From Calothrix sp. PCC 7716 (GTDB lineage: Bacteria; Cyanobacteriota; Cyanobacteriia; Cyanobacteriales; Nostocaceae): a stretch of 64,000 bases of DNA. Positions 1-64,000 of the stretch are shown piece after piece. Location: NCBI RefSeq assembly GCF_019977735.1, contig NZ_AP025018.1, positions 11,040,580 to 11,104,579 of the forward strand. Direction: 5' to 3'. The notes under the pieces are model-generated. The model searched no databases and was not told the DNA's origin. It worked only from the letters and a program-made list of their open reading frames with translations. A program made the translations under genes and the position numbers. The number at the start of each line of letters is the position of its first letter. The first letter of the stretch is position 1.

Positions 1-1228
1 GGTAGCACATGAATAGCAACCCTACACCACCTGTAGGTAAGTTATCGAGATTGCTGAAGTCGCTGAGTGGTCCACCATAGGTAACTGCGCGTCGTGTGAT
101 GCGATGTCCAAGCTCCTGTTTTTCGCTTCGAGCAAAAGGTCCAATTTCTCTAACTGATTCCAATCGAGGATTTGTCTTGCGAAGATGGGCTTGGAATGGG
201 CATTTTAGCCCCTCACGGTCGTTAGAATAATCAAAGTCATTTAAGTTTTCACTGCCGTCATTGCCTTGCAGCACAAGTGGAGTACCATCTTCAAAACGTC
301 CTACTGCCATTGCTCCAGCCAATTCGCGGGAAACTCCCAATTTTTTGCTCAATTCAAGTTCTGCTTTCTTAAATCCTTGAACATTTTGCTCAAGTTTACG
401 AAAGATAAGAAAACTACCAAAGCTCACATTAGGAGTACCTAAAGGGTCTGGAACTAGAACAAGGTTGAGACGCGCGCTGAAAAGTCTTTTAGCAGTGTCA
501 CCTTGTTCACGCTCTAAATCTTGTTTGAGAAAAAGCGGATTCCCCACACCATCTGTAAAACCAAAATGCTCAACTACAGGCTTTTCCTTCTGATTGTTAA
601 ATTGGCGACGTATTTTTGTACCTCGTTCAATAGTGGCAACCGTAGCAACGCCATTCAGCTTGTCTGTAATTTCTAATTGTGTATTCTTGACATTTGTCCA
701 ATTATTATCTGCTATAATTACCAATGCATCAATATCGTTTCGATATGGTTGCTCCCAAGAACTGAATGGTGGGTCGATAAGTGCATACTGGCGCCGCTTC
801 ATACCCAGTTGAAAGACTTGAGCATAATCATCATTAAGTTGTTGAGGGGTAGCTTCTCGTCGATTTTGAAGATTGGCGCCTTTAGGCTGATTATTGTCAG
901 GGAAACCTAGTTTTTCATACCCTGAAGAAGATAAAGCAATATGTACTAATACACCACCATCAATTTTGTTCCCTCTCCAAGCAACTGCGTCATCTAACTG
1001 TTTCTTCGCTGATGTAATATATTGAGTAGCAATTTCAGAAATCAATCGTCTGAGTGTAGTTGTTTTTTGTGGTTCCTTTCTAGGGTCTGGGAAAGTTAAG
1101 AAAATGTGTACAGATTCATCTCTTCCATGTGCTTTGAGAATGTTGGCTTGCAAATCTTGCAGAACATCTTGATACTGTCTATCGTTCCCGTCGATTGGTC
1201 CATTATTTGAATCCAGGTTTAGTGGCAT
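1..1228 (-). CDS. Dyp-type peroxidase (partial, C-terminus beyond window)
   Basis: Heme peroxidase of the DyP family, using H2O2 to oxidise dyes, phenols or other donors. Reading the minus strand from ATG at 1228 gives an open frame of about 409 codons to the window edge. It shows the family's FGFTDG motif followed by VGNP, and a CPFQAHLRKTNPR segment whose His is the expected proximal heme ligand. The last visible residues (GLLFMCY) match the late part of the domain, so only a short tail is missing. The start is set by GGAG eight bases upstream; an earlier ATG at 1240 stops after two codons. It lies 94 bp downstream of the GMC-DUF1080 gene on the same strand, so cotranscription is likely. 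No signal peptide is seen. Both proteins begin MPLN. Confidence 0.9.
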   Translation of the reverse strand, partial: MPLNLDSNNGPIDGNDRQYQDVLQDLQANILKAHGRDESVHIFLTFPDPRKEPQKTTTLRRLISEIATQYITSAKKQLDDAVAWRGNKIDGGVLVHIALSSSGYEKLGFPDNNQPKGANLQNRREATPQQLNDDYAQVFQLGMKRRQYALIDPPFSSWEQPYRNDIDALVIIADNNWTNVKNTQLEITDKLNGVATVATIERGTKIRRQFNNQKEKPVVEHFGFTDGVGNPLFLKQDLEREQGDTAKRLFSARLNLVLVPDPLGTPNVSFGSFLIFRKLEQNVQGFKKAELELSKKLGVSRELAGAMAVGRFEDGTPLVLQGNDGSENLNDFDYSNDREGLKCPFQAHLRKTNPRLESVREIGPFARSEKQELGHRITRRAVTYGGPLSDFSNLDNLPTGGVGLLFMCY

Positions 1229-1322
1229 TACTTACTCCATAAATAAATCTAGAGTTTTGCTAGTGTTTTGAAAACTTTTTAGATTTTTAATTTTGATTTA
1301 TTAAATCTAAAATCAAAAATCT

Positions 1323-3869
1323 TTACAGTTCCTTAATGCGAATATTTCGGAACTGAACGACCTCAGTATGGCACTGCAAGCCAATGAAACCTTCGGAACG
1401 CTTAGTATTATCCTGACTGGGGTCATTAAATCCCAATAGTTTCGAGAAGGTTCCAGCACTGACCAATTGATTATTAAGTTTGACCTCAATTACATTACCT
1501 TCCACTTTGATTTCATAACTATTCCAGTAACCAGGATTACCATTGCGTTGCAATATCTTGGCAGCCCATTGTTGAGCGGGGAAAACCTCGTATACTGCAC
1601 CCGTCTTGTGTAATGGGCTACCATAAACCTTATTGGGATAGTGGTGACCACGCTCATCAATTTGGATTTCGATGGTGGATTTATAGAAGTTATTATCAAC
1701 AACCTTGGGTTCTGGCATTCTTAGAAAAATACCGGAGTTAGCTTCAATGTCAAAAGCTTGCCAATCCAACTTTAGAATGAAATTTTTAAATTTTTTGTGA
1801 GTAAACCAGAGTATGCCAAGCCCAACGTTCTTATTGTCAACACCTGCACCTAGTACTGGGAAACCCTGATTTTGGACATCGAAGAAGTTTTGGCTACCAT
1901 TAGCTGCTATTTCCCAACCATCTGCTTTGAAGTTGCCGCGATAAAGGATTTCAAAACCTTGCTCATTGCTTACATTATCAACCGAAGTGTAGCGCTCGAT
2001 TATGGAGCGGGCAATCTTACGAGAAAGTGCTAATCCTGTAGGGACGGGATTTGCAGAACCAACAGTGGGGAAAATTGATTGATCTACGCAGTACGCATTA
2101 GATATGTGGTGGAAACGACCGTTAACATCTGTAACTGATTGAGTATAGTCGGTTCCCATCCACAATGTACCCGATTCATGATAGGTAGTACCTATTCCAT
2201 CTTCTTGTTTTCCATCTTCTCTTGGAAGGAACTCAATTGGTGCATTGGGGTCTTTTTTGGTGGCACTACCTTTTGGTTGACCAGCCAATGCCTCAATAAA
2301 GGCAAAAGCTGCTTCAGACTGAGCATCTCGAACCTGTTTATCGGCGGGTATTTCTACTAGGTTTACAAACGCTTTAGGTATACGTAGTTCCCGTCCATTT
2401 TCAAAGTAAACATCATCACCAGTACCACCGAAGGGATTGACGTTTATCCAACTAACGTTAGGATTATTGCCGACTGGGGTCGCTCGATCCCCGAAGGTTT
2501 CGCCGCAGGTGCGAATACCAATTACTATTTTGTTATCAATTGTCCCTGAAGTTTGAGCCGCGAGAATCTTTTCAAACTCTTCGATATTTGGCACCGCGCG
2601 GTAGAGGAACTCTTCTGGATTCTCTGGGGCATTTTCAAAGGCTGGAGTATTTACATTTGGGGCAGCGTAAAACTGGAAATGGAACTGTCCTTTGCCTTTC
2701 TCCGTTTGCGTTGAGCCTGGGATATGTAGGGCAGCAGTCTGCAACTCTTTTTCCAATGTTGGCGGCACACCCAAGGCGGTACGGGCGATTCTCCAAATAA
2801 AGTTACCACGAACGTGAACCATCAAGTTCCGCCCAATTAACTCCGAATGTGGTAGCAATGCTTTGGGTCGTAGGAATGAGTTTAAAGCCAACCGTGTTGA
2901 GTTGACAGTATTACCCGCTAGTATTACCGCAGCGCTGGGCTTGATATCTAATCGCACTATACGGGCTTGGCTCTTATTCTGCGGTTCTAATGGATTTTTC
3001 AAAGCCACCACGATTTGGGTGACAACGCCATTAGTGGTTTCTAACTTGATAACCTCAGCGTTGGGCACGAGGAACAGGCGCCGGTTAGCATCATTTTGAC
3101 CACTGGCTTCGCGAATAGCATCGAGTAGCAAAGGCAAGCTGCTAAACTTGTCCATACTGAACAAACCAGACCCTGGTGATTGACCAGCCACCGCGATAGG
3201 TGGGTCTTGCACAGTTGTTAGAGAGGGTACTTTATTGAGTACATCCTTCGCGCGTCCTTTGAGAATATCAAATAAATCGCCGTTGATAAAATCAGCAATA
3301 GGCCAAGTGCCAATTTCGCGCTCTACGTATTCATAGCCGTCAGGTTGATTTTTGAGCAGCAAATATTCCACAACATCTTTTGGCCACTGCTTGAGGTCTT
3401 CTTCGGTCAAGCGTGGTGTCCAACCACCCCAAAACAGTGATTTGCCACCCACACAACGATGATGGTCATTAAACCTATTGGCGCCAGCATAGTTTGAAGG
3501 TTCAGCGATATTTCGTCCCTGAGAATTTGGCTCAACCAGCGGTTCCAAAACGGAGTTGAATAAGTCACCAAGGCGAGTCAGATTTTGGAAATGTTCGCTA
3601 ATCAGGAATGGTCCTGCTTCTAAGACGAGAATACGAGGTTTCTGTGGTAATTCCTTACCGAACTCAAATAACTTGGTAGCGGTATAGGCGCCATACATAC
3701 CCGAACCGATAACCACCGCATCAAACTGCCCCCCTGCTTGTGCTGCATTGATTTCTTCCCATGTATTGCAAACAAAACGAGCGATTGCATCTAAAGAAAA
3801 AGTTGTTCTCTGAATATCTGGAGGTGGTTGAATTTGCTGCCCAGAATCTACTAGTCTATTCAGTGGCAT
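1323..3869 (-). CDS. GMC oxidoreductase fused to C-terminal DUF1080 domain
   Basis: FAD-dependent oxidoreductase of about 848 residues. The N-terminal part has the Rossmann FAD motif (VVIGSGMYGAY, near residue 50), a GGKSLFWGG segment, and a GMC C-terminal part with TYHESGTLWMG and SANPVPTGLALS. From about residue 655 a second domain begins (FEILYRGNFKADGWE through QCHTEVVQFRNIRIKEL) that resembles DUF1080, the 3-keto-disaccharide hydrolase / concanavalin-like fold. The frame is open to 4007, but the ATG at 3869 has GAGAG nine bases upstream and starts with MPLN like the next gene. Upstream residues are basic and look like untranslated leader. Oxidation of a sugar followed by hydrolysis of the keto-sugar in one chain is an inference. 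The gene is probably the first of an operon with the DyP peroxidase. Confidence 0.87.
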   Translation of the reverse strand: MPLNRLVDSGQQIQPPPDIQRTTFSLDAIARFVCNTWEEINAAQAGGQFDAVVIGSGMYGAYTATKLFEFGKELPQKPRILVLEAGPFLISEHFQNLTRLGDLFNSVLEPLVEPNSQGRNIAEPSNYAGANRFNDHHRCVGGKSLFWGGWTPRLTEEDLKQWPKDVVEYLLLKNQPDGYEYVEREIGTWPIADFINGDLFDILKGRAKDVLNKVPSLTTVQDPPIAVAGQSPGSGLFSMDKFSSLPLLLDAIREASGQNDANRRLFLVPNAEVIKLETTNGVVTQIVVALKNPLEPQNKSQARIVRLDIKPSAAVILAGNTVNSTRLALNSFLRPKALLPHSELIGRNLMVHVRGNFIWRIARTALGVPPTLEKELQTAALHIPGSTQTEKGKGQFHFQFYAAPNVNTPAFENAPENPEEFLYRAVPNIEEFEKILAAQTSGTIDNKIVIGIRTCGETFGDRATPVGNNPNVSWINVNPFGGTGDDVYFENGRELRIPKAFVNLVEIPADKQVRDAQSEAAFAFIEALAGQPKGSATKKDPNAPIEFLPREDGKQEDGIGTTYHESGTLWMGTDYTQSVTDVNGRFHHISNAYCVDQSIFPTVGSANPVPTGLALSRKIARSIIERYTSVDNVSNEQGFEILYRGNFKADGWEIAANGSQNFFDVQNQGFPVLGAGVDNKNVGLGILWFTHKKFKNFILKLDWQAFDIEANSGIFLRMPEPKVVDNNFYKSTIEIQIDERGHHYPNKVYGSPLHKTGAVYEVFPAQQWAAKILQRNGNPGYWNSYEIKVEGNVIEVKLNNQLVSAGTFSKLLGFNDPSQDNTKRSEGFIGLQCHTEVVQFRNIRIKEL

Positions 3870-4346
3870 AATTATTATCTCTCGTGTTCTCGGTTTACGT
3901 AAATTTTGGGGTCTAAAACGAAACTCAATCGATAAACGTATTCGAGCCTTTATCAAAAAGTTCACGCTTGACGCTTGAATTATTGCCCTTTCTGTAACTA
4001 TGCTCAATTTTTTTTTGCTTGACAGTAAGAAAAAGTTACTAAAAAAGTCAGTAAATTTGATAATTTACTGAAAAAATCTCCGATGCAGGATGTAGAAACC
4101 CTATTTAATTCAGTCTCTATAAGGGTTTTAGATAATGTATAATTAAGAATTGGATATGCCGAAAAACTGTATAATTAGCTACTTTAAGTAAATACATGTA
4201 AACATTAATACCCGAATTTCCATTAAAAGTTATATTAGATTTGTTCAAAGTCACTTGCATAACTTACCTGAAGTGGCGCCTAAATGTAACTTAGGTAACT
4301 TCTGGCGCCAAAACTGAGTATCAATCAATAAGGTAAGTAACTCTAT
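3870..4346. other. Divergent intergenic region between GMC-DUF1080 and NB-ARC genes
   Basis: 477 AT-rich bases between divergent genes, so it should hold both promoters. Two GGCGCC-containing boxes at about 4274-4308 form an inverted pair (TGGCGCC and GGCGCCA) just before the NB-ARC start. A TTGACA hexamer lies at 4019-4024. No RNA gene or further reading frame is recognised. Confidence 0.5.
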
Positions 4347-5771
4347 ATGAACCAAGAAGAAGCAATTACAATTTTGAATTCACTGCTCCAGCCAATAAGC
4401 TTAAAAAACCTTGAGCTTCAAGTATTCTGCCTAAGTTGGGAACAACAAAGCTATGAAGAAATTGCCATTAACCTTAGTTACGAGCCAGAGTATATCAAAC
4501 AAGTAGGTCACAAATTATGGAAACAACTAAGTCTAGCTTTAGGAGAGAAGGTAACAAAAGCAAACTTCTATCCAGTTCTGAAAAAATATTATGCTCAAGT
4601 TCAGTCCAGTCCTAAATCGGGAAACATAACAATCCAAAATCACCCTCAACTCATAAAAACCGGAACATGGGAACTACAGAAAATTACCAACATTAACTCA
4701 GCTAAAAAATCTAATACTCAATACCATCAAGATTGGGGAGATGCAATTGATACGCCTGTTTTATTTGGACGCGCGCAAGAATTAATCACATTACAGAAAT
4801 GGATAGTACAAGACCAATGCCGTTTAGTGGTGCTGTTAGGTATGGGAGGAATTGGCAAAACTGCACTGGCAGTACGTGCAGCACAACAAATTCAAAATAA
4901 ATTTGAGTATGTGATTTTTCGTAATCTTCGTAACTCTCCAAACGTAGAAGAATTAGTTAGTGACTTAATTAAATTCCTTTCCCAAGAGCAAGAAATCGAT
5001 TTACCACAAAGACTGGATGGTAAAATTTTGCTACTGTTACAATATTTGCGTTCCAAAAGATGTTTGTTAATATTAGATAATATAGAAGCAATCTTACAAA
5101 GTGGCAATACAGAAGGCCGCTATCGAGACGGATATTCTGGATATGGTCAATTACTGCGATGTGTAGGAGAAACACTTCATAAAAGTTGCGTAGTACTAAC
5201 TAGTCGGGAAAGACCAATTGGTCTAGCAGCAAAACAAGGTGAAGAATTACCTATTAAGTGCCTGCAATTATCAGGTTTGCCATATCAATATGCACAAAAA
5301 CTGTTTCAAGCAAAAGGCAAATTCTCTGGGACTGAAGCCCAATGGCAGTATTTGGTAGAATACTATCTTGGTAACCCATTGTTTTTAAAAATTGTAGCAG
5401 TAAAAATTCAAGAGTATTTTGAAGGTGATATCTCCCAAGCTGTTGTTTATTTAAATCAATGTAATTTAATTTTGTCCGAAATCGATGTAATTTTAGAACA
5501 ACAAATTCAGAGCTTATCATTTTTGGAAAAACAAATTTTATATCAATTTGTTAGCAAACAAAAATCGCTGTCGTTTTCAGAATTACAAGCATATTTTAGC
5601 AAACAATTTTTAAGCCATGAACTATTAGAGGCCTGTGCTTCGCTTATCAGAAGGTCGTTGATGGAAAAAGTAGGCAATAGATTTAGTTTAAAACATTTGT
5701 TTATAAAGTATATCTCTGTTAGGAAGCAATGCTCTAAAGTTAGCTCAAGTTTTTATTCTCAATTAAATTGA
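4347..5771 (+). CDS. NB-ARC (STAND) ATPase with N-terminal helix-turn-helix-like domain, no WD40 repeats
   Basis: STAND-class signalling ATPase of 474 residues. Residues 1-80 match the N-terminal helical domain common on cyanobacterial NB-ARC/WD40 proteins (ending ALGEKVTKANFYPVL), which I believe is called the VMAP-type HTH. The NTPase follows: Walker A GMGGIGKT at about 165-172, Walker B CLLILDN, an LTSRERP sensor and a GNPLFLKI (GxP) motif. Relatives usually continue into a long WD40 or TPR sensor array. Here the protein stops soon after the winged-helix part (QCSKVSSSFYSQLN), and no sensor repeats occur in the following 250 bases. It could be a natural short form or a truncated relic. The ligand and role (regulation or defence) cannot be told from the sequence. 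Confidence 0.82.
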   Translation: MNQEEAITILNSLLQPISLKNLELQVFCLSWEQQSYEEIAINLSYEPEYIKQVGHKLWKQLSLALGEKVTKANFYPVLKKYYAQVQSSPKSGNITIQNHPQLIKTGTWELQKITNINSAKKSNTQYHQDWGDAIDTPVLFGRAQELITLQKWIVQDQCRLVVLLGMGGIGKTALAVRAAQQIQNKFEYVIFRNLRNSPNVEELVSDLIKFLSQEQEIDLPQRLDGKILLLLQYLRSKRCLLILDNIEAILQSGNTEGRYRDGYSGYGQLLRCVGETLHKSCVVLTSRERPIGLAAKQGEELPIKCLQLSGLPYQYAQKLFQAKGKFSGTEAQWQYLVEYYLGNPLFLKIVAVKIQEYFEGDISQAVVYLNQCNLILSEIDVILEQQIQSLSFLEKQILYQFVSKQKSLSFSELQAYFSKQFLSHELLEACASLIRRSLMEKVGNRFSLKHLFIKYISVRKQCSKVSSSFYSQLN

Positions 5772-6018
5772 TGAATTCTCAATAAATACATGATTGTTGC
5801 TCTAAAAGTAGGGCAAAAGATTTTTTTCGCGGCAAAACATATACGTATATTCCGTACCATGACTATCGAGTGCGTAAACCATGCTACAGTTACTACCATA
5901 TGTATCATAGGCAGGTTGCAAAACTGTCTATACCTGAGATACTTTTAAATTTTATTTTGCATAAATAGTAATCAGTAAGGTCTATATATAATTAAACAAA
6001 CTAGCTCTTATTTCATAT

Positions 6019-7968
6019 ATGGCAATTCAACACACTATAGATAATTATTCTTTTTCTCAAACTGAGCAGTATCAAATGACAGGTTTGGTTAGCTATGCTT
6101 CGTTACAATCCTTACCTGGTATGTGGCAAATAGCTGCAAAACAGTTTAAAGATGTTACCGCATTAATTGACCCTCATGTCAAACCGGAAGTTACTTTCAC
6201 TTATGAGCAACTGTACTATCAAATTCAGCAATTTGCGATTGGAATACAAGTATTAGGAATTACTCAGGATACACAAGATTCTGTATTACCACGTGTTGCA
6301 TTATTTGCCGATAACAGCGCGCGCTGGATGATTGCCGACCAAGGTATTATGATGGCAGGCGCCGCAAATGCAGTTAGGTCAAGTGCAGCAGATAAGGAAG
6401 AATTGCTATATATACTGGAGCATAGCGGTAGCCGTGGTTTGGTAGTCGAAAATATCAAAACTCTCAAAAAGCTTGAGCCAGAAATTTATAATGCTAATTT
6501 GCAGTGGATAGTTATACTCTCTGATGAAGAAGCACCAATCAATTCAAATATCAAAATAATTAACTACAACCAACTCATGCAGTTGGCATCGAGTAATTCT
6601 CTGAAAGAAGTAAAGTTAGATAGAGACCAATTAGCAACTTTAATTTACACTTCCGGAACAACTGGCAAACCCAAGGGTGTAATGTTAACGCACGGCAATA
6701 TTATACATCAACTAAATACTCTCACATCAATCATTCAACCTGCTGTAGGTGATAAAACATTAAGCATATTACCGACTTGGCATAGTTTTGGACGTGCAGG
6801 AGAATATTATACACTTTCCCAAGGTTGTACTCAAGTTTATACTAACCGTCGTTATTTAAAGCAGGACTTACAAGAGTATAAACCGCAGTACGTTGTAGGT
6901 GTGCCGCGTTTATGGGAATCTATCTACGAAGGAATTCAAAAATCCTTCCGCGATAAATCACCCAGAATGCAAAAATTGATTAATAACTTCTTGGCAGTAA
7001 GCGGTAGATTTATTAAAGCAGTACGCACTTGGAAAGGTTTAGACTTACAAAACTTAAATCCAACGCGCGCAGAAATTATGAGCGCTTGGACAACTACTAT
7101 TTTACTGGCGCCGTTGCACTTCTTGGGCGAAATGATAGTCTACAAGAAAATTCAGCAAGCTACAGGTGGCAATGTTAAACAGCTAATTTGCGGTGGTGGT
7201 TCATTAGCACAGCACTTGGAAGATTTTTTTGAAATTGTTGGCATCAATATTTTAGTCGGTTATGGACTAACAGAAACATCTCCTGTACTCTCCGCGCGTC
7301 GTCATTACAAAAACTTACGTGGTTCATCTGGTAAACCTATTGCTGGTACAGAGTTCAAAATAGTAGACTTAGAAACTCGTCAAACTTTACCTGCAAAACA
7401 AAAAGGTTTAGTCATGGCAAGAGGCCCGCAAGTCATGAAAGGATATTATTTAAACCCCGAAGCTACACGCAAAGCTATAGATAATGAAGGATGGTTTGAC
7501 ACTGGTGACATTGGTTGGTTAACTCCAGATAACCAAATAGTCCTAACTGGTCGAGCTAAAGATACGATAGTACTAACTAATGGTGAAAATATCGAGCCTC
7601 AACCAATCGAAGACGCTTGTTTACGAAGTGACTATATCGACCAAATAATGCTTGTTGGTCAAGATGAGAAATTCTTAGGCGCCTTAATTGTACCGAATAT
7701 GGAAGCATTAGAAGCTAAGTTAAATCAACCTGTAGAAAACATTGATTTAAATAGTTCATCTGTAAGAGACCTATTCCGGGAAGAACTTAACCGCGAAACT
7801 CGCAACCGTCCCGGTTATCGTCGCGACGATGAAATTTTAGTGTTTGATTTAATTCCAGAGCCATTTACAATTGAAAACGGTTTATTAACCCAAACGCTGA
7901 AAATTCGCCGAAATGTTGTAATGGAGCGCTATCAAGACGTTATCAGGAAGCTATTTGGCAACGGATAA
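6019..7968 (+). CDS. aas: Long-chain acyl-[acyl carrier protein] synthetase (AMP-forming)
   Basis: AMP-binding (ANL superfamily) ligase of 649 residues, the length of cyanobacterial Aas, which activates free fatty acids and recycles them into lipids as acyl-ACP. Visible motifs: the phosphate loop YTSGTTGKPKG (about residue 211), GYGLTETSP (about 414), GWFDTGD (about 491) and the C-terminal TLKIRRN with the catalytic Lys (about 627). The single aas-type gene with this N-terminal region is typical of cyanobacteria; a CoA ligase is the alternative. No strong Shine-Dalgarno sequence is seen before the ATG. The gene seems monocistronic and is followed by intergenic repeats. Confidence 0.9.
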   Translation: MAIQHTIDNYSFSQTEQYQMTGLVSYASLQSLPGMWQIAAKQFKDVTALIDPHVKPEVTFTYEQLYYQIQQFAIGIQVLGITQDTQDSVLPRVALFADNSARWMIADQGIMMAGAANAVRSSAADKEELLYILEHSGSRGLVVENIKTLKKLEPEIYNANLQWIVILSDEEAPINSNIKIINYNQLMQLASSNSLKEVKLDRDQLATLIYTSGTTGKPKGVMLTHGNIIHQLNTLTSIIQPAVGDKTLSILPTWHSFGRAGEYYTLSQGCTQVYTNRRYLKQDLQEYKPQYVVGVPRLWESIYEGIQKSFRDKSPRMQKLINNFLAVSGRFIKAVRTWKGLDLQNLNPTRAEIMSAWTTTILLAPLHFLGEMIVYKKIQQATGGNVKQLICGGGSLAQHLEDFFEIVGINILVGYGLTETSPVLSARRHYKNLRGSSGKPIAGTEFKIVDLETRQTLPAKQKGLVMARGPQVMKGYYLNPEATRKAIDNEGWFDTGDIGWLTPDNQIVLTGRAKDTIVLTNGENIEPQPIEDACLRSDYIDQIMLVGQDEKFLGALIVPNMEALEAKLNQPVENIDLNSSSVRDLFREELNRETRNRPGYRRDDEILVFDLIPEPFTIENGLLTQTLKIRRNVVMERYQDVIRKLFGNG

Positions 7969-8224
7969 AACGGATGTAACGGATAGTTGGCTTATTGTAG
8001 CACAGGCTTGTGGAACAGGCATCCCTGCCTGTTCAGAAAATGTGTTTTTTTACCACAAAGTCACAGAGAACACAGAGAGAGGAAAGATAAACCACAAAGG
8101 GCACAAAGGACACAAAGGAAGAGTTATTAAGAGGTAAACAGAGGCGCCGCACGAGGTTGCTTGAAAAGTTACATTTAATACACAATTGCTGGTTTAATCC
8201 CCCTAACCCTCCGCACAGAAGGTT
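7969..8224. repeat. Intergenic repeat cluster after aas
   Basis: Contains one copy (8008-8035) of a dispersed palindrome of the form TTGTGGAACAGGCATCCCTGCC, then a degenerate ACACAGAGA / CACAAAGG tandem tract (8052-8120). The same two repeat types recur at 19431, 29139, 38513 and 57127, and at 32043 and 35818. A short open frame across the region translates only the repeats. Confidence 0.7.
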
Positions 8225-8644
8225 TTATAGACGCTCACAAATAACTTTAAAAACATTCAATTCAACTCGACATTTTTCTAACTTGCCGGAACGTAGCATG
8301 TAAGCTAAGGGGAGATGACCAGGAGCGGCTGTTTTTAGGGAGTCATACAAGTCAACATAGTACAGCCAATCTTGCTTTTTCCGCCACTCAACTAAATCAC
8401 CAAATTCAGGGGCAGTTTCATATGGGCTAAGGTAGTAGTAACTAGACTTCTGCTTTGACTTATAAACACTTTGCCAAAGCTGTTTTTGAACACTAAATCC
8501 AAAGCGACTGTTACTATATTTCTTCCAAAGATTATCTATATTCTTTAAATATCTTTTAGGAATAACTTTAACGTGTTCTTCAACTACGTAACTGGGAGGG
8601 TATTTTTTATAGTGATGAGAACGAGGAAGTATACTTATACTACC
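8225..8644 (-). pseudogene. GUN4-domain gene fragment without a start codon
   Basis: The minus strand from 8644 to the TAA at 8225 translates to about 139 residues that match the GUN4 fold: KKYSNSRFGFSVQKQLWQS, then EWRKKQDWLYY and APGHLPLAYM. GUN4 domains bind porphyrins and occur alone (Mg-chelatase activator) or at the end of kinase or STAND proteins. In-frame TAA lies at 8645-8647, immediately before the homology, and no ATG, GTG or TTG precedes the conserved core. This is therefore the tail of a larger gene whose front has been lost. The serine hydrolase gene begins 40 bp away, divergently. Confidence 0.72.
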
Positions 8645-8683
8645 TTAAAATAAAGGTGTATGTGATTAAAATCACTATTTGCT

Positions 8684-9724
8684 ATGTTTTCTCCAGAAGC
8701 ATTACAAAACCAGTTAAACCAGTCACTTCGCTTTGAAGCATGTATTGGTGTTAATGTGGCAATTAGCGATGAAAAATATGGTTTATGGTCAGGAAGCGCT
8801 GGATATTCTGATTTAGAAGCGCGCATTAAGATGGGCGCCAGTTCCTTCTATATATATAGTATTACCAAGACTTTCGTCGCTGCTTGCTTGTTACTATTAA
8901 CGCAAGATGGATTAGTAGATTTAGATGAACCTGTTACAAAATACCTTAGAGAATTACCTTTTCCAGAAACAGTTACCTTACGGCGCCTGCTCAATCATAG
9001 AAGTGGAGTGCCTAATTATACTAGCTTAGATAATTATTTATCTGCCGTAAGAGAAAATCCTTCAAGACCTTGGACACATCAGCGAGTGATGGAGTTAACG
9101 TGTCAAGGACAACTTGATTTTGAACCCGGAGAAAAATTCCGTTACTCGAATACTGGGTATATGCTACTGTATGAAGTCATTGAAACGATGACAGGTAAAA
9201 CTTTTGCCGAAGCATTAAAAAATCAGATTTTTGATGTGTTGGATTTGAAGAATACATATGTAGCACATGAAGTTGATACAAAAGGAGAATTGGCGCCGGG
9301 TTTTAGTAGAGAATTAAATGTAGAAAACCGAATAGAAAACGTAATTCCTCGCTATCATCCTGACTGGTGTGCAACTGGGTTAATTGTTTCAACAGCAGAA
9401 GATGTAGTGAAATTCTTTGAAAGTCTTTTTAATGAAAAATTACTTAATTCTCAATCCTTAAAGGAAATGCTCACCCCTGTATCAACACCAACTCGTCATC
9501 CTTGGTACAAAAATCCTTGTTACGGCTTAGGAATAATGATTGACTCTGAGTCAAAATACAATATTATGTATGGTCATGGTGGTAGCGGTCCCGGTTATAA
9601 TATTTGGGCAATGCATTTACCAAATTTTCACGGTCGTAAATTAACATTATCTATTTTTTGTAACGCTTCGATGTTAGACCATCCCTATGGAATGGTTGAT
9701 GATTTACTACGATTAATTTTATAA
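8684..9724 (+). CDS. Serine hydrolase, beta-lactamase class C family
   Basis: 346-residue member of the beta-lactamase/penicillin-binding fold (PF00144). The three catalytic elements are visible: SITK at residues 59-62 (nucleophilic Ser and Lys), YSN at about 154, and HGG at about 298 in GHGGSGPGYN. No signal peptide is seen, so it is probably cytoplasmic and more likely an esterase or peptidase than a resistance enzyme. The pentapeptide-repeat gene begins eight bases after its stop codon, so the two are probably cotranscribed. The substrate cannot be deduced. Confidence 0.88.
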   Translation: MFSPEALQNQLNQSLRFEACIGVNVAISDEKYGLWSGSAGYSDLEARIKMGASSFYIYSITKTFVAACLLLLTQDGLVDLDEPVTKYLRELPFPETVTLRRLLNHRSGVPNYTSLDNYLSAVRENPSRPWTHQRVMELTCQGQLDFEPGEKFRYSNTGYMLLYEVIETMTGKTFAEALKNQIFDVLDLKNTYVAHEVDTKGELAPGFSRELNVENRIENVIPRYHPDWCATGLIVSTAEDVVKFFESLFNEKLLNSQSLKEMLTPVSTPTRHPWYKNPCYGLGIMIDSESKYNIMYGHGGSGPGYNIWAMHLPNFHGRKLTLSIFCNASMLDHPYGMVDDLLRLIL

Positions 9725-9731
9725 CGCTTAT

Positions 9732-10487
9732 ATGTCTAATCAGTCACGATGGCTTGTCTACCTTTCAGCATCAAAGTTAGAAGCTCATAAACAATGGGTT
9801 AAAGCAGGATTTACGGGAACAGGACGTTTAATAGTTTCTGAGCGCAATTTATCCAAAGCTACCATTCCAGGTGTTGGTCTGATGTCAGCAAAATTCGTTA
9901 AGTGCAATCTAAGCAGTACGAACTTTAGAGGTGGTGACTTGACAGGTATCGAGCTATTAGAGTGTACTTGGGAAGGCGCAAAACTGGAATTGTCAACACT
10001 TGATCAAGCCATTATTAACAATTGTCGATTTTCAGGAGCTTTTCTTTATGTTGTGCATTTTGTCGGAACTGACATACAGGGCGGAGATTGGAGCAAAGCC
10101 GACTTGCATAGGTCAGATTGGACGAATGCCCAAGTGCAAGAAGTCTCTTTTCTAGAAACTCGTTTTCAAGAGACAAAAGTCAATGATGCCCACTTTACTA
10201 GCTGCAATTTCCGACATACGTCCTTTGTGGGAGCAACTGCTTATAATACAATTTTTGAGTACTGCGATTTTCGCTTCGCTGATCTAACTAATTTGCTTCT
10301 TAACAATACTACTTTTTATAAATGTGGATTTTACGGCTGTACAGGCATACCCAAGATGGAAGGACTGTGCAAGATTGTCGAGCCTGATCTATCAGAACAG
10401 TTTAACGGTAGTAAAGTAGTTAGCCCTTCGGAACTGTTCGAGCTTTGGGGCTTAAGAAACAAACCTAATGTTATTGTCCTTCAGTAA
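9732..10487 (+). CDS. Pentapeptide-repeat-like protein
   Basis: 251 residues. Residues 35-195 consist of degenerate pentapeptide repeats with the A/N/D-L/F-x-x pattern (for example SSTNFRGGDLTGIELLE, CNFRHTSFVGA and CDFRFADLTNLLL), expected to fold as a right-handed quadrilateral beta-helix. The N-terminal 35 residues and the last 45 are non-repetitive. It sits eight bases after the serine hydrolase gene and 71 bp before a methyltransferase gene on the same strand. The repeats are more degenerate than usual. Function unknown. Confidence 0.78.
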   Translation: MSNQSRWLVYLSASKLEAHKQWVKAGFTGTGRLIVSERNLSKATIPGVGLMSAKFVKCNLSSTNFRGGDLTGIELLECTWEGAKLELSTLDQAIINNCRFSGAFLYVVHFVGTDIQGGDWSKADLHRSDWTNAQVQEVSFLETRFQETKVNDAHFTSCNFRHTSFVGATAYNTIFEYCDFRFADLTNLLLNNTTFYKCGFYGCTGIPKMEGLCKIVEPDLSEQFNGSKVVSPSELFELWGLRNKPNVIVLQ

Positions 10488-10558
10488 AACTTTGCATCCA
10501 AGAACAGAACTCTCGGAAGCTACTGTATAGTTGTTTATACCGTTTAATATCTAGAACA

Positions 10559-11590
10559 GTGACTGAAAAAATTAGTAGTAATTTACATAACCAGGATTTT
10601 AGCACGATTAACAATCGTATCGCACAGCCAAGTTCTGAGTTGTATACAGTTTTTTCCAAACAGGAAATTTTAAATCTAATCGAAGCTCTGAAAACTCGAC
10701 GCGAAATACCTTTAAAATATTCATACAAAGGAGCAGGCGCCAATATTTGGGATAATTTCTACAGAAAGCTGATTATTCCTAACTGGTATCGCTCGAATGT
10801 AGAGATTCAACTTTTAAGAGACAACTTTGAATATCTTAACGATAATACACAAAACAACCATAAAGTCAATATAATAGATGTAGGCGCCGGAAATTCATAT
10901 CCTGTCAAAGAGTATATTCGTAAACTTGATAAACTAGGCAGGATAGGTAGATATACAGCATTAGATATAAGTGAAGAATTACTCGAAGTCTCAAAAAGCA
11001 ACTTTACAAAATGGTTTCCATTCATAAAATATACAAATAGCTATATTGATATTGAGAATAGCCCTATTCCTGAATACTTATTATATCAACATAATATAAA
11101 TATATTTTTACACTTAGGTGTGACTATTGGTAATCTCCAACATCGAGTCAAAGCATTTAAAAACTTTAGACAAAGTATGGGTGAGAATGATTTATTAGTG
11201 CTAACTAATGAAATTGGTAGTAACTCTCAATGGGATGGAATAGCAAGGGGTGGATGTTACTATCATGCAGAACAAATATATCAATGTATCAATAAGAATA
11301 TTGGTATTCAGCATCAAGACTGCGAGCTAATTAGAAAATATGATGAGAAGACAGATAGTGTAGTAGCCAACTTAAAATTTACTTCTGATTACACTATTGA
11401 TTTTAGTAGTACCGGAATAAATAAAGAGGTAGTGATTTTTAAAGATGAAGAAATTACAATTTGGCGCCATCATAAACACCAACTTCCCGAACTTATTCAA
11501 GAATTAGAACAAGCAGAATTACAACTCGTTCACTACAGCACAAACAAATATAAATCACATATAATGGCAATTTGCAAGATTAAAATGTAA
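10559..11590 (+). CDS. EgtD/DUF2260-like SAM-dependent methyltransferase
   Basis: 343 residues with a class I methyltransferase core: IIDVGAGNSYP at about 105 (SAM binding), a LDISEELLEVSKSNF acidic-loop motif and HLGVTIGNLQHR. The order and the GxTIGN motif resemble the histidine N-alpha-methyltransferase family (EgtD, PF10017). The N-terminal third is divergent and there is no EgtB partner in the window, so ergothioneine synthesis is not claimed. It may methylate a different amino acid or metabolite. The start is GTG at 10559; no suitable ATG occurs nearby. It probably forms a three-gene run with the upstream serine hydrolase and pentapeptide-repeat genes. Confidence 0.72.
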   Translation: MTEKISSNLHNQDFSTINNRIAQPSSELYTVFSKQEILNLIEALKTRREIPLKYSYKGAGANIWDNFYRKLIIPNWYRSNVEIQLLRDNFEYLNDNTQNNHKVNIIDVGAGNSYPVKEYIRKLDKLGRIGRYTALDISEELLEVSKSNFTKWFPFIKYTNSYIDIENSPIPEYLLYQHNINIFLHLGVTIGNLQHRVKAFKNFRQSMGENDLLVLTNEIGSNSQWDGIARGGCYYHAEQIYQCINKNIGIQHQDCELIRKYDEKTDSVVANLKFTSDYTIDFSSTGINKEVVIFKDEEITIWRHHKHQLPELIQELEQAELQLVHYSTNKYKSHIMAICKIKM

Positions 11591-11619
11591 GGTGTATTAT
11601 ATTTTAAAAATTATTAGTT

Positions 11620-11712
11620 CTAAATTGTCCTCTTATTTGAGAGATTAGCATAATCAAGACCTGTCTGCCGTTGAACGATACTTAAATGGTCTGTATCTAA
11701 AATATATTTCAT
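11620..11712 (-). pseudogene. Truncated VapC-type PIN toxin remnant (30 codons)
   Basis: ATG at 11712 on the minus strand follows the antitoxin-like gene's stop by one base. The first 24 residues (MKYILDTDHLSIVQRQTG and onward) match the N-terminus of cyanobacterial PIN-domain VapC toxins, including the first catalytic Asp in LDTD. After that it diverges and stops (TAG at 11620-11622). About 80% of the PIN domain is missing, including the other acidic residues, so it cannot be a working nuclease. A related remnant lies at 13557-13620. Confidence 0.75.
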
Positions 11713-11713
11713 C

Positions 11714-11926
11714 TTATTCTTCGCCTGGATAATCTGCATGACGTATTTCTCGCCCATAGGCTAAAGCCTGTTCAAACGCTGGATTATCCTTTAACGAACC
11801 TGTTATTTGTTCCAACCAATTGGGAGAAGGATTATTAGAACGCTCATTAGACAATTCTTTTCGTAAGTCTGTTACTGCTTTTTCCAAAGCTGCTAGACGT
11901 TCTTCTACAGAAGTATCTGGTGACAT
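11714..11926 (-). CDS. Small antitoxin-like protein upstream of VapC remnant
   Basis: 70 residues: a coiled-coil-like N-terminus (VEERLAALEKAVTDLRKEL), then NWLEQITGSLKDNPAFEQALAYGREIRHAD. This arrangement is common in cyanobacteria immediately upstream of PIN-domain toxin genes, hence the antitoxin label. Here the toxin is reduced to 30 codons one base downstream. The gene itself looks intact, so it is either an orphan antitoxin or not yet decayed. Confidence 0.7.
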   Translation of the reverse strand: MSPDTSVEERLAALEKAVTDLRKELSNERSNNPSPNWLEQITGSLKDNPAFEQALAYGREIRHADYPGEE

Positions 11927-12002
11927 TTGCTTTTGTTTTCCTTTTTTTAACTAACTTAATTATAAGTTATACGCAGCCTGTTCCGCTGCTCCACAAGACT
12001 TT

Positions 12003-12659
12003 TTACCAAATGAAGGGAATGAGCCGCGCACTTGATTTTTGATATTCGGTGTATTCCGGGTATTTGGATGACATTGATTGTTCTTTTTGACTGATGCGCT
12101 GAAGGTATAGTGCGGTTATTGTACTGGGTACTATATATGCCCAAACTGAACCAGCGACGACACTGAAGCTTAGATAACGTAATAAATCACCGAAGTAGTT
12201 TATATTGCGTGACAGGCGCCAGATATTATCCCGAACTAGTCCAGCATTATATTGTTTTGCTGTTAATTTTTGAACGTCGGCAGCAGTGTTGATGAGTGTG
12301 CCAAAAATAAATAGTGGTAATGCTATGAAAGTTGCTGTTATTGATAGTGGGGCAGAGTTAGTAAATGCTAAGTACCCAGGCAAAGCATACAAAACCCCAA
12401 CGAAAAATAGTGAAAAAATGAACCCTATAATTCCTACTTCTTCACTAAACATTTGGCGCCGTTGTGGAAAGAGCCATTGTTCTAATAACCACCATGAGCA
12501 ATAGCTGATATGCAAACACAAATATATTACCTGTCGCGTATCGTGAATGCTATAGATAAAGCTAAAAGCGACTAGTAATACTATAGTCAGAATTTTTGCG
12601 ACATTAATCGCTGTTAGCGCTGTAATTTTGTTAATTGGGGCGTTGGCTGTATCTTGCAT
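12003..12659 (-). CDS. Integral membrane protein, isoprenylcysteine methyltransferase / DUF1295-like
   Basis: 218 residues with about six hydrophobic segments. The C-terminal region (LVRDNIWRLSRNINYFGDLLRYLSF, then YPEYTEYQKSSARLIPFIW) follows the pattern of ICMT-like and steroid-reductase-like membrane methyltransferases, where the Arg/Asn/Tyr stretch and the terminal EYxxxxxRxxPF bind SAM or the substrate. It lies in the plasma or thylakoid membrane. The substrate is unknown. It lies 58 bp downstream of the SDR gene on the same strand, so a two-gene operon is plausible. Confidence 0.75.
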   Translation of the reverse strand: MQDTANAPINKITALTAINVAKILTIVLLVAFSFIYSIHDTRQVIYLCLHISYCSWWLLEQWLFPQRRQMFSEEVGIIGFIFSLFFVGVLYALPGYLAFTNSAPLSITATFIALPLFIFGTLINTAADVQKLTAKQYNAGLVRDNIWRLSRNINYFGDLLRYLSFSVVAGSVWAYIVPSTITALYLQRISQKEQSMSSKYPEYTEYQKSSARLIPFIW

Positions 12660-12717
12660 GATGTACTTTTTTACAAATCGTAATTAAACGTAATCAAATA
12701 TTAATATTGTAATGATA

Positions 12718-13473
12718 TTATTTACGATTTACTAAAGTCGCGCTTGCTTGGTCTACGGGCATTAACATAACTTCGTTGATGTTGACGTGGGCTGGTCGGG
12801 TCGCGCAATAGTAAATGACATCGGCTACATCATCGGGTGTTAATGGTGTGACTCCTTGGTATACTTTTGCTGCGCGTTCGCTATCACCGTGAAACCGTAC
12901 TTCGCTAAATTCTGTTTCTACCATACCTGGGTCAACCGAAGTTACACGAATAGGAGTACCTAGTAAATCTTGTTTTAATCCTTCTGAAATAGATTTAACG
13001 GCAGCTTTTGTACCGCAGTATACATTACCACTGGGATATGTTTGGTGTCCGGCAATCGAACCGATGTTAATCACATGACCCCGTGCGCGCTGTACCATTC
13101 CTGGTACTATATAGCGTGTCATGTAAAGTAAGCCTTTGATATTAGTATCAATCATTTCTTCCCAGTCTTGAAAGGCGCCTTCGTGGAGTTTATCTAAACC
13201 GCGACTTAGACCAGCGTTATTAATTAATATATCTATATCTGACCATTCCGCAGGAAGCGACGAAATAGCAGATTCTACAGCCGCACGGTTACGTACATCT
13301 AGTTCTATTAAATGCACATTAGACGAGTCTATACTTAGCAACTCTACTACCTGTTGTAATTTCTCATATCGACGTGCTGCGAGAATTAATTTGGCGCCAT
13401 TTTGAGCAAAAACCTTAGTACAAGCGGCGCCGATACCACTACTTGCACCTGTAATGAAAACAATTTGATTCAT
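12718..13473 (-). CDS. SDR-family NAD(P)-dependent oxidoreductase (YdfG-like)
   Basis: 251-residue classical short-chain dehydrogenase. The cofactor motif TGASSGIG is at residues 9-16, with NNAG, the catalytic Ser in NIGSIAG, YCGTK (Tyr and Lys), and PGMVETEF after it. The overall sequence resembles the serine / 3-hydroxy acid dehydrogenase group (YdfG). It contains no RGSGR motif, so it is not HetN. It probably starts an operon with the membrane methyltransferase-like gene downstream. Confidence 0.88.
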   Translation of the reverse strand: MNQIVFITGASSGIGAACTKVFAQNGAKLILAARRYEKLQQVVELLSIDSSNVHLIELDVRNRAAVESAISSLPAEWSDIDILINNAGLSRGLDKLHEGAFQDWEEMIDTNIKGLLYMTRYIVPGMVQRARGHVINIGSIAGHQTYPSGNVYCGTKAAVKSISEGLKQDLLGTPIRVTSVDPGMVETEFSEVRFHGDSERAAKVYQGVTPLTPDDVADVIYYCATRPAHVNINEVMLMPVDQASATLVNRK

Positions 13474-13522
13474 AATTGATTAGTTTAAAGAAGAGAAAGA
13501 AAAGGCTTTACCCTTATTAACT

Positions 13523-13553
13523 ATTTCACAATTCGTGGGCGTTGCGTCACCAT
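13523..13553. repeat. Left copy of 31-bp direct repeat flanking the 13.5-17.4 kb segment
   Basis: Matches 17410-17440 with one mismatch (ATTTCACAATTCGT, then GGGCG here and AGGCG there). The right copy encodes the last residues (TMVTQRLRIVK) of the NTF2-like gene; this copy would encode TMVTQRPRIVK and a stop but has no gene body before it. It behaves like a duplicated gene end at an insertion boundary. Confidence 0.8.
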
Positions 13554-13556
13554 AGT

Positions 13557-13620
13557 ACAAATCAAAACCTGTTTTTCGCCGGATAATACTTAGATAGTCT
13601 GTATCTAAAAGATATTTTAT
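13557..13620 (-). pseudogene. Second VapC (PIN) N-terminal remnant
   Basis: The minus strand reads KYLLDTDYLSIIRRKTGFDL, the start of a PIN toxin like the one at 11620-11712. The initiator is ATA instead of ATG, and after about 20 residues the sequence runs into the duplicated end of the NTF2-like gene at 13523-13553. The homology is short but specific. It is non-functional and marks the left boundary of the 13.5-17.4 kb segment. Confidence 0.6.
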
Positions 13621-14006
13621 TCGGGAGCAAGAATAATCTGACAGACAATTTTTTGGGTGTGGATCATACGAACAATTAATGAGTTCATAATTGTTTTTTT
13701 GCTGAAACTATTACTGGACAAGTATTTCGTTTTTGGATTGGCGGCTGGTAAAAGCCGAGCTACTTTCTCCCCTGCGTAAACTGGGTTATAATGCGATAAA
13801 TACTGACACAAACAACCGCAGGTAAGTCATGCTTTATACTTCTAAAAATAAGATTTAGATGGCACATCTGAGTTTCTTAGTAGCGTCTACCAACGTCTAA
13901 AGATTTTGTTTTACTCCTGTTCCCCAACGGTTCCACCGTCAATTTCAAACGCTCGTTAACTTGACACAGGTTTTCCGGGCACAGGTTTTTCTATAGGTAA
14001 AGTCAT
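13621..14006. other. Intergenic leader of the transferred segment
   Basis: 386 bases with no recognisable gene. A 64-codon minus-strand frame ending at 13617 has no family resemblance and is likely chance. It should hold the promoter of the GMC-flippase pair. Confidence 0.4.
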
Positions 14007-15539
14007 ATGATTACTGACATTCTTGACATGGGTGAACTGACGAAACTGCGAGGACAAGTGATTGTCATCGGTTCTGGAATCGCAGGGGCTGAGGTGGCAA
14101 CCTTTTTAGCGCGTCATGGTCGAGGCGTAATTCTGTTGGAAAGTGGACGAGATAAATTTGATCCATCAATCCAAGCGTTAAACGATGTCATCTTCGTAGG
14201 TAAACGCCATCGCGAGTTAAATCCAGACTCTTACTACCATCGATACTTGCCCCCTGAGTTGCGAGGAGTCAGTCGGGTGCGTCAGTTCGGTGGTACGAGT
14301 AATGTCTGGACTGGGAAATGGAAATACCTGCAACCTTCGGATTTTGAAGTTAGACCTTGGGTCGCCTATAGTGGTTGGCCTATTCCCTTCGCCGATCTCT
14401 TGGAACATTACCGTTCTGCGGCAAAAGATTATGGCTTTGGGGATTTAGAAGCGGAGGCCATGCGATCTGAAATTGTGGCACTGCGTTCCAAGATTGCTGC
14501 GGGTGGTTTGAAACTGACCAGTTTCTACTGGGAGGAGACTCCGACACGTACAGCTATTCGCTTTGGTGACGAGATGCGCCGATCTAAAAATTTGCAGGTG
14601 CTGTTGGGCGCGACAGCAACTGAATTGATACTTGATGAGTCTTGCCGACGGGTAACTGCGGTGATGTGTCGCTCGATGGAAGGTCGAGAACTGGTGGTGG
14701 AAGGCGAGACTGTAATTCTAGCAATGGGGGGCTTTGAAACGCCACGGTTGCTCCTGTCTTCCAATCGTCAAATTCCTGCTGGTATTGGCAATGAGCATGA
14801 CCTTGTAGGGCGCTTCTACACAGATCATCCCAAACATCACACTGGAAAACTCTATCCTGGTCATCTAGCGCGACAGTTTGCTCACGAGCTGCAATATGGT
14901 CCCAAACCTCGATTCTGTGTATGCTTTGCCCTGGACGATCAAACCCAGCAAGAACACGAATTGTTGGAACATGTCCTGTACTTGCAACCTATTTACGAAC
15001 GATTTGCAGAGCGTCTGTGGCGAAAAATCCAGGGTCGTCCTGCCTGTCGCGACGGGAATGGTAGGATCGCTAGCTATCGAGTTAAATTTGTCACCGAACA
15101 GGCTCCTCAATTAAGTAGCCGGATCAAACTTGGAACAGAATATGATGTCCTTGGACAACGCAAAATCGAACTAGACTGGTGCTTTACGGATCACGATCGC
15201 CGTTCAATGGCAAAAACTCTAGAACTCTTGACCCAAAGGTTTGCAAAAATCGGGATTGGCACCTTCGACTTTGGGGACGATCCACCGAGTTTGGAGACGA
15301 TGACCGATGCTGCCCATCAGATGGGAACTACCCGTATGGCAAATCGTCCTTCCGAGGGAGTCACCGATACCAATTGTCGCGTGTTTGGTACAGAAAATCT
15401 TTACGTGGCGGGTTCAGCCGTATTCCCTACTGGACCATCCTATTCTCCTACGTTCACAATCCTAGCGCTGGCCCGCCGCTTAGGTCAGCATCTACTCCAA
15501 ACGACAGAAAAATCAGCAAACTATTTACAGGGGGTTTAG
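14007..15539 (+). CDS. GMC family oxidoreductase
   Basis: 510-residue FAD enzyme. VIVIGSGIAGAEVA at about 18-31 binds the ADP part of FAD; the RQFGGTSNVWTGKW segment follows, and the C-terminal GMC part has AHQMGTTRM (catalytic His region) and PTGPSYSPTFTILALARR. Such enzymes oxidise sugars, alcohols or sterols. The base composition is richer in GC than the neighbours and no GGCGCC occurs in the gene. It is followed by a flippase gene, so modification of a polysaccharide or lipid-linked sugar is plausible but inferred. It is not closely similar to the GMC-DUF1080 protein at 1323-3869. Confidence 0.87.
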   Translation: MITDILDMGELTKLRGQVIVIGSGIAGAEVATFLARHGRGVILLESGRDKFDPSIQALNDVIFVGKRHRELNPDSYYHRYLPPELRGVSRVRQFGGTSNVWTGKWKYLQPSDFEVRPWVAYSGWPIPFADLLEHYRSAAKDYGFGDLEAEAMRSEIVALRSKIAAGGLKLTSFYWEETPTRTAIRFGDEMRRSKNLQVLLGATATELILDESCRRVTAVMCRSMEGRELVVEGETVILAMGGFETPRLLLSSNRQIPAGIGNEHDLVGRFYTDHPKHHTGKLYPGHLARQFAHELQYGPKPRFCVCFALDDQTQQEHELLEHVLYLQPIYERFAERLWRKIQGRPACRDGNGRIASYRVKFVTEQAPQLSSRIKLGTEYDVLGQRKIELDWCFTDHDRRSMAKTLELLTQRFAKIGIGTFDFGDDPPSLETMTDAAHQMGTTRMANRPSEGVTDTNCRVFGTENLYVAGSAVFPTGPSYSPTFTILALARRLGQHLLQTTEKSANYLQGV

Positions 15540-15608
15540 TTTTGGGCATTGTTCATCCCAAAAATTACCAGTGTCCAATTTGTGTTAGTATGCCTGAAAA
15601 AAAATGCC

Positions 15609-17114
15609 ATGAAAAAGTCTGATCGCTATTTTGAAACAACAACGCTGCAAGACAATTTGAACCAGCGTTCGGTGCGATCCGGATTAATTGCTGTTGTGGC
15701 TCAACCCTTTAAATTGATTATTGGTTTGGGTGGAACAATTGTGCTAGCACGCCTGCTAAAACCTGCTGATTTTGGATTACTGGCAATGGTTCAGCCTTTG
15801 TTAAGCATGGTGGATAGTCTCAGCAATTTAGGACTAGAAACGGCTACCGTGCAGCGTCAAGATCTGAATCATGAGCAGGCCAGTGCAATATTTTGGCTTT
15901 CCTTGAAAATCAATGCTCTGCTGATTGGTGGGATGATGTTGGCTGCTCCTCTATTAGCTTGGTTTTATCGTCAACCCGAATTGACCCATATTGTACTCTG
16001 TCTAGCGATCGGAGTCACTAGTTTGTGTTTATCGTTTCAGCATATGTCGTTATTGAAACGACATATGCAATTTGAATTGCTGACTACTATCGAATTGGTT
16101 GCCTTGTTTGTGAGTACAGCAGTAGCGATAGCAATTGCCTGGTTAGGCTGGGAGTATTGGGCGTTAATTCTGCAATTAACAGTGGGGCAAGTTATACGAG
16201 GAATTGCTTACTGGATTTTTTGTGATTGGCGACCTGGCACCCCGATCAAATCCTCTGAAATCAAAACAAACTTGCAATCGACCATCTCCTACGGATTACA
16301 CCTCAGTGGCTTTCGTTTCGTCAGTCGATTAGGCATGAAGATGGATCGCATTCTTTTGGGCTATTTTGGAGGAGCTAGTACATTAGGACTATATTCTATG
16401 TCCTATCAGTGGGCTTATTTTCCATTTTGGCAGATTTACTATCCGTTGTTTGACGTAGCGGTTTCCAGTTTTAGTCGAAGTTTGTCCGATGCAGACCGCT
16501 ACCGCAGTTACTGCCGTCGCGCCTTTTTGCTGATTTTTGCAGTTTATATGCCAGCACTGGCCTATCTGTTTGTAACTGCCCAAGAGTTTACCTTACTAGT
16601 TCTAGGTAAGCAGTGGTTGACGGTCGTTCCGATATTTCGCATTTTGACAGTCGCAGTATTTGTTGGCGGGGCTTACCGCGTTACGAAATGGATTTATGTT
16701 TCGTCAGGGGAAACGAAACACCAATTTCGCTGGAGTCTGATTCACACGCCCGTGATGATCAGCGCGACCATCATTGGAGTCAGGTGGGGAGCTTTCGGTG
16801 TCGCACTGGGATACGCGATTGGGATGTGCCTCCTGAGCTACCCTGCTGTGGTTCATTGTGTGAGCAAATCTCCCTTGACTCTTGCCGATTTTTTCAGTTC
16901 TGTTTGGCGACCCGCGATCTCATCTATTTTAGCGGCAACCCTGCTTTATCTCGCTCAATTGATCATGCCGCCTATTCCCCTTTTAATCGCCAGTTTATGT
17001 TTGCATGGTTTTATTTATGCTCTCTTTTATGCCTGTGTTTGGCTGCTTTTACCAGGTGGCTATGCTGAAGCCAAGGATGTTCTGAGGATATTGGCAAGGC
17101 GTAAATTGGGATAG
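15609..17114 (+). CDS. Polysaccharide flippase (Wzx-like, lipopolysaccharide biosynthesis family)
   Basis: About 501 residues with 12-14 hydrophobic segments, typical of the MOP superfamily Polysacc_synt exporters that flip lipid-linked oligosaccharides across the membrane. The start RSVRSGLIAVVAQPFKLIIGLGGTIVLARLLKPADFGLLAM is characteristic (LARLLxPxDFG). The frame is open from 15549, but the ATG at 15609 gives the usual family N-terminus. The gene follows the GMC oxidoreductase by 69 bp, and both lie in the segment without GGCGCC sites bounded by 31-bp repeats. Its product likely exports exopolysaccharide or O-antigen units. Confidence 0.85.
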   Translation: MKKSDRYFETTTLQDNLNQRSVRSGLIAVVAQPFKLIIGLGGTIVLARLLKPADFGLLAMVQPLLSMVDSLSNLGLETATVQRQDLNHEQASAIFWLSLKINALLIGGMMLAAPLLAWFYRQPELTHIVLCLAIGVTSLCLSFQHMSLLKRHMQFELLTTIELVALFVSTAVAIAIAWLGWEYWALILQLTVGQVIRGIAYWIFCDWRPGTPIKSSEIKTNLQSTISYGLHLSGFRFVSRLGMKMDRILLGYFGGASTLGLYSMSYQWAYFPFWQIYYPLFDVAVSSFSRSLSDADRYRSYCRRAFLLIFAVYMPALAYLFVTAQEFTLLVLGKQWLTVVPIFRILTVAVFVGGAYRVTKWIYVSSGETKHQFRWSLIHTPVMISATIIGVRWGAFGVALGYAIGMCLLSYPAVVHCVSKSPLTLADFFSSVWRPAISSILAATLLYLAQLIMPPIPLLIASLCLHGFIYALFYACVWLLLPGGYAEAKDVLRILARRKLG

Positions 17115-17409
17115 TACATTTGGGCGGAAAGAGTTTGATATTTTCACCTTGTAGCTATTCTGCTTGCAATCTACTGTATAAAAAACTACAAAATAAAAAA
17201 GATACCCAATTTATATTGTAGGATGGGGCACCGAAGCCCATCCCACAAGCTAAAGGATTTATTTTTTGGAGTTCCTTAAATTATGGCGCTCCTTAAAACA
17301 TCACCTAACTTTGAAATCCATCGCTTGGTTGGCGGCAAGAGAAGTGGATATAAAAAATCCCAGTTTTTTCAAAAAACCGCTTCTGAAATAAGTCGGGTAT
17401 CTGGACATC
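17115..17409. other. Right intergenic part of the transferred segment
   Basis: Holds a dispersed hairpin at about 17217-17250 (GTAGGATGGGGC, ACCGAA, GCCCATCCCAC). A short open frame at 17283 shows no homology and runs antisense into the NTF2-like gene. No gene is supported. Confidence 0.45.
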
Positions 17410-18217
17410 ATTTCACAATTCGTAGGCGTTGCGTCACCATTGTTGTACCTTCACCACGCATAATTACTGCTGATATCCATCGACTACCAGGAGTTGGAGG
17501 CGCCTGACCAATTTTAAATAACCCACCAGAACTAAGTAATTCAAGATTTACAGGAGTGGGTTTAAGAAGCGTCTCAGGTTTTACTGGTTCTTCTAATGCG
17601 GCGCCAAGAAGGTAATCTTCACCAAGAGGTTCAGAGACAATAGCATCAAAGCTGAATTGCTGCCCGACTTTGACTTGTTGAGGTAATCTAAAATCAATTT
17701 GTGGGGGTTTTGCTCCTGATGTAAGCTGGGTGCGTTCGGATATTATATTCTGTTGTATTATTTGCTGCCCATTAATGCGTTGCTCAGAACGAATTGTGGC
17801 GTTAAGTGCCATATTCTGACTGTTCGCATTTGGTAAACCAGAGATTTGCGTAACTGTTTCGGCAATAACTGTGTTACCTTGTCTTCTCCACGATTGTAAC
17901 TGCGTTGTGTAACGTAATCTTGGATAACGTTGCCACAGAGACACTAAAGCCTTTTCCATGCTTTGGCGGTTTAAGCCATCGCTATGGGTGAAGTTAGGGC
18001 TGTAATATTGCATTACTGCTTTGGTGTTACCCTGACTTGCAGCAGTATCGATTTGTGTTAACAAATTTGTAAGTTCGGCAGGAGCATTTTGTGCCGTACT
18101 AGCTTGGACAGACTGCCAACTAGTGAATAAACTCATTACAAGCAGAAAAAAAGTTAACTTGTGGTTGACTTTGGTACGATACGAGCGTAAAGGTAATAAC
18201 TTAATAAAGTTAGGCAT
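17408..18217 (-). CDS. Exported NTF2/SnoaL-like protein
   Basis: 269 residues. A signal peptide or membrane anchor lies at about 18-40 (HKLTFFLLVMSLFTSWQSVQA-ST), so the protein is probably periplasmic. Residues 45-150 resemble the nuclear transport factor 2 / DUF4440 fold (LLTQIDTAASQGNTKAVMQYY and SDGLNRQSMEKAL). The rest is a beta-rich region ending TMVTQRLRIVK. It is conserved in cyanobacteria but of unknown function. Its last 31 bases are duplicated at 13523-13553. It is divergent from murG, 86 bp away. Confidence 0.75.
   Translation of the reverse strand: MPNFIKLLPLRSYRTKVNHKLTFFLLVMSLFTSWQSVQASTAQNAPAELTNLLTQIDTAASQGNTKAVMQYYSPNFTHSDGLNRQSMEKALVSLWQRYPRLRYTTQLQSWRRQGNTVIAETVTQISGLPNANSQNMALNATIRSEQRINGQQIIQQNIISERTQLTSGAKPPQIDFRLPQQVKVGQQFSFDAIVSEPLGEDYLLGAALEEPVKPETLLKPTPVNLELLSSGGLFKIGQAPPTPGSRWISAVIMRGEGTTMVTQRLRIVK
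17410..17440. repeat. Right copy of 31-bp direct repeat
   Basis: Coincides with the 3' end of the NTF2-like gene (codons for TMVTQRLRIVK) and repeats 13523-13553 with a single mismatch. The 3.86 kb between the copies holds the GMC and flippase genes. Confidence 0.8.
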
Positions 18218-18303
18218 TGCTAATACGTAAGATATTTACTCAAGAAAACTGCGAATTTGTTTTATCTTAATTAAACTAGGGAGTCATACGGGTAAAAGTT
18301 TAG

Positions 18304-19377
18304 ATGGTAGATACACCAACACGATTATTGATTGCTGCGAGTGGCACCGGGGGGCATTTGTTCCCCGCAATTGCACTCTGCGAGAAATTGCCAGAGTATC
18401 AAATTGAATGGCTGGGTGTTCCCAATCGTCTGGAAACTCAGCTAGTTCCCAAACAGTATAAGCTGAATACCATATCTGTCGAAGGATTTCAAAAAGGTTT
18501 TGGAATTTCTTCACTCTTTACGCTTGGGAAACTTATTGGTTCCATCTTAGAAGTTCGCAAACTCCTTCATCATGGTAACTTCCAAGGAGTTTTTACCACA
18601 GGGGGTTATATCGCTGGACCATCGGTTATTGCCGCGCGTTCGCTTGGTTTACCCGTTATTCTCCACGAAGCAAATGCCCTACCCGGTAAAGTTACCCGCT
18701 TTTTTGGTCCTTGGTGCAATGCTGTCGCTGTGGGTTTTGACGTGGCTGCAAAGTATTTACCCAAAGCTAAAACTATTTACACCAGTACCCCTGTTCGGTC
18801 ACAATTTTTAGATGAAGCGATTGCCGCGACTTTAGATTTGCCAATTCCTGCCGAGGCGCCTTTAATAGTGGTATTCGGTGGTAGTCAAGGCGCCGTAGCT
18901 GTAAATAAATTAGTTCGACAATGCGCTCCAGCTTGGTTTGAAGCAGGCGCCTATATTGTTCACCTTACAGGAGAAAGTGACCCCGACGCTAACAGCTTAC
19001 AACATCCGCAGTATATATGTTTGCCATTTTTCGACAATATGGCAGCATTATTACGTAGAGCTAACTTAGCGATAAGCCGCTCAGGCGCAGGAAGTTTAAC
19101 CGAATTAGCAGTATGTGGCACCCCGTCAATATTAATACCTTATCCTTTTGCAGCAGAAGACCACCAAACCTATAATGCCAACGTGTTTACAGCCGTGAAC
19201 GCAGCATTATTATTTAAACAATCAGATTTAACAGCAGAAACTTTGCTTCACGAAGTATTACGCTTATTAAAATCTCCAGACGAACTGCGACAAATGGGAG
19301 AAAACTCCAAAGTTGTAGTCTTACCAGATAGCGCAGAAAAATTAGCACAGCTAGTACGTGAAGTAATAGAAAAATAA
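18304..19377 (+). CDS. murG: UDP-GlcNAc : undecaprenyl-PP-MurNAc-pentapeptide GlcNAc transferase
   Basis: 357 residues, full length for MurG, which adds GlcNAc to lipid I to form lipid II on the inner face of the membrane. Visible motifs: the GTGGHLFP loop at 14-21, FTTGGYIAGPSVIAA, HEANALPGKVTR, VFGGSQGAVAVN, SRSGAGSLTELAVCGTPSILIPYPFAAEDHQ. The context is not the usual mra cluster, as is common in cyanobacteria. Confidence 0.97.
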   Translation: MVDTPTRLLIAASGTGGHLFPAIALCEKLPEYQIEWLGVPNRLETQLVPKQYKLNTISVEGFQKGFGISSLFTLGKLIGSILEVRKLLHHGNFQGVFTTGGYIAGPSVIAARSLGLPVILHEANALPGKVTRFFGPWCNAVAVGFDVAAKYLPKAKTIYTSTPVRSQFLDEAIAATLDLPIPAEAPLIVVFGGSQGAVAVNKLVRQCAPAWFEAGAYIVHLTGESDPDANSLQHPQYICLPFFDNMAALLRRANLAISRSGAGSLTELAVCGTPSILIPYPFAAEDHQTYNANVFTAVNAALLFKQSDLTAETLLHEVLRLLKSPDELRQMGENSKVVVLPDSAEKLAQLVREVIEK

Positions 19378-19430
19378 CTAAATAACTAAATCAATATCTT
19401 GTAATATGTAATATCTTGTGGGATATAACA

Positions 19431-19460
19431 TCTTGTGGAACGGGCATCCTTGCCCGTTCT
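19431..19460. repeat. Dispersed palindromic repeat (TTGTGGAACGGGCATCC type)
   Basis: Inverted repeat GAACGGGCA/TGCCCGTTC preceded by CTTGTG. Sister copies lie at 8008, 29139, 38513 (reverse orientation) and 57127, always near gene ends. Confidence 0.75.
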
Positions 19461-19468
19461 TAACCACA

Positions 19469-19882
19469 TCACTTAATCATCGCCAAAGGATAATCAGGAG
19501 ATTGTGGATTAGCAATCAATTGCTGTTTTCTACAATCCACAAGCAAATCTAATTTCTCTAAAATAACTTGACCAATCAATACATCATTACCTACAACCAA
19601 AGCTTCATCAACAGTCTTACGTCCCAAACATTCAATAATCACAGGCCCAGTAAAACCAATAACTTCTTCACTACCATTTGCATATTGGGCCTTACGCTGA
19701 CCAATAATTCTTAAGCCCAACTCAGAAGCCATTTCTACAGGAATTACTAGAGAAACGGCGCCTGTGTCAACTAGTCCTTCTGCCTCAATTACCCGTAACA
19801 GTCTAGGAGCAAGCAAACCTCGATTTACCAATTCATCATCAATTGCATTTGTAAGGTTGATTCTGGCACGAACTGTCCCCAT
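19469..19882 (-). CDS. Clan AA (retropepsin-like) aspartic protease
   Basis: 137 residues. LVDTGAVSLVIP carries the DTG active site of single-domain, dimerising retropepsin-like proteases, and GNDVLIGQVILEKLDLLVD is the typical second half. These small proteins are widespread in cyanobacteria and often accompany toxin-antitoxin or repeat-rich regions. No partner is seen here. ATG at 19882. Confidence 0.85.
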   Translation of the reverse strand: MGTVRARINLTNAIDDELVNRGLLAPRLLRVIEAEGLVDTGAVSLVIPVEMASELGLRIIGQRKAQYANGSEEVIGFTGPVIIECLGRKTVDEALVVGNDVLIGQVILEKLDLLVDCRKQQLIANPQSPDYPLAMIK

Positions 19883-20112
19883 AAATTTACGTGTAATATA
19901 TTAGCACTATTTATTGTATCATTTATAATATGAGTTAAATAGAAAAATAGTATTTTTATATGATAAGCATATATTTATACTTAATGGTAAGTAACAATTT
20001 TGTACCCTTTGTCAATTTAACTTTATAGCTCACGCAGTATCTAGATAAAAGTTATGTTAAGTGTTATGATTAGATAATAAAACATAATAATATACTGATT
20101 AAGTAGTTAAAA

Positions 20113-20337
20113 ATGTCAGAACAAGAACCTGTTAATGTGTGGGATTATAAACCTTGGTGGTGTCAACCTTGGTCTATTTTACTAACTGGTACAACAATAA
20201 TCGGTGCCAGTTGGATTATATTTAAAATTATTTGGTTAACCATCATCGTTGCTATAGCAATATTGACATGGATGGGATTTGTTCTATTAGTATACCCTAA
20301 ATTAGTTGCAAATAGCGGGATGTTAGATGAGCAATAA
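20113..20337 (+). CDS. Small conserved cyanobacterial membrane protein (DUF6737-like)
   Basis: 74 residues: YKPWWCQPWSILLTG followed by two hydrophobic segments (about 20-41 and 43-65). The NVWDYKPWWCQPWSI start is a conserved cyanobacterial signature that I associate with DUF6737, with moderate certainty on the number. Function unknown. A hairpin follows at 20345-20384. Confidence 0.72.
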   Translation: MSEQEPVNVWDYKPWWCQPWSILLTGTTIIGASWIIFKIIWLTIIVAIAILTWMGFVLLVYPKLVANSGMLDEQ

Positions 20338-20344
20338 ATCAATA

Positions 20345-20384
20345 AGATACTCAGTTTTTGCAAAAATCGGGTATCTCAATTTTT
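20345..20384 (+). terminator. Possible intrinsic terminator after the small membrane protein gene
   Basis: AGATAC (20345-20350) pairs with GTATCT (20371-20376) around an A/T-rich loop, followed by CAATTTTT. The stem is short. Confidence 0.45.
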
Positions 20385-20537
20385 GTAAATTAAATTAAAA
20401 TTTATTATTTGTAAGGCTTCTTAATTTTAAATTATTAAACATTAATTGCTAACTATTACTTAAGAAAGAGCAGAAAATTCAAGAAAAAGTGCAATATTTA
20501 CAAACAGATAAGCTGTGAGGCTGGATTTTCAGCAATT

Positions 20538-21590
20538 ATGAAAATTGAACACGTTCACTTTTACGTGGAAGATGCCAAAGCTTGGCGTGACTGGTTTGTA
20601 AGTACTTTAGGTTTTGAAGCGGTAGACGACTACATGCTTCCTCCTTATCCTCTTGCTCACGAGAATGATAATCATACTTGCACTCAAGTAGTCAAAAGCG
20701 GTTCTATCTGCTTCGTACTATCTTCACCGTTATTACCTAACAGTCCAGTCGCTGAGTTTCTACGTCACCACCCACCTGGTGTAGTTGATGTGGCATTTAC
20801 TGTAGAAGATATTCAAGATATCATGGCGCGCGCTCATAATTACGGCGCCAAAATTTTGCAACCGATTAGTAAATATGGTTGGAATGGTACTTATACTCTA
20901 TTTAGCAAAATCAAAGCTTGGGGTTCCTTATCTCATACCTTAATCGAAACACACCTACGAACCACGAACCACGAACCACGAACCTTGGTCAACATCGACC
21001 ATATTGTATTAAATGTACCAACAGGGGAATTAGATAACGCTGTAACTTGGTACGAAAAAATACTTGATTTTCAACCACAGCAAAGTTTTAACATCCAAAC
21101 TGAAAATTCAGGGTTACACAGTCGGGTAATGATATCGCGTTGTGGTGGTGTACAGCTACCAATTAACCAACCTGCAACAGGTAACTCGCAAATTCAAGAG
21201 TTTCTGGACTTCAACCGAGGTGCAGGAATTCAACATATTGCTTTATCGTCGTCTAACCTACTGGAAACGATTTCTCTGTTTCGTTCTCGTAGCTTGCCCT
21301 TTTTAGTAGTTCCCCCAACTTATTATTCCAAGCTTGTAACTAGACCCGGTTTTCCACTTTCTCCATCCGAAATTGACTCCCTGACTCAACAAGAAATTTT
21401 AGTTGACTTTAGAGAAGATAATCCAGGCGCCTTATTGTTACAAATCTTTACTCAACCCATTTTCGGGCAACCGACATTTTTCTTTGAATTCATCGAACGT
21501 CGTAACCTCGCTAAAGGATTTGGGGAAGGCAATTTTCGGGCGCTATTTGAAGCTATCGAGCGCGAACAGTTAAAACGCGCTCTGGAGTAA
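20538..21590 (+). CDS. hpd: 4-hydroxyphenylpyruvate dioxygenase with a short repeat-derived linker
   Basis: 350 residues, two vicinal-oxygen-chelate domains (about 1-135 and 150-350). It converts 4-hydroxyphenylpyruvate to homogentisate, the tocopherol precursor. MKIEHVHFYVEDAKAWRDWF and NIDHIVLNVPTGELDNAVTWYEKIL begin the two halves (metal-binding His), and FFEFIERR near the end supplies the third ligand. Between the domains, residues about 140-149 (RTTNHEPRT) are encoded by a tandem ACGAACC heptamer array at about 20955-20985, tolerated in frame. Confidence 0.93.
   Translation: MKIEHVHFYVEDAKAWRDWFVSTLGFEAVDDYMLPPYPLAHENDNHTCTQVVKSGSICFVLSSPLLPNSPVAEFLRHHPPGVVDVAFTVEDIQDIMARAHNYGAKILQPISKYGWNGTYTLFSKIKAWGSLSHTLIETHLRTTNHEPRTLVNIDHIVLNVPTGELDNAVTWYEKILDFQPQQSFNIQTENSGLHSRVMISRCGGVQLPINQPATGNSQIQEFLDFNRGAGIQHIALSSSNLLETISLFRSRSLPFLVVPPTYYSKLVTRPGFPLSPSEIDSLTQQEILVDFREDNPGALLLQIFTQPIFGQPTFFFEFIERRNLAKGFGEGNFRALFEAIEREQLKRALE
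20955..20985 (+). repeat. ACGAACC heptamer tandem repeat inside hpd
   Basis: Four head-to-tail ACGAACC units within the coding sequence, at the linker between the two VOC domains. It is the same kind of heptameric short tandem repeat seen in intergenic DNA of this window. Confidence 0.8.
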
Positions 21591-21620
21591 CCATTCAAAT
21601 GTCAAATTAAATGTCAAATT

Positions 21621-21643
21621 CCCGATTTGTTCACTAAATCGGG
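21621..21643 (+). terminator. Hairpin after hpd
   Basis: CCCGATTT (21621-21628) and AAATCGGG (21636-21643) form an eight-pair stem with a seven-base loop, 30 bases after the hpd stop. No strong T tract follows. Confidence 0.5.
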
Positions 21644-21775
21644 AACCTAAAAACTTTATATTAGATTTTTCAATATTTTATATAAGTTATTCAAAACTTT
21701 ATACTGTCACAAGTCGTTCTTAACTGGGGTAGTGTGATAACGAAATATTAAGATTATTAAACTAATAATAAAAAT

Positions 21776-22462
21776 ATGTTAAGAATATTTACAGATTTTG
21801 ATGGTCCAATAGTTGACGTATCCGAACGGTATTATCGGGTATATGAGCTTTGTTTAGAAAAAACTCGGCATCCCGAACAAGAGGTGCGGTTGCTACCGAA
21901 ACAGGAATTTTGGCTTTTAAAGCGTGACCGGGTTCCTGAAAAACAAATTGGTATTATTTCAGGATTAAGTGAAGACCAAGCAACTGCGTTCGCTTCTCTA
22001 CGTAAAAACACAGTGCATACCCAGCCTTATTTTGAACATGATACGTTGGCGCCAGATGCGGTTGAGGCACTAACAAAAATTAAACAGCTTAATATAGACC
22101 TAGCAGTAATGACAATGCGACGTGTAAGTGAACTAGATTTCGCGTTTAAACAGCATGACTTGGGGAGGTTTTTCCCAGAAAATCGGTGTTACTGTCTCAA
22201 TAATGACTACGTTAAAACCCGCGATGTTGATGATAAGCCTTTACTAATGGAGCGCGCGCTAACAGAGTTACCGAAAGCTACAAATACGTGGATGATAGGA
22301 GACACAGAAGCGGATATTGCTGCTGCAAAAAAACATAGCATCAAAGTTATAGCTGTAGAATGCGGTATTCGCAGTCGCAAGCAATTAGAGAGTTTTCAGC
22401 CAGATTTAATTGTTAAAAACTTGAGCGCTGCCGTCGAAATCGCTTTGAATAGTGCTGAGTAG
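21776..22462 (+). CDS. HAD-superfamily phosphatase
   Basis: 228 residues. TDFDGPIVD at 6-14 holds the nucleophilic Asp; VMTMRR, DDKPLLM and MIGDTEADIAAAKKH are motifs II-IV. It is similar in layout to phosphoglycolate phosphatase-like hydrolases, but the substrate cannot be told. The gene ends just before the longest heptamer repeat array of the window. Confidence 0.85.
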   Translation: MLRIFTDFDGPIVDVSERYYRVYELCLEKTRHPEQEVRLLPKQEFWLLKRDRVPEKQIGIISGLSEDQATAFASLRKNTVHTQPYFEHDTLAPDAVEALTKIKQLNIDLAVMTMRRVSELDFAFKQHDLGRFFPENRCYCLNNDYVKTRDVDDKPLLMERALTELPKATNTWMIGDTEADIAAAKKHSIKVIAVECGIRSRKQLESFQPDLIVKNLSAAVEIALNSAE

Positions 22463-22640
22463 AAAGTGCTGAGTGCTGAGTGAAATTAGGAGTTAGGAGT
22501 TAGGAGTTAGGAGTTAGGAGTTAGGAGTTAGGAGTTAGGAGTTAGGAGTTAGGAGTTAGGAGTTAGGAGTTAGGAGTTAGGAATAAAACTCAGCACTCAG
22601 CACTCAGCACTCAGTACTCATCACTCATCACTCAGCACTC
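22452..22640. repeat. Heptameric short tandem repeat cluster (TTAGGAG)~14 flanked by AGTGCTG/CAGCACT arrays
   Basis: AGTGCTG units on the left (about 22452-22482), then TTAGGAG repeated 13.9 times (22486-22582), then CAGCACT units, the inverse of AGTGCTG (about 22588-22640). The flanking arrays are complementary, so a transcript would fold into a long hairpin around the TTAGGAG tract. This is the classic heptamer STRR type of filamentous cyanobacteria. Confidence 0.95.
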
Positions 22641-23266
22641 TAACGGAGAAAGCTACTAATAAGCCACAGTAGGACAAAAGTGAATACTGTGGAAAATTGA
22701 TCTACGCTTATGCCGACCATAGCAATTTGTGATATTAAGCCAGCAGCTATTAGTCCTCCACCAATTAAACCAATCATCAACCCTGCAAAAGTCCATAGCA
22801 CAGCTCTGCCGAGTCGATTTTCTTTGCGGTTCAAAAAGTAAACGCTAATACCAACACCCAATATCAGTGACAGTTGTAGAACTTGGTCGCCTGTTGTTTT
22901 ATAGAAGATAGAAATTGCACTCAAACCCAAATACCATACCAATGGTAAAACTACGTCACCCGGAGTTGGCTTATCGAGCATTCTATTCAACCAAGTTGGA
23001 GACTGGTCGCGTTTTGATAAACTTTCTTGCGGCGGCGCGCTTATAATACGCTCAGGAAATCGAATACGTTCAGGCACCTTGATTTTTCCTTCTTGACGCA
23101 TCCGCAAGCGGTCCATTAAAACAGCATCATAGGCAGCTTCGACTAACTCAACACGTTTACTGTCGCCTTTACACTGTTCTAAAAGCCGACTACGCGCATT
23201 TTGTATATCCTCGAAGGTTGCATCTTCTGATACCCCAAGTTTTTCGTAGGGATTTTGGTCGCTCAT
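22640..23266 (-). CDS. CPP1-like (DUF3353) J-like membrane protein
   Basis: 208 residues. A J-domain-like N-terminus (NPYEKLGVSEDATFEDIQNARSRLL) without the HPD triad is followed by a soluble linker (about 70-110) and three or four hydrophobic helices (about 115-208). It is related to the plant chaperone-like protein of POR1 (CPP1), which stabilises protochlorophyllide oxidoreductase; in cyanobacteria the role is less clear. The stop lies next to the repeat cluster. Confidence 0.85.
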   Translation of the reverse strand: MSDQNPYEKLGVSEDATFEDIQNARSRLLEQCKGDSKRVELVEAAYDAVLMDRLRMRQEGKIKVPERIRFPERIISAPPQESLSKRDQSPTWLNRMLDKPTPGDVVLPLVWYLGLSAISIFYKTTGDQVLQLSLILGVGISVYFLNRKENRLGRAVLWTFAGLMIGLIGGGLIAAGLISQIAMVGISVDQFSTVFTFVLLWLISSFLR

Positions 23267-24030
23267 GGGAGTTAATTATTTTAGCCTCAGTACTAGGCGT
23301 GCTTAATGTAAAAAACAAACGAATTAAAGCTTGCCTTACGGTTTTTATCTGCCGAAACCAAGTTTTGCGCTTATGAACAAGTTTAAACTAGGTTCCGCTC
23401 ATAATATATATATATATATTCTAACTGGATATTAGCACGAGTTTTTTAATAAAAGTCTGGTAGTTTTAACTATGGTTACTTTAACATATTGCAATAACTC
23501 AGTGTATCCCCCCATGCCGCTACTGGGTAGTAAGCTCTACTCTAGAATTTAAGTTAAGAATACCATTACTGTAGCGTATACAACATGTTACATCTTTTTT
23601 TTCCGACTTGGTTACTCACCGTGCCGTAAACTTTGCTTTAATTAGTAAGCGTCATAATCCTTTATGGTGTGTAGCTATAACTTAATTTTAAATCGAGCGC
23701 GAATTTAATTACATAGTAACTAGGATAACGAAAGTATCATGCAGTACTATGAAGATACCGTTAAGATTTAATGCATCTACGGGCGTAATTACTTAAGGCG
23801 TGCCAAAACCTCACAATTATCGGAAATTTGTATCCCAGTCAATTAGCAATTGTAGCTCCGGGTTATAATTCTCCGCAATCCTGATTACACTGGATGAGGT
23901 GTAAAACATCAGGGAAAAGTGTAAGGCGCCTTGTAGATTGTTATTACCCACCACTTGAACAGCGTTGCAGAAGCAAATCTCACATGCTTGTTGCACGCAC
24001 ATTTAATCCTATAAATTTTTGTAAGAAGAG
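23267..24030. other. 764-bp intergenic region before the response regulator gene
   Basis: No gene is recognised. It contains a TA dinucleotide run at about 23402-23420 and an imperfect stem at 23880-23913 (CCTGATTACAC pairing with GTGTA, AAAC bulge, ATCAGG) about 120 bases before the ATG. It is long enough for a complex leader or an unrecognised small RNA. Confidence 0.45.
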
Positions 24031-24756
24031 ATGGTCATGGCTCCTGCCAAGATTCTTGTTGTCGATGACGACCCAGCGGTTCGTAACCTAATCCAACGCT
24101 TTCTTAGCAAGCAAAGCTACCAGGTCGAAGCTGCCGAAGACGGCAAGTCAGCCCTAGCATTGTTCGAGCAGTTTAACCCTGATTTGGTAATTCTAGATGT
24201 GAATTTACCAGATGTTATTGGGTTTAACCTCTGCCAAGAGATGCAAAGCCGCAATGGTGTTTTTGTATTAATGCTAACTAGCCGCGCTGACGAAGCCGAT
24301 AAAATTCGCGGTTTCTCAAAAGGTGCCGATGACTACTTAACCAAGCCATTTGGTTTGGGAGAGTTAGAAGTACGAGTCGCTGCCATTTTAAAACGCCAGC
24401 GAGTAGTTACCACAGCCGAACAAAAACGCTTGGTATTTGAAAAGCTGATGATAGACCCGGTGCGACGCGAGGTGACATTAAACAGCCAACCAGTGCTGTT
24501 GACTGCCTTGGAATTTGACTTATTGCATTTCCTTGCTAGCCACCCAGGTCGTGTTTGGCGCCGAGCTGAACTGATTCAGGAGGTGTGGGATTATGAATAT
24601 GTTGGCGACCAACGAGTCGTTGACGTTCATATCGGTCAAATTCGCAAAAAAATCGAAGCTGACGCCAGTCAGCCAGCTTTAATTCAAACTGTTCGCGGTG
24701 TTGGATATAAGTTTGAATGTCCAACTCACCCGCAGGAACAAAAAGCTGCTATTTGA
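24031..24756 (+). CDS. OmpR-family two-component response regulator
   Basis: 241 residues: a receiver domain (Asp triplet at 12-14, phospho-acceptor Asp at about 56 in VILDVNLPD, Lys in LTKPFG at about 108) and a winged-helix DNA-binding domain (about 135-233; RVVDVHIGQIRKKIE and TVRGVGYKFE). No cognate kinase adjoins. AAGAAGAG lies just before ATG 24031; ATG 24037 (MAPAKIL) is an alternative start. The specific regulon is not deducible. Confidence 0.9.
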   Translation: MVMAPAKILVVDDDPAVRNLIQRFLSKQSYQVEAAEDGKSALALFEQFNPDLVILDVNLPDVIGFNLCQEMQSRNGVFVLMLTSRADEADKIRGFSKGADDYLTKPFGLGELEVRVAAILKRQRVVTTAEQKRLVFEKLMIDPVRREVTLNSQPVLLTALEFDLLHFLASHPGRVWRRAELIQEVWDYEYVGDQRVVDVHIGQIRKKIEADASQPALIQTVRGVGYKFECPTHPQEQKAAI

Positions 24757-24825
24757 AACCAAACCAAAAGAAATTTAAAATCTACACAGTTTGATTCAAA
24801 CCTCGCGCTTTCTCAACCTTTATAG

Positions 24826-24857
24826 TATTAAGCAGCCAATTAAATTGCTGCTTAATA
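24826..24857 (+). terminator. Perfect hairpin after the response regulator gene
   Basis: TATTAAGCAGC and GCTGCTTAATA form an 11-pair stem with a CAATTAAATT loop, 70 bases after the stop codon. No T tract follows. Confidence 0.5.
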
Positions 24858-24967
24858 TAAATTTAACTATTTAGCGTCAGCAATAAATTAAATTTATCAT
24901 TCAACCACTTTAAACTTAATAAACATATAGCTTTATAAATAGATAATTGCTATTTGGCTATATTAAC

Positions 24968-25007
24968 ATAAAGCAATCGCTATCGATAAGCGATTGCTTT
25001 ATTTTAT
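24968..25007 (+). terminator. Strong intrinsic terminator-like hairpin
   Basis: ATAAAGCAATCGCT (24968-24981) pairs perfectly with AGCGATTGCTTTAT (24989-25002) around ATCGATA and is followed by TTTATT. It lies between the response regulator and the convergent DUF2811 gene and could serve both strands. Confidence 0.65.
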
Positions 25008-25092
25008 TCCTTGGACAAAAAGTACTTATTTTTTGTTAACTTTAGGTTTTTGGGTAATACATATTAACCTGTCGTAACATCTAATAGCCCAC

Positions 25093-25290
25093 CTAGGAGT
25101 GGTGGAACAGCGTTTCAAGGTAAACGCGCGCAGTACGACGGTCACTTTCACCATTCTGGAGCAAGAACAACGACAAAGCCGCCGTTAGCACCCGGTTTTG
25201 ATCCCAATCAGGATGAGTTTCCAAGTAGGTTTTGAGAGATTCGTGGAGGGTATCAGGAATTTCTGTGAATATATTAACTGTTGCGTTCAT
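25093..25290 (-). CDS. DUF2811 family protein
   Basis: 65 residues (NIFTEIPDTLHESLKTYLETHPDWDQNRVLTAALSLFLLQNG). The pattern resembles a ribbon-helix-helix or small DNA-binding protein and matches the cyanobacterial DUF2811 family. Function unknown. Confidence 0.85.
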   Translation of the reverse strand: MNATVNIFTEIPDTLHESLKTYLETHPDWDQNRVLTAALSLFLLQNGESDRRTARVYLETLFHHS

Positions 25291-25560
25291 GCGTCTCTTG
25301 TCTCCATGTCTCGTCCGTCAATCTTTCGTTGCCTGTTTAAAAAAGCAAGCCGAATTATTGTGCGAAACAGAAGGTGGGTTTGTCAATGCTGCGAAATGTT
25401 ACAAGATAATTCATGAAAAATAAATATTTACGTGAGAATAAGTGTTTGAGCCTCAAAAACTTTACTTATCTTTACAATAACTCAGTATGATATGTAAAAG
25501 AGTGACCATCACAAAAAATCCACAAGCTACTATACACAGTCGATTCAATCGTGAAATAGC

Positions 25561-25601
25561 TGTGGAAAACTTACCCTCTCCTGTGGAAAACTTGTGGAAT
25601 T
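25561..25601. promoter_or_regulatory. Cluster of DnaA-box-like 9-mers
   Basis: TGTGGAAAA occurs at 25561-25569 and 25582-25590, and TGTGGAATT at 25593-25601. The complement TTTTCCACA is the box reported for cyanobacterial DnaA. Spacings of 21 and 11 bp put them on one helix face. A weaker AAATCCACA lies at about 25517. The cluster is in the 379-bp gap between the DUF2811 and MFS genes. Confidence 0.45.
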
Positions 25602-25669
25602 AGTGAGGATTATAGAAAGTGAATGATAAGAATTACAAAAAAGTAAATTTTAATTAACAATTTGATAGT

Positions 25670-26914
25670 ATGAAATTACTACGCAAGCCAAGTTTTCCGA
25701 AGTGGCTATTCGCTATTCATCCACAAGTATGGATTTTAGCCATTGGTCGCTTCTTGTCAGAGGTGGGAACCGGATTCACTTTGTTTTATGCCCCAATATT
25801 CTTTGTTAATCAAGTTGGTTTAAGTGCTACCGAAGTGGGTTTTGCTTTGGGTACTGGTTCAGTTGCTGGCATTTTTGGCAGAATACTGGGTGGTTCACTT
25901 ACTGACTCTCCTCAATGCGGGCGCCGACGTACATTATTACTAGCTACTGGAATTGCAGCAATTGGTTCGTCAGTACTAGCAACGACTTATAGTTTTATCA
26001 CTTTAATAATTGGAAATTTAATTTATGGGTTTGCGACGGGGTTATATTGGCCCTCAACAGAGGCAGTTGTAGCTGACTTGACGGTAAATAGTAATAGGCG
26101 CCTATCTTTTGCCATTACCCGATTAGCAGATAATTTGGGAATGGGAATGGGAATAGTTTTGGCGGGAATTGTAATTTCGACAACAAATAATTACCGTTTA
26201 TTGTTCACCGCTGATGCGATCTCATTTCTTGTATTTTTCGTGGTAATCTGGATTGCAATTAGCGAAACATTAGTAGTCGAAGATAAAAAATCCGAACAAG
26301 GGCAGTATTTAAATGCTTGGGTAACAGCGCTGCAAAATCGTCAGCTTTGTATTTTTGTGGTGGTGAATATTATTTTTACAACATATATATCTCAACTTCA
26401 TAGCACTTTACCTTTATATTTCAAGAATTCTGTAAATATTCAAGGTGCCAAGAGTATATTCAGCGAAAGTGATATTAGTGCTTTATTTGCTTGGCATTTA
26501 GTCGTGGCAATTTTTGCTCAGTTACCAGTTGCCCGAATTTTAAATCGTTTTTCTCATACGCAAGCTTTAACGGTTAGCGCGTGCTTTTGGGCATTAGGCT
26601 TTGGTTTAGTTTGGCAAACAGGCGCCTTAGTATCAAAAGAGATGGCTATTGCTGCTTTGGGTGTGTTTGCTATTGCAATTGTTTCGTATACACCATATGC
26701 AGTAGCGCTTGTGAGTGACTTGGCGCCTGCTTCACAACGTGGAGTGTATTTATCAATTAACTCACTCTGCTGGGCTTGTGGATATTTTATTGGGCCAATT
26801 TTAGGTGGTTGGGTCTTGGACAATGGTGTAATAGAAACTTATTGGATTAGTTTAGCTTTTAGTGTAATCATTACGATTATGATTTTGCAATACCTTCAAA
26901 AAATGCGCTCGTAG
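25670..26914 (+). CDS. Major facilitator superfamily transporter
   Basis: 414 residues with 12 predicted membrane segments. GRILGGSLTDSPQCGRRRTLLL is the conserved loop 2-3 signature (G-x-x-x-D-x-x-G-R-R). It is most like drug or multi-substrate efflux proteins, but the substrate is not deducible. A short TTAGGAG repeat begins at its stop codon. Confidence 0.88.
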   Translation: MKLLRKPSFPKWLFAIHPQVWILAIGRFLSEVGTGFTLFYAPIFFVNQVGLSATEVGFALGTGSVAGIFGRILGGSLTDSPQCGRRRTLLLATGIAAIGSSVLATTYSFITLIIGNLIYGFATGLYWPSTEAVVADLTVNSNRRLSFAITRLADNLGMGMGIVLAGIVISTTNNYRLLFTADAISFLVFFVVIWIAISETLVVEDKKSEQGQYLNAWVTALQNRQLCIFVVVNIIFTTYISQLHSTLPLYFKNSVNIQGAKSIFSESDISALFAWHLVVAIFAQLPVARILNRFSHTQALTVSACFWALGFGLVWQTGALVSKEMAIAALGVFAIAIVSYTPYAVALVSDLAPASQRGVYLSINSLCWACGYFIGPILGGWVLDNGVIETYWISLAFSVIITIMILQYLQKMRS

Positions 26915-27238
26915 AAATTAGGAGTTAGGAGTTAGGAGTTTCAACTAATTATCTCAGCACTCAAAACTCAGCACTCAGCACTTAATAATAACCATAAGAT
27001 TTATCAATCAAAGATTGTGTCAATTGTTGATGGAAATACATTTACTATATTAAATACACTTGATGTAACAACATTTACATTCTTAAAATAGTGTATCTAT
27101 CATAAGTATCGTTTTTTTGCAAGGCTTAATTTGTATAAAATGATATTAGCTCTAATCAAATATTCTTCGTTAATTAGTGGGTGTAGGTTAATTTTGCAAT
27201 TGAGCAGATTAAATTAATTTCAAGTGTGAGGAGTAACA
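26915..27238. repeat. Heptamer repeats and porin leader
   Basis: TTAGGAG x3 (26918-26940), then CAGCACT units (about 26953-26983). The remaining 250 bases are AT-rich and should carry the porin promoter. GTGAGGAG lies just before the porin ATG. Confidence 0.7.
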
Positions 27239-29128
27239 ATGAAAAAATATCTACTAGCTTCTGCTGGTGGAGCTAGCTTTTTATGTCTTTTAGCTAGCTC
27301 AATTTGTGTACAAGCGGCGCCCGTAAACGCATTAACAGCAAACAAACAGGAATCAGAACGTAAACTATCTGATAATAATTTTGCAATCAGCAATAATTTT
27401 GAAATTAAATCAGATAACGTCAAAAATGTCAAACAAAAAAATAACAAAAAGCTTACTCAAAAGCAGAGAACGGAAAATCTTAATCAAGCAAACTCAAATC
27501 AAACTGGTGTAGACGAAACGACAACAGCATCTGGAGAAATAGAACAAGTTACTTCAGTCTCGCAGCTAAGTGACGTACAACCAACAGATTGGGCGTTTCA
27601 AGCTTTACAGTCATTAGTTGAACGCTATGGTTGTATAGCTGGTTATCCTAATGGCACTTATCGAGGCAACCGCGCGATGACTCGTTATGAGTTTGCGGCA
27701 GGTTTGAATGCTTGTTTAGAACGTGTGAATGAACTCATTGCCACTGCAACAAATGACTTAGTACGCAAACAAGATTTAGAAACACTCCGTAGACTCCAAG
27801 AAGAATTCTCTGCTGAACTTGCAACATTGAGAGGTCGAGTTGATGGTCTCGAAGCTAGAGCAGCAGAACTTGAAGCTAATCAATTTTCGACGACAACCAA
27901 GCTACAAGGTGAAGCAATATTTGCTGCTATTGGCGCCACAGGTGGGGCACCTGGTCGTGAAGACCCAAACATTATCTTGACAAACCGAGTTAGGTTAAAT
28001 CTAAATACTAGTTTTACTGGTAAAGATTTACTTATCACAGGTTTACAAGCACATAATTTCTTAGGTGGTTTAGATGGTCGCGGTAGCGTTCAAGAATCAT
28101 TAGGACTAGCTTCTCCTTTACTTAGCGCTTCGACCGCGCGCACAAGCTTTGAACCTCAGTTTCCTGGTATTGACCCAAAAAATTTATCAGCAAGAGGCGC
28201 CAACAGTGTTGAACTGTACAAGCTACTATATATATTCCCTATTGCTGACAAATTAACTTTGTTTGCTGGCACATCAGCAGAAGTATCAGATGCATTCCCA
28301 GCTATTTTACCTTTTGCTGGAGAAGGACAAGAATCAATATCACGCTTTGGTACGTTAAACCCAGTATTACGAGTTTCTGGTGGTACTTCTGGAACTGGTT
28401 TAGCATCAGCAGCTGGTTTCATCTTCAATCTTTCAGACAGTATTGACTTACGCGCGCTGTATGGTAGCGTCAATGCAAATCTTCCCGCAAATGCTCCAGA
28501 TATTTTACCCAGTGTTTCAGGAACTCCTTTAGGTTCAGGGATATTTGGTGGAAGTTCAGTTGTAGCAGCACAACTTACCTTAAAACCAAGTCGATCAATA
28601 GATATTGGTTTTAACTACGCCAACAGTTATCATGAAATAAATATTCTTGGTACAGGTTTGACAAGTAGTGATATTTTTGCATTGTCAGGCGCCAACATTG
28701 GCTTAGGAATTCCAGTTAAACTCAACTCGTTTGGTGGTACAGTAAACTTCCGTTTTAGTGAACAGTTAGCACTTTCAGGATACGGCGCCGCTATATTTGT
28801 AGATGACTCTTCGGGTCGTGTAAATGCATCCAGCACTTTTACCAGCTGGATGGTTGGTTTACACTTAAAGGATTTAATCAAAAAAGGAAACACTGCGGGT
28901 ATCCTTTTTGGTCAACCACTGTATCGTACTGAGGCAGACGGTGACGCAAGTCTTGCTGCTGCGGGTGTACAACGCGCAACACCTTACCATTTAGAGGCTT
29001 ACTACAAATTCAAAGTCAACGATAACGTTAGCATTACCCCAGGTGCCTTTGTATTATTTAATCCAGAAGGTGACAGCAGAAACGAAACAACCACAGTAGG
29101 TGTACTAAGAACCACATTCACTTTCTAA
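27239..29128 (+). CDS. SLH-domain outer membrane porin (OprB-type, iron uptake porin family)
   Basis: 629 residues. A signal peptide lies at 1-27 (cleavage near CVQA-APV), an SLH domain at about 105-165 (VQPTDWAFQALQSLVERYGC, then YRGNRAMTRYEFAAGLNACLERV) that anchors to peptidoglycan-linked polymer, a coiled coil at about 165-215, and a beta-barrel at 220-629 ending in Phe as porins do. This is the major cyanobacterial outer membrane porin architecture (SomA/B-like); some members pass inorganic iron. GAGGAG precedes the ATG by five bases. Confidence 0.92.
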   Translation: MKKYLLASAGGASFLCLLASSICVQAAPVNALTANKQESERKLSDNNFAISNNFEIKSDNVKNVKQKNNKKLTQKQRTENLNQANSNQTGVDETTTASGEIEQVTSVSQLSDVQPTDWAFQALQSLVERYGCIAGYPNGTYRGNRAMTRYEFAAGLNACLERVNELIATATNDLVRKQDLETLRRLQEEFSAELATLRGRVDGLEARAAELEANQFSTTTKLQGEAIFAAIGATGGAPGREDPNIILTNRVRLNLNTSFTGKDLLITGLQAHNFLGGLDGRGSVQESLGLASPLLSASTARTSFEPQFPGIDPKNLSARGANSVELYKLLYIFPIADKLTLFAGTSAEVSDAFPAILPFAGEGQESISRFGTLNPVLRVSGGTSGTGLASAAGFIFNLSDSIDLRALYGSVNANLPANAPDILPSVSGTPLGSGIFGGSSVVAAQLTLKPSRSIDIGFNYANSYHEINILGTGLTSSDIFALSGANIGLGIPVKLNSFGGTVNFRFSEQLALSGYGAAIFVDDSSGRVNASSTFTSWMVGLHLKDLIKKGNTAGILFGQPLYRTEADGDASLAAAGVQRATPYHLEAYYKFKVNDNVSITPGAFVLFNPEGDSRNETTTVGVLRTTFTF

Positions 29129-29138
29129 CTTCTCTTTC

Positions 29139-29167
29139 TTGTGGAACGGGCATCCTGCCCGTCCCAT
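29139..29167. repeat. Dispersed palindromic repeat that creates a false gene start
   Basis: A copy of the TTGTGGAACGGGCATCC palindrome. It opens a frame (MWNGHPARP) that is contiguous with the metalloprotease frame but is not a plausible N-terminus. Confidence 0.75.
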
Positions 29168-29306
29168 AATATATCTACTGCCACAACATACTCTACTGGC
29201 TAAAATCGCTACATATTTATTCAATCAAACAACGCTATTCTATAAAATATCTAAGCAGCGTGTATGTATGCACACTGCGTGCTTTGTGCGTGATTGGCTT
29301 TTAGAA

Positions 29307-31988
29307 ATGAATAATTGGATAGCAAAAGTAGTAATCTGCGGGTTACTGCTGTGGAGTTGTATATTTGGCACAAATAGTGCATTTGCCAGTCAGATATCAT
29401 CTTTTGAGGGTCAGCAATTTGAAGTGGCTATTGCTGATGGTTTTGCCAGCTCGGAAAATCGAATAATTGAGCGCAAAGAGGCTTCGAGACGCTATCGTGA
29501 GATAACTCGCGATAGTCGGAAATTAGACGGTCTATTTACGCTTTATCAGTATCAAGACACTGGTGAAGCTTATCTCGAAGTCAAGCCAGAACAACTAAAT
29601 AAAAATTACTTAGCGACTGTAACACTTGAGTCTGGGATTGGCGAAAGTGGAATTTATAGCGGACTTCCACTCCAAGACTTTTTATTTTACTTTCAACGTG
29701 TTAATAATACTTTACAATTTGTTGTGCGAAATGTAAAATTCCGTACAGAAATTGATGCACCAGAAGAGCGTTCGCTGAAGCGTTCGTTTACAGATTCGGT
29801 ACTCGGCGCCGCAGAAATTGCAGGAAGTGACCCGTATACTAAAAGTCTGCTGATTGATTTAGGCGATTTGTTAATGCGGGATTTTCCTGATTTAACTATG
29901 CTCTTAAAATCATCACTGCAAGCAGATTATCATTTAGAGGAACAGAGGTCATACTTTAGTGACGTTAATAGCTTTCCTCTAAATGTAGAAATTGACTCAG
30001 TGTACGGATTTTCTTCAAAAGAAGGTGCCGACTTGGTGACAGTTCCAGATAGTCGAGCATTATCGCTGTCAGTTCACTACAGTTTTTCTCAACTACCAGA
30101 AAATAATGGTTATATACCAAGACTCGCTGATGACCGAGTAGGGTATTTTATTACTGCGTTTCAGGATTTTTCCCGTAATCGTGGTGATGATTTATTTGTA
30201 CGCTATATAAATAGATGGCATCTTGAACCATCTAACCCTGACTTAGCATTATCGGCGCCAAAAAAACCAATTGTGTTCTGGATAGAAAACGCCGTACCCT
30301 TAGAATATCGCGATGCTATTAGAGAAGGCATTTTGATGTGGAATGAAGCATTTAAAATTGCCGGGTTTGAGAACGCTATTGAAGTAAAACAAATGTCAGA
30401 TGATGCTGATTGGCAACCCGCAGATGTACGGTACAATACAGTTCGCTGGTTTAATTCCCTTGATGCAGGGTTCGCACGCGGTCCAACACGAGTTAATCCG
30501 CTAACAGGTGAAATTTTAGACGCGGATATTATTGTCGATGCTAGTATGGTGCGTTCGCTTGAAAATGAGTATCGCGCGTTAGTAAAAGGTAGTTCAACGG
30601 CATTAGCAGAAGAGTTTGAACCCACAACCAAACATTCTTGTCTCACTGATAATGATGCTTGTTATGGCGCCGAATCTTCATTTCAATCTAAGATGGGTAC
30701 ACTAGCACTATCACTGCTTACAGATACAATACCTGACTCTGAGCAAATGCATAAGTATGTGCATGAATATCTACGTTATTTAATAGCTCATGAAGTTGGA
30801 CACACATTAGGATTGCGGCATAACTTTCATGGCAGTACAATGTTGGCACCTGATGAATTAAATAATGTAGAAATTACTCATACTTTGGGTTTAACAGGTT
30901 CAGTAATGGATTATTTGCCTGTTAACATTGCACCTGCTGGAGTCGAGCAAGGTGATTATTTTCCCACTGTTATTGGTCCATACGATAAATGGGCAATAGT
31001 ATATGGATATAAACAAGTTGCCAATGATGTTGAAGAAATAACTCCACTTCAGGAGAAAGCATTTTTAGAGCAAATAGCTGCTGCATCACCCGAACCAGAA
31101 TTATCCTACGCAACCGATGAGGATATATGGGACGTAAACCCTTTAGCGAATGCTTGGGACATGAGTGGAGATGTACTGCAATATTCGCAGTCACAGCTAG
31201 ATAATGCTCGTATTATGTGGACACGCTTAGATGAACGCTATCCTTTAAAAGGAGATAGTTACAGCAACCTGCGCGTACTATTCAACCGTGTTTTTAACTA
31301 CTACGGACGCAACGCCAATCTACTCGTGCAATACATAGCTGGACAATCATTTGGGCGCCATCACGCAGGTGAAAACACGCAATGGGCATTTATTCCCATG
31401 TCAAAACAGAAACAACAGCAAGCATTGACAAACTTGCAAAATTATGTATTCGCCGAAAACGCCTTTAACTTTTCACCCGAATTACTCAATCAACTGGCGC
31501 CATCACGTTGGCAACATTGGGGAAATGCAATACCCGTCTCTCGTCTTGATTATCCCATTCACGCCCGGATATTCAACTTACAAAGTAATGTACTGCACTC
31601 ACTATTAGATGGAGAACGTCTAAGTCGTTTACTCGACATTGAACTAAAAACTGTACCAGAAAACGCGCTAACCATCCCCGAACTCTTCGACACCTTACAA
31701 CAAGGAATCTGGAGTGAAGTATTAACTGGTAGCAAACCTCAACAAATATCTAGCATCCGTCGCTCACTACAACGCGAGCATCTCAACATCTTATTGCATA
31801 TGGTACTACGAACCGTAAACGTACCCGAAGACGCTAGTACAATTGCTTGGCACCAACTAAACCAACTCCAAGCAGCAATAAACGTAAGTCTCAAACACCA
31901 AAACCTCAACATGTACACCCTCGCACACCTTGAACAAACAAGCGCGCGTATCACCCAAGCACTAAACGCACAACTAAGAACACGTTAA
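29307..31988 (+). CDS. Secreted zinc-dependent metalloprotease (DUF5117/DUF4953 type)
   Basis: About 893 residues from ATG 29307, where a good signal peptide begins (MNNWIAKVVICGLLLWS, cleavage near AFA-SQ). The N-terminal DUF5117-like region (YLEVKPEQLNKNYLATVTLESGIGESG) is followed by a DUF4953-like domain with HEVGHTLGLRHNF at about 495, a gluzincin/metzincin-style zinc site. The frame is open from 29139, but those codons come from an intergenic repeat. It is likely periplasmic or exported. It lies 178 bp after the porin stop codon and may be co-regulated; there is no proof of an operon. Confidence 0.88.
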   Translation: MNNWIAKVVICGLLLWSCIFGTNSAFASQISSFEGQQFEVAIADGFASSENRIIERKEASRRYREITRDSRKLDGLFTLYQYQDTGEAYLEVKPEQLNKNYLATVTLESGIGESGIYSGLPLQDFLFYFQRVNNTLQFVVRNVKFRTEIDAPEERSLKRSFTDSVLGAAEIAGSDPYTKSLLIDLGDLLMRDFPDLTMLLKSSLQADYHLEEQRSYFSDVNSFPLNVEIDSVYGFSSKEGADLVTVPDSRALSLSVHYSFSQLPENNGYIPRLADDRVGYFITAFQDFSRNRGDDLFVRYINRWHLEPSNPDLALSAPKKPIVFWIENAVPLEYRDAIREGILMWNEAFKIAGFENAIEVKQMSDDADWQPADVRYNTVRWFNSLDAGFARGPTRVNPLTGEILDADIIVDASMVRSLENEYRALVKGSSTALAEEFEPTTKHSCLTDNDACYGAESSFQSKMGTLALSLLTDTIPDSEQMHKYVHEYLRYLIAHEVGHTLGLRHNFHGSTMLAPDELNNVEITHTLGLTGSVMDYLPVNIAPAGVEQGDYFPTVIGPYDKWAIVYGYKQVANDVEEITPLQEKAFLEQIAAASPEPELSYATDEDIWDVNPLANAWDMSGDVLQYSQSQLDNARIMWTRLDERYPLKGDSYSNLRVLFNRVFNYYGRNANLLVQYIAGQSFGRHHAGENTQWAFIPMSKQKQQQALTNLQNYVFAENAFNFSPELLNQLAPSRWQHWGNAIPVSRLDYPIHARIFNLQSNVLHSLLDGERLSRLLDIELKTVPENALTIPELFDTLQQGIWSEVLTGSKPQQISSIRRSLQREHLNILLHMVLRTVNVPEDASTIAWHQLNQLQAAINVSLKHQNLNMYTLAHLEQTSARITQALNAQLRTR

Positions 31989-32004
31989 TTAATCACCCTC
32001 TTAT

Positions 32005-32112
32005 CTCCCCTTATTAAGGGGGGTTAGGGGGGATTTAATTTTTTACCACAGAGACACAGAGTACACAGAGAGTAAGAGGTATGAACCACAAAGAACACAA
32101 AGAAAGAAGAGA
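32005..32112. repeat. Intergenic repeats after the metalloprotease gene
   Basis: A CCCCTTATTAAGGGGGGTTAG hairpin-forming repeat at about 32005-32035, also seen near 59280, then ACAGAGACACAGAGTACACAGAG and CACAAAGAACACAAAG tracts like those at 8052 and 35818. Confidence 0.65.
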
Positions 32113-32140
32113 GAACATCCAGAGTTAAGATTAAAAAATA

Positions 32141-32493
32141 TTAAAAATCCAACACTATATTTAAGCAGGTGCGTATCAATTCCCAATACTCTTCTTCCAA
32201 TACTCCTACTAAATCAAGCACTCGACTATTATCAAGACCACGAATTTGTCCAACATCAAGATATCGGTCTTGGTCTAAACCATTGGTATGTGTAGCTTTG
32301 ACATTTACTACATATGCTACATTTTTAGTTCCTGGAAGTAATGGTATAACTACAGTTAGAAAACTGTAACGATTTCCAACATCATTCTGAACTATCAAAC
32401 AAGCACGAGTTTTTTTGCTTCTTTGCCTATGGTTGGTTCCAGATCAACCCAATGTATTTCTCCACGTCGGTAAGTTAAATTACCATTCGGCAT
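32141..32493 (-). pseudogene. MazF/PemK-type toxin gene interrupted by a -1 frameshift in an A7 run
   Basis: The first part from ATG 32493 reads a PemK-like start (YRRGEIHWVDLEPTIGKEAKK). At about 32412-32418 there are seven A residues (minus strand), where the frame needs eight. The rest (TRACLIVQNDVGNRYS to LNIVLDF) continues one frame back. MazF toxins are ribosome-independent mRNA endonucleases. The start overlaps the antitoxin stop as TAATG. It is either a decayed toxin, a sequence error in the homopolymer, or a recoded gene, since A7 followed by C is a known slippery site. Confidence 0.8.
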
Positions 32494-32732
32494 TACTCAA
32501 TACCATCACCTACAGTTATATCCCACACAGCAGCTTCTTTTCTATAAGCTTCGTCTTGTGAATCTTGTATATATGCTGCCTTTAATTCTTCTTGTAAACG
32601 TTGCTTCTTCAACTCTTTTAATGCAGTATTGATGAAAGCACTGCGATTTCCTTGATTTTCGCTGCCTGATACCTGCTTATCTACAAAAGCCAGAACATCA
32701 TCATCTAGAGTTATTGTAACTTTTCTAACCAT
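32493..32732 (-). CDS. Ribbon-helix-helix antitoxin of a MazEF-like pair
   Basis: 79 residues. An N-terminal CopG/ribbon-helix-helix fold (KVTITLDDDVLAFVDKQV, NRSAFINTALKEL) is followed by an acidic tail that would wrap the toxin. It overlaps the toxin start by one base (TAATG), the standard operon layout, and likely represses its own promoter. Confidence 0.85.
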   Translation of the reverse strand: MVRKVTITLDDDVLAFVDKQVSGSENQGNRSAFINTALKELKKQRLQEELKAAYIQDSQDEAYRKEAAVWDITVGDGIE

Positions 32733-32778
32733 ATTTTAAGATTATCATAATATCATACCATTAAAAAATGTATTTGCC

Positions 32779-33117
32779 TTGTGCAATCAATCTGAGATGG
32801 CATTCAAGCAGAGTAAGTTTGTCAAAACCACACTAAAAATCATAGGTGGCAAATGGAAACTCCTGTTTTTATGGCACTTAAAAGACGAAGCTAAACGTTT
32901 TAGTGAACTCAAACGATTAATTCCAGAGATTACGGAGAAGATGTTAATGCAACAGCTTCGAGAATTAGAGAAAGACGAAATCATTAATCGAAACGTCCAA
33001 TCAGATGTACCACCAAAAGTAAAATACTCATTCACTGAATACGGAAAAAGCCTTATTCCTGTATTAAAACCTCTCTGTGATTAGGGACAGGAGCATTTAA
33101 AGCGGATGGAGCATTGA
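32779..33117 (+). pseudogene. HxlR-family transcriptional regulator with premature TAG at a conserved Trp
   Basis: Residues match the HxlR winged helix: LKIIGGKWKLLFLWHL, FSELKRLIPEITEKMLMQQLRELEKDEI, and YSFTEYGKSLIPVLKPLCD. The frame stops at TAG 33082-33084, then continues in frame as GQEHLKRMEH to TGA at 33115-33117. Relatives read CDWG here, so TAG replaces TGG. The 101-residue product lacks only about ten C-terminal residues and may still work. The start is uncertain: TTG 32779 or ATG 32797. It is divergent from the antitoxin gene. Confidence 0.82.
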
Positions 33118-34042
33118 TAAATTTTCCCCCAACTCCCTTAAAAAGCAGGAAAGCTCCCGTCCTATATTTATCTTTTAGTCTTCACAACTTATTCACTTTT
33201 AGACTTTAATCTATAAATTAAGCAAGGTTGAGCAGATAAATCCAAATCAAATTTATCTAATTAATTTTAGCTATATTAATGTGTTGTAGTGTTGTTCCCT
33301 GTTTGCATTGCTTGATGTGATTCCCTATTATCCCTCGTCTTTAGTTTTATCCCAAATACGTTTGTACATGTAGAGGCGCCATACTTAATGTGTCTCTACA
33401 TTTTTCATTTAAATCAATCAAAAAACGCAAAACCCTTGTAGAGACGTTACATGTAACGTCTCTACATACGTTAACCGAACTATATTGAATTATCAGCCAT
33501 TACTACAATCGATTTAATAAACATGGGTGCCATAATAAAAAATGCTTTAATCTTCACAGCTTTTTCACTTTTAGACTTTAATGTATAAAGTAAGCAAGGT
33601 TGAGCAGATAAATTTAAATTAAATTTATCTAATTAATTTTAGCGATATTAAAGTGTTGTTCCGTGTTTGATTGCTTGATGTGATTCCCTATTATGCCTCG
33701 TTTTGAGTCTTGTCGATTAATTGTTATCTCCAATACTGGTACATATATATGTAGAGACGCAATAGCCAAAGTGTCTCTACTTTTTCTTTTTTAATATCTG
33801 AAATAGCACAAAACCTTTTAAAAAAAACAATTATAACTTATCTTTTACATTCACAACTTCTTCACTTTTAGGCTTTAGTCTATAAATTAAGCAAGTTGAG
33901 CAAATACATTTAAATCAAATTTATCAAATTAGTTTCACCAAAATTTACACCAAATTGTACGCACGTAAACTAAATTATTTAATATATTTCTCCAAAGTAA
34001 AATTATTAGGTTAAAGGTATTTTCCACCTTTAACCTATTTTT
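33118..34042. repeat. Three degenerate tandem units in a 925-bp gene-free region
   Basis: Unit A at about 33176-33402, unit B at about 33551-33785, unit C at about 33848-33938 (truncated). Shared landmarks: TTCACTTTTAGACTTTAATC, AAGCAAGGTTGAGCAGATAA, AAATTTATCTAATTAATTTT, TTGCTTGATGTGATTCCCTA. Units A and B end with a GTAGAG...CTCTAC hairpin and a T-rich run. An additional perfect hairpin (GTAGAGACGTTAC/GTAACGTCTCTAC) lies at about 33438-33466. No protein is encoded. Confidence 0.75.
33749..33793 (+). terminator. Terminator-like hairpin ending repeat unit B
   Basis: GTAGAGACGC (33751-33760) pairs with GTGTCTCTAC (33771-33780) and is followed directly by TTTTTCTTTTTT. It has the form of an intrinsic terminator although no gene precedes it. 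Confidence 0.55.
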
Positions 34043-34615
34043 TTAGCCCTTTAAAATTTGATATACTTTGCCAATTATTTTACTACTAGGTACAGTTCCC
34101 CAGCAACGACCATCATAACTTTGAGTACGATTATCACCCATTAATAAATATGAGTTCTGTGGTATAATAACGTGTTTTGCTAGATAAGGTGCCGTGGGAC
34201 TTGATACACAAACATCAATAAATGTTGCTTGATTTTTAATAAAGCTTTCTTTTAACGGCTTATTGTTAATATAGATTTTGCCATTTTTCAATTCAACTTT
34301 TTCACCAGGTAAAGCTACTATACGTTTAACGAATGGTAAAGTATATTGTTCTTCCCGTAAAGCGTCGGTAGGCTCAAATACAATAATATCAAAGCGTTGT
34401 GCCTTTTGAGAACGGTAAACAGTTTTATCAATAATCATTTTATCAGCTTCATTTTTATCTGGAGAACCATGTATTGTTGGTTCCATTGAGCTAGAGGGCA
34501 TCCAGCGCACTTCAACGTTATATCTATATAATTCTGCAAATGGGTTTGCCTTTGCTGAGTTAGCTTGTAATAACATCGTCATGACATAAATTAACGCAAT
34601 GCCAATCTTTCTCAT
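34043..34615 (-). CDS. lepB: Signal peptidase I (short paralog)
   Basis: 190 residues. The catalytic Ser is in PSSSMEPTIHG, the general base Lys in VKRIVALPGEKVEL, and GDNRTQSYDGRCWG is the C-terminal box. The N-terminal hydrophobic stretch (residues 4-22) could be the membrane anchor or a cleavable signal. It removes signal peptides on the outer face of the membrane. A second, longer lepB lies at 59330-59968, with about half the residues the same by eye. Confidence 0.9.
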   Translation of the reverse strand: MRKIGIALIYVMTMLLQANSAKANPFAELYRYNVEVRWMPSSSMEPTIHGSPDKNEADKMIIDKTVYRSQKAQRFDIIVFEPTDALREEQYTLPFVKRIVALPGEKVELKNGKIYINNKPLKESFIKNQATFIDVCVSSPTAPYLAKHVIIPQNSYLLMGDNRTQSYDGRCWGTVPSSKIIGKVYQILKG

Positions 34616-34838
34616 ATTCTTACTAGTATTTAAGCTGTTGTCTCTAATTTGATTATTCCCACATTTGCTGCGATTTTAACAATGGTGTAGGGTATTATGC
34701 TCGCCTGTGGCAGGCGCCTGCATGTTATTTCAAGCTGTATTCTGTATGTTAAAATCTTTTATGAACCTGCTCATGTGTATCAAGCTAGTTGTATTGGCAA
34801 TAAATTAAAGCTTCGATAGAAAAATAGTTAGGAACTAC

Positions 34839-35222
34839 ATGTTTAAAGAATACTACGCAAGTAGATTTAAGGAAATTTTTGGCTCACCTCTTCAAACCTC
34901 AGATGGTCTTGGTGATGAGCTAGTTCAAGTAAAACTGCAACAACTTGGATTAAAAATTCCCCAAGCACTTGCTCAGTACTATGCAGTCACAGGATTACAT
35001 TGGATAAATGCGGAAGATTTCCTAACAATTTTGGATGTAGAAGAAGCCTTACTTAACGGACAAGTAATTAGGATTGAAAAAGATGACCCCAGAGGTACAA
35101 AGTATATAGTAGTAGGAACTGCTTTAGATCAACAAACCCCTGTAGGTATTGTTGGACGTTTTGCAAGTAACGGACGTTATTTAATCATTACAGTTTACGA
35201 AGTAACTGACCTTGAGGGCTAA
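34839..35222 (+). CDS. Chimeric SMI1-like / DUF4258 protein, putative toxin
   Basis: 127 residues. The first 60 (FGSPLQTS, LQQLGLKIPQALAQYYAVTGLH) look like an SMI1/KNR4 N-terminus. From about residue 65, VEEALLNGQVIRIEKDDPRGTKYIVVG and GRYLIITVYEVTD match the second half of DUF4258, an MqsR/RelE-like toxin family. The next gene encodes a YgiT zinc-finger antitoxin, the usual DUF4258 partner, so the usual DUF4258 front seems to have been replaced. Whether it is still toxic is uncertain. Confidence 0.65.
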   Translation: MFKEYYASRFKEIFGSPLQTSDGLGDELVQVKLQQLGLKIPQALAQYYAVTGLHWINAEDFLTILDVEEALLNGQVIRIEKDDPRGTKYIVVGTALDQQTPVGIVGRFASNGRYLIITVYEVTDLEG

Positions 35223-35226
35223 TTGT

Positions 35227-35460
35227 ATGTATGGATACAAATGTGAGTATTGCGAAGGAACTGTACAACCCCGTATTGTTAAGCGCGAAGCTTTCAAACA
35301 TCGAGATGGTTTTGTCATTCTTGAAGATGTAACGATTGGGGTTTGTGATAACTGTGGCAATCGATATTACTCAGCCGAAATTCTCCATGCAGTCCATGCC
35401 GTTGCAACTGGAGTAAAATCTCCTGAGAGAACCGAGCAAATTCCAGTTGCTCATGCGTGA
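35227..35460 (+). CDS. YgiT-type zinc finger antitoxin
   Basis: 77 residues with two CxxC pairs (CEYCEG and CDNCGN) as in the zinc-binding N-domain of MqsA/YgiT antitoxins; YYSAEILHAV follows. ATG 35227 is four bases after the toxin stop. The frame is also open upstream from TTG 35212, which would overlap the toxin gene. It is transcribed with the chimeric DUF4258 gene. Confidence 0.82.
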   Translation: MYGYKCEYCEGTVQPRIVKREAFKHRDGFVILEDVTIGVCDNCGNRYYSAEILHAVHAVATGVKSPERTEQIPVAHA

Positions 35461-35898
35461 ATTTGTGTAGGTGGCGCCAAACCGAAAATGTAGAGACCGA
35501 ATTAAATACGGTCTCTACCGGAGCGCGGATTTTACAAATGATTTAAAATTGCTACAGATTTTTACTTAAAATACAGGTTATTTATAGTTAGAGCAATACT
35601 GTCTTAAATCTTACAGTAAATTAATATTATCATTCTCAATATGAATTGAAAATTCGCTTTTGGTACAGTCGCACGTTCTGCAAGCAATGAAGCTTGAATT
35701 GTGTAGAATCAAATGATATTTATAACGATGACTCTTTTGGTGGTGCCTGAACCTTACAGATAAAAATCCTATTTAATTGTTGTTGGCAAAAAATAGTGCT
35801 TACGCTTTAATTTCTCAGTAACTCCCTCTGCGTTCTCTGTGTCTCTGTGGTGAATTTCATCAATATTTTGTTGGGTTGCGCTCTTAGCTCCACCCAAC
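35461..35898. other. Gene-free region with terminator and repeats
   Basis: A hairpin at 35490-35518 (GTAGAGACCG, AATTAAATA, CGGTCTCTAC) follows the antitoxin gene. An ACAGAGA-type repeat (reverse orientation) lies at about 35818-35863 before the end of hpaB. Nothing else is recognised. Confidence 0.55.
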
Positions 35899-37491
35899 CT
35901 ACGGGGAAGGGTCTTTGGTGAAGTAGTTTACGTCTGTTGGGTTGATTAAATCTGGTGTTGTCCAACCGTTGATGTCGTATTCTGCCATGCATTGTTCGGC
36001 GAAACCTTTATAGAGTTGAGTTTGACCTGTTGCTATTGCTCCATATAATGCTTGAATCCGAATTTCTTCGTGGTTGCCTGCGTAGTTTCTTTCGTACAAT
36101 TCATGGCGCCCACCAAATTCTGAGCCGAAAGCGTCCCAAAGTAATTTCATTAATTTAACTCTATCGATAGCTTCGTAATTATTGGAACCACGAATATATT
36201 TATCTAAGTAAGGTCGTAGTTCAGGGTTTTGAAAATCACTGGCGTGGGAGTTAATATATATTAAGCCACTACCTACTGTTTGTTCTATTATTTCTTTGAT
36301 ACGCGAGTACGCAACGGTTGAAAATACACGATATGCTGCTCCTGAGTCTGGGTTTGGTAATACGCTATCGCCAATCCAAGGTACAGGATTAAGTACCATA
36401 GAATCTGTTAAGCCCCAAAATAAATTTCGCCATGCAATGACTTCTCCGACTTGTACTTGTACACCTCGAAAGTTCGACGTACCAGTTGCTTCTACAGCTT
36501 TAAGTAAAAGTCCTGCAATAAAATCAAGTTTGACAGCAAGCCGAGTACATCCGTGTAAAGCTAAACGTTGAACGAAACCAGAAGCAGGAAGCACTTTGTT
36601 TGTCTTTTCTAAGTCGCCATAAATCAGAACGTTTTCCCAAGGTACTAATACTTTATCTAGTACCATAATTGCATCGTTTTCATCTAAACGACTCGACAAT
36701 GGATAGTCGAAGGGACTGCCCATTACATCTGCTGTCATTGCATAACTTGGGCGACATATTAATTTTAACCCCGGCGCCGCTGTTGGTATTATGCAAGCAA
36801 GTGCAAATTCTTTCTTTTGTATAGGTAAACCATAGTGAGCAATAAAATTATAGTTAGTTAGGGCTGAATTTGTTGCCACAACTTTGGCGCCGCTGACAAT
36901 TAAACCTGCATCTGTTTCTTTCTCAACATGTACACAAACATCTGCTGTTTCATCCGCTGGACGGTTACGGTCAATTGGTGGATGTACAAGTGCATGGTTA
37001 AGATAAAATAATCTTTCTTGGGCACGACGATACCAAGCGAGAGCATTTTCTTTATATGGTGAGTAAATTTCGGTATTGGTGCCTAGCGTTGCTAAAAAAG
37101 CAGCTTTATAATCAGGTGAACGACCCATCCAACCATAACCAATACGCTGCCATGTTACTATCGCTTCTCTTGCTGCTACTAAATCTCGTGCGCTATATGG
37201 AACTTTGAAAAATGGATATGTAAATCCACCATTTCCTGTATCTGTATCACAAGTAAGTATATTTCTTAAATTTGGGTCATGCATCGCATCGTATAACCTG
37301 GCTACCATGCGCGCACAATTACGAAATGCTGGATGCTCTGTTACGTCTTTTACCCGCTCACCGTAAATCCAAACCTCTCGGTCATCGCGTAAACTTTCTA
37401 AATACTCATTACCAGTCATCGGTATTGTAATATCTTTCGGCTCACAATCTTTTACACTGGCACTTATATTTGTAATTGGCGTTGTAAACAT
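35899..37491 (-). CDS. 4-hydroxyphenylacetate 3-monooxygenase family flavin-dependent hydroxylase
   Basis: 530 residues of the HpaB/PvcC family (acyl-CoA dehydrogenase fold), which use FADH2 from a separate reductase to ortho-hydroxylate phenols. [26 protein letters not shown] is the family start, and [23 protein letters not shown] and [29 protein letters not shown] lie in the active-site region. No HpaC reductase is adjacent. The substrate may be a phenolic metabolite or a natural-product intermediate. Confidence 0.88.
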
Positions 37492-37739
37492 TTAAATAAT
37501 TATTTAACTTGTATAACGATATCGCGTTAAACAAAATATTTTTTGACTATTTTTTAGCATTTTATATACATACAAATGCTTCTTCTAAATAAATATACGG
37601 TGATGTAAAGAAAAGTGTATAACTATTACAAAGCATTGAGGTTGTAGGGTGGGCACTGCCCACCTTACGAATTAACTAGTGACAATATTACAATTTAAGT
37701 TAAAATTAGTAGTACATTCGCGCAAAGGGAGCTACACCA

Positions 37740-38435
37740 ATGGTTACTCAGTTGCAACCGACAGTCCAAAAGGACATCATCTACCCTGAAAGTGATGGAC
37801 AACCAATGGCAGACAATACTAAGCAGTTTGAATTAATTGTATTTATTAAAAAGAACTGCGATTTACTGTTTGCAAATAACCCAGATGTTTTTGTGGCTGG
37901 GGACTTATTGTGGTATCCGGTTAAAGATGATAACGTAACTCGAAGGGCGCCTGACATAATGGTAGTCTTTGGCAGACAGAAAGGAGATAGAGGTTCCTAC
38001 GTTCAGTCACAAGAAAATAATATTCCTCCACAAGTTGTATTTGAAATTCTCTCTCCAGGCAACACTCATAAAGAAATGATTGCTAAATATAATTTCTATC
38101 AACGCTATGGTGTGGAAGAATATTATTTATATGACCCCAATACAAGTGAGTTAACGGGTTGGCTACGCTCAAATAATGAATTACAAGAAATTGAGCAAAT
38201 GACAGGTTAGATTAGTCCACGTTTAGGAATTCGTTTTGAACTACCAAATAATGAGCTACAAATTTTTCGTCCTGATGGACAACCATTTTTAACTTTCTTG
38301 GAACTCGACCAACTTAGAGAACAAGAACGTCAACGTGCAGAACAGGAACGTCAACGTGCAGAACAAGCTGAAGCACAGTTAGAAGCTTTACGTGCTTTAC
38401 TTCGAGAAAAAGGAATTAATCCAGAACAACTTTAA
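37740..38435 (+). pseudogene. Uma2-family (PD-(D/E)XK-like) nuclease with in-frame TAG at a conserved Trp
   Basis: The frame from ATG 37740 reads a Uma2 domain: APDIMVVFG (Asp), PPQVVFEILSPGNTHKEM (Glu and downstream) and KYNFYQRYGVEEYYLYDP. It stops at TAG 38208-38210 after EQMTG, then continues in the same frame (ISPRLGIRFELP, RPDGQPFLTFLEL, a charged RQRAEQ coil) to TAA at 38433-38435. Relatives have GWISPRLGI, so TAG replaces TGG. All catalytic residues precede the stop, but the last quarter is lost unless the codon is read through. Confidence 0.85.
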
Positions 38436-38512
38436 CTAATTTAAACTTTAATAAACTATTATAATTATGATTTTCATTGTTTGATTATCTAACTCTTGTG
38501 AGATGGTAGAGT

Positions 38513-38543
38513 TAGGAACGGGCAAGGATGCCCATTCCACAAG
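38513..38543. repeat. Dispersed palindromic repeat, reverse orientation
   Basis: AACGGGCAAGGATGCCCATTCC followed by ACAAG, the reverse of the copies at 19431 and 29139. It lies between the Uma2 frame and the end of hisIE. Confidence 0.7.
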
Positions 38544-38592
38544 ACACAGTATTAAATACTATCCGTTATATCCGTTATATCCGTTGCCAAAA

Positions 38593-39240
38593 TTATCGGC
38601 GCCTTTCTTGAAGTTTGCGGTATACGTCTTTAATATCTACTTTATGATGCGCTAATGCGACCATTGTGTGATAAAATAGGTCGGCAACTTCGCCTGCGAT
38701 TTCTTCGGCATTATCATCTTTAAACGCCATCACAACTTCGGCGCCTTCTTCACCTATTTTCTTCAAAATCTTGTTGTCGCCACCTGCAAATAACTTACAT
38801 GTGTAAGAGCTTTCGTTAGGGTTATCGCGACGGTCACAAATTACTTGAAATACTTGAGATAAAGTGTCTGCTGGAGGGGGAATTATGTTACCATCAATTT
38901 GGTGGAAGCAACTGCGCTCTCCGGTGTGGCAGGCTATATCACCAATTTGCTCGACGCTGACTAAAATCGCGTCGCTATCGCAATCGTAACGAATACTCTT
39001 TATCTTTTGCGTATGACCTGATGTGGCACCTTTGTGCCAAAACTCTTGACGCGAACGACTCCAAAACCAAGTTTCTCCAGTTTCCAAGGTTTTTTGTAAC
39101 GATTCGCTGTTCATCCAAGCCATCATTAACACTGTACCATCCAAGTAATCTTGGACAATGGCAGGTACAAGACCCTTTTCGTCGTAACGAATCTTATCAG
39201 TTGGGATAGCGTTGCGTAATGAATGTGACTCAGAAAACAT
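38593..39240 (-). CDS. hisIE: Bifunctional phosphoribosyl-AMP cyclohydrolase / phosphoribosyl-ATP diphosphatase
   Basis: 215 residues covering steps 2 and 3 of histidine synthesis. The HisI domain (about 10-120) has [32 protein letters not shown] and the zinc site [10 protein letters not shown] / CHTGERSCF. The HisE domain (about 125-215) has [16 protein letters not shown] and [16 protein letters not shown]. It is of fusion length typical for bacteria. hisB lies elsewhere in the window, as expected for scattered cyanobacterial his genes. Confidence 0.96.
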
Positions 39241-39381
39241 ACCAGTTGCTCACAGGGCCAGAATGATTCATTCAATCAACATACCATTCTTGACAAAACA
39301 ACTGGCAACTTTTTATTTTTTTGTACCTTCTACTTTTTCTAAATCCAGGATGATTTATTCACATTTCATTTCAACCAAAAC

Positions 39382-39567
39382 TTAAACACCAACACTTCTA
39401 TGCACTGCCGCTTGCATTCTAACAGCGCTTCGAGCAACTTGGTGAGCTTTGGAGGCCTCACCGTACCAGTGTACAGCCGAATTAAAGGCTGCTCTATAGA
39501 CATCCTGGCACTCTTGTGATAGAGAGCGAATTTCTACAGGTAAGTCTTGATTACATTTGTATAACAT
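39382..39567 (-). CDS. ChaB-like small protein
   Basis: 61 residues with the ChaB pattern: YKCNQDLPVEIRSLSQECQDVYRAAFNSAVHWYG, then a short helical tail (AHQVARSAVRMQAAVHR). ChaB proteins are small, named for cation transport regulation in E. coli, but their real role is unclear. It is divergent from hemL, with 106 bp between the starts. Confidence 0.7.
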   Translation of the reverse strand: MLYKCNQDLPVEIRSLSQECQDVYRAAFNSAVHWYGEASKAHQVARSAVRMQAAVHRSVGV

Positions 39568-39660
39568 ATTGTTATTTTTTTGGTTCAGCTATTCTTTTAC
39601 AATATAAAGTTTAAGGTATTTTTGCGCCTATCCTAGGATAGAGCTTCATTTATAGCATCG

Positions 39661-39676
39661 TAGGAGATAACCCTTG
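39661..39676 (+). promoter_or_regulatory. Ribosome binding site and TTG start of hemL
   Basis: TAGGAG at 39661-39666 is spaced seven bases from TTG at 39674, and no in-frame ATG precedes the conserved N-terminus. This makes TTG the likely initiator. Confidence 0.7.
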
Positions 39677-40972
39677 GTAAATACCACGATTAAAACCACA
39701 AAATCACAAGAAATTTTTGAGAAAGCTCAAAACCTAATGCCCGGTGGAGTTAGCTCTCCAGTCCGCGCTTTTAAGTCTGTCGGTGGACAGCCTATTGTGT
39801 TCGACCATGTGAAAGGCGCCTACATTTGGGATGTAGATGGCAATCAATACATCGACTACGTAGGCACATGGGGTCCTGCAATTTGTGGTCATGCACATCC
39901 CGATGTTATAGGCGCCCTCCATGCTGCTCTGGATAAGGGTACCAGCTTCGGCGCCCCAAGTCTATTAGAAAATGTCCTCGCTGAAATGGTTATCGATGCT
40001 GTACCAAGTATTGAAATGGTGCGCTTCGTTAACTCTGGTACAGAAGCCTGTATGGCGGTACTGCGGTTGATGCGCGCATTTACTGGACGCGATAAAGTCA
40101 TTAAATTTGAGGGTTGTTATCACGGTCACGCTGACATGTTCCTTGTTAAGGCAGGTTCGGGTGTGGCAACACTTGGTCTTCCTGACTCACCAGGAGTACC
40201 AAAATCAACTACTGCTAACACTCTCAATGCACCATACAATGATTTGGAAGCAGTAAAAGCATTATTTGAACAAAACAAAGACGAAATCGCTGGTGTCATT
40301 CTTGAGCCTGTTGTCGGAAATGCTGGGTTTATTACTCCTGATGCTGGCTTTTTAGAAGGACTCCGCGAACTTACTACTGAACACGGCGCCTTACTTGTGT
40401 TCGATGAAGTTATGACTGGTTTCCGCATTGCCTATGGTGGTGCCCAAGAAAAGTTCGGCGTTACACCTGACTTAACTACTTTAGGTAAAATTATTGGCGG
40501 CGGTTTACCTGTGGGCGCTTATGGTGGGCGCCGGGATATCATGTCAATGGTGGCGCCAGCAGGGCCAATGTATCAAGCAGGAACTTTATCGGGTAATCCT
40601 TTGGCGATGACGGCAGGTATTAAAACACTTGAGTTATTACAAAAGCCAGGTACTTACGAATATCTCGATAAAATTACTAAAAAGCTCGCTTCGGGTTTGT
40701 TACAAGTTGCCAAAGAAACAGGGCATGAAGCTTGTGGCGGTCAAATTAGCGGTATGTTTGGTATGTTCTTTACGTCTGGGCCTGTACACAGCTATGAAGA
40801 TGCGAAAAAGTCCGACACCGCTAAATTCGGACGTTTCCATCGTGGCATGTTAGAACAAGGCATTTACTTGGCGCCTTCACAGTTTGAAGCTGGGTTTACT
40901 TCCATATCCCACACTGATGAAGATATTGAACGGACTCTTGCTGCTGCACGAGAAGTAATGTCCAGTTTGTAG
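39674..40972 (+). CDS. hemL: Glutamate-1-semialdehyde 2,1-aminomutase
   Basis: 432 residues, full length. This PLP enzyme makes 5-aminolevulinate in the C5 pathway feeding heme, chlorophyll and phycobilins. [18 protein letters not shown] is the signature start; [20 protein letters not shown] and [16 protein letters not shown] (PLP Lys at about 271) are visible. It starts at TTG with a good ribosome binding site. AGTGCTG repeats follow the stop codon. Confidence 0.97.
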
Positions 40973-41018
40973 TGCTGAGTGGAGTGCTGAGTGCTGAGTG
41001 ATGAGTGCTAAGTGCTGA
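40972..41018. repeat. AGTGCTG heptamer repeat after hemL
   Basis: Imperfect AGTGCTG / AGTGATG units begin at the hemL stop codon. Same family as those at 22452, 46432, 51995 and 56438. Confidence 0.8.
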
Positions 41019-41037
41019 GTTTGGGGGAGTAAAGTAG

Positions 41038-41337
41038 TTAGCTTCCCCATTCTAAGGTGATTTCTAGGTTTGCTGTATTGGTACCTTTGGCTAATACAGC
41101 AGTTAGTCTGCCTGAGTCTACACCAATTTCTACGCCAAACTTAACACTCGCTTTATCGGGCTTGACTTTTTGCACTGTTTCTGAAATTTCTTTAGCCAAA
41201 GATTCGATGGCGCCAGTAACCTCACTAAACGGTCGCGTTTGCAACCCAATTTTACGGTCGCCTATCGAAGTCGCCTCAACTCGAACTAATGTACCATCCG
41301 TAAGTTCAACAGAAATTATTTTGCTTTGAAATTCCAT
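41038..41337 (-). CDS. Trypsin-co-occurring domain (Trypco1, CU044_2847) protein
   Basis: 99 residues. VELTDGTLVRVEA, FSEVTGAIESLAKEI, KPDKASVKFGVEIGVDSGRLTAVLAKGTNTANLEITLEW is the typical Trypco1 layout. The family is found fused or next to trypsin-like proteases and to STAND/vWA-MoxR conflict systems. Here it stands alone, so its partner may be encoded elsewhere. Confidence 0.82.
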   Translation of the reverse strand: MEFQSKIISVELTDGTLVRVEATSIGDRKIGLQTRPFSEVTGAIESLAKEISETVQKVKPDKASVKFGVEIGVDSGRLTAVLAKGTNTANLEITLEWGS

Positions 41338-41416
41338 CTTGGTTACACATACTTTCTATGCTTTTATAGCATTTAAGCACATGTTAAAAATATAACTAGA
41401 AACCAGGTTTATACAC

Positions 41417-41431
41417 AGAAACCCGGTTTCT
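41417..41431. repeat. AGAAACCCGGTTTCT palindrome
   Basis: 15-mer with seven-base arms around C. Two further copies lie 20 bp apart after pyrC at 61552 and 61572. Confidence 0.6.
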
Positions 41432-41435
41432 GATA

Positions 41436-42323
41436 TCAATTTTTGCCTTCCCCAACGTTCATTGCCGCAATAACAGCTTTCTGACTAACGTCTTTGTAAA
41501 GACTATCTAAATACCTCATTACAATATCAGCCGTTGAAAAGTTTGGTAAGCTTTCTTCATCTTTGGCTAAAGGAATGGGACCTAAAACATCTAAAATCAT
41601 TTCACCAGTAGATGGTGCGATTACAACTAGAGAAGATTCTAGAGGTTGATTGTATTGCCAGTAGGTATCAAGATTAACCGGGTATTTTTGTGTAGGTAGT
41701 AATTCTTGAGTATTAGTTACTTCTGGTGGATTAATATCATCACTCTTATTTTCTTCCGACGTATCATCAGTTGTATTTATACCAATGTTTTTACCGCGCA
41801 GCTTGCGTAAATTGCTAATAACTTCTGCCTTGGTGCGTCCGCGTAACTGGAATAATACAAATGGGTCTTCGCTGAATCTATCACCTAATTGATAGTAAAC
41901 AGCAGCAACGTGCTTACAAGGATTTGCTTTATCAGGACATGAACATTTACTTCTGACATCTGACAGTGTAAATGGAAATAGTGACAAACCATTCGCAGTA
42001 AAAACTTGCTCGATATTTTGGGGCATTTCTCCAGCTAATAATTTTGCGGCAAAAATTGCCTTTTGTGACATAGTTTCAACTACGTAACCCCATTCTTCAT
42101 CACTAAAATGGTCAATAGAGAGCGATACACTGTAAGGTTCAACCTCGCTTCCTTGTACCTTTGCCAGAACTTTGGCGCCTTTAAATTCGATACTTAAAAC
42201 ATTACCTTGCCGTGAGTAATTTCTTGCACGCTCTAAACGCTTCTTAAAACGATAAGAATCAAGTAATTCTAGCCACCGTTGTGACCACCATTCGCGACTT
42301 GCTTGTAAAGTATAATCAGGCAT
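41436..42323 (-). CDS. SWIM zinc finger protein
   Basis: 295 residues. The SWIM motif CSCPDKANPCKHVAAVYY (CxCx(n)CxH) is at about 128-145, in a protein that pairs with SNF2-family helicases in many bacteria. The region after about 180 is low-complexity and ends in a helical tail. It is transcribed in the same direction as the SNF2 helicase gene 210 bp upstream and is probably its functional partner, although the gap holds repeats. DNA or protein binding is expected. Confidence 0.88.
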   Translation of the reverse strand: MPDYTLQASREWWSQRWLELLDSYRFKKRLERARNYSRQGNVLSIEFKGAKVLAKVQGSEVEPYSVSLSIDHFSDEEWGYVVETMSQKAIFAAKLLAGEMPQNIEQVFTANGLSLFPFTLSDVRSKCSCPDKANPCKHVAAVYYQLGDRFSEDPFVLFQLRGRTKAEVISNLRKLRGKNIGINTTDDTSEENKSDDINPPEVTNTQELLPTQKYPVNLDTYWQYNQPLESSLVVIAPSTGEMILDVLGPIPLAKDEESLPNFSTADIVMRYLDSLYKDVSQKAVIAAMNVGEGKN

Positions 42324-42328
42324 AAAAG

Positions 42329-42391
42329 TTAGGAGTTAGGAGTTAGGAGTTAGGAGTTAGGAGTTAGGAGTTAGGAGTTAGGAGTTAGGAG
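42329..42391. repeat. TTAGGAG heptamer array, nine units
   Basis: Nine uninterrupted TTAGGAG copies immediately upstream of the SWIM gene start. Same unit as at 22486 and 26918. Confidence 0.92.
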
Positions 42392-42412
42392 GGGGTGTGT
42401 TTACGAGGATAT

Positions 42413-42480
42413 CGTAGGGGCGGGTTCACGAAATATTTAGCACCGCTAGACGATATCTGTAAACCCGCCCTTACGAGATA
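42413..42480. repeat. Large imperfect palindrome (GGGCGGGTT...AACCCGCCC type)
   Basis: GTAGGGGCGGGTT and AACCCGCCCTTAC bracket about 38 bases. A related element lies after pnp at 49815-49875. Confidence 0.65.
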
Positions 42481-42533
42481 TAGGCATTTATAGACCCGCC
42501 TGCACAATTGCATTTTTACAGGCAGCACCGTAG

Positions 42534-45500
42534 TTATTCGTCGTCAATTACGGCGCCTCTATCGAGAAGAAGTAAATCACGTAGTTGGTTAGTGTCTAGT
42601 TCAGTTAACCATTGTTCTCCGGCGCCTACTACTTGTTCAGCTAGTTGCTTTTTGCTTTCTATCATGTCGTGGATTTTTTCTTCGAGTGTTCCAGTACATA
42701 CAAATTTATGGACTTGGACGTTACGAGTTTGACCTATCCGAAATACACGGTCGGTTGCTTGGTTTTCTACGGCAGGGTTCCACCATCTGTCAAAGTGGAA
42801 AACATGATTTGCGCGCGTTAAGTTTAAACCGACACCTCCCGCTTTTAAAGATAAGATCATTACTGGTGGTCCTTGAGGGTCATGTTGGAAACGGTCTATC
42901 ATTTCTTCACGCTGTTTCTTACTAGTACTTCCGTACAGGAAAAATATTTCCCGTCCTAGTCCTTTTTCTAAGTGTGGTTGAAGTAATTTACCCCACTCGG
43001 CAAATTGCGTAAATATTAATGCTCTATCTCCTTCTGCTAAAGCGACATCTAACATTTCATCTAATCGCTGTAGTTTGCCTGAGTCTTTAGTATTTATTGA
43101 ATCTTGTTTTAGGTATTGAGCAGGGTGATTACAAACTTGTTTGAGTTTGACTAATAATGCCAGAATCATACCGCGTCGCTGCACACCTTCGGCTTCGTCA
43201 ATTTCTGCTAAAGATTCTTCTACTACTTGTTGATATAACTTCGCTTGTTCAGAAGATAGTCCGCAGAAGACTGTCATTTCTTGCTTTTCTGGCAAATCTT
43301 GGATGATTTCACGGTCTGTTTTCAGGCGCCGTAATAAGAAAGGTTGTACCAAAGAGCGCAATTGTCCTAAAGATGAAGTATCACCGTATTTTTCTACGGG
43401 TGCTGCAAAGCGTCGCTGGAAGAATTGTTTATTGCCTAAATATCCTGGGTTGAGGAAATCTAAAATTGACCAAAGCTCTTGCAAACGGTTTTCTACAGGT
43501 GTACCAGTTAAGGCAATACGGAAAGTAGTTTCTAGTTGTCGTACTGCCTGTGATTGTTTGGCATCGGAATTTTTAATATTTTGCGCTTCGTCTAATACTA
43601 TAGTTTGCCACTCAACGGTTTGTAGTAATTTTAAATCGCGATGAACTAATGAATAGCTGGTAATTAGTACATCATGTTTCTTAACTGCGGTTTCAAATTG
43701 TTTTCCTTTCGGACGCTTATCACCGTGATATTGTAAAACCTTTAAAGTTGGGGCAAATTTCTTAAATTCACGCTCCCAGTTTCCTAATACTGAAGTTGGA
43801 CAAACAAGCAAGGTTGGTTTTTCAAGTATTTGTTGTTCTTTGAAATGTAGTAGAAGCGCAATGAATTGCACTGTATTGTGGCAAATAATATTATTTGCTA
43901 CAAAATTGTGATATTTACTCACTTCAAAGTCGTAGACCCAACCTTCATAGTCAATATCCTCTATGCTTTCGATTTTGCAGTAAAACACCTCTTGATTAAG
44001 CAGATGTTGTAAAGATTGTTGGGTTACTGTTAGGTATTCCAAATTTAAACTTGAGTAAGCTTCCAGAGTTTTATTTGTCCACTTTGAAGTTTTTAATTGC
44101 CGATACTCTTGTAAAGCCTCTCCACTGATAACTTTATCTAAACCAACTACTACCTGTTGCAAACTTTCTCTAGAAAATTGCTGTGTTCCATTAGTATATA
44201 CTGTGGTATACATACCAAAATGTCGCAACGGCAAACCTGTTGTTTTAATTACTTCTGCTACAATATCAGAAGCTGGAATTCCTTCTACATTAGTATTGCT
44301 TACTACCTGGCAAATTTTTTCTAACTTCTGCTGTTTTTCTGCAATTCCAAACCCAATTTCTTCTAGAAACCTGCGGGCACTATTACCACCAATAGTACCA
44401 ATATAGTAGGTACGATAAATACCAGAACCATTTGTAGCGCATTTCTGCTTTGGTGCTATTCGCATCCAAATTCCAAAGCGTCGTAGTAAAGTAGAAAGCT
44501 GCTGAATAATCATCTGCGAGGCAGAAGATATTTCAATGCTTCGCATACTGTAAATAACAGAACCTTCAGCGTCAAAATAATTGCGTAAGAAAATACGCAC
44601 GTTGCTCAAATCCGCTTGCATGATGAAAGACGGAATAATTTTTTCTGCTGATAAATTACCCCATTGATAGCCCTTGTTTTCCAGAAAGCGTTGATAGGAA
44701 CAACTACATAATGATAAATATGAAACTCCATTTCTTTTGTCAAGCAGAATTGAGGGGTGATTTATCTTAATACTATATTTTTGACTCAATCTGAAGAGTG
44801 TAAGTTGCAAATCTTCTAATATGGTCACATCTTTTTGGCTTACTCTTAATTTTGCCTCTTTTTTGTTTTCATCTCCTTCAGAAATTTGCCAAGCAATAAA
44901 TTTTACTAAATCAGGGTCAATAGATTCTCCTTGCCAAAGTAACTTAGCTGGCACACAAACATAGTCTCCTACTCGTAACTCATTTGTCCAACCTTTATTC
45001 GTTAAAAGTTTATGCTGACGAGTGATAGTTATATGGCTACCATCTTCCAAAGTTACTTTTCGTAACTGTTCTCGCACTTTTTGCCGATATAAACGCGCTA
45101 CTGGCGCCTGCACAATCTTGCTAGTGTCATCAATAGAGTTTACAAGTAAATCATCTGTTGGACTTGCCCAAAAACCTTCACCGTCAAATGCTGTTTCCCC
45201 AGCATAGCTGTTCCAAATTTCCTCTGCTGTGGTGATTTTCCCATTTACGTACATTAAAGTGTCATTTTTAACGCACTTACCGAGACCCATATCGTCCGCA
45301 AGACAGGCGCCTAAACCCCAACGTTCGAGAAAAGCTAACCAAGCAACACCGCGTTCTTGATAGGGACGTAATTCTCCCTTAAAGTCTTTGGGTGTAGGTA
45401 ATGTGGCGATGGCTTTATTGTTAGTTAAAGCTGTTACTAATTCTTGTAAGGCGCCTGAAGCTTCAAAGCTGACTACTGGTAGTTTTTCGATTGTCTGAGT

Positions 45501-47210
45501 ATCACCACTACTTAAACGCAGTGCGTCTTCGAGTGATAAAGACATTTCCTCTTTTCGAGAAGCAAAAAAGTTTTGCGCTGTTTTTATATCATTTGGACGC
45601 AATTCTACCCATTCGCCGTTAATTTCCACCAATGGACTATTTAATGCCACTAGCTTATCGAATTCAGCTTTGGAAATAGTCTGACCACCAATTGCTAACT
45701 GCCATTCAAAATTTAATAATGATTTTAAGTTTAGGCGCCCTGGCTGTTGAAGTGTTTGGGCGGTTATTTTTAATCCTAAACGGTTTGCCCACCCTTCGCG
45801 GTTTGCCAAACTCGGTGGTAGTATTACTCCTAAACCGCTATCTTCAAAACGCCAAGCTACAGCTTTGATAAACTCATACGCTTGCATCGGGGTAAGAGGG
45901 CAACTGGTGGGCGCCTCGTTATCAAGATTTTCGGCAAGATGTGGATATAACCGCGAAGCTAATCCTAAACCGCGTAAAAATGTTTCTTGTGGCTGTTCAA
46001 TATTACGATTTTGATATGTAAAGCTTTCAACTGGATGTTGCCAAACTGTTGCTGCGTCAATTAAAAACTCAGTATCATCGGTTGCTTGCAAAAAATACGC
46101 TAAACTCCACTCTGTTTCACCAGGTTCAGGAGAACGCAGTTCAAAACATGTCCGAAATAGCGTTTTGCCAGCTAACTGATATTCTAAGGGCATTTTCCAA
46201 GCTTTGAGTGCAGCTTGTACACGCTCCATTTCTGAGGCAGTTGCACTATTTTGATTTGATGAAGCAAAAGGTGTTAATCCTTGTAACCATTGCCGTACTG
46301 GTAGAGGTAAACCTGCTATTAAACGAGCTTCTGCTGCACCCAAAGGACTTACCATCCCTCGGACTTGGGTATCAATAATCGTATTTAGGAAATCAAGTAA
46401 TATTTTTTGCGGTTCAATAGGAAGAAGTGTAAAGTGCTGAGTGCTGAGTGCTGAGTTAGGAGAAGACTCAGCACTCAGCACTTTTAACTCAGCACTATCT
46501 TGGTATGTTCGACATGCGAGAGGCATTTGTTGCGAAAATTTTTCTAATCGCGATGTATCAATTGCGCTATCTAAAAGCGCTTGCCACTTAGCAACGAAAG
46601 AACCGTCAGATTTTTCTAGGCTTGGTAAGAATTTACACCGTGATATTAAATCTAAACTCCAACGTGCGATTTGTGACCAAAAGCGTAAATCTCCTCCTAA
46701 GTAGTAACTTTTTAGAGAGGCGCCTGTTTCAATATGTAAAGGTAGAGATGCCAGAAATTTGATAGTATCTGCTGGTTCTAGACAAAATCCTTCTATTCGC
46801 CAAGGTTGTAATTGTACTGTTTGGGTGTCAAGGGTATCAGCTATTGTTCCGGAATGTAGTACTGATAGTTCAAATGTCTGTTTATTTGAGCCTTCTGTTA
46901 TATGAGTTGGTAAGGCAATGATTTCTTCGCTACTGGGTAAGCTTATTTTGACTGTCGCTGTTGCTTTACTTCGTAAGCGCGCTGAAGTTTTGTTTTGCTC
47001 AATATTTACTGGGTATAATGATTTTGGCAGTGTCACTCCAAGAGTTTGCATCCATTTCAATAACTCGGATGGCGCCATCAAGAGCGGATTTAATAATATA
47101 TCATCTCCTACTTGAGTAGATATTGATTCTTGGACTCGCCAAGTTTCACCCCAAATAAATAAACAACTATTTTCACTTTTATATACCCAAGTTCCGTGTA
47201 ATATTGCCAT
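42534..47210 (-). CDS. SNF2-family DEAD/DEAH helicase containing an intein
   Basis: 1558-residue precursor. Without the intein it is 1091 residues, the length of cyanobacterial SNF2 proteins. The N-terminal SNF2-associated region (1-600) is followed by the ATPase core: Walker A DDMGLGK-T split by the intein, LVCPTSVLGNW, LDEAQNIKN (Walker B), LTGTPVENRLQELWSI, and the helicase C domain (FLYGSTSKKQREEMIDRF, LKAGGVGLNLT, ATDRVFRIGQ). It remodels DNA-protein complexes and probably works with the SWIM protein downstream. Residues about 239-260 are encoded by an in-frame AGTGCTG heptamer hairpin. Activity requires splicing, since the P-loop Thr follows the intein. Confidence 0.95.
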   Translation of the reverse strand: MAILHGTWVYKSENSCLFIWGETWRVQESISTQVGDDILLNPLLMAPSELLKWMQTLGVTLPKSLYPVNIEQNKTSARLRSKATATVKISLPSSEEIIALPTHITEGSNKQTFELSVLHSGTIADTLDTQTVQLQPWRIEGFCLEPADTIKFLASLPLHIETGASLKSYYLGGDLRFWSQIARWSLDLISRCKFLPSLEKSDGSFVAKWQALLDSAIDTSRLEKFSQQMPLACRTYQDSAELKVLSAESSPNSALSTQHFTLLPIEPQKILLDFLNTIIDTQVRGMVSPLGAAEARLIAGLPLPVRQWLQGLTPFASSNQNSATASEMERVQAALKAWKMPLEYQLAGKTLFRTCFELRSPEPGETEWSLAYFLQATDDTEFLIDAATVWQHPVESFTYQNRNIEQPQETFLRGLGLASRLYPHLAENLDNEAPTSCPLTPMQAYEFIKAVAWRFEDSGLGVILPPSLANREGWANRLGLKITAQTLQQPGRLNLKSLLNFEWQLAIGGQTISKAEFDKLVALNSPLVEINGEWVELRPNDIKTAQNFFASRKEEMSLSLEDALRLSSGDTQTIEKLPVVSFEASGALQELVTALTNNKAIATLPTPKDFKGELRPYQERGVAWLAFLERWGLGACLADDMGLGKCVKNDTLMYVNGKITTAEEIWNSYAGETAFDGEGFWASPTDDLLVNSIDDTSKIVQAPVARLYRQKVREQLRKVTLEDGSHITITRQHKLLTNKGWTNELRVGDYVCVPAKLLWQGESIDPDLVKFIAWQISEGDENKKEAKLRVSQKDVTILEDLQLTLFRLSQKYSIKINHPSILLDKRNGVSYLSLCSCSYQRFLENKGYQWGNLSAEKIIPSFIMQADLSNVRIFLRNYFDAEGSVIYSMRSIEISSASQMIIQQLSTLLRRFGIWMRIAPKQKCATNGSGIYRTYYIGTIGGNSARRFLEEIGFGIAEKQQKLEKICQVVSNTNVEGIPASDIVAEVIKTTGLPLRHFGMYTTVYTNGTQQFSRESLQQVVVGLDKVISGEALQEYRQLKTSKWTNKTLEAYSSLNLEYLTVTQQSLQHLLNQEVFYCKIESIEDIDYEGWVYDFEVSKYHNFVANNIICHNTVQFIALLLHFKEQQILEKPTLLVCPTSVLGNWEREFKKFAPTLKVLQYHGDKRPKGKQFETAVKKHDVLITSYSLVHRDLKLLQTVEWQTIVLDEAQNIKNSDAKQSQAVRQLETTFRIALTGTPVENRLQELWSILDFLNPGYLGNKQFFQRRFAAPVEKYGDTSSLGQLRSLVQPFLLRRLKTDREIIQDLPEKQEMTVFCGLSSEQAKLYQQVVEESLAEIDEAEGVQRRGMILALLVKLKQVCNHPAQYLKQDSINTKDSGKLQRLDEMLDVALAEGDRALIFTQFAEWGKLLQPHLEKGLGREIFFLYGSTSKKQREEMIDRFQHDPQGPPVMILSLKAGGVGLNLTRANHVFHFDRWWNPAVENQATDRVFRIGQTRNVQVHKFVCTGTLEEKIHDMIESKKQLAEQVVGAGEQWLTELDTNQLRDLLLLDRGAVIDDE
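43875..45275 (-). other. Intein with LAGLIDADG homing endonuclease in the SNF2 P-loop
   Basis: 467 residues (646-1112 of the precursor). It starts with Cys1 after GLGK (CVKNDTLMYVNGK, block A). Block B is SHITITRQHKLLTN, with the usual TxxH. The end is EGWVYDFEVSKYHNFVANNIICHN followed by Thr (blocks F and G, His-Asn, +1 Thr). The middle carries endonuclease-like motifs FIAWQISEGDE and IFLRNYFDAEGSV. Insertion between Lys and Thr of the Walker A motif is a known hot spot. All splicing residues are present, so it should be active in splicing. Confidence 0.95.
46432..46496. repeat. AGTGCTG / CAGCACT inverted heptamer arrays inside the helicase gene
   Basis: Three AGTGCTG units, a TTAGGAG unit, then CAGCACT units, all translated in frame (LKVLSAESSPNSALSTQHF). 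The arms are complementary. It is the same element otherwise found only between genes. Confidence 0.88.
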
Positions 47211-47650
47211 CTGCCAGACACTAATAATTACTAAATAATATTTGGTTCACTGCGCGACGTAGATTTTTAATTATAGCTTGTGATCAATTAAGAGTAGCGC
47301 TTGTGTTAAAACGATAGCTCGTGGCTCTTTGTAGGGTTAGTAGCCAATATTTTATGACTCGGCTGCCAGTTTTAAGTACAAGCGCATTTGTTGTACTACT
47401 TTGATTGTACAATGGGCGGGCTGGTTAAATATAGGCACCCAAAACCTTTGTGAGGTACAAAATAATTCTACATGTAAAGTAGAAGCAAAATTGGCTACAA
47501 TATGCTCAAACATTGAAAAAACTAACAAACGGCGGAAAAAATTATAGATATTTACTCAAAAGTCTTAACTATAATAACTACCAGCCATAGTACATAAATG
47601 TTAGGATTGCCTTACTAGAGAAAAGAGATCGTAGAAGGAAAAAAAACTGA
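47211..47650. other. Divergent promoter region of the helicase gene and pnp
   Basis: 440 bases without a gene or repeat that I recognise. AGAAGGA precedes the pnp ATG by ten bases. No convincing pnp leader hairpin was identified. Confidence 0.45.
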
Positions 47651-49801
47651 ATGGGAGAATTTGAGAAGTCAATATCCTTTGATGGACGGGATATTCGACT
47701 GAAGGTCGGCTTGCTTGCTCCCCAGGCTGGTGGGTCTGTTTTGCTACAATCTGGGGATACGGCGGTTCTAGTAACAGCGACGCGCTCGCAAGCCAGAGAA
47801 GGCATCGATTTTCTACCTTTGACCGTAGATTACGAAGAAAGACTGTATGCAGCAGGTAGAATTCCTGGAGGGATGTTACGGCGCGAAGGACGACCACCAG
47901 AAAGAGCTATTCTGACAAGTCGTTTAATTGACCGTCCACTACGTCCTCTTTTTCCATCTTGGTTGCGCGATGACCTGCAAGTGGTAGCATTGACGCTCTC
48001 GATGGATGAATTAGTACCACCTGATGTATTGGCAGTTACAGGTGCCTCAATTGCAACGCTGTTAGCAAAAATTCCATTTAATGGCCCAATGGCAGCCGTG
48101 CGCGTCGGCTTGGTAGGTGATGATTTTATCATCAACCCTACTTATGCAGAAATTGAAGCTGGCGACCTTGATTTAGTTGTTGCAGGTTCGCCTGACGGTG
48201 TAATCATGGTGGAAGCTGGCGCCAATCAACTGCCCGAACGCGATATTATCGAGGCAATCGAATTTGGCTATGAAGCGGTGCAAGATTTAATTCAAGCACA
48301 GCGCGATTTATTAGCTGAATTAGGAATTGAAATAATTCAAGAAGAACCTCCATCCGTAGACCAAACGTTAGCGAACTTTATTCGCGAACGTGCTACGGAT
48401 GACATCAAAAAAATCTTGGCACAGTTTGAATTTACTAAAACTGAACGCGATGCTGCTTTAGATGAAGTCAAGGATGCCATCAAACATGCTATAGAGGAAA
48501 TGTCGGAAGAAGACCCGATACGTTTAGCTGCTGTTGCAGATGGTAAAGCGCTTGGTAATACTTTTAAAGAAATTACCAAACACTTTATGCGGCTTCAAAT
48601 TATTGAAGATAATGTTCGTGTGGATGGTCGTAAACTCGACGAAGTACGTCCTGTTTCCTGTCAAACTAGCATTATTCCCAAGCGCGTTCATGGTACTGGT
48701 TTATTCAACCGTGGACTAACCCAAGTTTTGTCTGCATGTACTCTTGGTACTCCTGGTGATGCTCAAAATTTGAACGATGATTTGCAGGTAGACCAAGAAA
48801 AACGCTACATGCATCATTATAATTTCCCTCCTTTCTCTGTTGGAGAAACCAAACCCATGAGGGCGCCAGGTCGGCGGGAAATTGGGCATGGTGCTTTAGC
48901 AGAAAGAGCCATGTTACCTGTACTACCACCTAAAAACGAATTTCCTTATGTTATTCGTGTGGTTTCTGAGGTTTTATCTTCTAACGGTTCTACCTCAATG
49001 GGTTCGGTATGCGGTTCTACCTTAGCCTTAATGGATGCAGGTGTACCAATTACTAAACCTGTTAGCGGCGCCGCGATGGGTTTAATTAAAGAAGGATCGG
49101 AGGTACGTGTACTTACTGACATTCAAGGGATAGAAGATTTCTTGGGTGACATGGACTTTAAAGTCGCTGGTACCGACTCAGGAATTACTGCCCTGCAAAT
49201 GGACATGAAAATTTCTGGGTTATCGATGTCCGTAATTGCTCAAGCTATTCATCAAGCCAAAGACGCGCGCTTACATATTCTCGGTAAAATGTTGGCTGCT
49301 ATTGATAAGCCACGCACGGAGATGTCGCCGTTTGCCCCACGTCTACTTACCATTAAGATTGACCCAGACATGATTGGTCTGGTCATTGGACCCGGTGGTA
49401 AAACGATTAAAGGTATTACCGAAGAAACTGGCGCCAAAATCGATATCGAAGATGATGGTACCGTTACCATTTCCGCTATTGATGAAAATAAAGCCAAGAA
49501 AGCGCGCAATATTGTTCAAGGCATGACACGTAAACTCAATGAAGGTGATGTTTACGTAGGTCGTGTGACTCGAATTATACCAATTGGTGCGTTTGTGGAA
49601 TTTTTGCCCGGTAAAGAAGGCATGATTCACATTTCCCAGCTTGCTGATTATCGTGTTGGTAAAGTTGAGGATGAGGTAGCTGTTGGTGATGAGGTGATTA
49701 TTAAAGTACGCGAGATTGATAACAAAGGTAGAATCAATCTCACTCGCTTAGGTATTCATCCTGACCAAGCTGCTGCTGCACGCGAAGCTGCTACTAAGTA
49801 G
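47651..49801 (+). CDS. pnp: Polyribonucleotide nucleotidyltransferase (PNPase)
   Basis: 716 residues: two RNase PH-like domains (about 1-210 and 310-540), a helical linker, a KH domain ([21 protein letters not shown] at about 563) and an S1 domain ([33 protein letters not shown]). It is a phosphorolytic 3'-5' exonuclease and polynucleotide polymerase, which in cyanobacteria also makes the poly(A)-rich tails. Full length, single gene. Confidence 0.98.
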
Positions 49802-49814
49802 ATGCAGATAATGT

Positions 49815-49875
49815 AAGGGCGGGTTTACTATACTAGTAGTGTAGCTGTAGGATATCTGTTAACCCGCTCTTACAG
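49815..49875. repeat. Imperfect palindrome after pnp
   Basis: TAAGGGCGGGTTTAC and GTTAACCCGCTCTTAC bracket about 30 bases. Related to 42413-42480. It may act as a terminator between convergent pnp and prsW-like genes. Confidence 0.6.
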
Positions 49876-49896
49876 TAGGGCTATAGTAGGGGTGAG

Positions 49897-51432
49897 CTAA
49901 AATCCTTCCAGTTCAGCTTTCTCCATTTCTGAAACTATTTGTTGACTGCGATTTAAGTATGTAACAAATAGTAAAATGGAGAAGCCAAGAATACCAAAAC
50001 CAATTAGTCCGCTAGAAAAAGTATTGTAACTTCCATGTAACACAGCAGAAATAGTTAGACCGATAAACAATATTGAACCTTTTCGGGACGGGTTAATTGC
50101 TGCTAAACCAATAAAATATCCAAATATACCTGCCCAGATAGCATGATATAAAGGTAAAGATACGAATCTAATTGTATTTATTAGTACATAAAAACCAAAA
50201 TCGCTTTGCCCAGTTGCAAGGCTAATTGCGTATTTATAAGAATATTGAACACCTTCTGCAACGGCAAATCCTAAACCTGACATTGCCCCGTAAAATGCGG
50301 AAGTAAACGGGTCTTGTAATTTACCCGGGCGTAGTAAAAATAAGTAAACAGGTAAAGCTTTACACGCTTCTTCTAAAACACCAACTCCCAAAACAAAACC
50401 AATTAGTTGGGGTATGAGTGCTTCTTGGTCGATGGCACTGTAAAGAAATGTAAATGGGGGTACTCTTTGGAAAAATAAGAGTATTGGAATACCGATAAAC
50501 GCTGTAAATAAGCTACATTTCAGCGTATTTCCCCAGGAGAATGCTGCTGGCTTGAGCAAATCATACAGCACTACTCCCCAAATAGATGAATAATAAATAC
50601 CTAATATAAAAGCTATTGAACCAAGACCGGATGTTCTAGCGATTAAACTTATCCCTAAAGGAAATAAACCAAAAAATAAAAGTAGTCTAACTGTATTACT
50701 ATTATATAACTTACCGCTAAGAACATCTTTGAATGGTACTACCGAGTCAAACTTGAACGTTCGCAACATTGCTAAAAATTCTGGATTTGCTGGCGCCTTT
50801 AAAGTTGGTACTATCGGTGTTAGCTTACCTTCACCCACATTAAACTCTTGAAACCAAGCAGGTATTTCTTGCTGTAGTTCTCTACCGTAAACTTTGATTG
50901 TTTTAATTGATTGAATTTTTAATCGTACTAATTCTTTACGAAGAATAGCTGTTGATAACGATTGATTTGGAGTCTGAGATGATTCTAATAATATTTGTAA
51001 ACAATTATCTTTAATAGTAATTATTGCAATTTTAATATTTTGTTTATCAAAAGCAGTATTTAAAATTTTTGCTATTGCTTCAACGTTTCCAGAACTTGCA
51101 AGCTGCTTAAGTTCTTGTTCTTGTTGAGACGCATTTAAATTATCTAAACTAAATTCAGCATTCCAACAAGGTTGATTTTCATTTCCTTGCCATGCGTAAA
51201 CTTTGACTGTTTTGATAACGTTGGCGCCTAATTTTGTCATTCCATGACGGATAAATGCAACCGAACTTGTTTGGTCGGGTGGTTGATTTGATTTCAGCCA
51301 AACTTGTAAGCAATTATCTTGAAGAAGCGCTTCTACACTAATGCCATGAGCTTGGAAAGAACGATTCAACAGTGACGTTATTGCCTTGGGGTCACCTTTT
51401 TTTGCTTGTTCGATTATGTTTGGCGGTGTCAT
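49897..51432 (-). CDS. PrsW-family intramembrane metalloprotease with duplicated N-terminal domain
   Basis: 511 residues. Two related soluble units of about 95 residues (5-95 and 108-200) share the pattern of NCLQVWLKSNQPPDQ and NCLQILLESSQTPNQ, and IKTVKVYAW and IKTIKVYGR. The rest has about eight membrane segments with GVLEEACKALPVYLF (the EExxK site). In other bacteria PrsW cleaves anti-sigma factors. The soluble repeats may be sensors; this is inference. Confidence 0.85.
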   Translation of the reverse strand: MTPPNIIEQAKKGDPKAITSLLNRSFQAHGISVEALLQDNCLQVWLKSNQPPDQTSSVAFIRHGMTKLGANVIKTVKVYAWQGNENQPCWNAEFSLDNLNASQQEQELKQLASSGNVEAIAKILNTAFDKQNIKIAIITIKDNCLQILLESSQTPNQSLSTAILRKELVRLKIQSIKTIKVYGRELQQEIPAWFQEFNVGEGKLTPIVPTLKAPANPEFLAMLRTFKFDSVVPFKDVLSGKLYNSNTVRLLLFFGLFPLGISLIARTSGLGSIAFILGIYYSSIWGVVLYDLLKPAAFSWGNTLKCSLFTAFIGIPILLFFQRVPPFTFLYSAIDQEALIPQLIGFVLGVGVLEEACKALPVYLFLLRPGKLQDPFTSAFYGAMSGLGFAVAEGVQYSYKYAISLATGQSDFGFYVLINTIRFVSLPLYHAIWAGIFGYFIGLAAINPSRKGSILFIGLTISAVLHGSYNTFSSGLIGFGILGFSILLFVTYLNRSQQIVSEMEKAELEGF

Positions 51433-51727
51433 AGCATATTACATTAAGGAGAATTAGAAGCGAGCTTACTACTCCCAAAATGGCTTTGCTATGTATTTTT
51501 CTACAACCGCAAAAATACGCAACTACTTAAAGGCATTTTTGCTTGATCTATATCATGAGTATTATCTCTAAATGCCAGTTTTATTTATATTTATTTTATA
51601 AATTTATGACAAACGACTTAGGTACTGTACAAGTCAAATCACAATATTTGATGTAAGTTAGTTAAATGTACAGCGATGTACGGTCATAATTACGTAACTA
51701 AGTAAAAGAATCTAATTAATTAATGCT

Positions 51728-51991
51728 GTGAGTGCCAAACGTCTACCTGAAACTACTGCCCATGTTAGGGTTATACGCCAGTCTTGGCAGCAAGGCTTAC
51801 TTGAAGGCGAAGTGCGCGCGGGCGAATTTGAGTGGCAGTTCCAATGGCATTTCCGCCAAGGGGAACTGACTGTTAAACCTTCTCAAGGTCGAGCATTAAT
51901 TAAGGAACCGCTTGGTCGCTTTTTGGAGCAAAAGGATTATCAACTTGAACCAGGAGGTGATTATGCGTTTACTATTCGCGCCGATTTATGA
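51728..51991 (+). CDS. DUF3146 family protein
   Basis: 87 residues (TTAHVRVIRQSWQQGLLEGEVRAGEFEWQFQWHFRQGELTVKPSQGRALIKEPLGRFL), a cyanobacterium-specific family of unknown function. GTG start at 51728; the nearby ATG 51723 is out of frame and stops at once. Heptamer repeats follow its stop codon. Confidence 0.83.
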   Translation: MSAKRLPETTAHVRVIRQSWQQGLLEGEVRAGEFEWQFQWHFRQGELTVKPSQGRALIKEPLGRFLEQKDYQLEPGGDYAFTIRADL

Positions 51992-51994
51992 AAA

Positions 51995-52090
51995 AGTGAT
52001 GAGTGCTGAGTGCTGAGTGCTGAGTACTTTTGTTCTAACTCTTCTACTCAGCACTCAGCACTTTCTACTCAGAACTATTTATTCAGCACT
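51995..52090. repeat. AGTGCTG / CAGCACT inverted heptamer arrays
   Basis: AGTGCTG units at 51995-52023 and CAGCACT units at about 52045-52090, complementary arms. They lie between the convergent DUF3146 and yqgF-like genes and could end both transcripts. Confidence 0.85.
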
Positions 52091-52505
52091 ATTTATGAGT
52101 TAGTCGGCTTAAATATCGTTCGATAAGCAAAATTGCTACGATATCGTCGATAGGTCGCGGAGGTTGACGCATACCTTGGGGTAAAAGTTTATTTAATCCT
52201 TGAGGTGGATACATTTGCCAGTAGCGGTCACGCGCTTCTAGGGTTGTATAACGTTCATCTACCAAAATAATATTTATTGTTTCCGTCAATTCGTCGTTTA
52301 ACTTTTTTTTCCATTGTTTGGCGGTGGTTTGGTCGCCCATTACTAGTAATGTTATGGGGTATTTTTGCCGCAGTTGGATGATTTCTACAATCGCAGAAGG
52401 CGCCGGAACAACTTCATGGTAGTATAACTGGCGGTCTAGTCCCATTACCGCTACACCACATTTATCTTTTCCAGGGTCAAAACCTAGAATCATTGGTTGT
52501 GTCAT
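52089..52505 (-). CDS. YqgF/RuvX-like RNase H-fold nuclease
   Basis: 138 residues. ILGFDPGKDKCGVAVMGLD has the first catalytic Asp, LLVMGDQTTAKQWKKKL the middle motif, ILVDERYTTLEARDRYW the Glu region, and PIDDIVAILLIERYL the last acidic pair. Family members process pre-16S rRNA ends or act as resolvase-like enzymes. The layout matches the cyanobacterial pre-16S nuclease type. It lies after the DUF3084 gene, separated by repeats. Confidence 0.83.
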   Translation of the reverse strand: MTQPMILGFDPGKDKCGVAVMGLDRQLYYHEVVPAPSAIVEIIQLRQKYPITLLVMGDQTTAKQWKKKLNDELTETINIILVDERYTTLEARDRYWQMYPPQGLNKLLPQGMRQPPRPIDDIVAILLIERYLSRLTHK

Positions 52506-52508
52506 AAC

Positions 52509-52592
52509 TTCAGAATACAGAATACAGAATACAGAATGGGAAATTAAGAATTTAGAATAAGAAATTAAGAATTGAGAATACAGAATCCAGAA
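52509..52592. repeat. AGAATAC heptamer-type repeats
   Basis: Three perfect ACAGAAT/AGAATAC units at 52511-52535, then degenerate ones up to about 52592. This is a fourth heptamer type in the window, between the yqgF-like and DUF3084 genes. Confidence 0.75.
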
Positions 52593-52647
52593 TTTTAACT
52601 TTGTCCCTTCTGACCCCTGCTCCTGCCCCTTAACTCCTGACTCATGA

Positions 52648-54138
52648 TTAAGTACTAAAAATAACTTGCCCGTTTTGAATTGCGATTAGCTTAACCCTTA
52701 AAGGTCCTGCTGTATAAGTATCTTCAGATGCAATCGCTCGAATTTCAACAGGTTGCTGGTACTGTCGTAGCTGTGCTAAGAAGCGCAAGAATGTACTATC
52801 AATTTGAATATCGTTTAAGATACCAGCATTCCGCGCCCGGAATTGCGAAGCGGAAATTAGCAAATCGAGTCTTTGGCGCATTTGATAAGATGTCATTGTA
52901 TTGGGATCAGCTGTTGTGGTTGCCAAAAGCTCTCCCCCTCGAAATACGATTTGATTTAAAGTCGCATCGGTGAAAAATTCAATTCGCCTTTCTCCTCGTA
53001 CATAGTTACCTGCCGAAAATACACGTACTACATATTCACGTCCATTTTCAATTTGCTTGCTCAATTGCTGTACTTGTTCTTTTGAGATTTGCAAAATACC
53101 GTCTGCTGGTGGATTTGTACCAGGTTCGGTCAGTTCTGAAACCGCGTTACGATTAGCTTCTTCTAAAAGTTGTCTTACAGCTTGCTTGGCTGCACTCGGT
53201 TGTTGCACGCTAACTACTGCTGATGCAATAACTTGACCGCGAACCAAAGCTAATTTACCCAAACGCAAGTCGCGGAATGATTGATAATACTTTTCTAGTC
53301 TTGCTACTTCTTGCTCTAAATCACTTTGCTGCGATTCAAGTTCTTTAAGACGCGATTCGCGTTGGGCAATAATTTGCTCGCGTGCGGTAATTTCAATGTT
53401 GCGCTTTTGAATTACGGTATCGAGGTTATTGATTTTGCGGTCACGTAACTCAATGGCATCTTTACGCTTGGCAAGTTCGCGGTCACGTCTACTAATAGCA
53501 TTTTTGGCTTCGTCGATTGCGGCTTTGGCATCGTTAAATAGTCTTTGGCTTTCTGCCTTTTGTAAGCTAATTTCTTGCTGAAGCTTTTTACGTTCGTCGT
53601 AGACACTTTGCAATTGTGATATCGCTTGTCGGTACTGCGCGACTACCTTAGTCAGACGGGTTTGTGTTTCTTGGAGTTGATTTTGAGTTTGTGCTTGGAC
53701 TGTAAGGGTTTTGTTAAGTTGGGTTTGTGTTTCTCTTTGTTTTTTGTTTGCCTGTTGCAGGTTCTGATTCGTCGCTTCTAAACGCTGTTGTGCTTGTGCT
53801 TGCTGCTGCTTTGCCTGACTCAGTTCGCTTGTGACTTGACTAATTTGAGTTTCGGCGCCTTTTAGCTGTTCACGTTTACGTCGTAAATCCCTCTGAATAT
53901 TCTCTAACTCAAATACTCCTTTTCGCAACCCATCATCGGCGAGAAATAATATCCCTAACGTTGAACCAGAAATGCCAATTCCCGTTAGTATTGTTACTAC
54001 TACCGCCGTATTTTTTGGACGTAGGTTAAATAGCGAGAGTCGTTTTTTACCAACTCGTGTACCAATTCGGTCACCAACGGTAGCAATAACGCCTCCCAAA
54101 ATTAAAATAGCTGTAATTAGGATGAACGCGGTGGTCAT
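52648..54138 (-). CDS. DUF3084 coiled-coil membrane protein
   Basis: 496 residues. Two N-terminal membrane segments (about 3-20 and 44-66) enclose the conserved VGDRIGTRVGKKRLSLFNLRPKNTA. A long coiled coil (about 75-290; many QAQTQNQLQETQ-like heptads) and a globular C-terminal DUF3084 domain follow. This is a conserved cyanobacterial protein of unknown function, probably anchored in the plasma membrane. Confidence 0.9.
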   Translation of the reverse strand: MTTAFILITAILILGGVIATVGDRIGTRVGKKRLSLFNLRPKNTAVVVTILTGIGISGSTLGILFLADDGLRKGVFELENIQRDLRRKREQLKGAETQISQVTSELSQAKQQQAQAQQRLEATNQNLQQANKKQRETQTQLNKTLTVQAQTQNQLQETQTRLTKVVAQYRQAISQLQSVYDERKKLQQEISLQKAESQRLFNDAKAAIDEAKNAISRRDRELAKRKDAIELRDRKINNLDTVIQKRNIEITAREQIIAQRESRLKELESQQSDLEQEVARLEKYYQSFRDLRLGKLALVRGQVIASAVVSVQQPSAAKQAVRQLLEEANRNAVSELTEPGTNPPADGILQISKEQVQQLSKQIENGREYVVRVFSAGNYVRGERRIEFFTDATLNQIVFRGGELLATTTADPNTMTSYQMRQRLDLLISASQFRARNAGILNDIQIDSTFLRFLAQLRQYQQPVEIRAIASEDTYTAGPLRVKLIAIQNGQVIFST

Positions 54139-54530
54139 ATAATGGCTACTGTAACCTCTTGGTGATAGGGAATACCACGAACAGCCTTGTTAAATATAAA
54201 ATTCAAGATACTTATATCCAAATATAATGTGTGAAAATTATCAGATCACCAAATCGCACGTGCGATTTGTAACAGAGCAAGCTAATTTAATTTTAGTAAG
54301 TTTCAACTTCGCGTTAAAAGCGGCTTACGCCGTTCCTCTAAAAATATTGGTCGCGCGAGTCCTGCCATTATTATTTTAGTCAGGATCCGCTTGGTAAGTG
54401 TAGGCGCGAGCAATAATAGAGTACGGCGTTCCGCACTTGGAGCTATTGGTATAGCAGTAGTACTAATTACACGTGTAGAGCAACCTTACTACATAAATTC
54501 TATGTCACCGAAATATTCCTCCACTAAGTT
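54139..54530. other. Gap between ntcA and DUF3084 genes with a 20-bp perfect palindrome
   Basis: 392 bases without a gene. A perfect 20-base palindrome with arms CAAATCGCAC and GTGCGATTTG lies at 54250-54269, 112 bp upstream of the DUF3084 start. A less regular GC-rich stretch with GTACGGCG boxes lies at 54310-54440. Confidence 0.55.
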
Positions 54531-55202
54531 TTAAGTGAACTGACGACTCAGAGTTACAGGTTTATGGACAGTGATTTTTTTCTTGTGGATTGAAATCATC
54601 TTTTTCTCGCGTAGATCGCCCAATAACCTAGTAACGGTTACACGAGTCGAGCCAATAGCTTCAGCGATAGCTTGATGCGATAACTTCAAATCAATGGTGA
54701 TGCCATCAGCACAAGGAACTCCGAAATCTCGACACAGAATTAGTAGAAAGCTCACTAACCTTGAACCCATGTCACGGTGCGCGAGCGTTTCAATCATCAT
54801 TTCCGTTTGCAATATCCGCGAGGAGAGTCCGCGCAGCATTAGCATCGACAATTCGGGATTTTCCTTTAACGCTTGTTCGACTTGCTCGATTGGCGCCGAT
54901 AGCAATTCCACAGGGGTAAACGCAACCGCATGGTAAAATCTGTCCGACTTGTTTCCGGTCAGTAAGGACAAAACGCCAAAAACGCTATTTTCCCTCAGCA
55001 GCGCAACCGTTATTTCTTCTCCTGCTTCGTACACCCTGGAGAGCTTCACAGCACCTTTAAGAAGAAAATAAACTCGTTCAGCAGGGTCACCGGGAAAAAA
55101 TATGGTTTTATTACGTTCAAACGTTTCCACAACAGGTGGGAACGCTCCGGTTGCCATCTGACGAAAAACATTTGCTAGGGCTTTATCTTGTGTCACGATC
55201 AT
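54531..55202 (-). CDS. ntcA: Global nitrogen regulator NtcA
   Basis: 223 residues from ATG 55202, the exact NtcA length ([50 protein letters not shown]). A cyclic-nucleotide-like effector domain that senses 2-oxoglutarate, then a CRP-type helix-turn-helix ([25 protein letters not shown]). It activates nitrogen assimilation and, with HetR, heterocyst differentiation. The frame extends six codons upstream, but those are not conserved. A GTA-N8-TAC box lies 88 bp upstream. Confidence 0.98.
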
Positions 55203-55643
55203 CTCCCTTCCCCTACCCAATGCCAGAAAATAAAAACAGATTACCTAAGAATACACTCGAAAATTCAAGAATACATTGTCAACAATATTGTACTTTCCTA
55301 TACCCAACCTCGCTTTATCAACGTTTATCACAGTTATTTGTCCTGTATGATACATAATTTTTGATGACTTCGGCTACTACTTTTTGATAACTATTTACAA
55401 AAACACTCCCATATGAAATTTAAGAGCTTTCTTAGCCACATAAAATTCATAAAATCTTAAGAAAGAACTTGGGCATTCGTAATAACACGCTTACAAATAA
55501 CATTATTCCTTGGTAATAACACTCTCACTTTATACAAAAACTTTTGATGAGAAGTTCAGTCTTGTTACGTTTGAACACGCTCGTACAAAAGACATCAGAT
55601 TCAGGTTAAGCTCCTAGTTATGCGTCTGTCTTGAAATATATAT
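55203..55643. other. Divergent ntcA-fabI intergenic region
   Basis: 441 AT-rich bases holding the promoters of both genes and the GTA-N8-TAC box. No other feature is recognised. Confidence 0.5.
55290..55303. promoter_or_regulatory. Putative NtcA box upstream of ntcA
   Basis: GTA (55290-55292), eight bases, TAC (55301-55303): the exact NtcA consensus, in the ntcA-fabI intergenic region 88-101 bp before the ntcA ATG. Autoregulation of ntcA is established in other cyanobacteria. On the minus strand a TTGACA and a TATTCT follow downstream of the box. Confidence 0.6.
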
Positions 55644-56420
55644 ATGCTCGATTTAACCGGAAAAAATGCCCTTGTTACAGGTATCGCCAATAACCGTTCC
55701 ATCGCTTGGGGTATAGCCCAGCAATTACATAAAGCTGGCGCCAATCTAGGTATTACATACCTTAGCGACGACAAAGGCAAAATGGAACGCAAGGTATTTG
55801 AACTCGTTGAACCACTCAATCCAAGCTTATTTTTGCCTTGTAACGTCCAAAATGAAACTGAGATTCAATCGACTTTTGCCGAGATTAGCTCAAAATGGAA
55901 CAAGTTGGATATACTCATCCACTGTCTTGCTTTTGCCAACAAAGATGATTTAAGCGGTGACTTCAGTCAAACTTCGCGTTCCGGTTTCAATACTGCCTTA
56001 GAAATTAGCACTTACTCGCTTATTCAGTTAGCAGGCGCCGCAAAGCCCCTCATGACCGAAGGTGGGAGCATTGTCACTCTAACTTATTTAGGAGGTGTAC
56101 GCGCCATTCCCAATTATAATGTCATGGGTGTCGCCAAAGCAGGTTTAGAAGCAAGCGTTCGCTACCTTGCCAGCGAACTTGGACAGCAAAACATTCGCGT
56201 CAACGCTATTTCCGCAGGACCCATTCGCACCCTCGCATCGAGCGCTGTTGGTGGCATTTTAGACATGATTCACCACGTCGAGCAAGTGGCGCCGTTACGT
56301 CGCACAGTCACACAAACAGAAGTAGGTAACACAGCTGCTTTCTTATGCAGCGACTTATCAAGCGGTATTACCGGACAAGTCCTGTATGTCGATGCAGGTT
56401 ATGAAATTATGGGAATGTAA
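55644..56420 (+). CDS. fabI: Enoyl-[acyl-carrier-protein] reductase (NADH)
   Basis: 258 residues, SDR-type FabI, the last reduction of the fatty acid elongation cycle. [28 protein letters not shown] is the variant cofactor motif; [29 protein letters not shown] carries the Tyr and Lys; AGPIRTLAS is conserved. Full length. Confidence 0.97.
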
Positions 56421-56437
56421 TAATATTTAAGTTGAAA

Positions 56438-56466
56438 GTGCTGAACACTCAGCACTCAGCACTCAC
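56438..56466. repeat. AGTGCTG / CAGCACT repeat before hisB
   Basis: AAAGTGCTGAACACTCAGCACTC lies between fabI and hisB. It adds a false N-terminal extension (from TTG 56432) to the hisB frame. Confidence 0.75.
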
Positions 56467-56476
56467 AACTAAAAGA

Positions 56477-57088
56477 ATGCAAACCCTCACAAATTTAAAC
56501 CAACGTGTAGCTACTGTTTGCCGCACTACTGGCGAAACAGATGTAGAAGTTTCTATAAACCTTGATGGCACAGGTGTTTGTCACGCTGCCACTGGTATCC
56601 CGTTTCTTGACCATATGCTGCATCAAATAGCTTCACATGGACTTATTGATTTAGACGTGCGCGCGACGGGTGACTTGCATATTGATGACCACCATACTAA
56701 CGAAGATGTTGGTATTACCCTTGGACAAGCGTTAAATAAAGCTTTGGGTGATAGAAAGGGAATTGTGCGCTTTGGTAATTTTCTTGCACCCCTTGATGAA
56801 GCTTTGGTTCAAGTTGCTCTCGACTTTTCTGGGCGCCCTCACCTTAGCTACGGGTTACAAATTCCTACGCAACGAGTAGGTACATACGACACTCAGTTAG
56901 TACGTGAATTCTTTGTTGCGTTAGTCAACCATAGCTCTACAACACTACATATTCGTCAATTAGATGGTATTAATTCTCACCATATCATCGAAGCTACATT
57001 TAAAGCTTTTGCCCGTGCTACCCGAATGGCCGCTGAAATAGACCCTCGTCGCGCGGGCATTATCCCCAGTTCCAAAGGAGTTTTGTGA
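56477..57088 (+). CDS. hisB: Imidazoleglycerol-phosphate dehydratase
   Basis: 203 residues from ATG 56477, the usual start ([25 protein letters not shown]). [15 protein letters not shown] and [14 protein letters not shown] are the duplicated manganese-binding half-site motifs. It catalyses the sixth step of histidine synthesis. The longer frame from 56432 translates a heptamer repeat and is not used. It lies 56 bp after fabI and may be cotranscribed with it. Confidence 0.96.
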
Positions 57089-57126
57089 ACCGTGGTTCAC
57101 ATTTTAATTATCATGGTTTCATAACA

Positions 57127-57155
57127 TTGTGGCACAGGCATAGAAAGCCTGTGTT
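57127..57155. repeat. Dispersed palindromic repeat after hisB
   Basis: TTGTGGCACAGGCATAGAAAG followed by CCTGTG, a diverged copy of the 8008-type palindrome, between convergent hisB and hydrolase genes. Confidence 0.6.
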
Positions 57156-57175
57156 TTACCCCATAAAATCTATTT

Positions 57176-58069
57176 TTATGCCAGTTCCTCTATAAGCCAA
57201 TTGATAATTTCTGGGTTAACTTTTTCTGGGACTTCATCGTGGGGACAATGACCAGCACCTGGAATAGCAACTATTTTTACTTCTTTACCATCCGCACGCG
57301 CTTGTTCATAAATTTTAGACCCAGTTATTGGTGTCCAAGGGTCTTCTGCACCCCAAAGTACAAGTAATGGTACATTCACCTTTGGTAATAGTTCATTTGG
57401 ACTTGCACCAGGAGGCGCCGTTATAATTGACGCGAACACTTTTTGGGCGCCTGGGTCACACGATGGTTCATATAATAAATCAACTAATTCATCTGTTACA
57501 GCATTACGGTCACGGTACACTTGGTACAATGTGCGACGAATTTGAGGCTTTTGACGAACACGGTTAAATACAAATGAACCTGTAATTGGATGATTGACTA
57601 ACCGATTAAAAGCTGACATGACGATGCGTAACGGTGGGTTTAACTCGTGTGGACGGTGACTTAACCCACCTGCGCTGTTTATTAATACACCACCTGCGGC
57701 AATTTCTGGATGTTCAGCCAGTACAGTCAAACCAATAAGGGCGCCAATCGAATTACCAATAAATACTGCTGGTTGCTGAATATGGGCAGCCCAAAAATCT
57801 TTAAGTAAATCTACCCACAGTTCTATGTTGTATTGGAGTGGTGGTTTATCTGAACCACCAAATCCTAATAAATCAACAGCAAACACTCTATATCCAGCTT
57901 CTGCAAGAACAGGTATGTTTTTTCGCCAGTGACCAATAGAGGCGCCGAACCCGTGAATGAGTACTAGGGGTTTACCCGTACCCATGACTGTGTATTGAAC
58001 CTTAAACGAACGCCAAGTCCAAAAATGTTTCTCAAACGAGGTTGTTACTGTTTGCTGTTGCGTAATCAC
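57176..58069 (-). CDS. Alpha/beta hydrolase
   Basis: 297 residues. VLIHGFGASIGHWRKN carries the oxyanion hole, GNSIGALIG the nucleophilic Ser, GAEDPWTP the Asp region, and GAGHCPHDEVPE the His. The sequence is typical of the large cyanobacterial hydrolase group related to chlorophyll- or lipid-acting esterases, but the substrate is not known. Confidence 0.88.
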   Translation of the reverse strand: MITQQQTVTTSFEKHFWTWRSFKVQYTVMGTGKPLVLIHGFGASIGHWRKNIPVLAEAGYRVFAVDLLGFGGSDKPPLQYNIELWVDLLKDFWAAHIQQPAVFIGNSIGALIGLTVLAEHPEIAAGGVLINSAGGLSHRPHELNPPLRIVMSAFNRLVNHPITGSFVFNRVRQKPQIRRTLYQVYRDRNAVTDELVDLLYEPSCDPGAQKVFASIITAPPGASPNELLPKVNVPLLVLWGAEDPWTPITGSKIYEQARADGKEVKIVAIPGAGHCPHDEVPEKVNPEIINWLIEELA

Positions 58070-58142
58070 TGTTACTATTAATTTTTCTAAACTGCCTCCT
58101 CATATTTTAAGTTTTATTGCATAAAAATTAAATCTGCCCAAC

Positions 58143-58616
58143 TCACGATTTTTTTTCTTTTGTCTGTATAATTCTGCCGATGACAATTAAAGTGGCGCCA
58201 AAAGCTAAAAATCCTAAATCCCATGCGAGTTGGTTAGGTCCCGGTTTAACGTGGTGGATACCGAGAATTTGGTGGTCGATGATTCCTTCGATAACATCGA
58301 ACATACCAGCACCTATCAACATTGAACCAAAAAACGTATTCGGCGCCCAAATTACGTCATCATGTTCGCCTGCGCGCCACAGTAAAATTACCCCAGTAAA
58401 AGTCATGACAAAATCAAAGGCGTGAAATAAACCGTCCCAAACCATGTTTAAATCAATATTGGCGACTGTAAACAATGGTTTAACATTGCTTAACATATGA
58501 TGCCACTGCAAAATCTGATGGAGTACAATGCCATCAAAAAACCCGCTAAAACCCAAACCTAGAAAAATTCCAGGTGCAATTAGAGGTTTGGAACTCGAAC
58601 TTCCTTGTGTCTCCAT
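58143..58616 (-). CDS. DUF2243 membrane protein
   Basis: 157 residues, four hydrophobic helices, with conserved GFFDGIVLHQILQWHHMLS, DGLFHAFD, MFDVIEGIIDHQILGIHHV. These His/Asp-rich helices are the DUF2243 hallmark. Function unknown; a metal or heme site is possible. Confidence 0.87.
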   Translation of the reverse strand: METQGSSSSKPLIAPGIFLGLGFSGFFDGIVLHQILQWHHMLSNVKPLFTVANIDLNMVWDGLFHAFDFVMTFTGVILLWRAGEHDDVIWAPNTFFGSMLIGAGMFDVIEGIIDHQILGIHHVKPGPNQLAWDLGFLAFGATLIVIGRIIQTKEKKS

Positions 58617-58812
58617 GAATCTCTTGTCCCATATGGTTCGTTTTTCAAACGATAAGGCTGATTTATATAGATAATCTTCTCTCCAAAGGCAAATATCTAT
58701 GCAATTGCGTACAGCAGGTGATTATTATTGGTATATGAGATATTTCATTAAATATTTCTTAAATATGTAAATAAAAATCTGTTAAAAAGTTTATACAAAG
58801 CTTTTTATTAAA

Positions 58813-59304
58813 ATGACGATATATTTCTACAAGGTTTGTAACCCATACGGTTGTTTTTCTAATTTTTCTCCCCACCCTATCGAAATTGAGGGGACAGTTT
58901 GGGCAACAGTAGAGCATTACTACCAAGCGCAGAAGTTTGTTGGTAGTGCAGATGCAGCGATTATTCCAGAGATTTACATAGCACAGACACCTGAGAAAGC
59001 AGCAGCACTGGGACGCTGTGAGACTAGGTGTATTCGTTCAGATTGGGATATTGTGAAAACTCAAGTCATGCACAAAGCTGTCTACAAAAAGTTTTTGACC
59101 CACATTGATATTCGCGAAGTCCTTTTTAGTACAGGTACACAGTTACTTATAGAAGATTCACCCTGTGATTATTTTTGGGGATGTGGCGCCGATAAAAGTG
59201 GTCAGAACCATCTTGGCAAAATTCTGATGCGTGTACGTGGCGAACTGAGAAAGGCACCTATCGTTGACAAAATCCCCCCAACCCCCCTTAGTAAGGGGGG
59301 CTAA
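58813..59304 (+). CDS. NADAR family protein (YbiA-like)
   Basis: 163 residues. FYKVCNPYGCFSNFSPHPIEIEG, WATVEHYYQAQKF, GRCETRCIRSDWD and DYFWGCGADKSGQNHLGKILMRVR cover the whole NADAR domain, linked to riboflavin-intermediate and ADP-ribose chemistry. The last about 17 residues (KIPPTPLSKGG) come from an intergenic C-rich repeat that has been read into. Confidence 0.9.
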   Translation: MTIYFYKVCNPYGCFSNFSPHPIEIEGTVWATVEHYYQAQKFVGSADAAIIPEIYIAQTPEKAAALGRCETRCIRSDWDIVKTQVMHKAVYKKFLTHIDIREVLFSTGTQLLIEDSPCDYFWGCGADKSGQNHLGKILMRVRGELRKAPIVDKIPPTPLSKGG

Positions 59305-59312
59305 GAGGGGAG
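59275..59312. repeat. CCCCCC...GGGGGG palindromic repeat at the NADAR gene end
   Basis: CCCCCCTTAGTAAGGGGGG hairpin (about 59280-59300), related to 32005-32035. It supplies the last NADAR codons and lies before the convergent lepB end. Confidence 0.7.
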
Positions 59313-59329
59313 GATTAAAACTGCAAATT

Positions 59330-59968
59330 TTATGGATAGGCAGGAGCTTTATCAATACCACCAACTCTATCGAGAGGCCAAAAGCGGACTACTGCACGAC
59401 CAATGATATTTTGACGAGGTACTAAGCCCCAGCAGCGCCCATCATAACTTTGAGCGCGGTTGTCACCAAGTACAAGATATTGACCTGGGAGTATTGTAGT
59501 GGGTTTTTGTAAAAATGGCGGATTTGGGCTAGAGACACAAACATCAATTGAAGTTTGCTGGTTGGCGCCAAGATAATTTTCTGCAAGTGGCTTGCCATTA
59601 ATTAAGACTTTACCGTCTTTAAGTTCTACTTTTTCTCCAGGTAAACCAATTACACGCTTAATAAATGCATCTTGATATTTTTCTCTTTGTAGCTCATCTG
59701 TAGGTGAAAATACTACAATATCGCCTCGCTGTGGGTCAGAAAATCTATACTTTAATTTATCAACTATAATTTTGTCAGCTTCCCATTGGTTGGGGGTACC
59801 GTGAAGAGTAGGTTCCATTGAACCAGAAGGAATCCAGCGCGCTTCGGCGACGAAAGTCCGAATTCCTAGGGCAAGAACGACGCTTAGTATGACAGTTCTA
59901 CCTAGTTCACCAATCCAGGAATGGTCAGGTTGTTTGTTAGAGTTATTTTCAGACACTTGATTCTGCAT
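59330..59968 (-). CDS. lepB: Signal peptidase I
   Basis: 212 residues from ATG 59968 (MQNQVSENNSNKQPDHSW). One membrane helix (TVILSVVLALGIRTFVAEA) is followed by IPSGSMEPTLHG (catalytic Ser), IKRVIGLPGEKVEL (Lys) and LGDNRAQSYDGRCWG. It releases exported proteins from the membrane. The frame is open from 60019, but the upstream part is not conserved. It is the longer of two lepB copies in the window. Confidence 0.93.
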   Translation of the reverse strand: MQNQVSENNSNKQPDHSWIGELGRTVILSVVLALGIRTFVAEARWIPSGSMEPTLHGTPNQWEADKIIVDKLKYRFSDPQRGDIVVFSPTDELQREKYQDAFIKRVIGLPGEKVELKDGKVLINGKPLAENYLGANQQTSIDVCVSSPNPPFLQKPTTILPGQYLVLGDNRAQSYDGRCWGLVPRQNIIGRAVVRFWPLDRVGGIDKAPAYP

Positions 59969-60204
59969 GTAGTTACTTAAATAATAGATTGATACACAGG
60001 TGACATACCTGTAAAACAAATAAGGCGATATTTTTTAATCTTAACCATAGATGATGGACATGCAAGTGATGTTATCATTTTGACCTACCCTTATAGGGTA
60101 AAGAAAAAATGAACTTTTTTGTCAGATGGTCAAAAAGTGATTGCGATTGAGACAACCAAGTTTAACCTTAAAAATATAATCGTTATTTGCAAGGGAACTT
60201 TTGT

Positions 60205-61542
60205 GTGAGTGCATTTACCTCTATGTCATCTCCAATTAGTTTACTAATTCGCCGTGCAAGCATCATTTTACCTGATGGTACGTACATGGTTGGGGATGTA
60301 CTAACGCGCGGCGGAATGATCGTCGAAATTGGGCCCGACATTGAAGCCACGAGCGCGACTACGGAAATTGACGCAGAAGGGTTAACTTTGTTGCCTGGGG
60401 TTATAGACCCGCAGGTACACTTTCGCGAACCGGGACTCGAACATAAGGAGAACCTGTTTACTGCAAGTTGTGCTTGTGCCAAAGGCGGAGTCACTTCGTT
60501 TTTAGAGATGCCGAATACGCGACCTCTAACTACTACTCAGCAAACCCTGGACGACAAGTTACAGCGTGCGTCACAAAAGTGCCTAGTTAATTATGGCTTT
60601 TTTATTGGAGCAACGTCCGAAAATTTACCTGATTTGCTTTCGTGTAACCCCACATGCGGAATCAAAATTTTTATGGGGTCAATGCACGGTCAGCTTTTGG
60701 TTTCGGAGGAAACTTTACTCGATACAATATTTGCTTCGGGTTCGCGCTTGATTGCGGTTCATGCCGAAGACCAAGCGCGTATTAACCAACGGCGCCAAGA
60801 ATTTGCTGGTATTACTGACCCAGCAGTTCATTCTCAAATTCAAGATAACCAAGCTGCACTTCTAGCAACCAAACTAGCATTAAAACTATCTAAAAAATAT
60901 CAGCGGCGGTTACATATTCTGCATATGTCTACAGCAGATGAAGCAGAGTTGTTACGTGAGGATAAACCAAGTTGGGTTACGGCAGAAGTGACACCACAGC
61001 ATTTGCTCTTAGATACAAGCGCTTATGCAAAAATTGGAACCTTAGCGCAAATGAATCCTCCCCTACGTACATCTCACGACTGTGAAGTACTATGGCAAGC
61101 GCTACACGATGGTGTTATTGATTTTATTGCTACTGACCATGCACCTCATACTTTGGAAGAAAAAGCTCAACAGTATCCTAATAGTCCTTCTGGAATGCCT
61201 GGAGTTGAGACTTCGCTCTTGCTAATGCTAACCGCAGCAATGCAGGGTAAATGTAGCGTTCATCAAGTCGTTAACTGGATGTCTACTGCTGTAGCCAAGG
61301 CTTATAAAATACCAAACAAAGGGGCAATTGCTGTAGGCTATGATGCTGACTTAATACTAGTTGACTTGAAAACATATCGTCCTGTACTGCGCGAAGAACT
61401 ATTTACGAAGTGCGGATGGAGTCCTTTTGAGGGGTGGAACTTGACGGGATGGGTACAAACTACTATTGTCGGTGGTCAAATCGTTTATCACCAAGGTAAA
61501 CTTTGTACCTACGTGCGCGGTCAAGCTTTGCAGTTTGGTTAA
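60205..61542 (+). CDS. pyrC: Dihydroorotase
   Basis: About 445 residues. DPQVHFREPGLEHKENL has the HxxR metal site (HFR), FLEMPNTRPLTT is conserved, HAEDQARI and HILHMSTADEAELL bring further metal His residues, and DFIATDHAPHTLEEK the catalytic Asp. It forms dihydroorotate in pyrimidine synthesis. GTG 60205 has AAGGGA upstream; ATG 60223 and TTG 60187 are alternative starts. Confidence 0.93.
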   Translation: MSAFTSMSSPISLLIRRASIILPDGTYMVGDVLTRGGMIVEIGPDIEATSATTEIDAEGLTLLPGVIDPQVHFREPGLEHKENLFTASCACAKGGVTSFLEMPNTRPLTTTQQTLDDKLQRASQKCLVNYGFFIGATSENLPDLLSCNPTCGIKIFMGSMHGQLLVSEETLLDTIFASGSRLIAVHAEDQARINQRRQEFAGITDPAVHSQIQDNQAALLATKLALKLSKKYQRRLHILHMSTADEAELLREDKPSWVTAEVTPQHLLLDTSAYAKIGTLAQMNPPLRTSHDCEVLWQALHDGVIDFIATDHAPHTLEEKAQQYPNSPSGMPGVETSLLLMLTAAMQGKCSVHQVVNWMSTAVAKAYKIPNKGAIAVGYDADLILVDLKTYRPVLREELFTKCGWSPFEGWNLTGWVQTTIVGGQIVYHQGKLCTYVRGQALQFG

Positions 61543-61551
61543 TTAGAAACC

Positions 61552-61590
61552 AGAAACCCGGTTTCTTCAAGAGAAACCCGGTTTCTTTTA
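61552..61590 (+). terminator. Double palindrome after pyrC
   Basis: AGAAACCCGGTTTCT at 61552-61566 and again at 61572-61586, followed by TTTTA. The two copies can pair with themselves or each other. Probable terminator made from a dispersed repeat. Confidence 0.6.
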
Positions 61591-61654
61591 CGTAAGTGCC
61601 AAACTATGCGTAAATTTTCTTAATTTATAATAATTATCAATATCTAATTTAGTG

Positions 61655-61684
61655 AAAAACTCGCAGATGAAGCGAGTTTTTTTA
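61655..61684 (+). terminator. Intrinsic terminator
   Basis: AAACTCGC (61657-61664), loop, GCGAGTTT (61672-61679), then TTTTT. It lies 110 bases after the pyrC stop. Confidence 0.7.
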
Positions 61685-61952
61685 TATTAACTTAACGTTT
61701 CCTTAATATTATCAATATATAGACCTGTGCCATTTGTGGTTTTTACTGACTGATAATTCTACTTATCTAAGTAAGAAATACTTAGAAAATGTTTTTTTAT
61801 TAAAAACAATAATCAGCATCGAATAGATACTTAAGAAAATAAATTTAAGTAATTATTTTTTGTTACTTTACGGAGAAATACTCAGGTGAAAGGAAAATCT
61901 CTATGTAAAGCTGAGAAAAAGTTAAAACATTATCAAACATTAATCAGGGTCA

Positions 61953-62246
61953 ATGATAATAAATAGTTCAAAACAATCTTTAAATTATCTATTTTTTCGG
62001 ATAGAAGAGATATTTAATGTTAAATGGATACTTGATTATTTGAAATATGAATATATATATTGGCTGAATTGGGCGCCTTTGATATTGACGGTTATCTGGA
62101 CTACATTCTACCAGTTCAGAAAATTTTTTAAAAACAGTCAAAAAAAATCCGGATTGCACAAGAGGCAGGGTGTAATTGGACTTGATGTATTTAAACTCGA
62201 AACTAAATTCAGTTTACATACTCCCTTAATGCCTGTATCTATTTGA
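61953..62246 (+). CDS. Small hypothetical protein, one membrane segment (doubtful)
   Basis: 97 codons from ATG 61953. One hydrophobic stretch (about residues 36-53, IYWLNWAPLILTVIWTTF) and a basic tail. No family recognised and no clear ribosome binding site. The patS-like promoter element at 62148-62176 lies within it. It may be a chance frame or a small membrane peptide. Confidence 0.3.
   Translation: MIINSSKQSLNYLFFRIEEIFNVKWILDYLKYEYIYWLNWAPLILTVIWTTFYQFRKFFKNSQKKSGLHKRQGVIGLDVFKLETKFSLHTPLMPVSI
62148..62176 (+). promoter_or_regulatory. Putative DIF-type promoter of the patS-like gene
   Basis: TCCGGA (62148-62153), 17 bases, TGTAAT (62171-62176). TCCGGA at the -35 position is the motif reported for promoters induced in differentiating heterocysts (NsiR1 type). 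The -10 differs from TATAAT by one base. Transcription would begin near 62183, leaving a leader of about 120 bases. Confidence 0.45.
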
Positions 62247-62303
62247 TTCTGGGAAATAAATATTTGCAAAGTAAAACTATTAATTAAAATCGAGGAAAGA
62301 AAA

Positions 62304-62429
62304 ATGATGATATTTTTTGACTGCGAAAGAGGTAGCGGTAGAGTTGATGCAGTAATGTTTTTAAGTGATGATAGAGGTAGCGGCAGAATTGACACTATAG
62401 TTGATACTATGATGGGCACCAACTCATAA
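62304..62429 (+). CDS. patS: PatS-like heterocyst inhibition peptide with two RGSGR motifs
   Basis: 41 codons. The N-terminus is hydrophobic (MMIFFDC), as in PatS of Nostoc PCC 7120 (MLVNFCD), followed directly by ERGSGR. RGSGR occurs at residues 9-13 and again at 24-28, in the contexts CERGSGRVD and DDRGSGRID, 15 residues (45 bp) apart. RGSGR is the known diffusible inhibitor that binds HetR. GAGGA at 62292-62296 is spaced seven bases from ATG 62304. Classical PatS ends with the motif; here both copies are internal, so proteolytic release would be needed. It overlaps the convergent sigma factor gene by six bases. Confidence 0.75.
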   Translation: MMIFFDCERGSGRVDAVMFLSDDRGSGRIDTIVDTMMGTNS

Positions 62430-63059
62430 ATAGCCTTCGCTTTCTGCAAATTGACGTAACCTAGGTATACACTGACGCTGGTAAAAACTGCTCAAAGTCG
62501 AAACTGTTAATCCGTATTCGTTCGCTAATTCCTTCCAACTAACTTCTGGTGGTAAACGTTTCAAGATTAATACCTGACAATTTACATCGGGTCGTCCTTG
62601 AATATAAGTTTGACGCAAGTCTCCTGATATATCAGCTTCTGCCCACAACTGAACATTTTCTAAAATAGGGGGAGCATCAGGAGGTGCAGCAATATTGTCT
62701 ACAGGGTCATATATATCACTTTTATCACCCGAAGCTAACTGCTGTATGCCCAAAGATGCTTTTCTGATATTGTCTTCTTGTGTTTTTAGGTATAAATCTT
62801 GTAACCTATGCTTTAAGTACGCATTCAGCCACGTTACAACCGTTCCCCGGTCAGGGTCATAACCCTCGCAAATATTTCGGCAGAAATATAACCAAGTTTG
62901 CTGTAAAGCGTCTTGATAATAAGAAGTATTTTCTCTCCACAGTCTGACGGTAACTAAACGAATAATTTGCGTCAAAACTCTAGCTCTTTGTGGACTTCCG
63001 GGTGGATGTCCACAAGCTTCTTCAACTAATCGACGTAATTGTTCCTCCAATCCACTCAT
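62424..63059 (-). CDS. Sigma-70 family RNA polymerase sigma factor-like protein
   Basis: About 211 residues from ATG 63059 (MSGLEEQLRRLVEEACGHPPGS); the frame is open to 63155. A region-2-like part (YYQDALQQTWLYFCRNICEGYDPDRGTVVTWLNAYLKHRLQDLY) and a region-4-like helix-turn-helix (VSWKELANEYGLTVSTLSSFYQRQCIPRLRQFAE) are seen. It is a short, alternative (ECF-like) type common in filamentous cyanobacteria. The stop codon overlaps the end of the patS-like gene, so antisense interference is possible. Confidence 0.8.
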   Translation of the reverse strand: MSGLEEQLRRLVEEACGHPPGSPQRARVLTQIIRLVTVRLWRENTSYYQDALQQTWLYFCRNICEGYDPDRGTVVTWLNAYLKHRLQDLYLKTQEDNIRKASLGIQQLASGDKSDIYDPVDNIAAPPDAPPILENVQLWAEADISGDLRQTYIQGRPDVNCQVLILKRLPPEVSWKELANEYGLTVSTLSSFYQRQCIPRLRQFAESEGYL

Positions 63060-63173
63060 GCAATAGTTCAAGCCAAACGATGCTAACTGAGTATTGCTTA
63101 TGGTCTGCATAAGTAATATTACCCTTGATGGTGATATTACCTGTTTGATGAGCAAAGGGGAAGGCTTTAGTTC

Positions 63174-64000
63174 TTAAGATTGGTTTTTTTGCTTGATTTT
63201 TTGACGAATATCCCGAATATTCCAATTAGTCAGTTTCGCTAGAGTTTGTGCTTCAAGTTCAAAACGTTTGTTTAAACGACGCTTATATTCTCTACCCGCA
63301 GCACATTTCGCTTCACCTGTAAAGGAATGCTGAAGGATGTAACGTCCTTGAAAATTTTCTTTATTTGAAGTTTCTTGAAATATCAAGTCTTCAGGAAACT
63401 TATCGCGTGTGTAGCGAACATGCAACCGGGTAATGAAAACGTTATTACTTTTATCACCCCAAAATACACCTGCGTCTTTGAGTTCAGAATTACTCAAAGG
63501 TTCTGCAGAGCAAGGGTCACAGCTTGCCATGTCCCAAGCATATTCAAGAAATGCGACTTTACGGTCTTCTTTTGTGTAAGAGGTTTGAAACATTGACTTG
63601 TAAAAGTCTGCAAATTCTTCTTTCACAAATACTGGAATGTTGACATCACTCGGAACCTTGACCGTTCGATAGTTAGTAACTTCAGCTTGTCCTTGTGGAG
63701 AAAGTATATACACTATCAAATCTTGTTCCAAGAGAGCGTTCATCATCCCCAAACGAATTGGCAGCATGAATTTGGGAGAAGTGTAAGATATTTGCAGGGG
63801 ACGTAAATATTGATAACCACTTTCTTCAAACTTATCAAGATTTACCTTCGCGACAAAGAACTTCATTTTTTGGCGAATGTAAGGTTTAAGTAATGAAGAA
63901 GCTTCTCGTGGAATTTTATAACCGTTACGGTTGAGCCAAGTTTGTAAACCCCCTGATTCTTTGGCGCCAAGAATGAGAATATCGTACTCACCCACACTAT
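63174..64000 (-). CDS. DUF2330 family protein (partial, N-terminus beyond window)
   Basis: 275 codons to the window edge, ending at 63174. SVGEYDILILGAKESGGLQTWLNRNGYKIP, KMKFFVAKVNL, LRPLQISYTSPKFMLPIRLGMMNAL match DUF2330, a family of exported proteins of unknown function. The frame continues unbroken to base 64000, so residues from the signal peptide on are missing. It lies upstream of the sigma factor-like gene on the same strand. Confidence 0.85.
   Translation of the reverse strand, partial: SVGEYDILILGAKESGGLQTWLNRNGYKIPREASSLLKPYIRQKMKFFVAKVNLDKFEESGYQYLRPLQISYTSPKFMLPIRLGMMNALLEQDLIVYILSPQGQAEVTNYRTVKVPSDVNIPVFVKEEFADFYKSMFQTSYTKEDRKVAFLEYAWDMASCDPCSAEPLSNSELKDAGVFWGDKSNNVFITRLHVRYTRDKFPEDLIFQETSNKENFQGRYILQHSFTGEAKCAAGREYKRRLNKRFELEAQTLAKLTNWNIRDIRQKIKQKNQS

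Follow-up and report, generated by a model that had tools for sequence, protein, structure and literature searches.

The minigene at 62304..62429, on the plus strand of the window (the whole 64-kb stretch of DNA analysed here), carries the pentapeptide RGSGR twice within 41 codons. We read it, with a probability of roughly two in three, as a patS gene of the Calothrix/Dulcicalothrix type, in which the signal unit has been duplicated in tandem and the precursor would release one [D/E]RGSGR peptide per unit.

A tandem minigene in the window

The open reading frame translates to MMIFFDCERGSGRVDAVMFLSDDRGSGRIDTIVDTMMGTNS followed by a stop codon. As given by the translation and by the alignment, the first RGSGR comprises residues 9-13 in the context DCE-RGSGR-V (62328..62342, plus strand), and the second comprises residues 24-28 in the context SDD-RGSGR-I (62373..62387, plus strand). 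Beneath both motifs the DNA forms a direct repeat spaced by 45 nucleotides (62325-62347 and 62370-62392), the copies of which are 87% identical. The ribosome binding site GAGGA is located 7 nucleotides upstream of the ATG (62292..62296, plus strand) and consists of the same letters in all seven aligned members of the genus. An earlier sequence-only reading had described the frame, its coordinates, the positions of the motifs and the GAGGA site, all of which were reproduced when the sequence was read again.

The product resembles PatS in being a very short peptide (41 residues, two RGSGR) that contains the pentapeptide. PatS carries its motif at the C-terminus, whereas here 13 residues follow the second RGSGR. 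The curated PatS model NF047415 scores the minigene at 24.5 bits, below the cut-off of 30, and a Pfam search with the product yielded no match up to an E-value of 0.1.

The chance expectation was derived from first-order Markov DNA built from the window. Among 24.0 million simulated codons RGSGR occurred 12 times, corresponding to approximately 12 single occurrences in the six frames of the own genome (12.37 Mb). Likewise, two single-motif patterns gave 8 and 12 matches in the own genome, compared with 10 and 14 in the respective reversed controls. On its own, a single RGSGR thus carries little weight, since it is expected by chance and matches are no more common than in reversed controls. In contrast, the 24.0 million simulated codons did not contain any two motifs in the same frame within 60 codons, and the pair in the minigene is conserved across ten genomes, on the grounds of which an origin by chance or as a simple repeat was rejected. 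The same-frame pair in this conserved minigene is not due to chance.

Three other short frames with [D/E]RG(S/T)GR are present in the own genome; most or all of them may be chance occurrences, as the reversed control is equally frequent. A hydrophobic peptide of 47 residues with an ERGSGRI end (L274; G000:C1:8796861-8797001, minus strand) was noted as well. Its counterpart in G060 (L275) has an internal motif, and that in G061 is a shorter frame lacking the motif. This peptide is possibly another PatS-like peptide, or chance.

The minigene probably occupies the patS locus

The minigene lies downstream of pyrC, the dihydroorotase gene that serves as the synteny marker of the patS locus (60187..61542, plus strand; NCBIfam NF005751, 803 bits). 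As the single-motif patS is found in this position in many other Nostocaceae, the minigene is best read as the patS of its own genome. A frame of 97 residues upstream of the minigene (61953-62246) has no match in Pfam or NCBIfam.

The stretch that follows pyrC, with a length of at most 3.5 kb, was surveyed on the pyrC strand in 60 genomes from 35 genera, four of the 60 stretches being shortened by contig ends. One short RG(S/T)GR frame was present in 31 of them, ending with the motif in 20 and continuing into a tail in 11; the remaining 29 stretches contained none. The patS position is thus common and not universal. In the surveyed genomes patS is often absent or located elsewhere, and some of the 29 motif-less loci (e.g. 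those of G019 and G042) belong to genomes with a match to the patS model at another site.

NF047415 scored above its cut-off in 66 of the 211 genomes of the family; at E-values up to 10 it matched in 9 of 14 control genomes, none of them above the cut-off. In other genera, 27 of the 30 top-scoring loci of the patS model are located within 3 kb of pyrC (11 as judged by pyrC sequence in the 1.5 kb upstream, the rest by map positions), with that of G011 in the opposite orientation. The two genes are far apart in G205 and on different contigs in G042; for the model locus of G106, pyrC was not among the matches listed. At least two RG(S/T)GR copies were seen in none of the 60 pyrC loci of other genomes and in none of the 30 patS-model loci. 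In the ten genomes with the tandem gene, the model gave no match above the cut-off, weaker matches having been inspected in part, and no relative has a broken frame. Hence, a distinct patS elsewhere together with a broken minigene frame in close relatives, which the sequence-only reading had named as a finding that would count against it, was not encountered.

Two further groups of frames were noticed in the course of these searches. Short frames in g8, g30 and g48 (L184-L187, L189 and L190) contain DERGSGR followed by F or L, with GEHHVNMD-like residues before the motif; they are located at sites other than the pyrC locus and possibly represent an additional PatS-like gene. In G033 and G035 of genus g11, the frames L015 and L016 end with FLECERGSGRI(G/R)(T/S)AVSGG, and the surveyed stretch downstream of pyrC is devoid of an RGSGR frame.

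On its other side, the minigene faces a convergent sigma-70-like gene (62424..63155, minus strand), which matches TIGR02937 weakly (20.5 bits, cut-off 42.9). In both tandem genera the genes follow one another as pyrC, patS and the convergent sigma-like gene. As the two genes overlap by 6 nucleotides at their 3′-ends, the minigene might be conceived as a spurious frame, or as nothing but the 3′ untranslated or antisense region of the sigma-like gene. However, the ribosome binding site, the start codon and the motifs are conserved in the genus, the conservation is at the protein level with synonymous change, and other genera have a single-motif patS near pyrC. Moreover, when the sigma-like protein was used as query against 90 patS/pyrC stretches of other genomes, it matched only one, with 25% identity. 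We consequently give next to no credence to a spurious frame.

Two to four conserved units in two genera

The two-motif gene is present in all seven genomes of the window's genus; the sequence-only reading had proposed to check whether both motifs are conserved. In the sister genus g9 the gene carries three (G028 and G029) or four (G027) copies of the motif. The tandem genomes include Dulcicalothrix desertica PCC 7102, Calothrix sp. PCC 7103, NIES-4105 and HK-06, Calothrix elsteri CCALA 953 and the Calothrix metagenome-assembled genomes FI2-JRJ7, CSU_2_0 and C42_A2020_038. All 24 RGSGR copies of the ten genomes are intact, and in the alignment the codons of the motif vary only synonymously, while linkers and tails drift. 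In every copy the motif is preceded by E or D and followed by V or I, and the units are spaced by 15 residues in all genomes but G028, where the spacing is 14.

We compared substitution rates by the Nei-Gojobori method over 29 codons, which offer few sites and are too short a frame for a firm dN/dS test of constraint. The three most distant pairs gave pN/pS values of 0.092/0.330, 0.169/0.248 and 0.157/0.346. In two close pairs pN was likewise lower than pS; the third close pair differs by a single change in all, which is non-synonymous, and here pN is not lower.

These data bear on the possibility that only one unit works, the second being a neutral tandem duplicate that is still undecayed. 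In its favour, tandem duplications are common within genes, and G094 has a single unit (FDCERGSGR) that looks like the first unit of the minigene. However, both units are intact in 7/7 genomes of the window's genus and all units in the 3/3 genomes with more copies, and all 24 motifs keep RGSGR despite the changes in their codons and the drift of the sequences around them. We therefore regard it as improbable that the second unit is a neutral duplicate.

In the window's genus the order of the units is fixed, with E-RGSGR-V first and D-RGSGR-I second in 7/7 genomes. This arrangement would suit two signals, namely an ERGSGR and a DRGSGR that differ in release, timing or affinity, serving the set-up versus the maintenance of the pattern. 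Yet all ten units of the sister genus are D-RGSGR-I, and substitution of the first residue left the affinity unchanged, according to the excerpts of the HetR-PatS6 study on which we draw (PMC4649674). A division of labour between the units thus appears rather far-fetched.

To place the tandem state in the phylogeny, pyrC trees were inferred. In a tree of 27 rows, picked by hand from 41 rows so that the tandem rows and those next to them were retained, the six tandem rows form one clade with a support of 99/97 (bootstrap not settled), and the tandem state requires one change. In the quick tree of all 41 rows the support of the tandem clade is 90. The simplest reading of these trees would be a single origin, followed by either gain to three or four units or loss to two.

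Scanning GTDB genomes for repeats with an exact period of 15 codons, an approach that is blind to other spacings and missed G028, returned ten stretches, eight of which are Calothrix/Dulcicalothrix records. The other two come from an uncultured cyanobacterium, where the match lies in a polyketide synthase, and from one Kribbella record, which was taken as a chance match in GC-rich DNA. As for weak matches within the family, several of those that were translated lack RGSGR, and others (G141) contain it in a repeat broken by stop codons.

The duplication probably concerns PatS and not PatX

PatX was rejected as the identity of the minigene, since each of the ten tandem genomes has, besides the minigene, a PatX of its own with one motif. 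From this it follows that the duplication lies in PatS and not in PatX. As judged by eye, the minigene product has neither the Sec-type signal nor the proline-rich Y/H-RGSGR context of PatX. No patX was found near hetR in G000, G028, G063 and G064, in stretches reaching approximately 9 to 20 kb from hetR; the gene is located at another site. HetN has its RGSGR inside a ketoreductase, whereas the minigene encodes a peptide of 41 residues to which no Pfam domain could be assigned.

HetR is present in all 12 genomes searched (the ten tandem genomes and two others), and R223, E253, E254, D256, D270 and D278, which have been described as its peptide-binding residues (PMC4649674, in part), are identical in 12/12. 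The receptor of the inhibitor thus has unchanged binding residues in these genomes. The PatS-like identity put forward in the sequence-only reading gains from the pyrC position, from the presence of both motifs in 7/7 congeners, from the DIF1 box of the own genome and from the intact HetR; that reading had missed the position at the patS locus and the extension to three and four copies in the sister genus.

Promoter elements

DIF1 is a promoter box that has been described, in the portion of the source used here, for patS, patX and hetR (PMC7377430). Upstream of the minigene a DIF1 box TCCGGA, presumably the -35 element of a heterocyst-type promoter, is located 156 nucleotides before the ATG (62148..62153, plus strand); the hexamer occurs 4 times in the window. 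By eye, the sequence TGTAAT 17 nucleotides after the box (62171..62176, plus strand) may represent the -10 element, and many canonical patS loci with DIF1 show, again by eye, TGTA 16-17 nucleotides past the box.

The box is exact in four of the seven members of the genus, including the own genome, and the other three have the one-letter variants TCCTGA, TCCGGG and TCCGGT. Of the named strains, Dulcicalothrix desertica PCC 7102 has TCCGGA and Calothrix sp. PCC 7103 has TCCTGA. No DIF1 box was found within 900 nucleotides upstream of the three sister-genus loci. DIF1 precedes the motif by 628-687 nucleotides in 16 of the 30 model loci, compared with 180 nucleotides before the first motif in the window, and TCCGGA is absent within 900 nucleotides in 14 of these 30 canonical loci. 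The patX genes of all ten tandem genomes (L286-L295) have a DIF1-type box exactly 62 nucleotides before the ATG, which reads TCCGGA in the seven genomes of the window's genus and TCCGGG in the three g9 genomes. Thus, TCCGGG possibly functions as DIF1 in the tandem clade, as a variant of this lineage.

A precursor that would be cut into its units

From transcription through cleavage and diffusion to inhibition, we infer the following steps. Transcription of the minigene would be induced in differentiating cells, giving rise to a short precursor with two HetR-inhibitor units, each made up of [D/E]RGSGR and a subsequent V or I and recurring about every 15 residues. Translation would take place in the cytoplasm, and proteolysis on either side of each unit would yield two hexapeptides, ERGSGR and DRGSGR, per precursor. 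These would diffuse along the filament, occupy the two HetR hood clefts and release HetR from the DNA, and the dose would be set by the number of units that a precursor carries.

This scheme can be set against the HetR-PatS6 study (PMC4649674). According to it, two PatS6 hexapeptides bind one HetR hood dimer, the free amino group of PatS6 being held by E254 and D256 of HetR, and Arg223 is located near the C-terminal carboxyl group of the bound peptide. N-termini of at least seven residues are expected to bind HetR worse, and the hexapeptide XRGSGR, in which X can be any residue, is regarded as the most probable mature form. These contacts, as far as they are given there, favour excised hexapeptides over an uncut bivalent ligand, and they suggest that D is tolerated in place of E. 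Regarding the cleavage, PatP is a peptidase reported for PatX, and cleavage of PatS is assumed to take place in the cytoplasm (PMC12756182, in the part considered).

If left uncut, the product could be bivalent and gain avidity by filling both hood clefts of one HetR dimer, or bridging dimers, with its two RGSGR motifs. The binding of two PatS6 per HetR dimer (PMC4649674, in part) would be in line with such a ligand, as would the spacing of 15 residues, from which only the units of G028 deviate. However, in the high-affinity mode seen with PatS6 the N-terminus takes part through its free amino group, and the carboxyl group of the C-terminus is close by (same excerpts). The spacing is 14 in G028, copy numbers of three and four exceed the two sites, and in the arrays of G308 and G224 described below the units recur at other intervals, mostly of 15-16 and 11-12 residues. 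We therefore consider an uncut bivalent ligand unlikely, and excised hexapeptides remain the preferred form of the signal.

RG(S/T)GR arrays in other proteins

Repeated inhibitor motifs were also found in proteins of other kinds. All 11 genomes of g38 (G156-G166) carry one to four RGSGR units in NifJ (pyruvate:ferredoxin oxidoreductase; L246-L256), the identity of which rests on the model TIGR02176 (1363 bits) in G157 and on like sequence in the other g38 genomes. The units, which are RGSGRDKVPSEIVAA-like, are spaced by 15 residues; all 33 copies read RGSGRD, and the codon changes are synonymous. As the linker is fairly conserved too, a homogenised duplication would be possible. A NifJ-like frame of G075 (L191) has one unit, as seen by eye. 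A search for [D/E/G]RGSGRDK matched in 19 of 211 genomes, 11 of which are the g38 genomes with their NifJ, compared with 8 matches in 7 genomes in the reversed control. The other 8 genomes yielded an RG(S/T)GR frame in two cases only, both of the simple-repeat type.

The polyketide synthase mentioned above is a PfaA-like protein of the uncultured cyanobacterium bin-0982 (G198; L175 974-6550 (L175/L011), minus strand) and contains four EEDERGTGRVNSILG repeats of 15 residues. Outside the Nostocaceae, in family f9, two small proteins begin with a hydrophobic stretch like that of PatX and contain 17 (L298, G308) and 11 (L302, G224) RGSGR motifs, the likeness to PatX being a resemblance only. The spacing is 12-16 residues in L298 and 11-12 in L302 except for a first gap of 23. 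Within 500 nucleotides upstream of L298 and L302 no exact DIF1 was found; L302 has TCCGGT at -186. These two proteins are the real arrays among the matches of the order search, in which 8 of 388 genomes matched: three further matches belong to the window's genus, and in G076, G313 and G493 the matched frame contains no RG(S/T)GR.

The arrays in NifJ, in the polyketide synthase and in the PatX-like proteins suggest that the number of signals and their carrier can evolve, with receptor and pentapeptide remaining fixed. Tentatively, arrays of the inhibitor pentapeptide might be a recurrent device of filamentous cyanobacteria, in which the copy number per carrier would provide an evolvable dose control, late heterocyst enzymes would carry the inhibitor and release it when made or turned over, and signals would derive from polyproteins. 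This proposal covers PatS with 2-4 copies, the PatX-like proteins with 11 and 17, NifJ with 1-4 and the polyketide synthase with four RGTGR. If true, it would generalise the principle known from HetN.

Implications and comparison with known systems

The PatS-HetR pair is a model for a Turing-type system in bacteria, and its precursor is usually described as holding a single inhibitor unit. Terminal heterocysts are formed by filaments of the Calothrix type, and a link of this trait to the copy number in PatS is speculation on our part. The results suggest that a developmental signal is adjusted via the number of copies per precursor in some Calothrix-type cyanobacteria. A clade with patS genes of two, three and four units constitutes a natural dose series, which makes it testable whether the inhibitor yield per transcript sets the spacing of heterocysts. 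Moreover, the tandem patS makes testable whether the mature signal must be excised from its precursor.

In the open-access literature we found no description of a multi-motif PatS, nor of RGSGR in nifJ; Elhai & Khudyakov 2018 lies outside this scope, and a prior mention is possible. A classical PatS with ERGSGR and an alternative, proline-rich PatS have been described, and the part of that paper considered makes no mention of a repeated motif (PMC5812504).

With PatX the minigene shares RGSGR, the non-C-terminal position of the motif and, in the own genome, an exact DIF1 box; it differs from PatX, for which a Sec signal is reported in the part of the source considered (PMC12756182) and which in these genomes has a proline-containing P-H-RGSGR. 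The likeness to the PatS of Anabaena and Nostoc (NF047415) comprises the location near pyrC, the short hydrophobic start, E-RGSGR, the unchanged binding residues of HetR and, in the own genome, DIF1 upstream. It differs from them in having two to four motifs, none of them C-terminal, with a short linker and a tail, in scoring under the cut-off of the model and in a DIF1 nearer to the motif. HetN has an internal RGSGR as well, yet it is a long enzyme of the ketoreductase type, unlike the 41-residue product of the minigene.

The precursor of the yeast alpha-factor contains tandem signal units, too, but it is unrelated and undergoes eukaryotic secretory processing. In Bacillota, tandem pheromone propeptides are matured into several active peptides, as stated in the part of the report used here (PMC11343458). 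The tandem Phr propeptides of these Rap-Phr systems thus resemble the minigene product in carrying several copies of a signal per precursor, and differ from it in sequence, receptor and phylum, which are unrelated: Phr is a secreted quorum signal (PMC11343458, same part), whereas the product of the minigene would be a patterning inhibitor acting within the filament.
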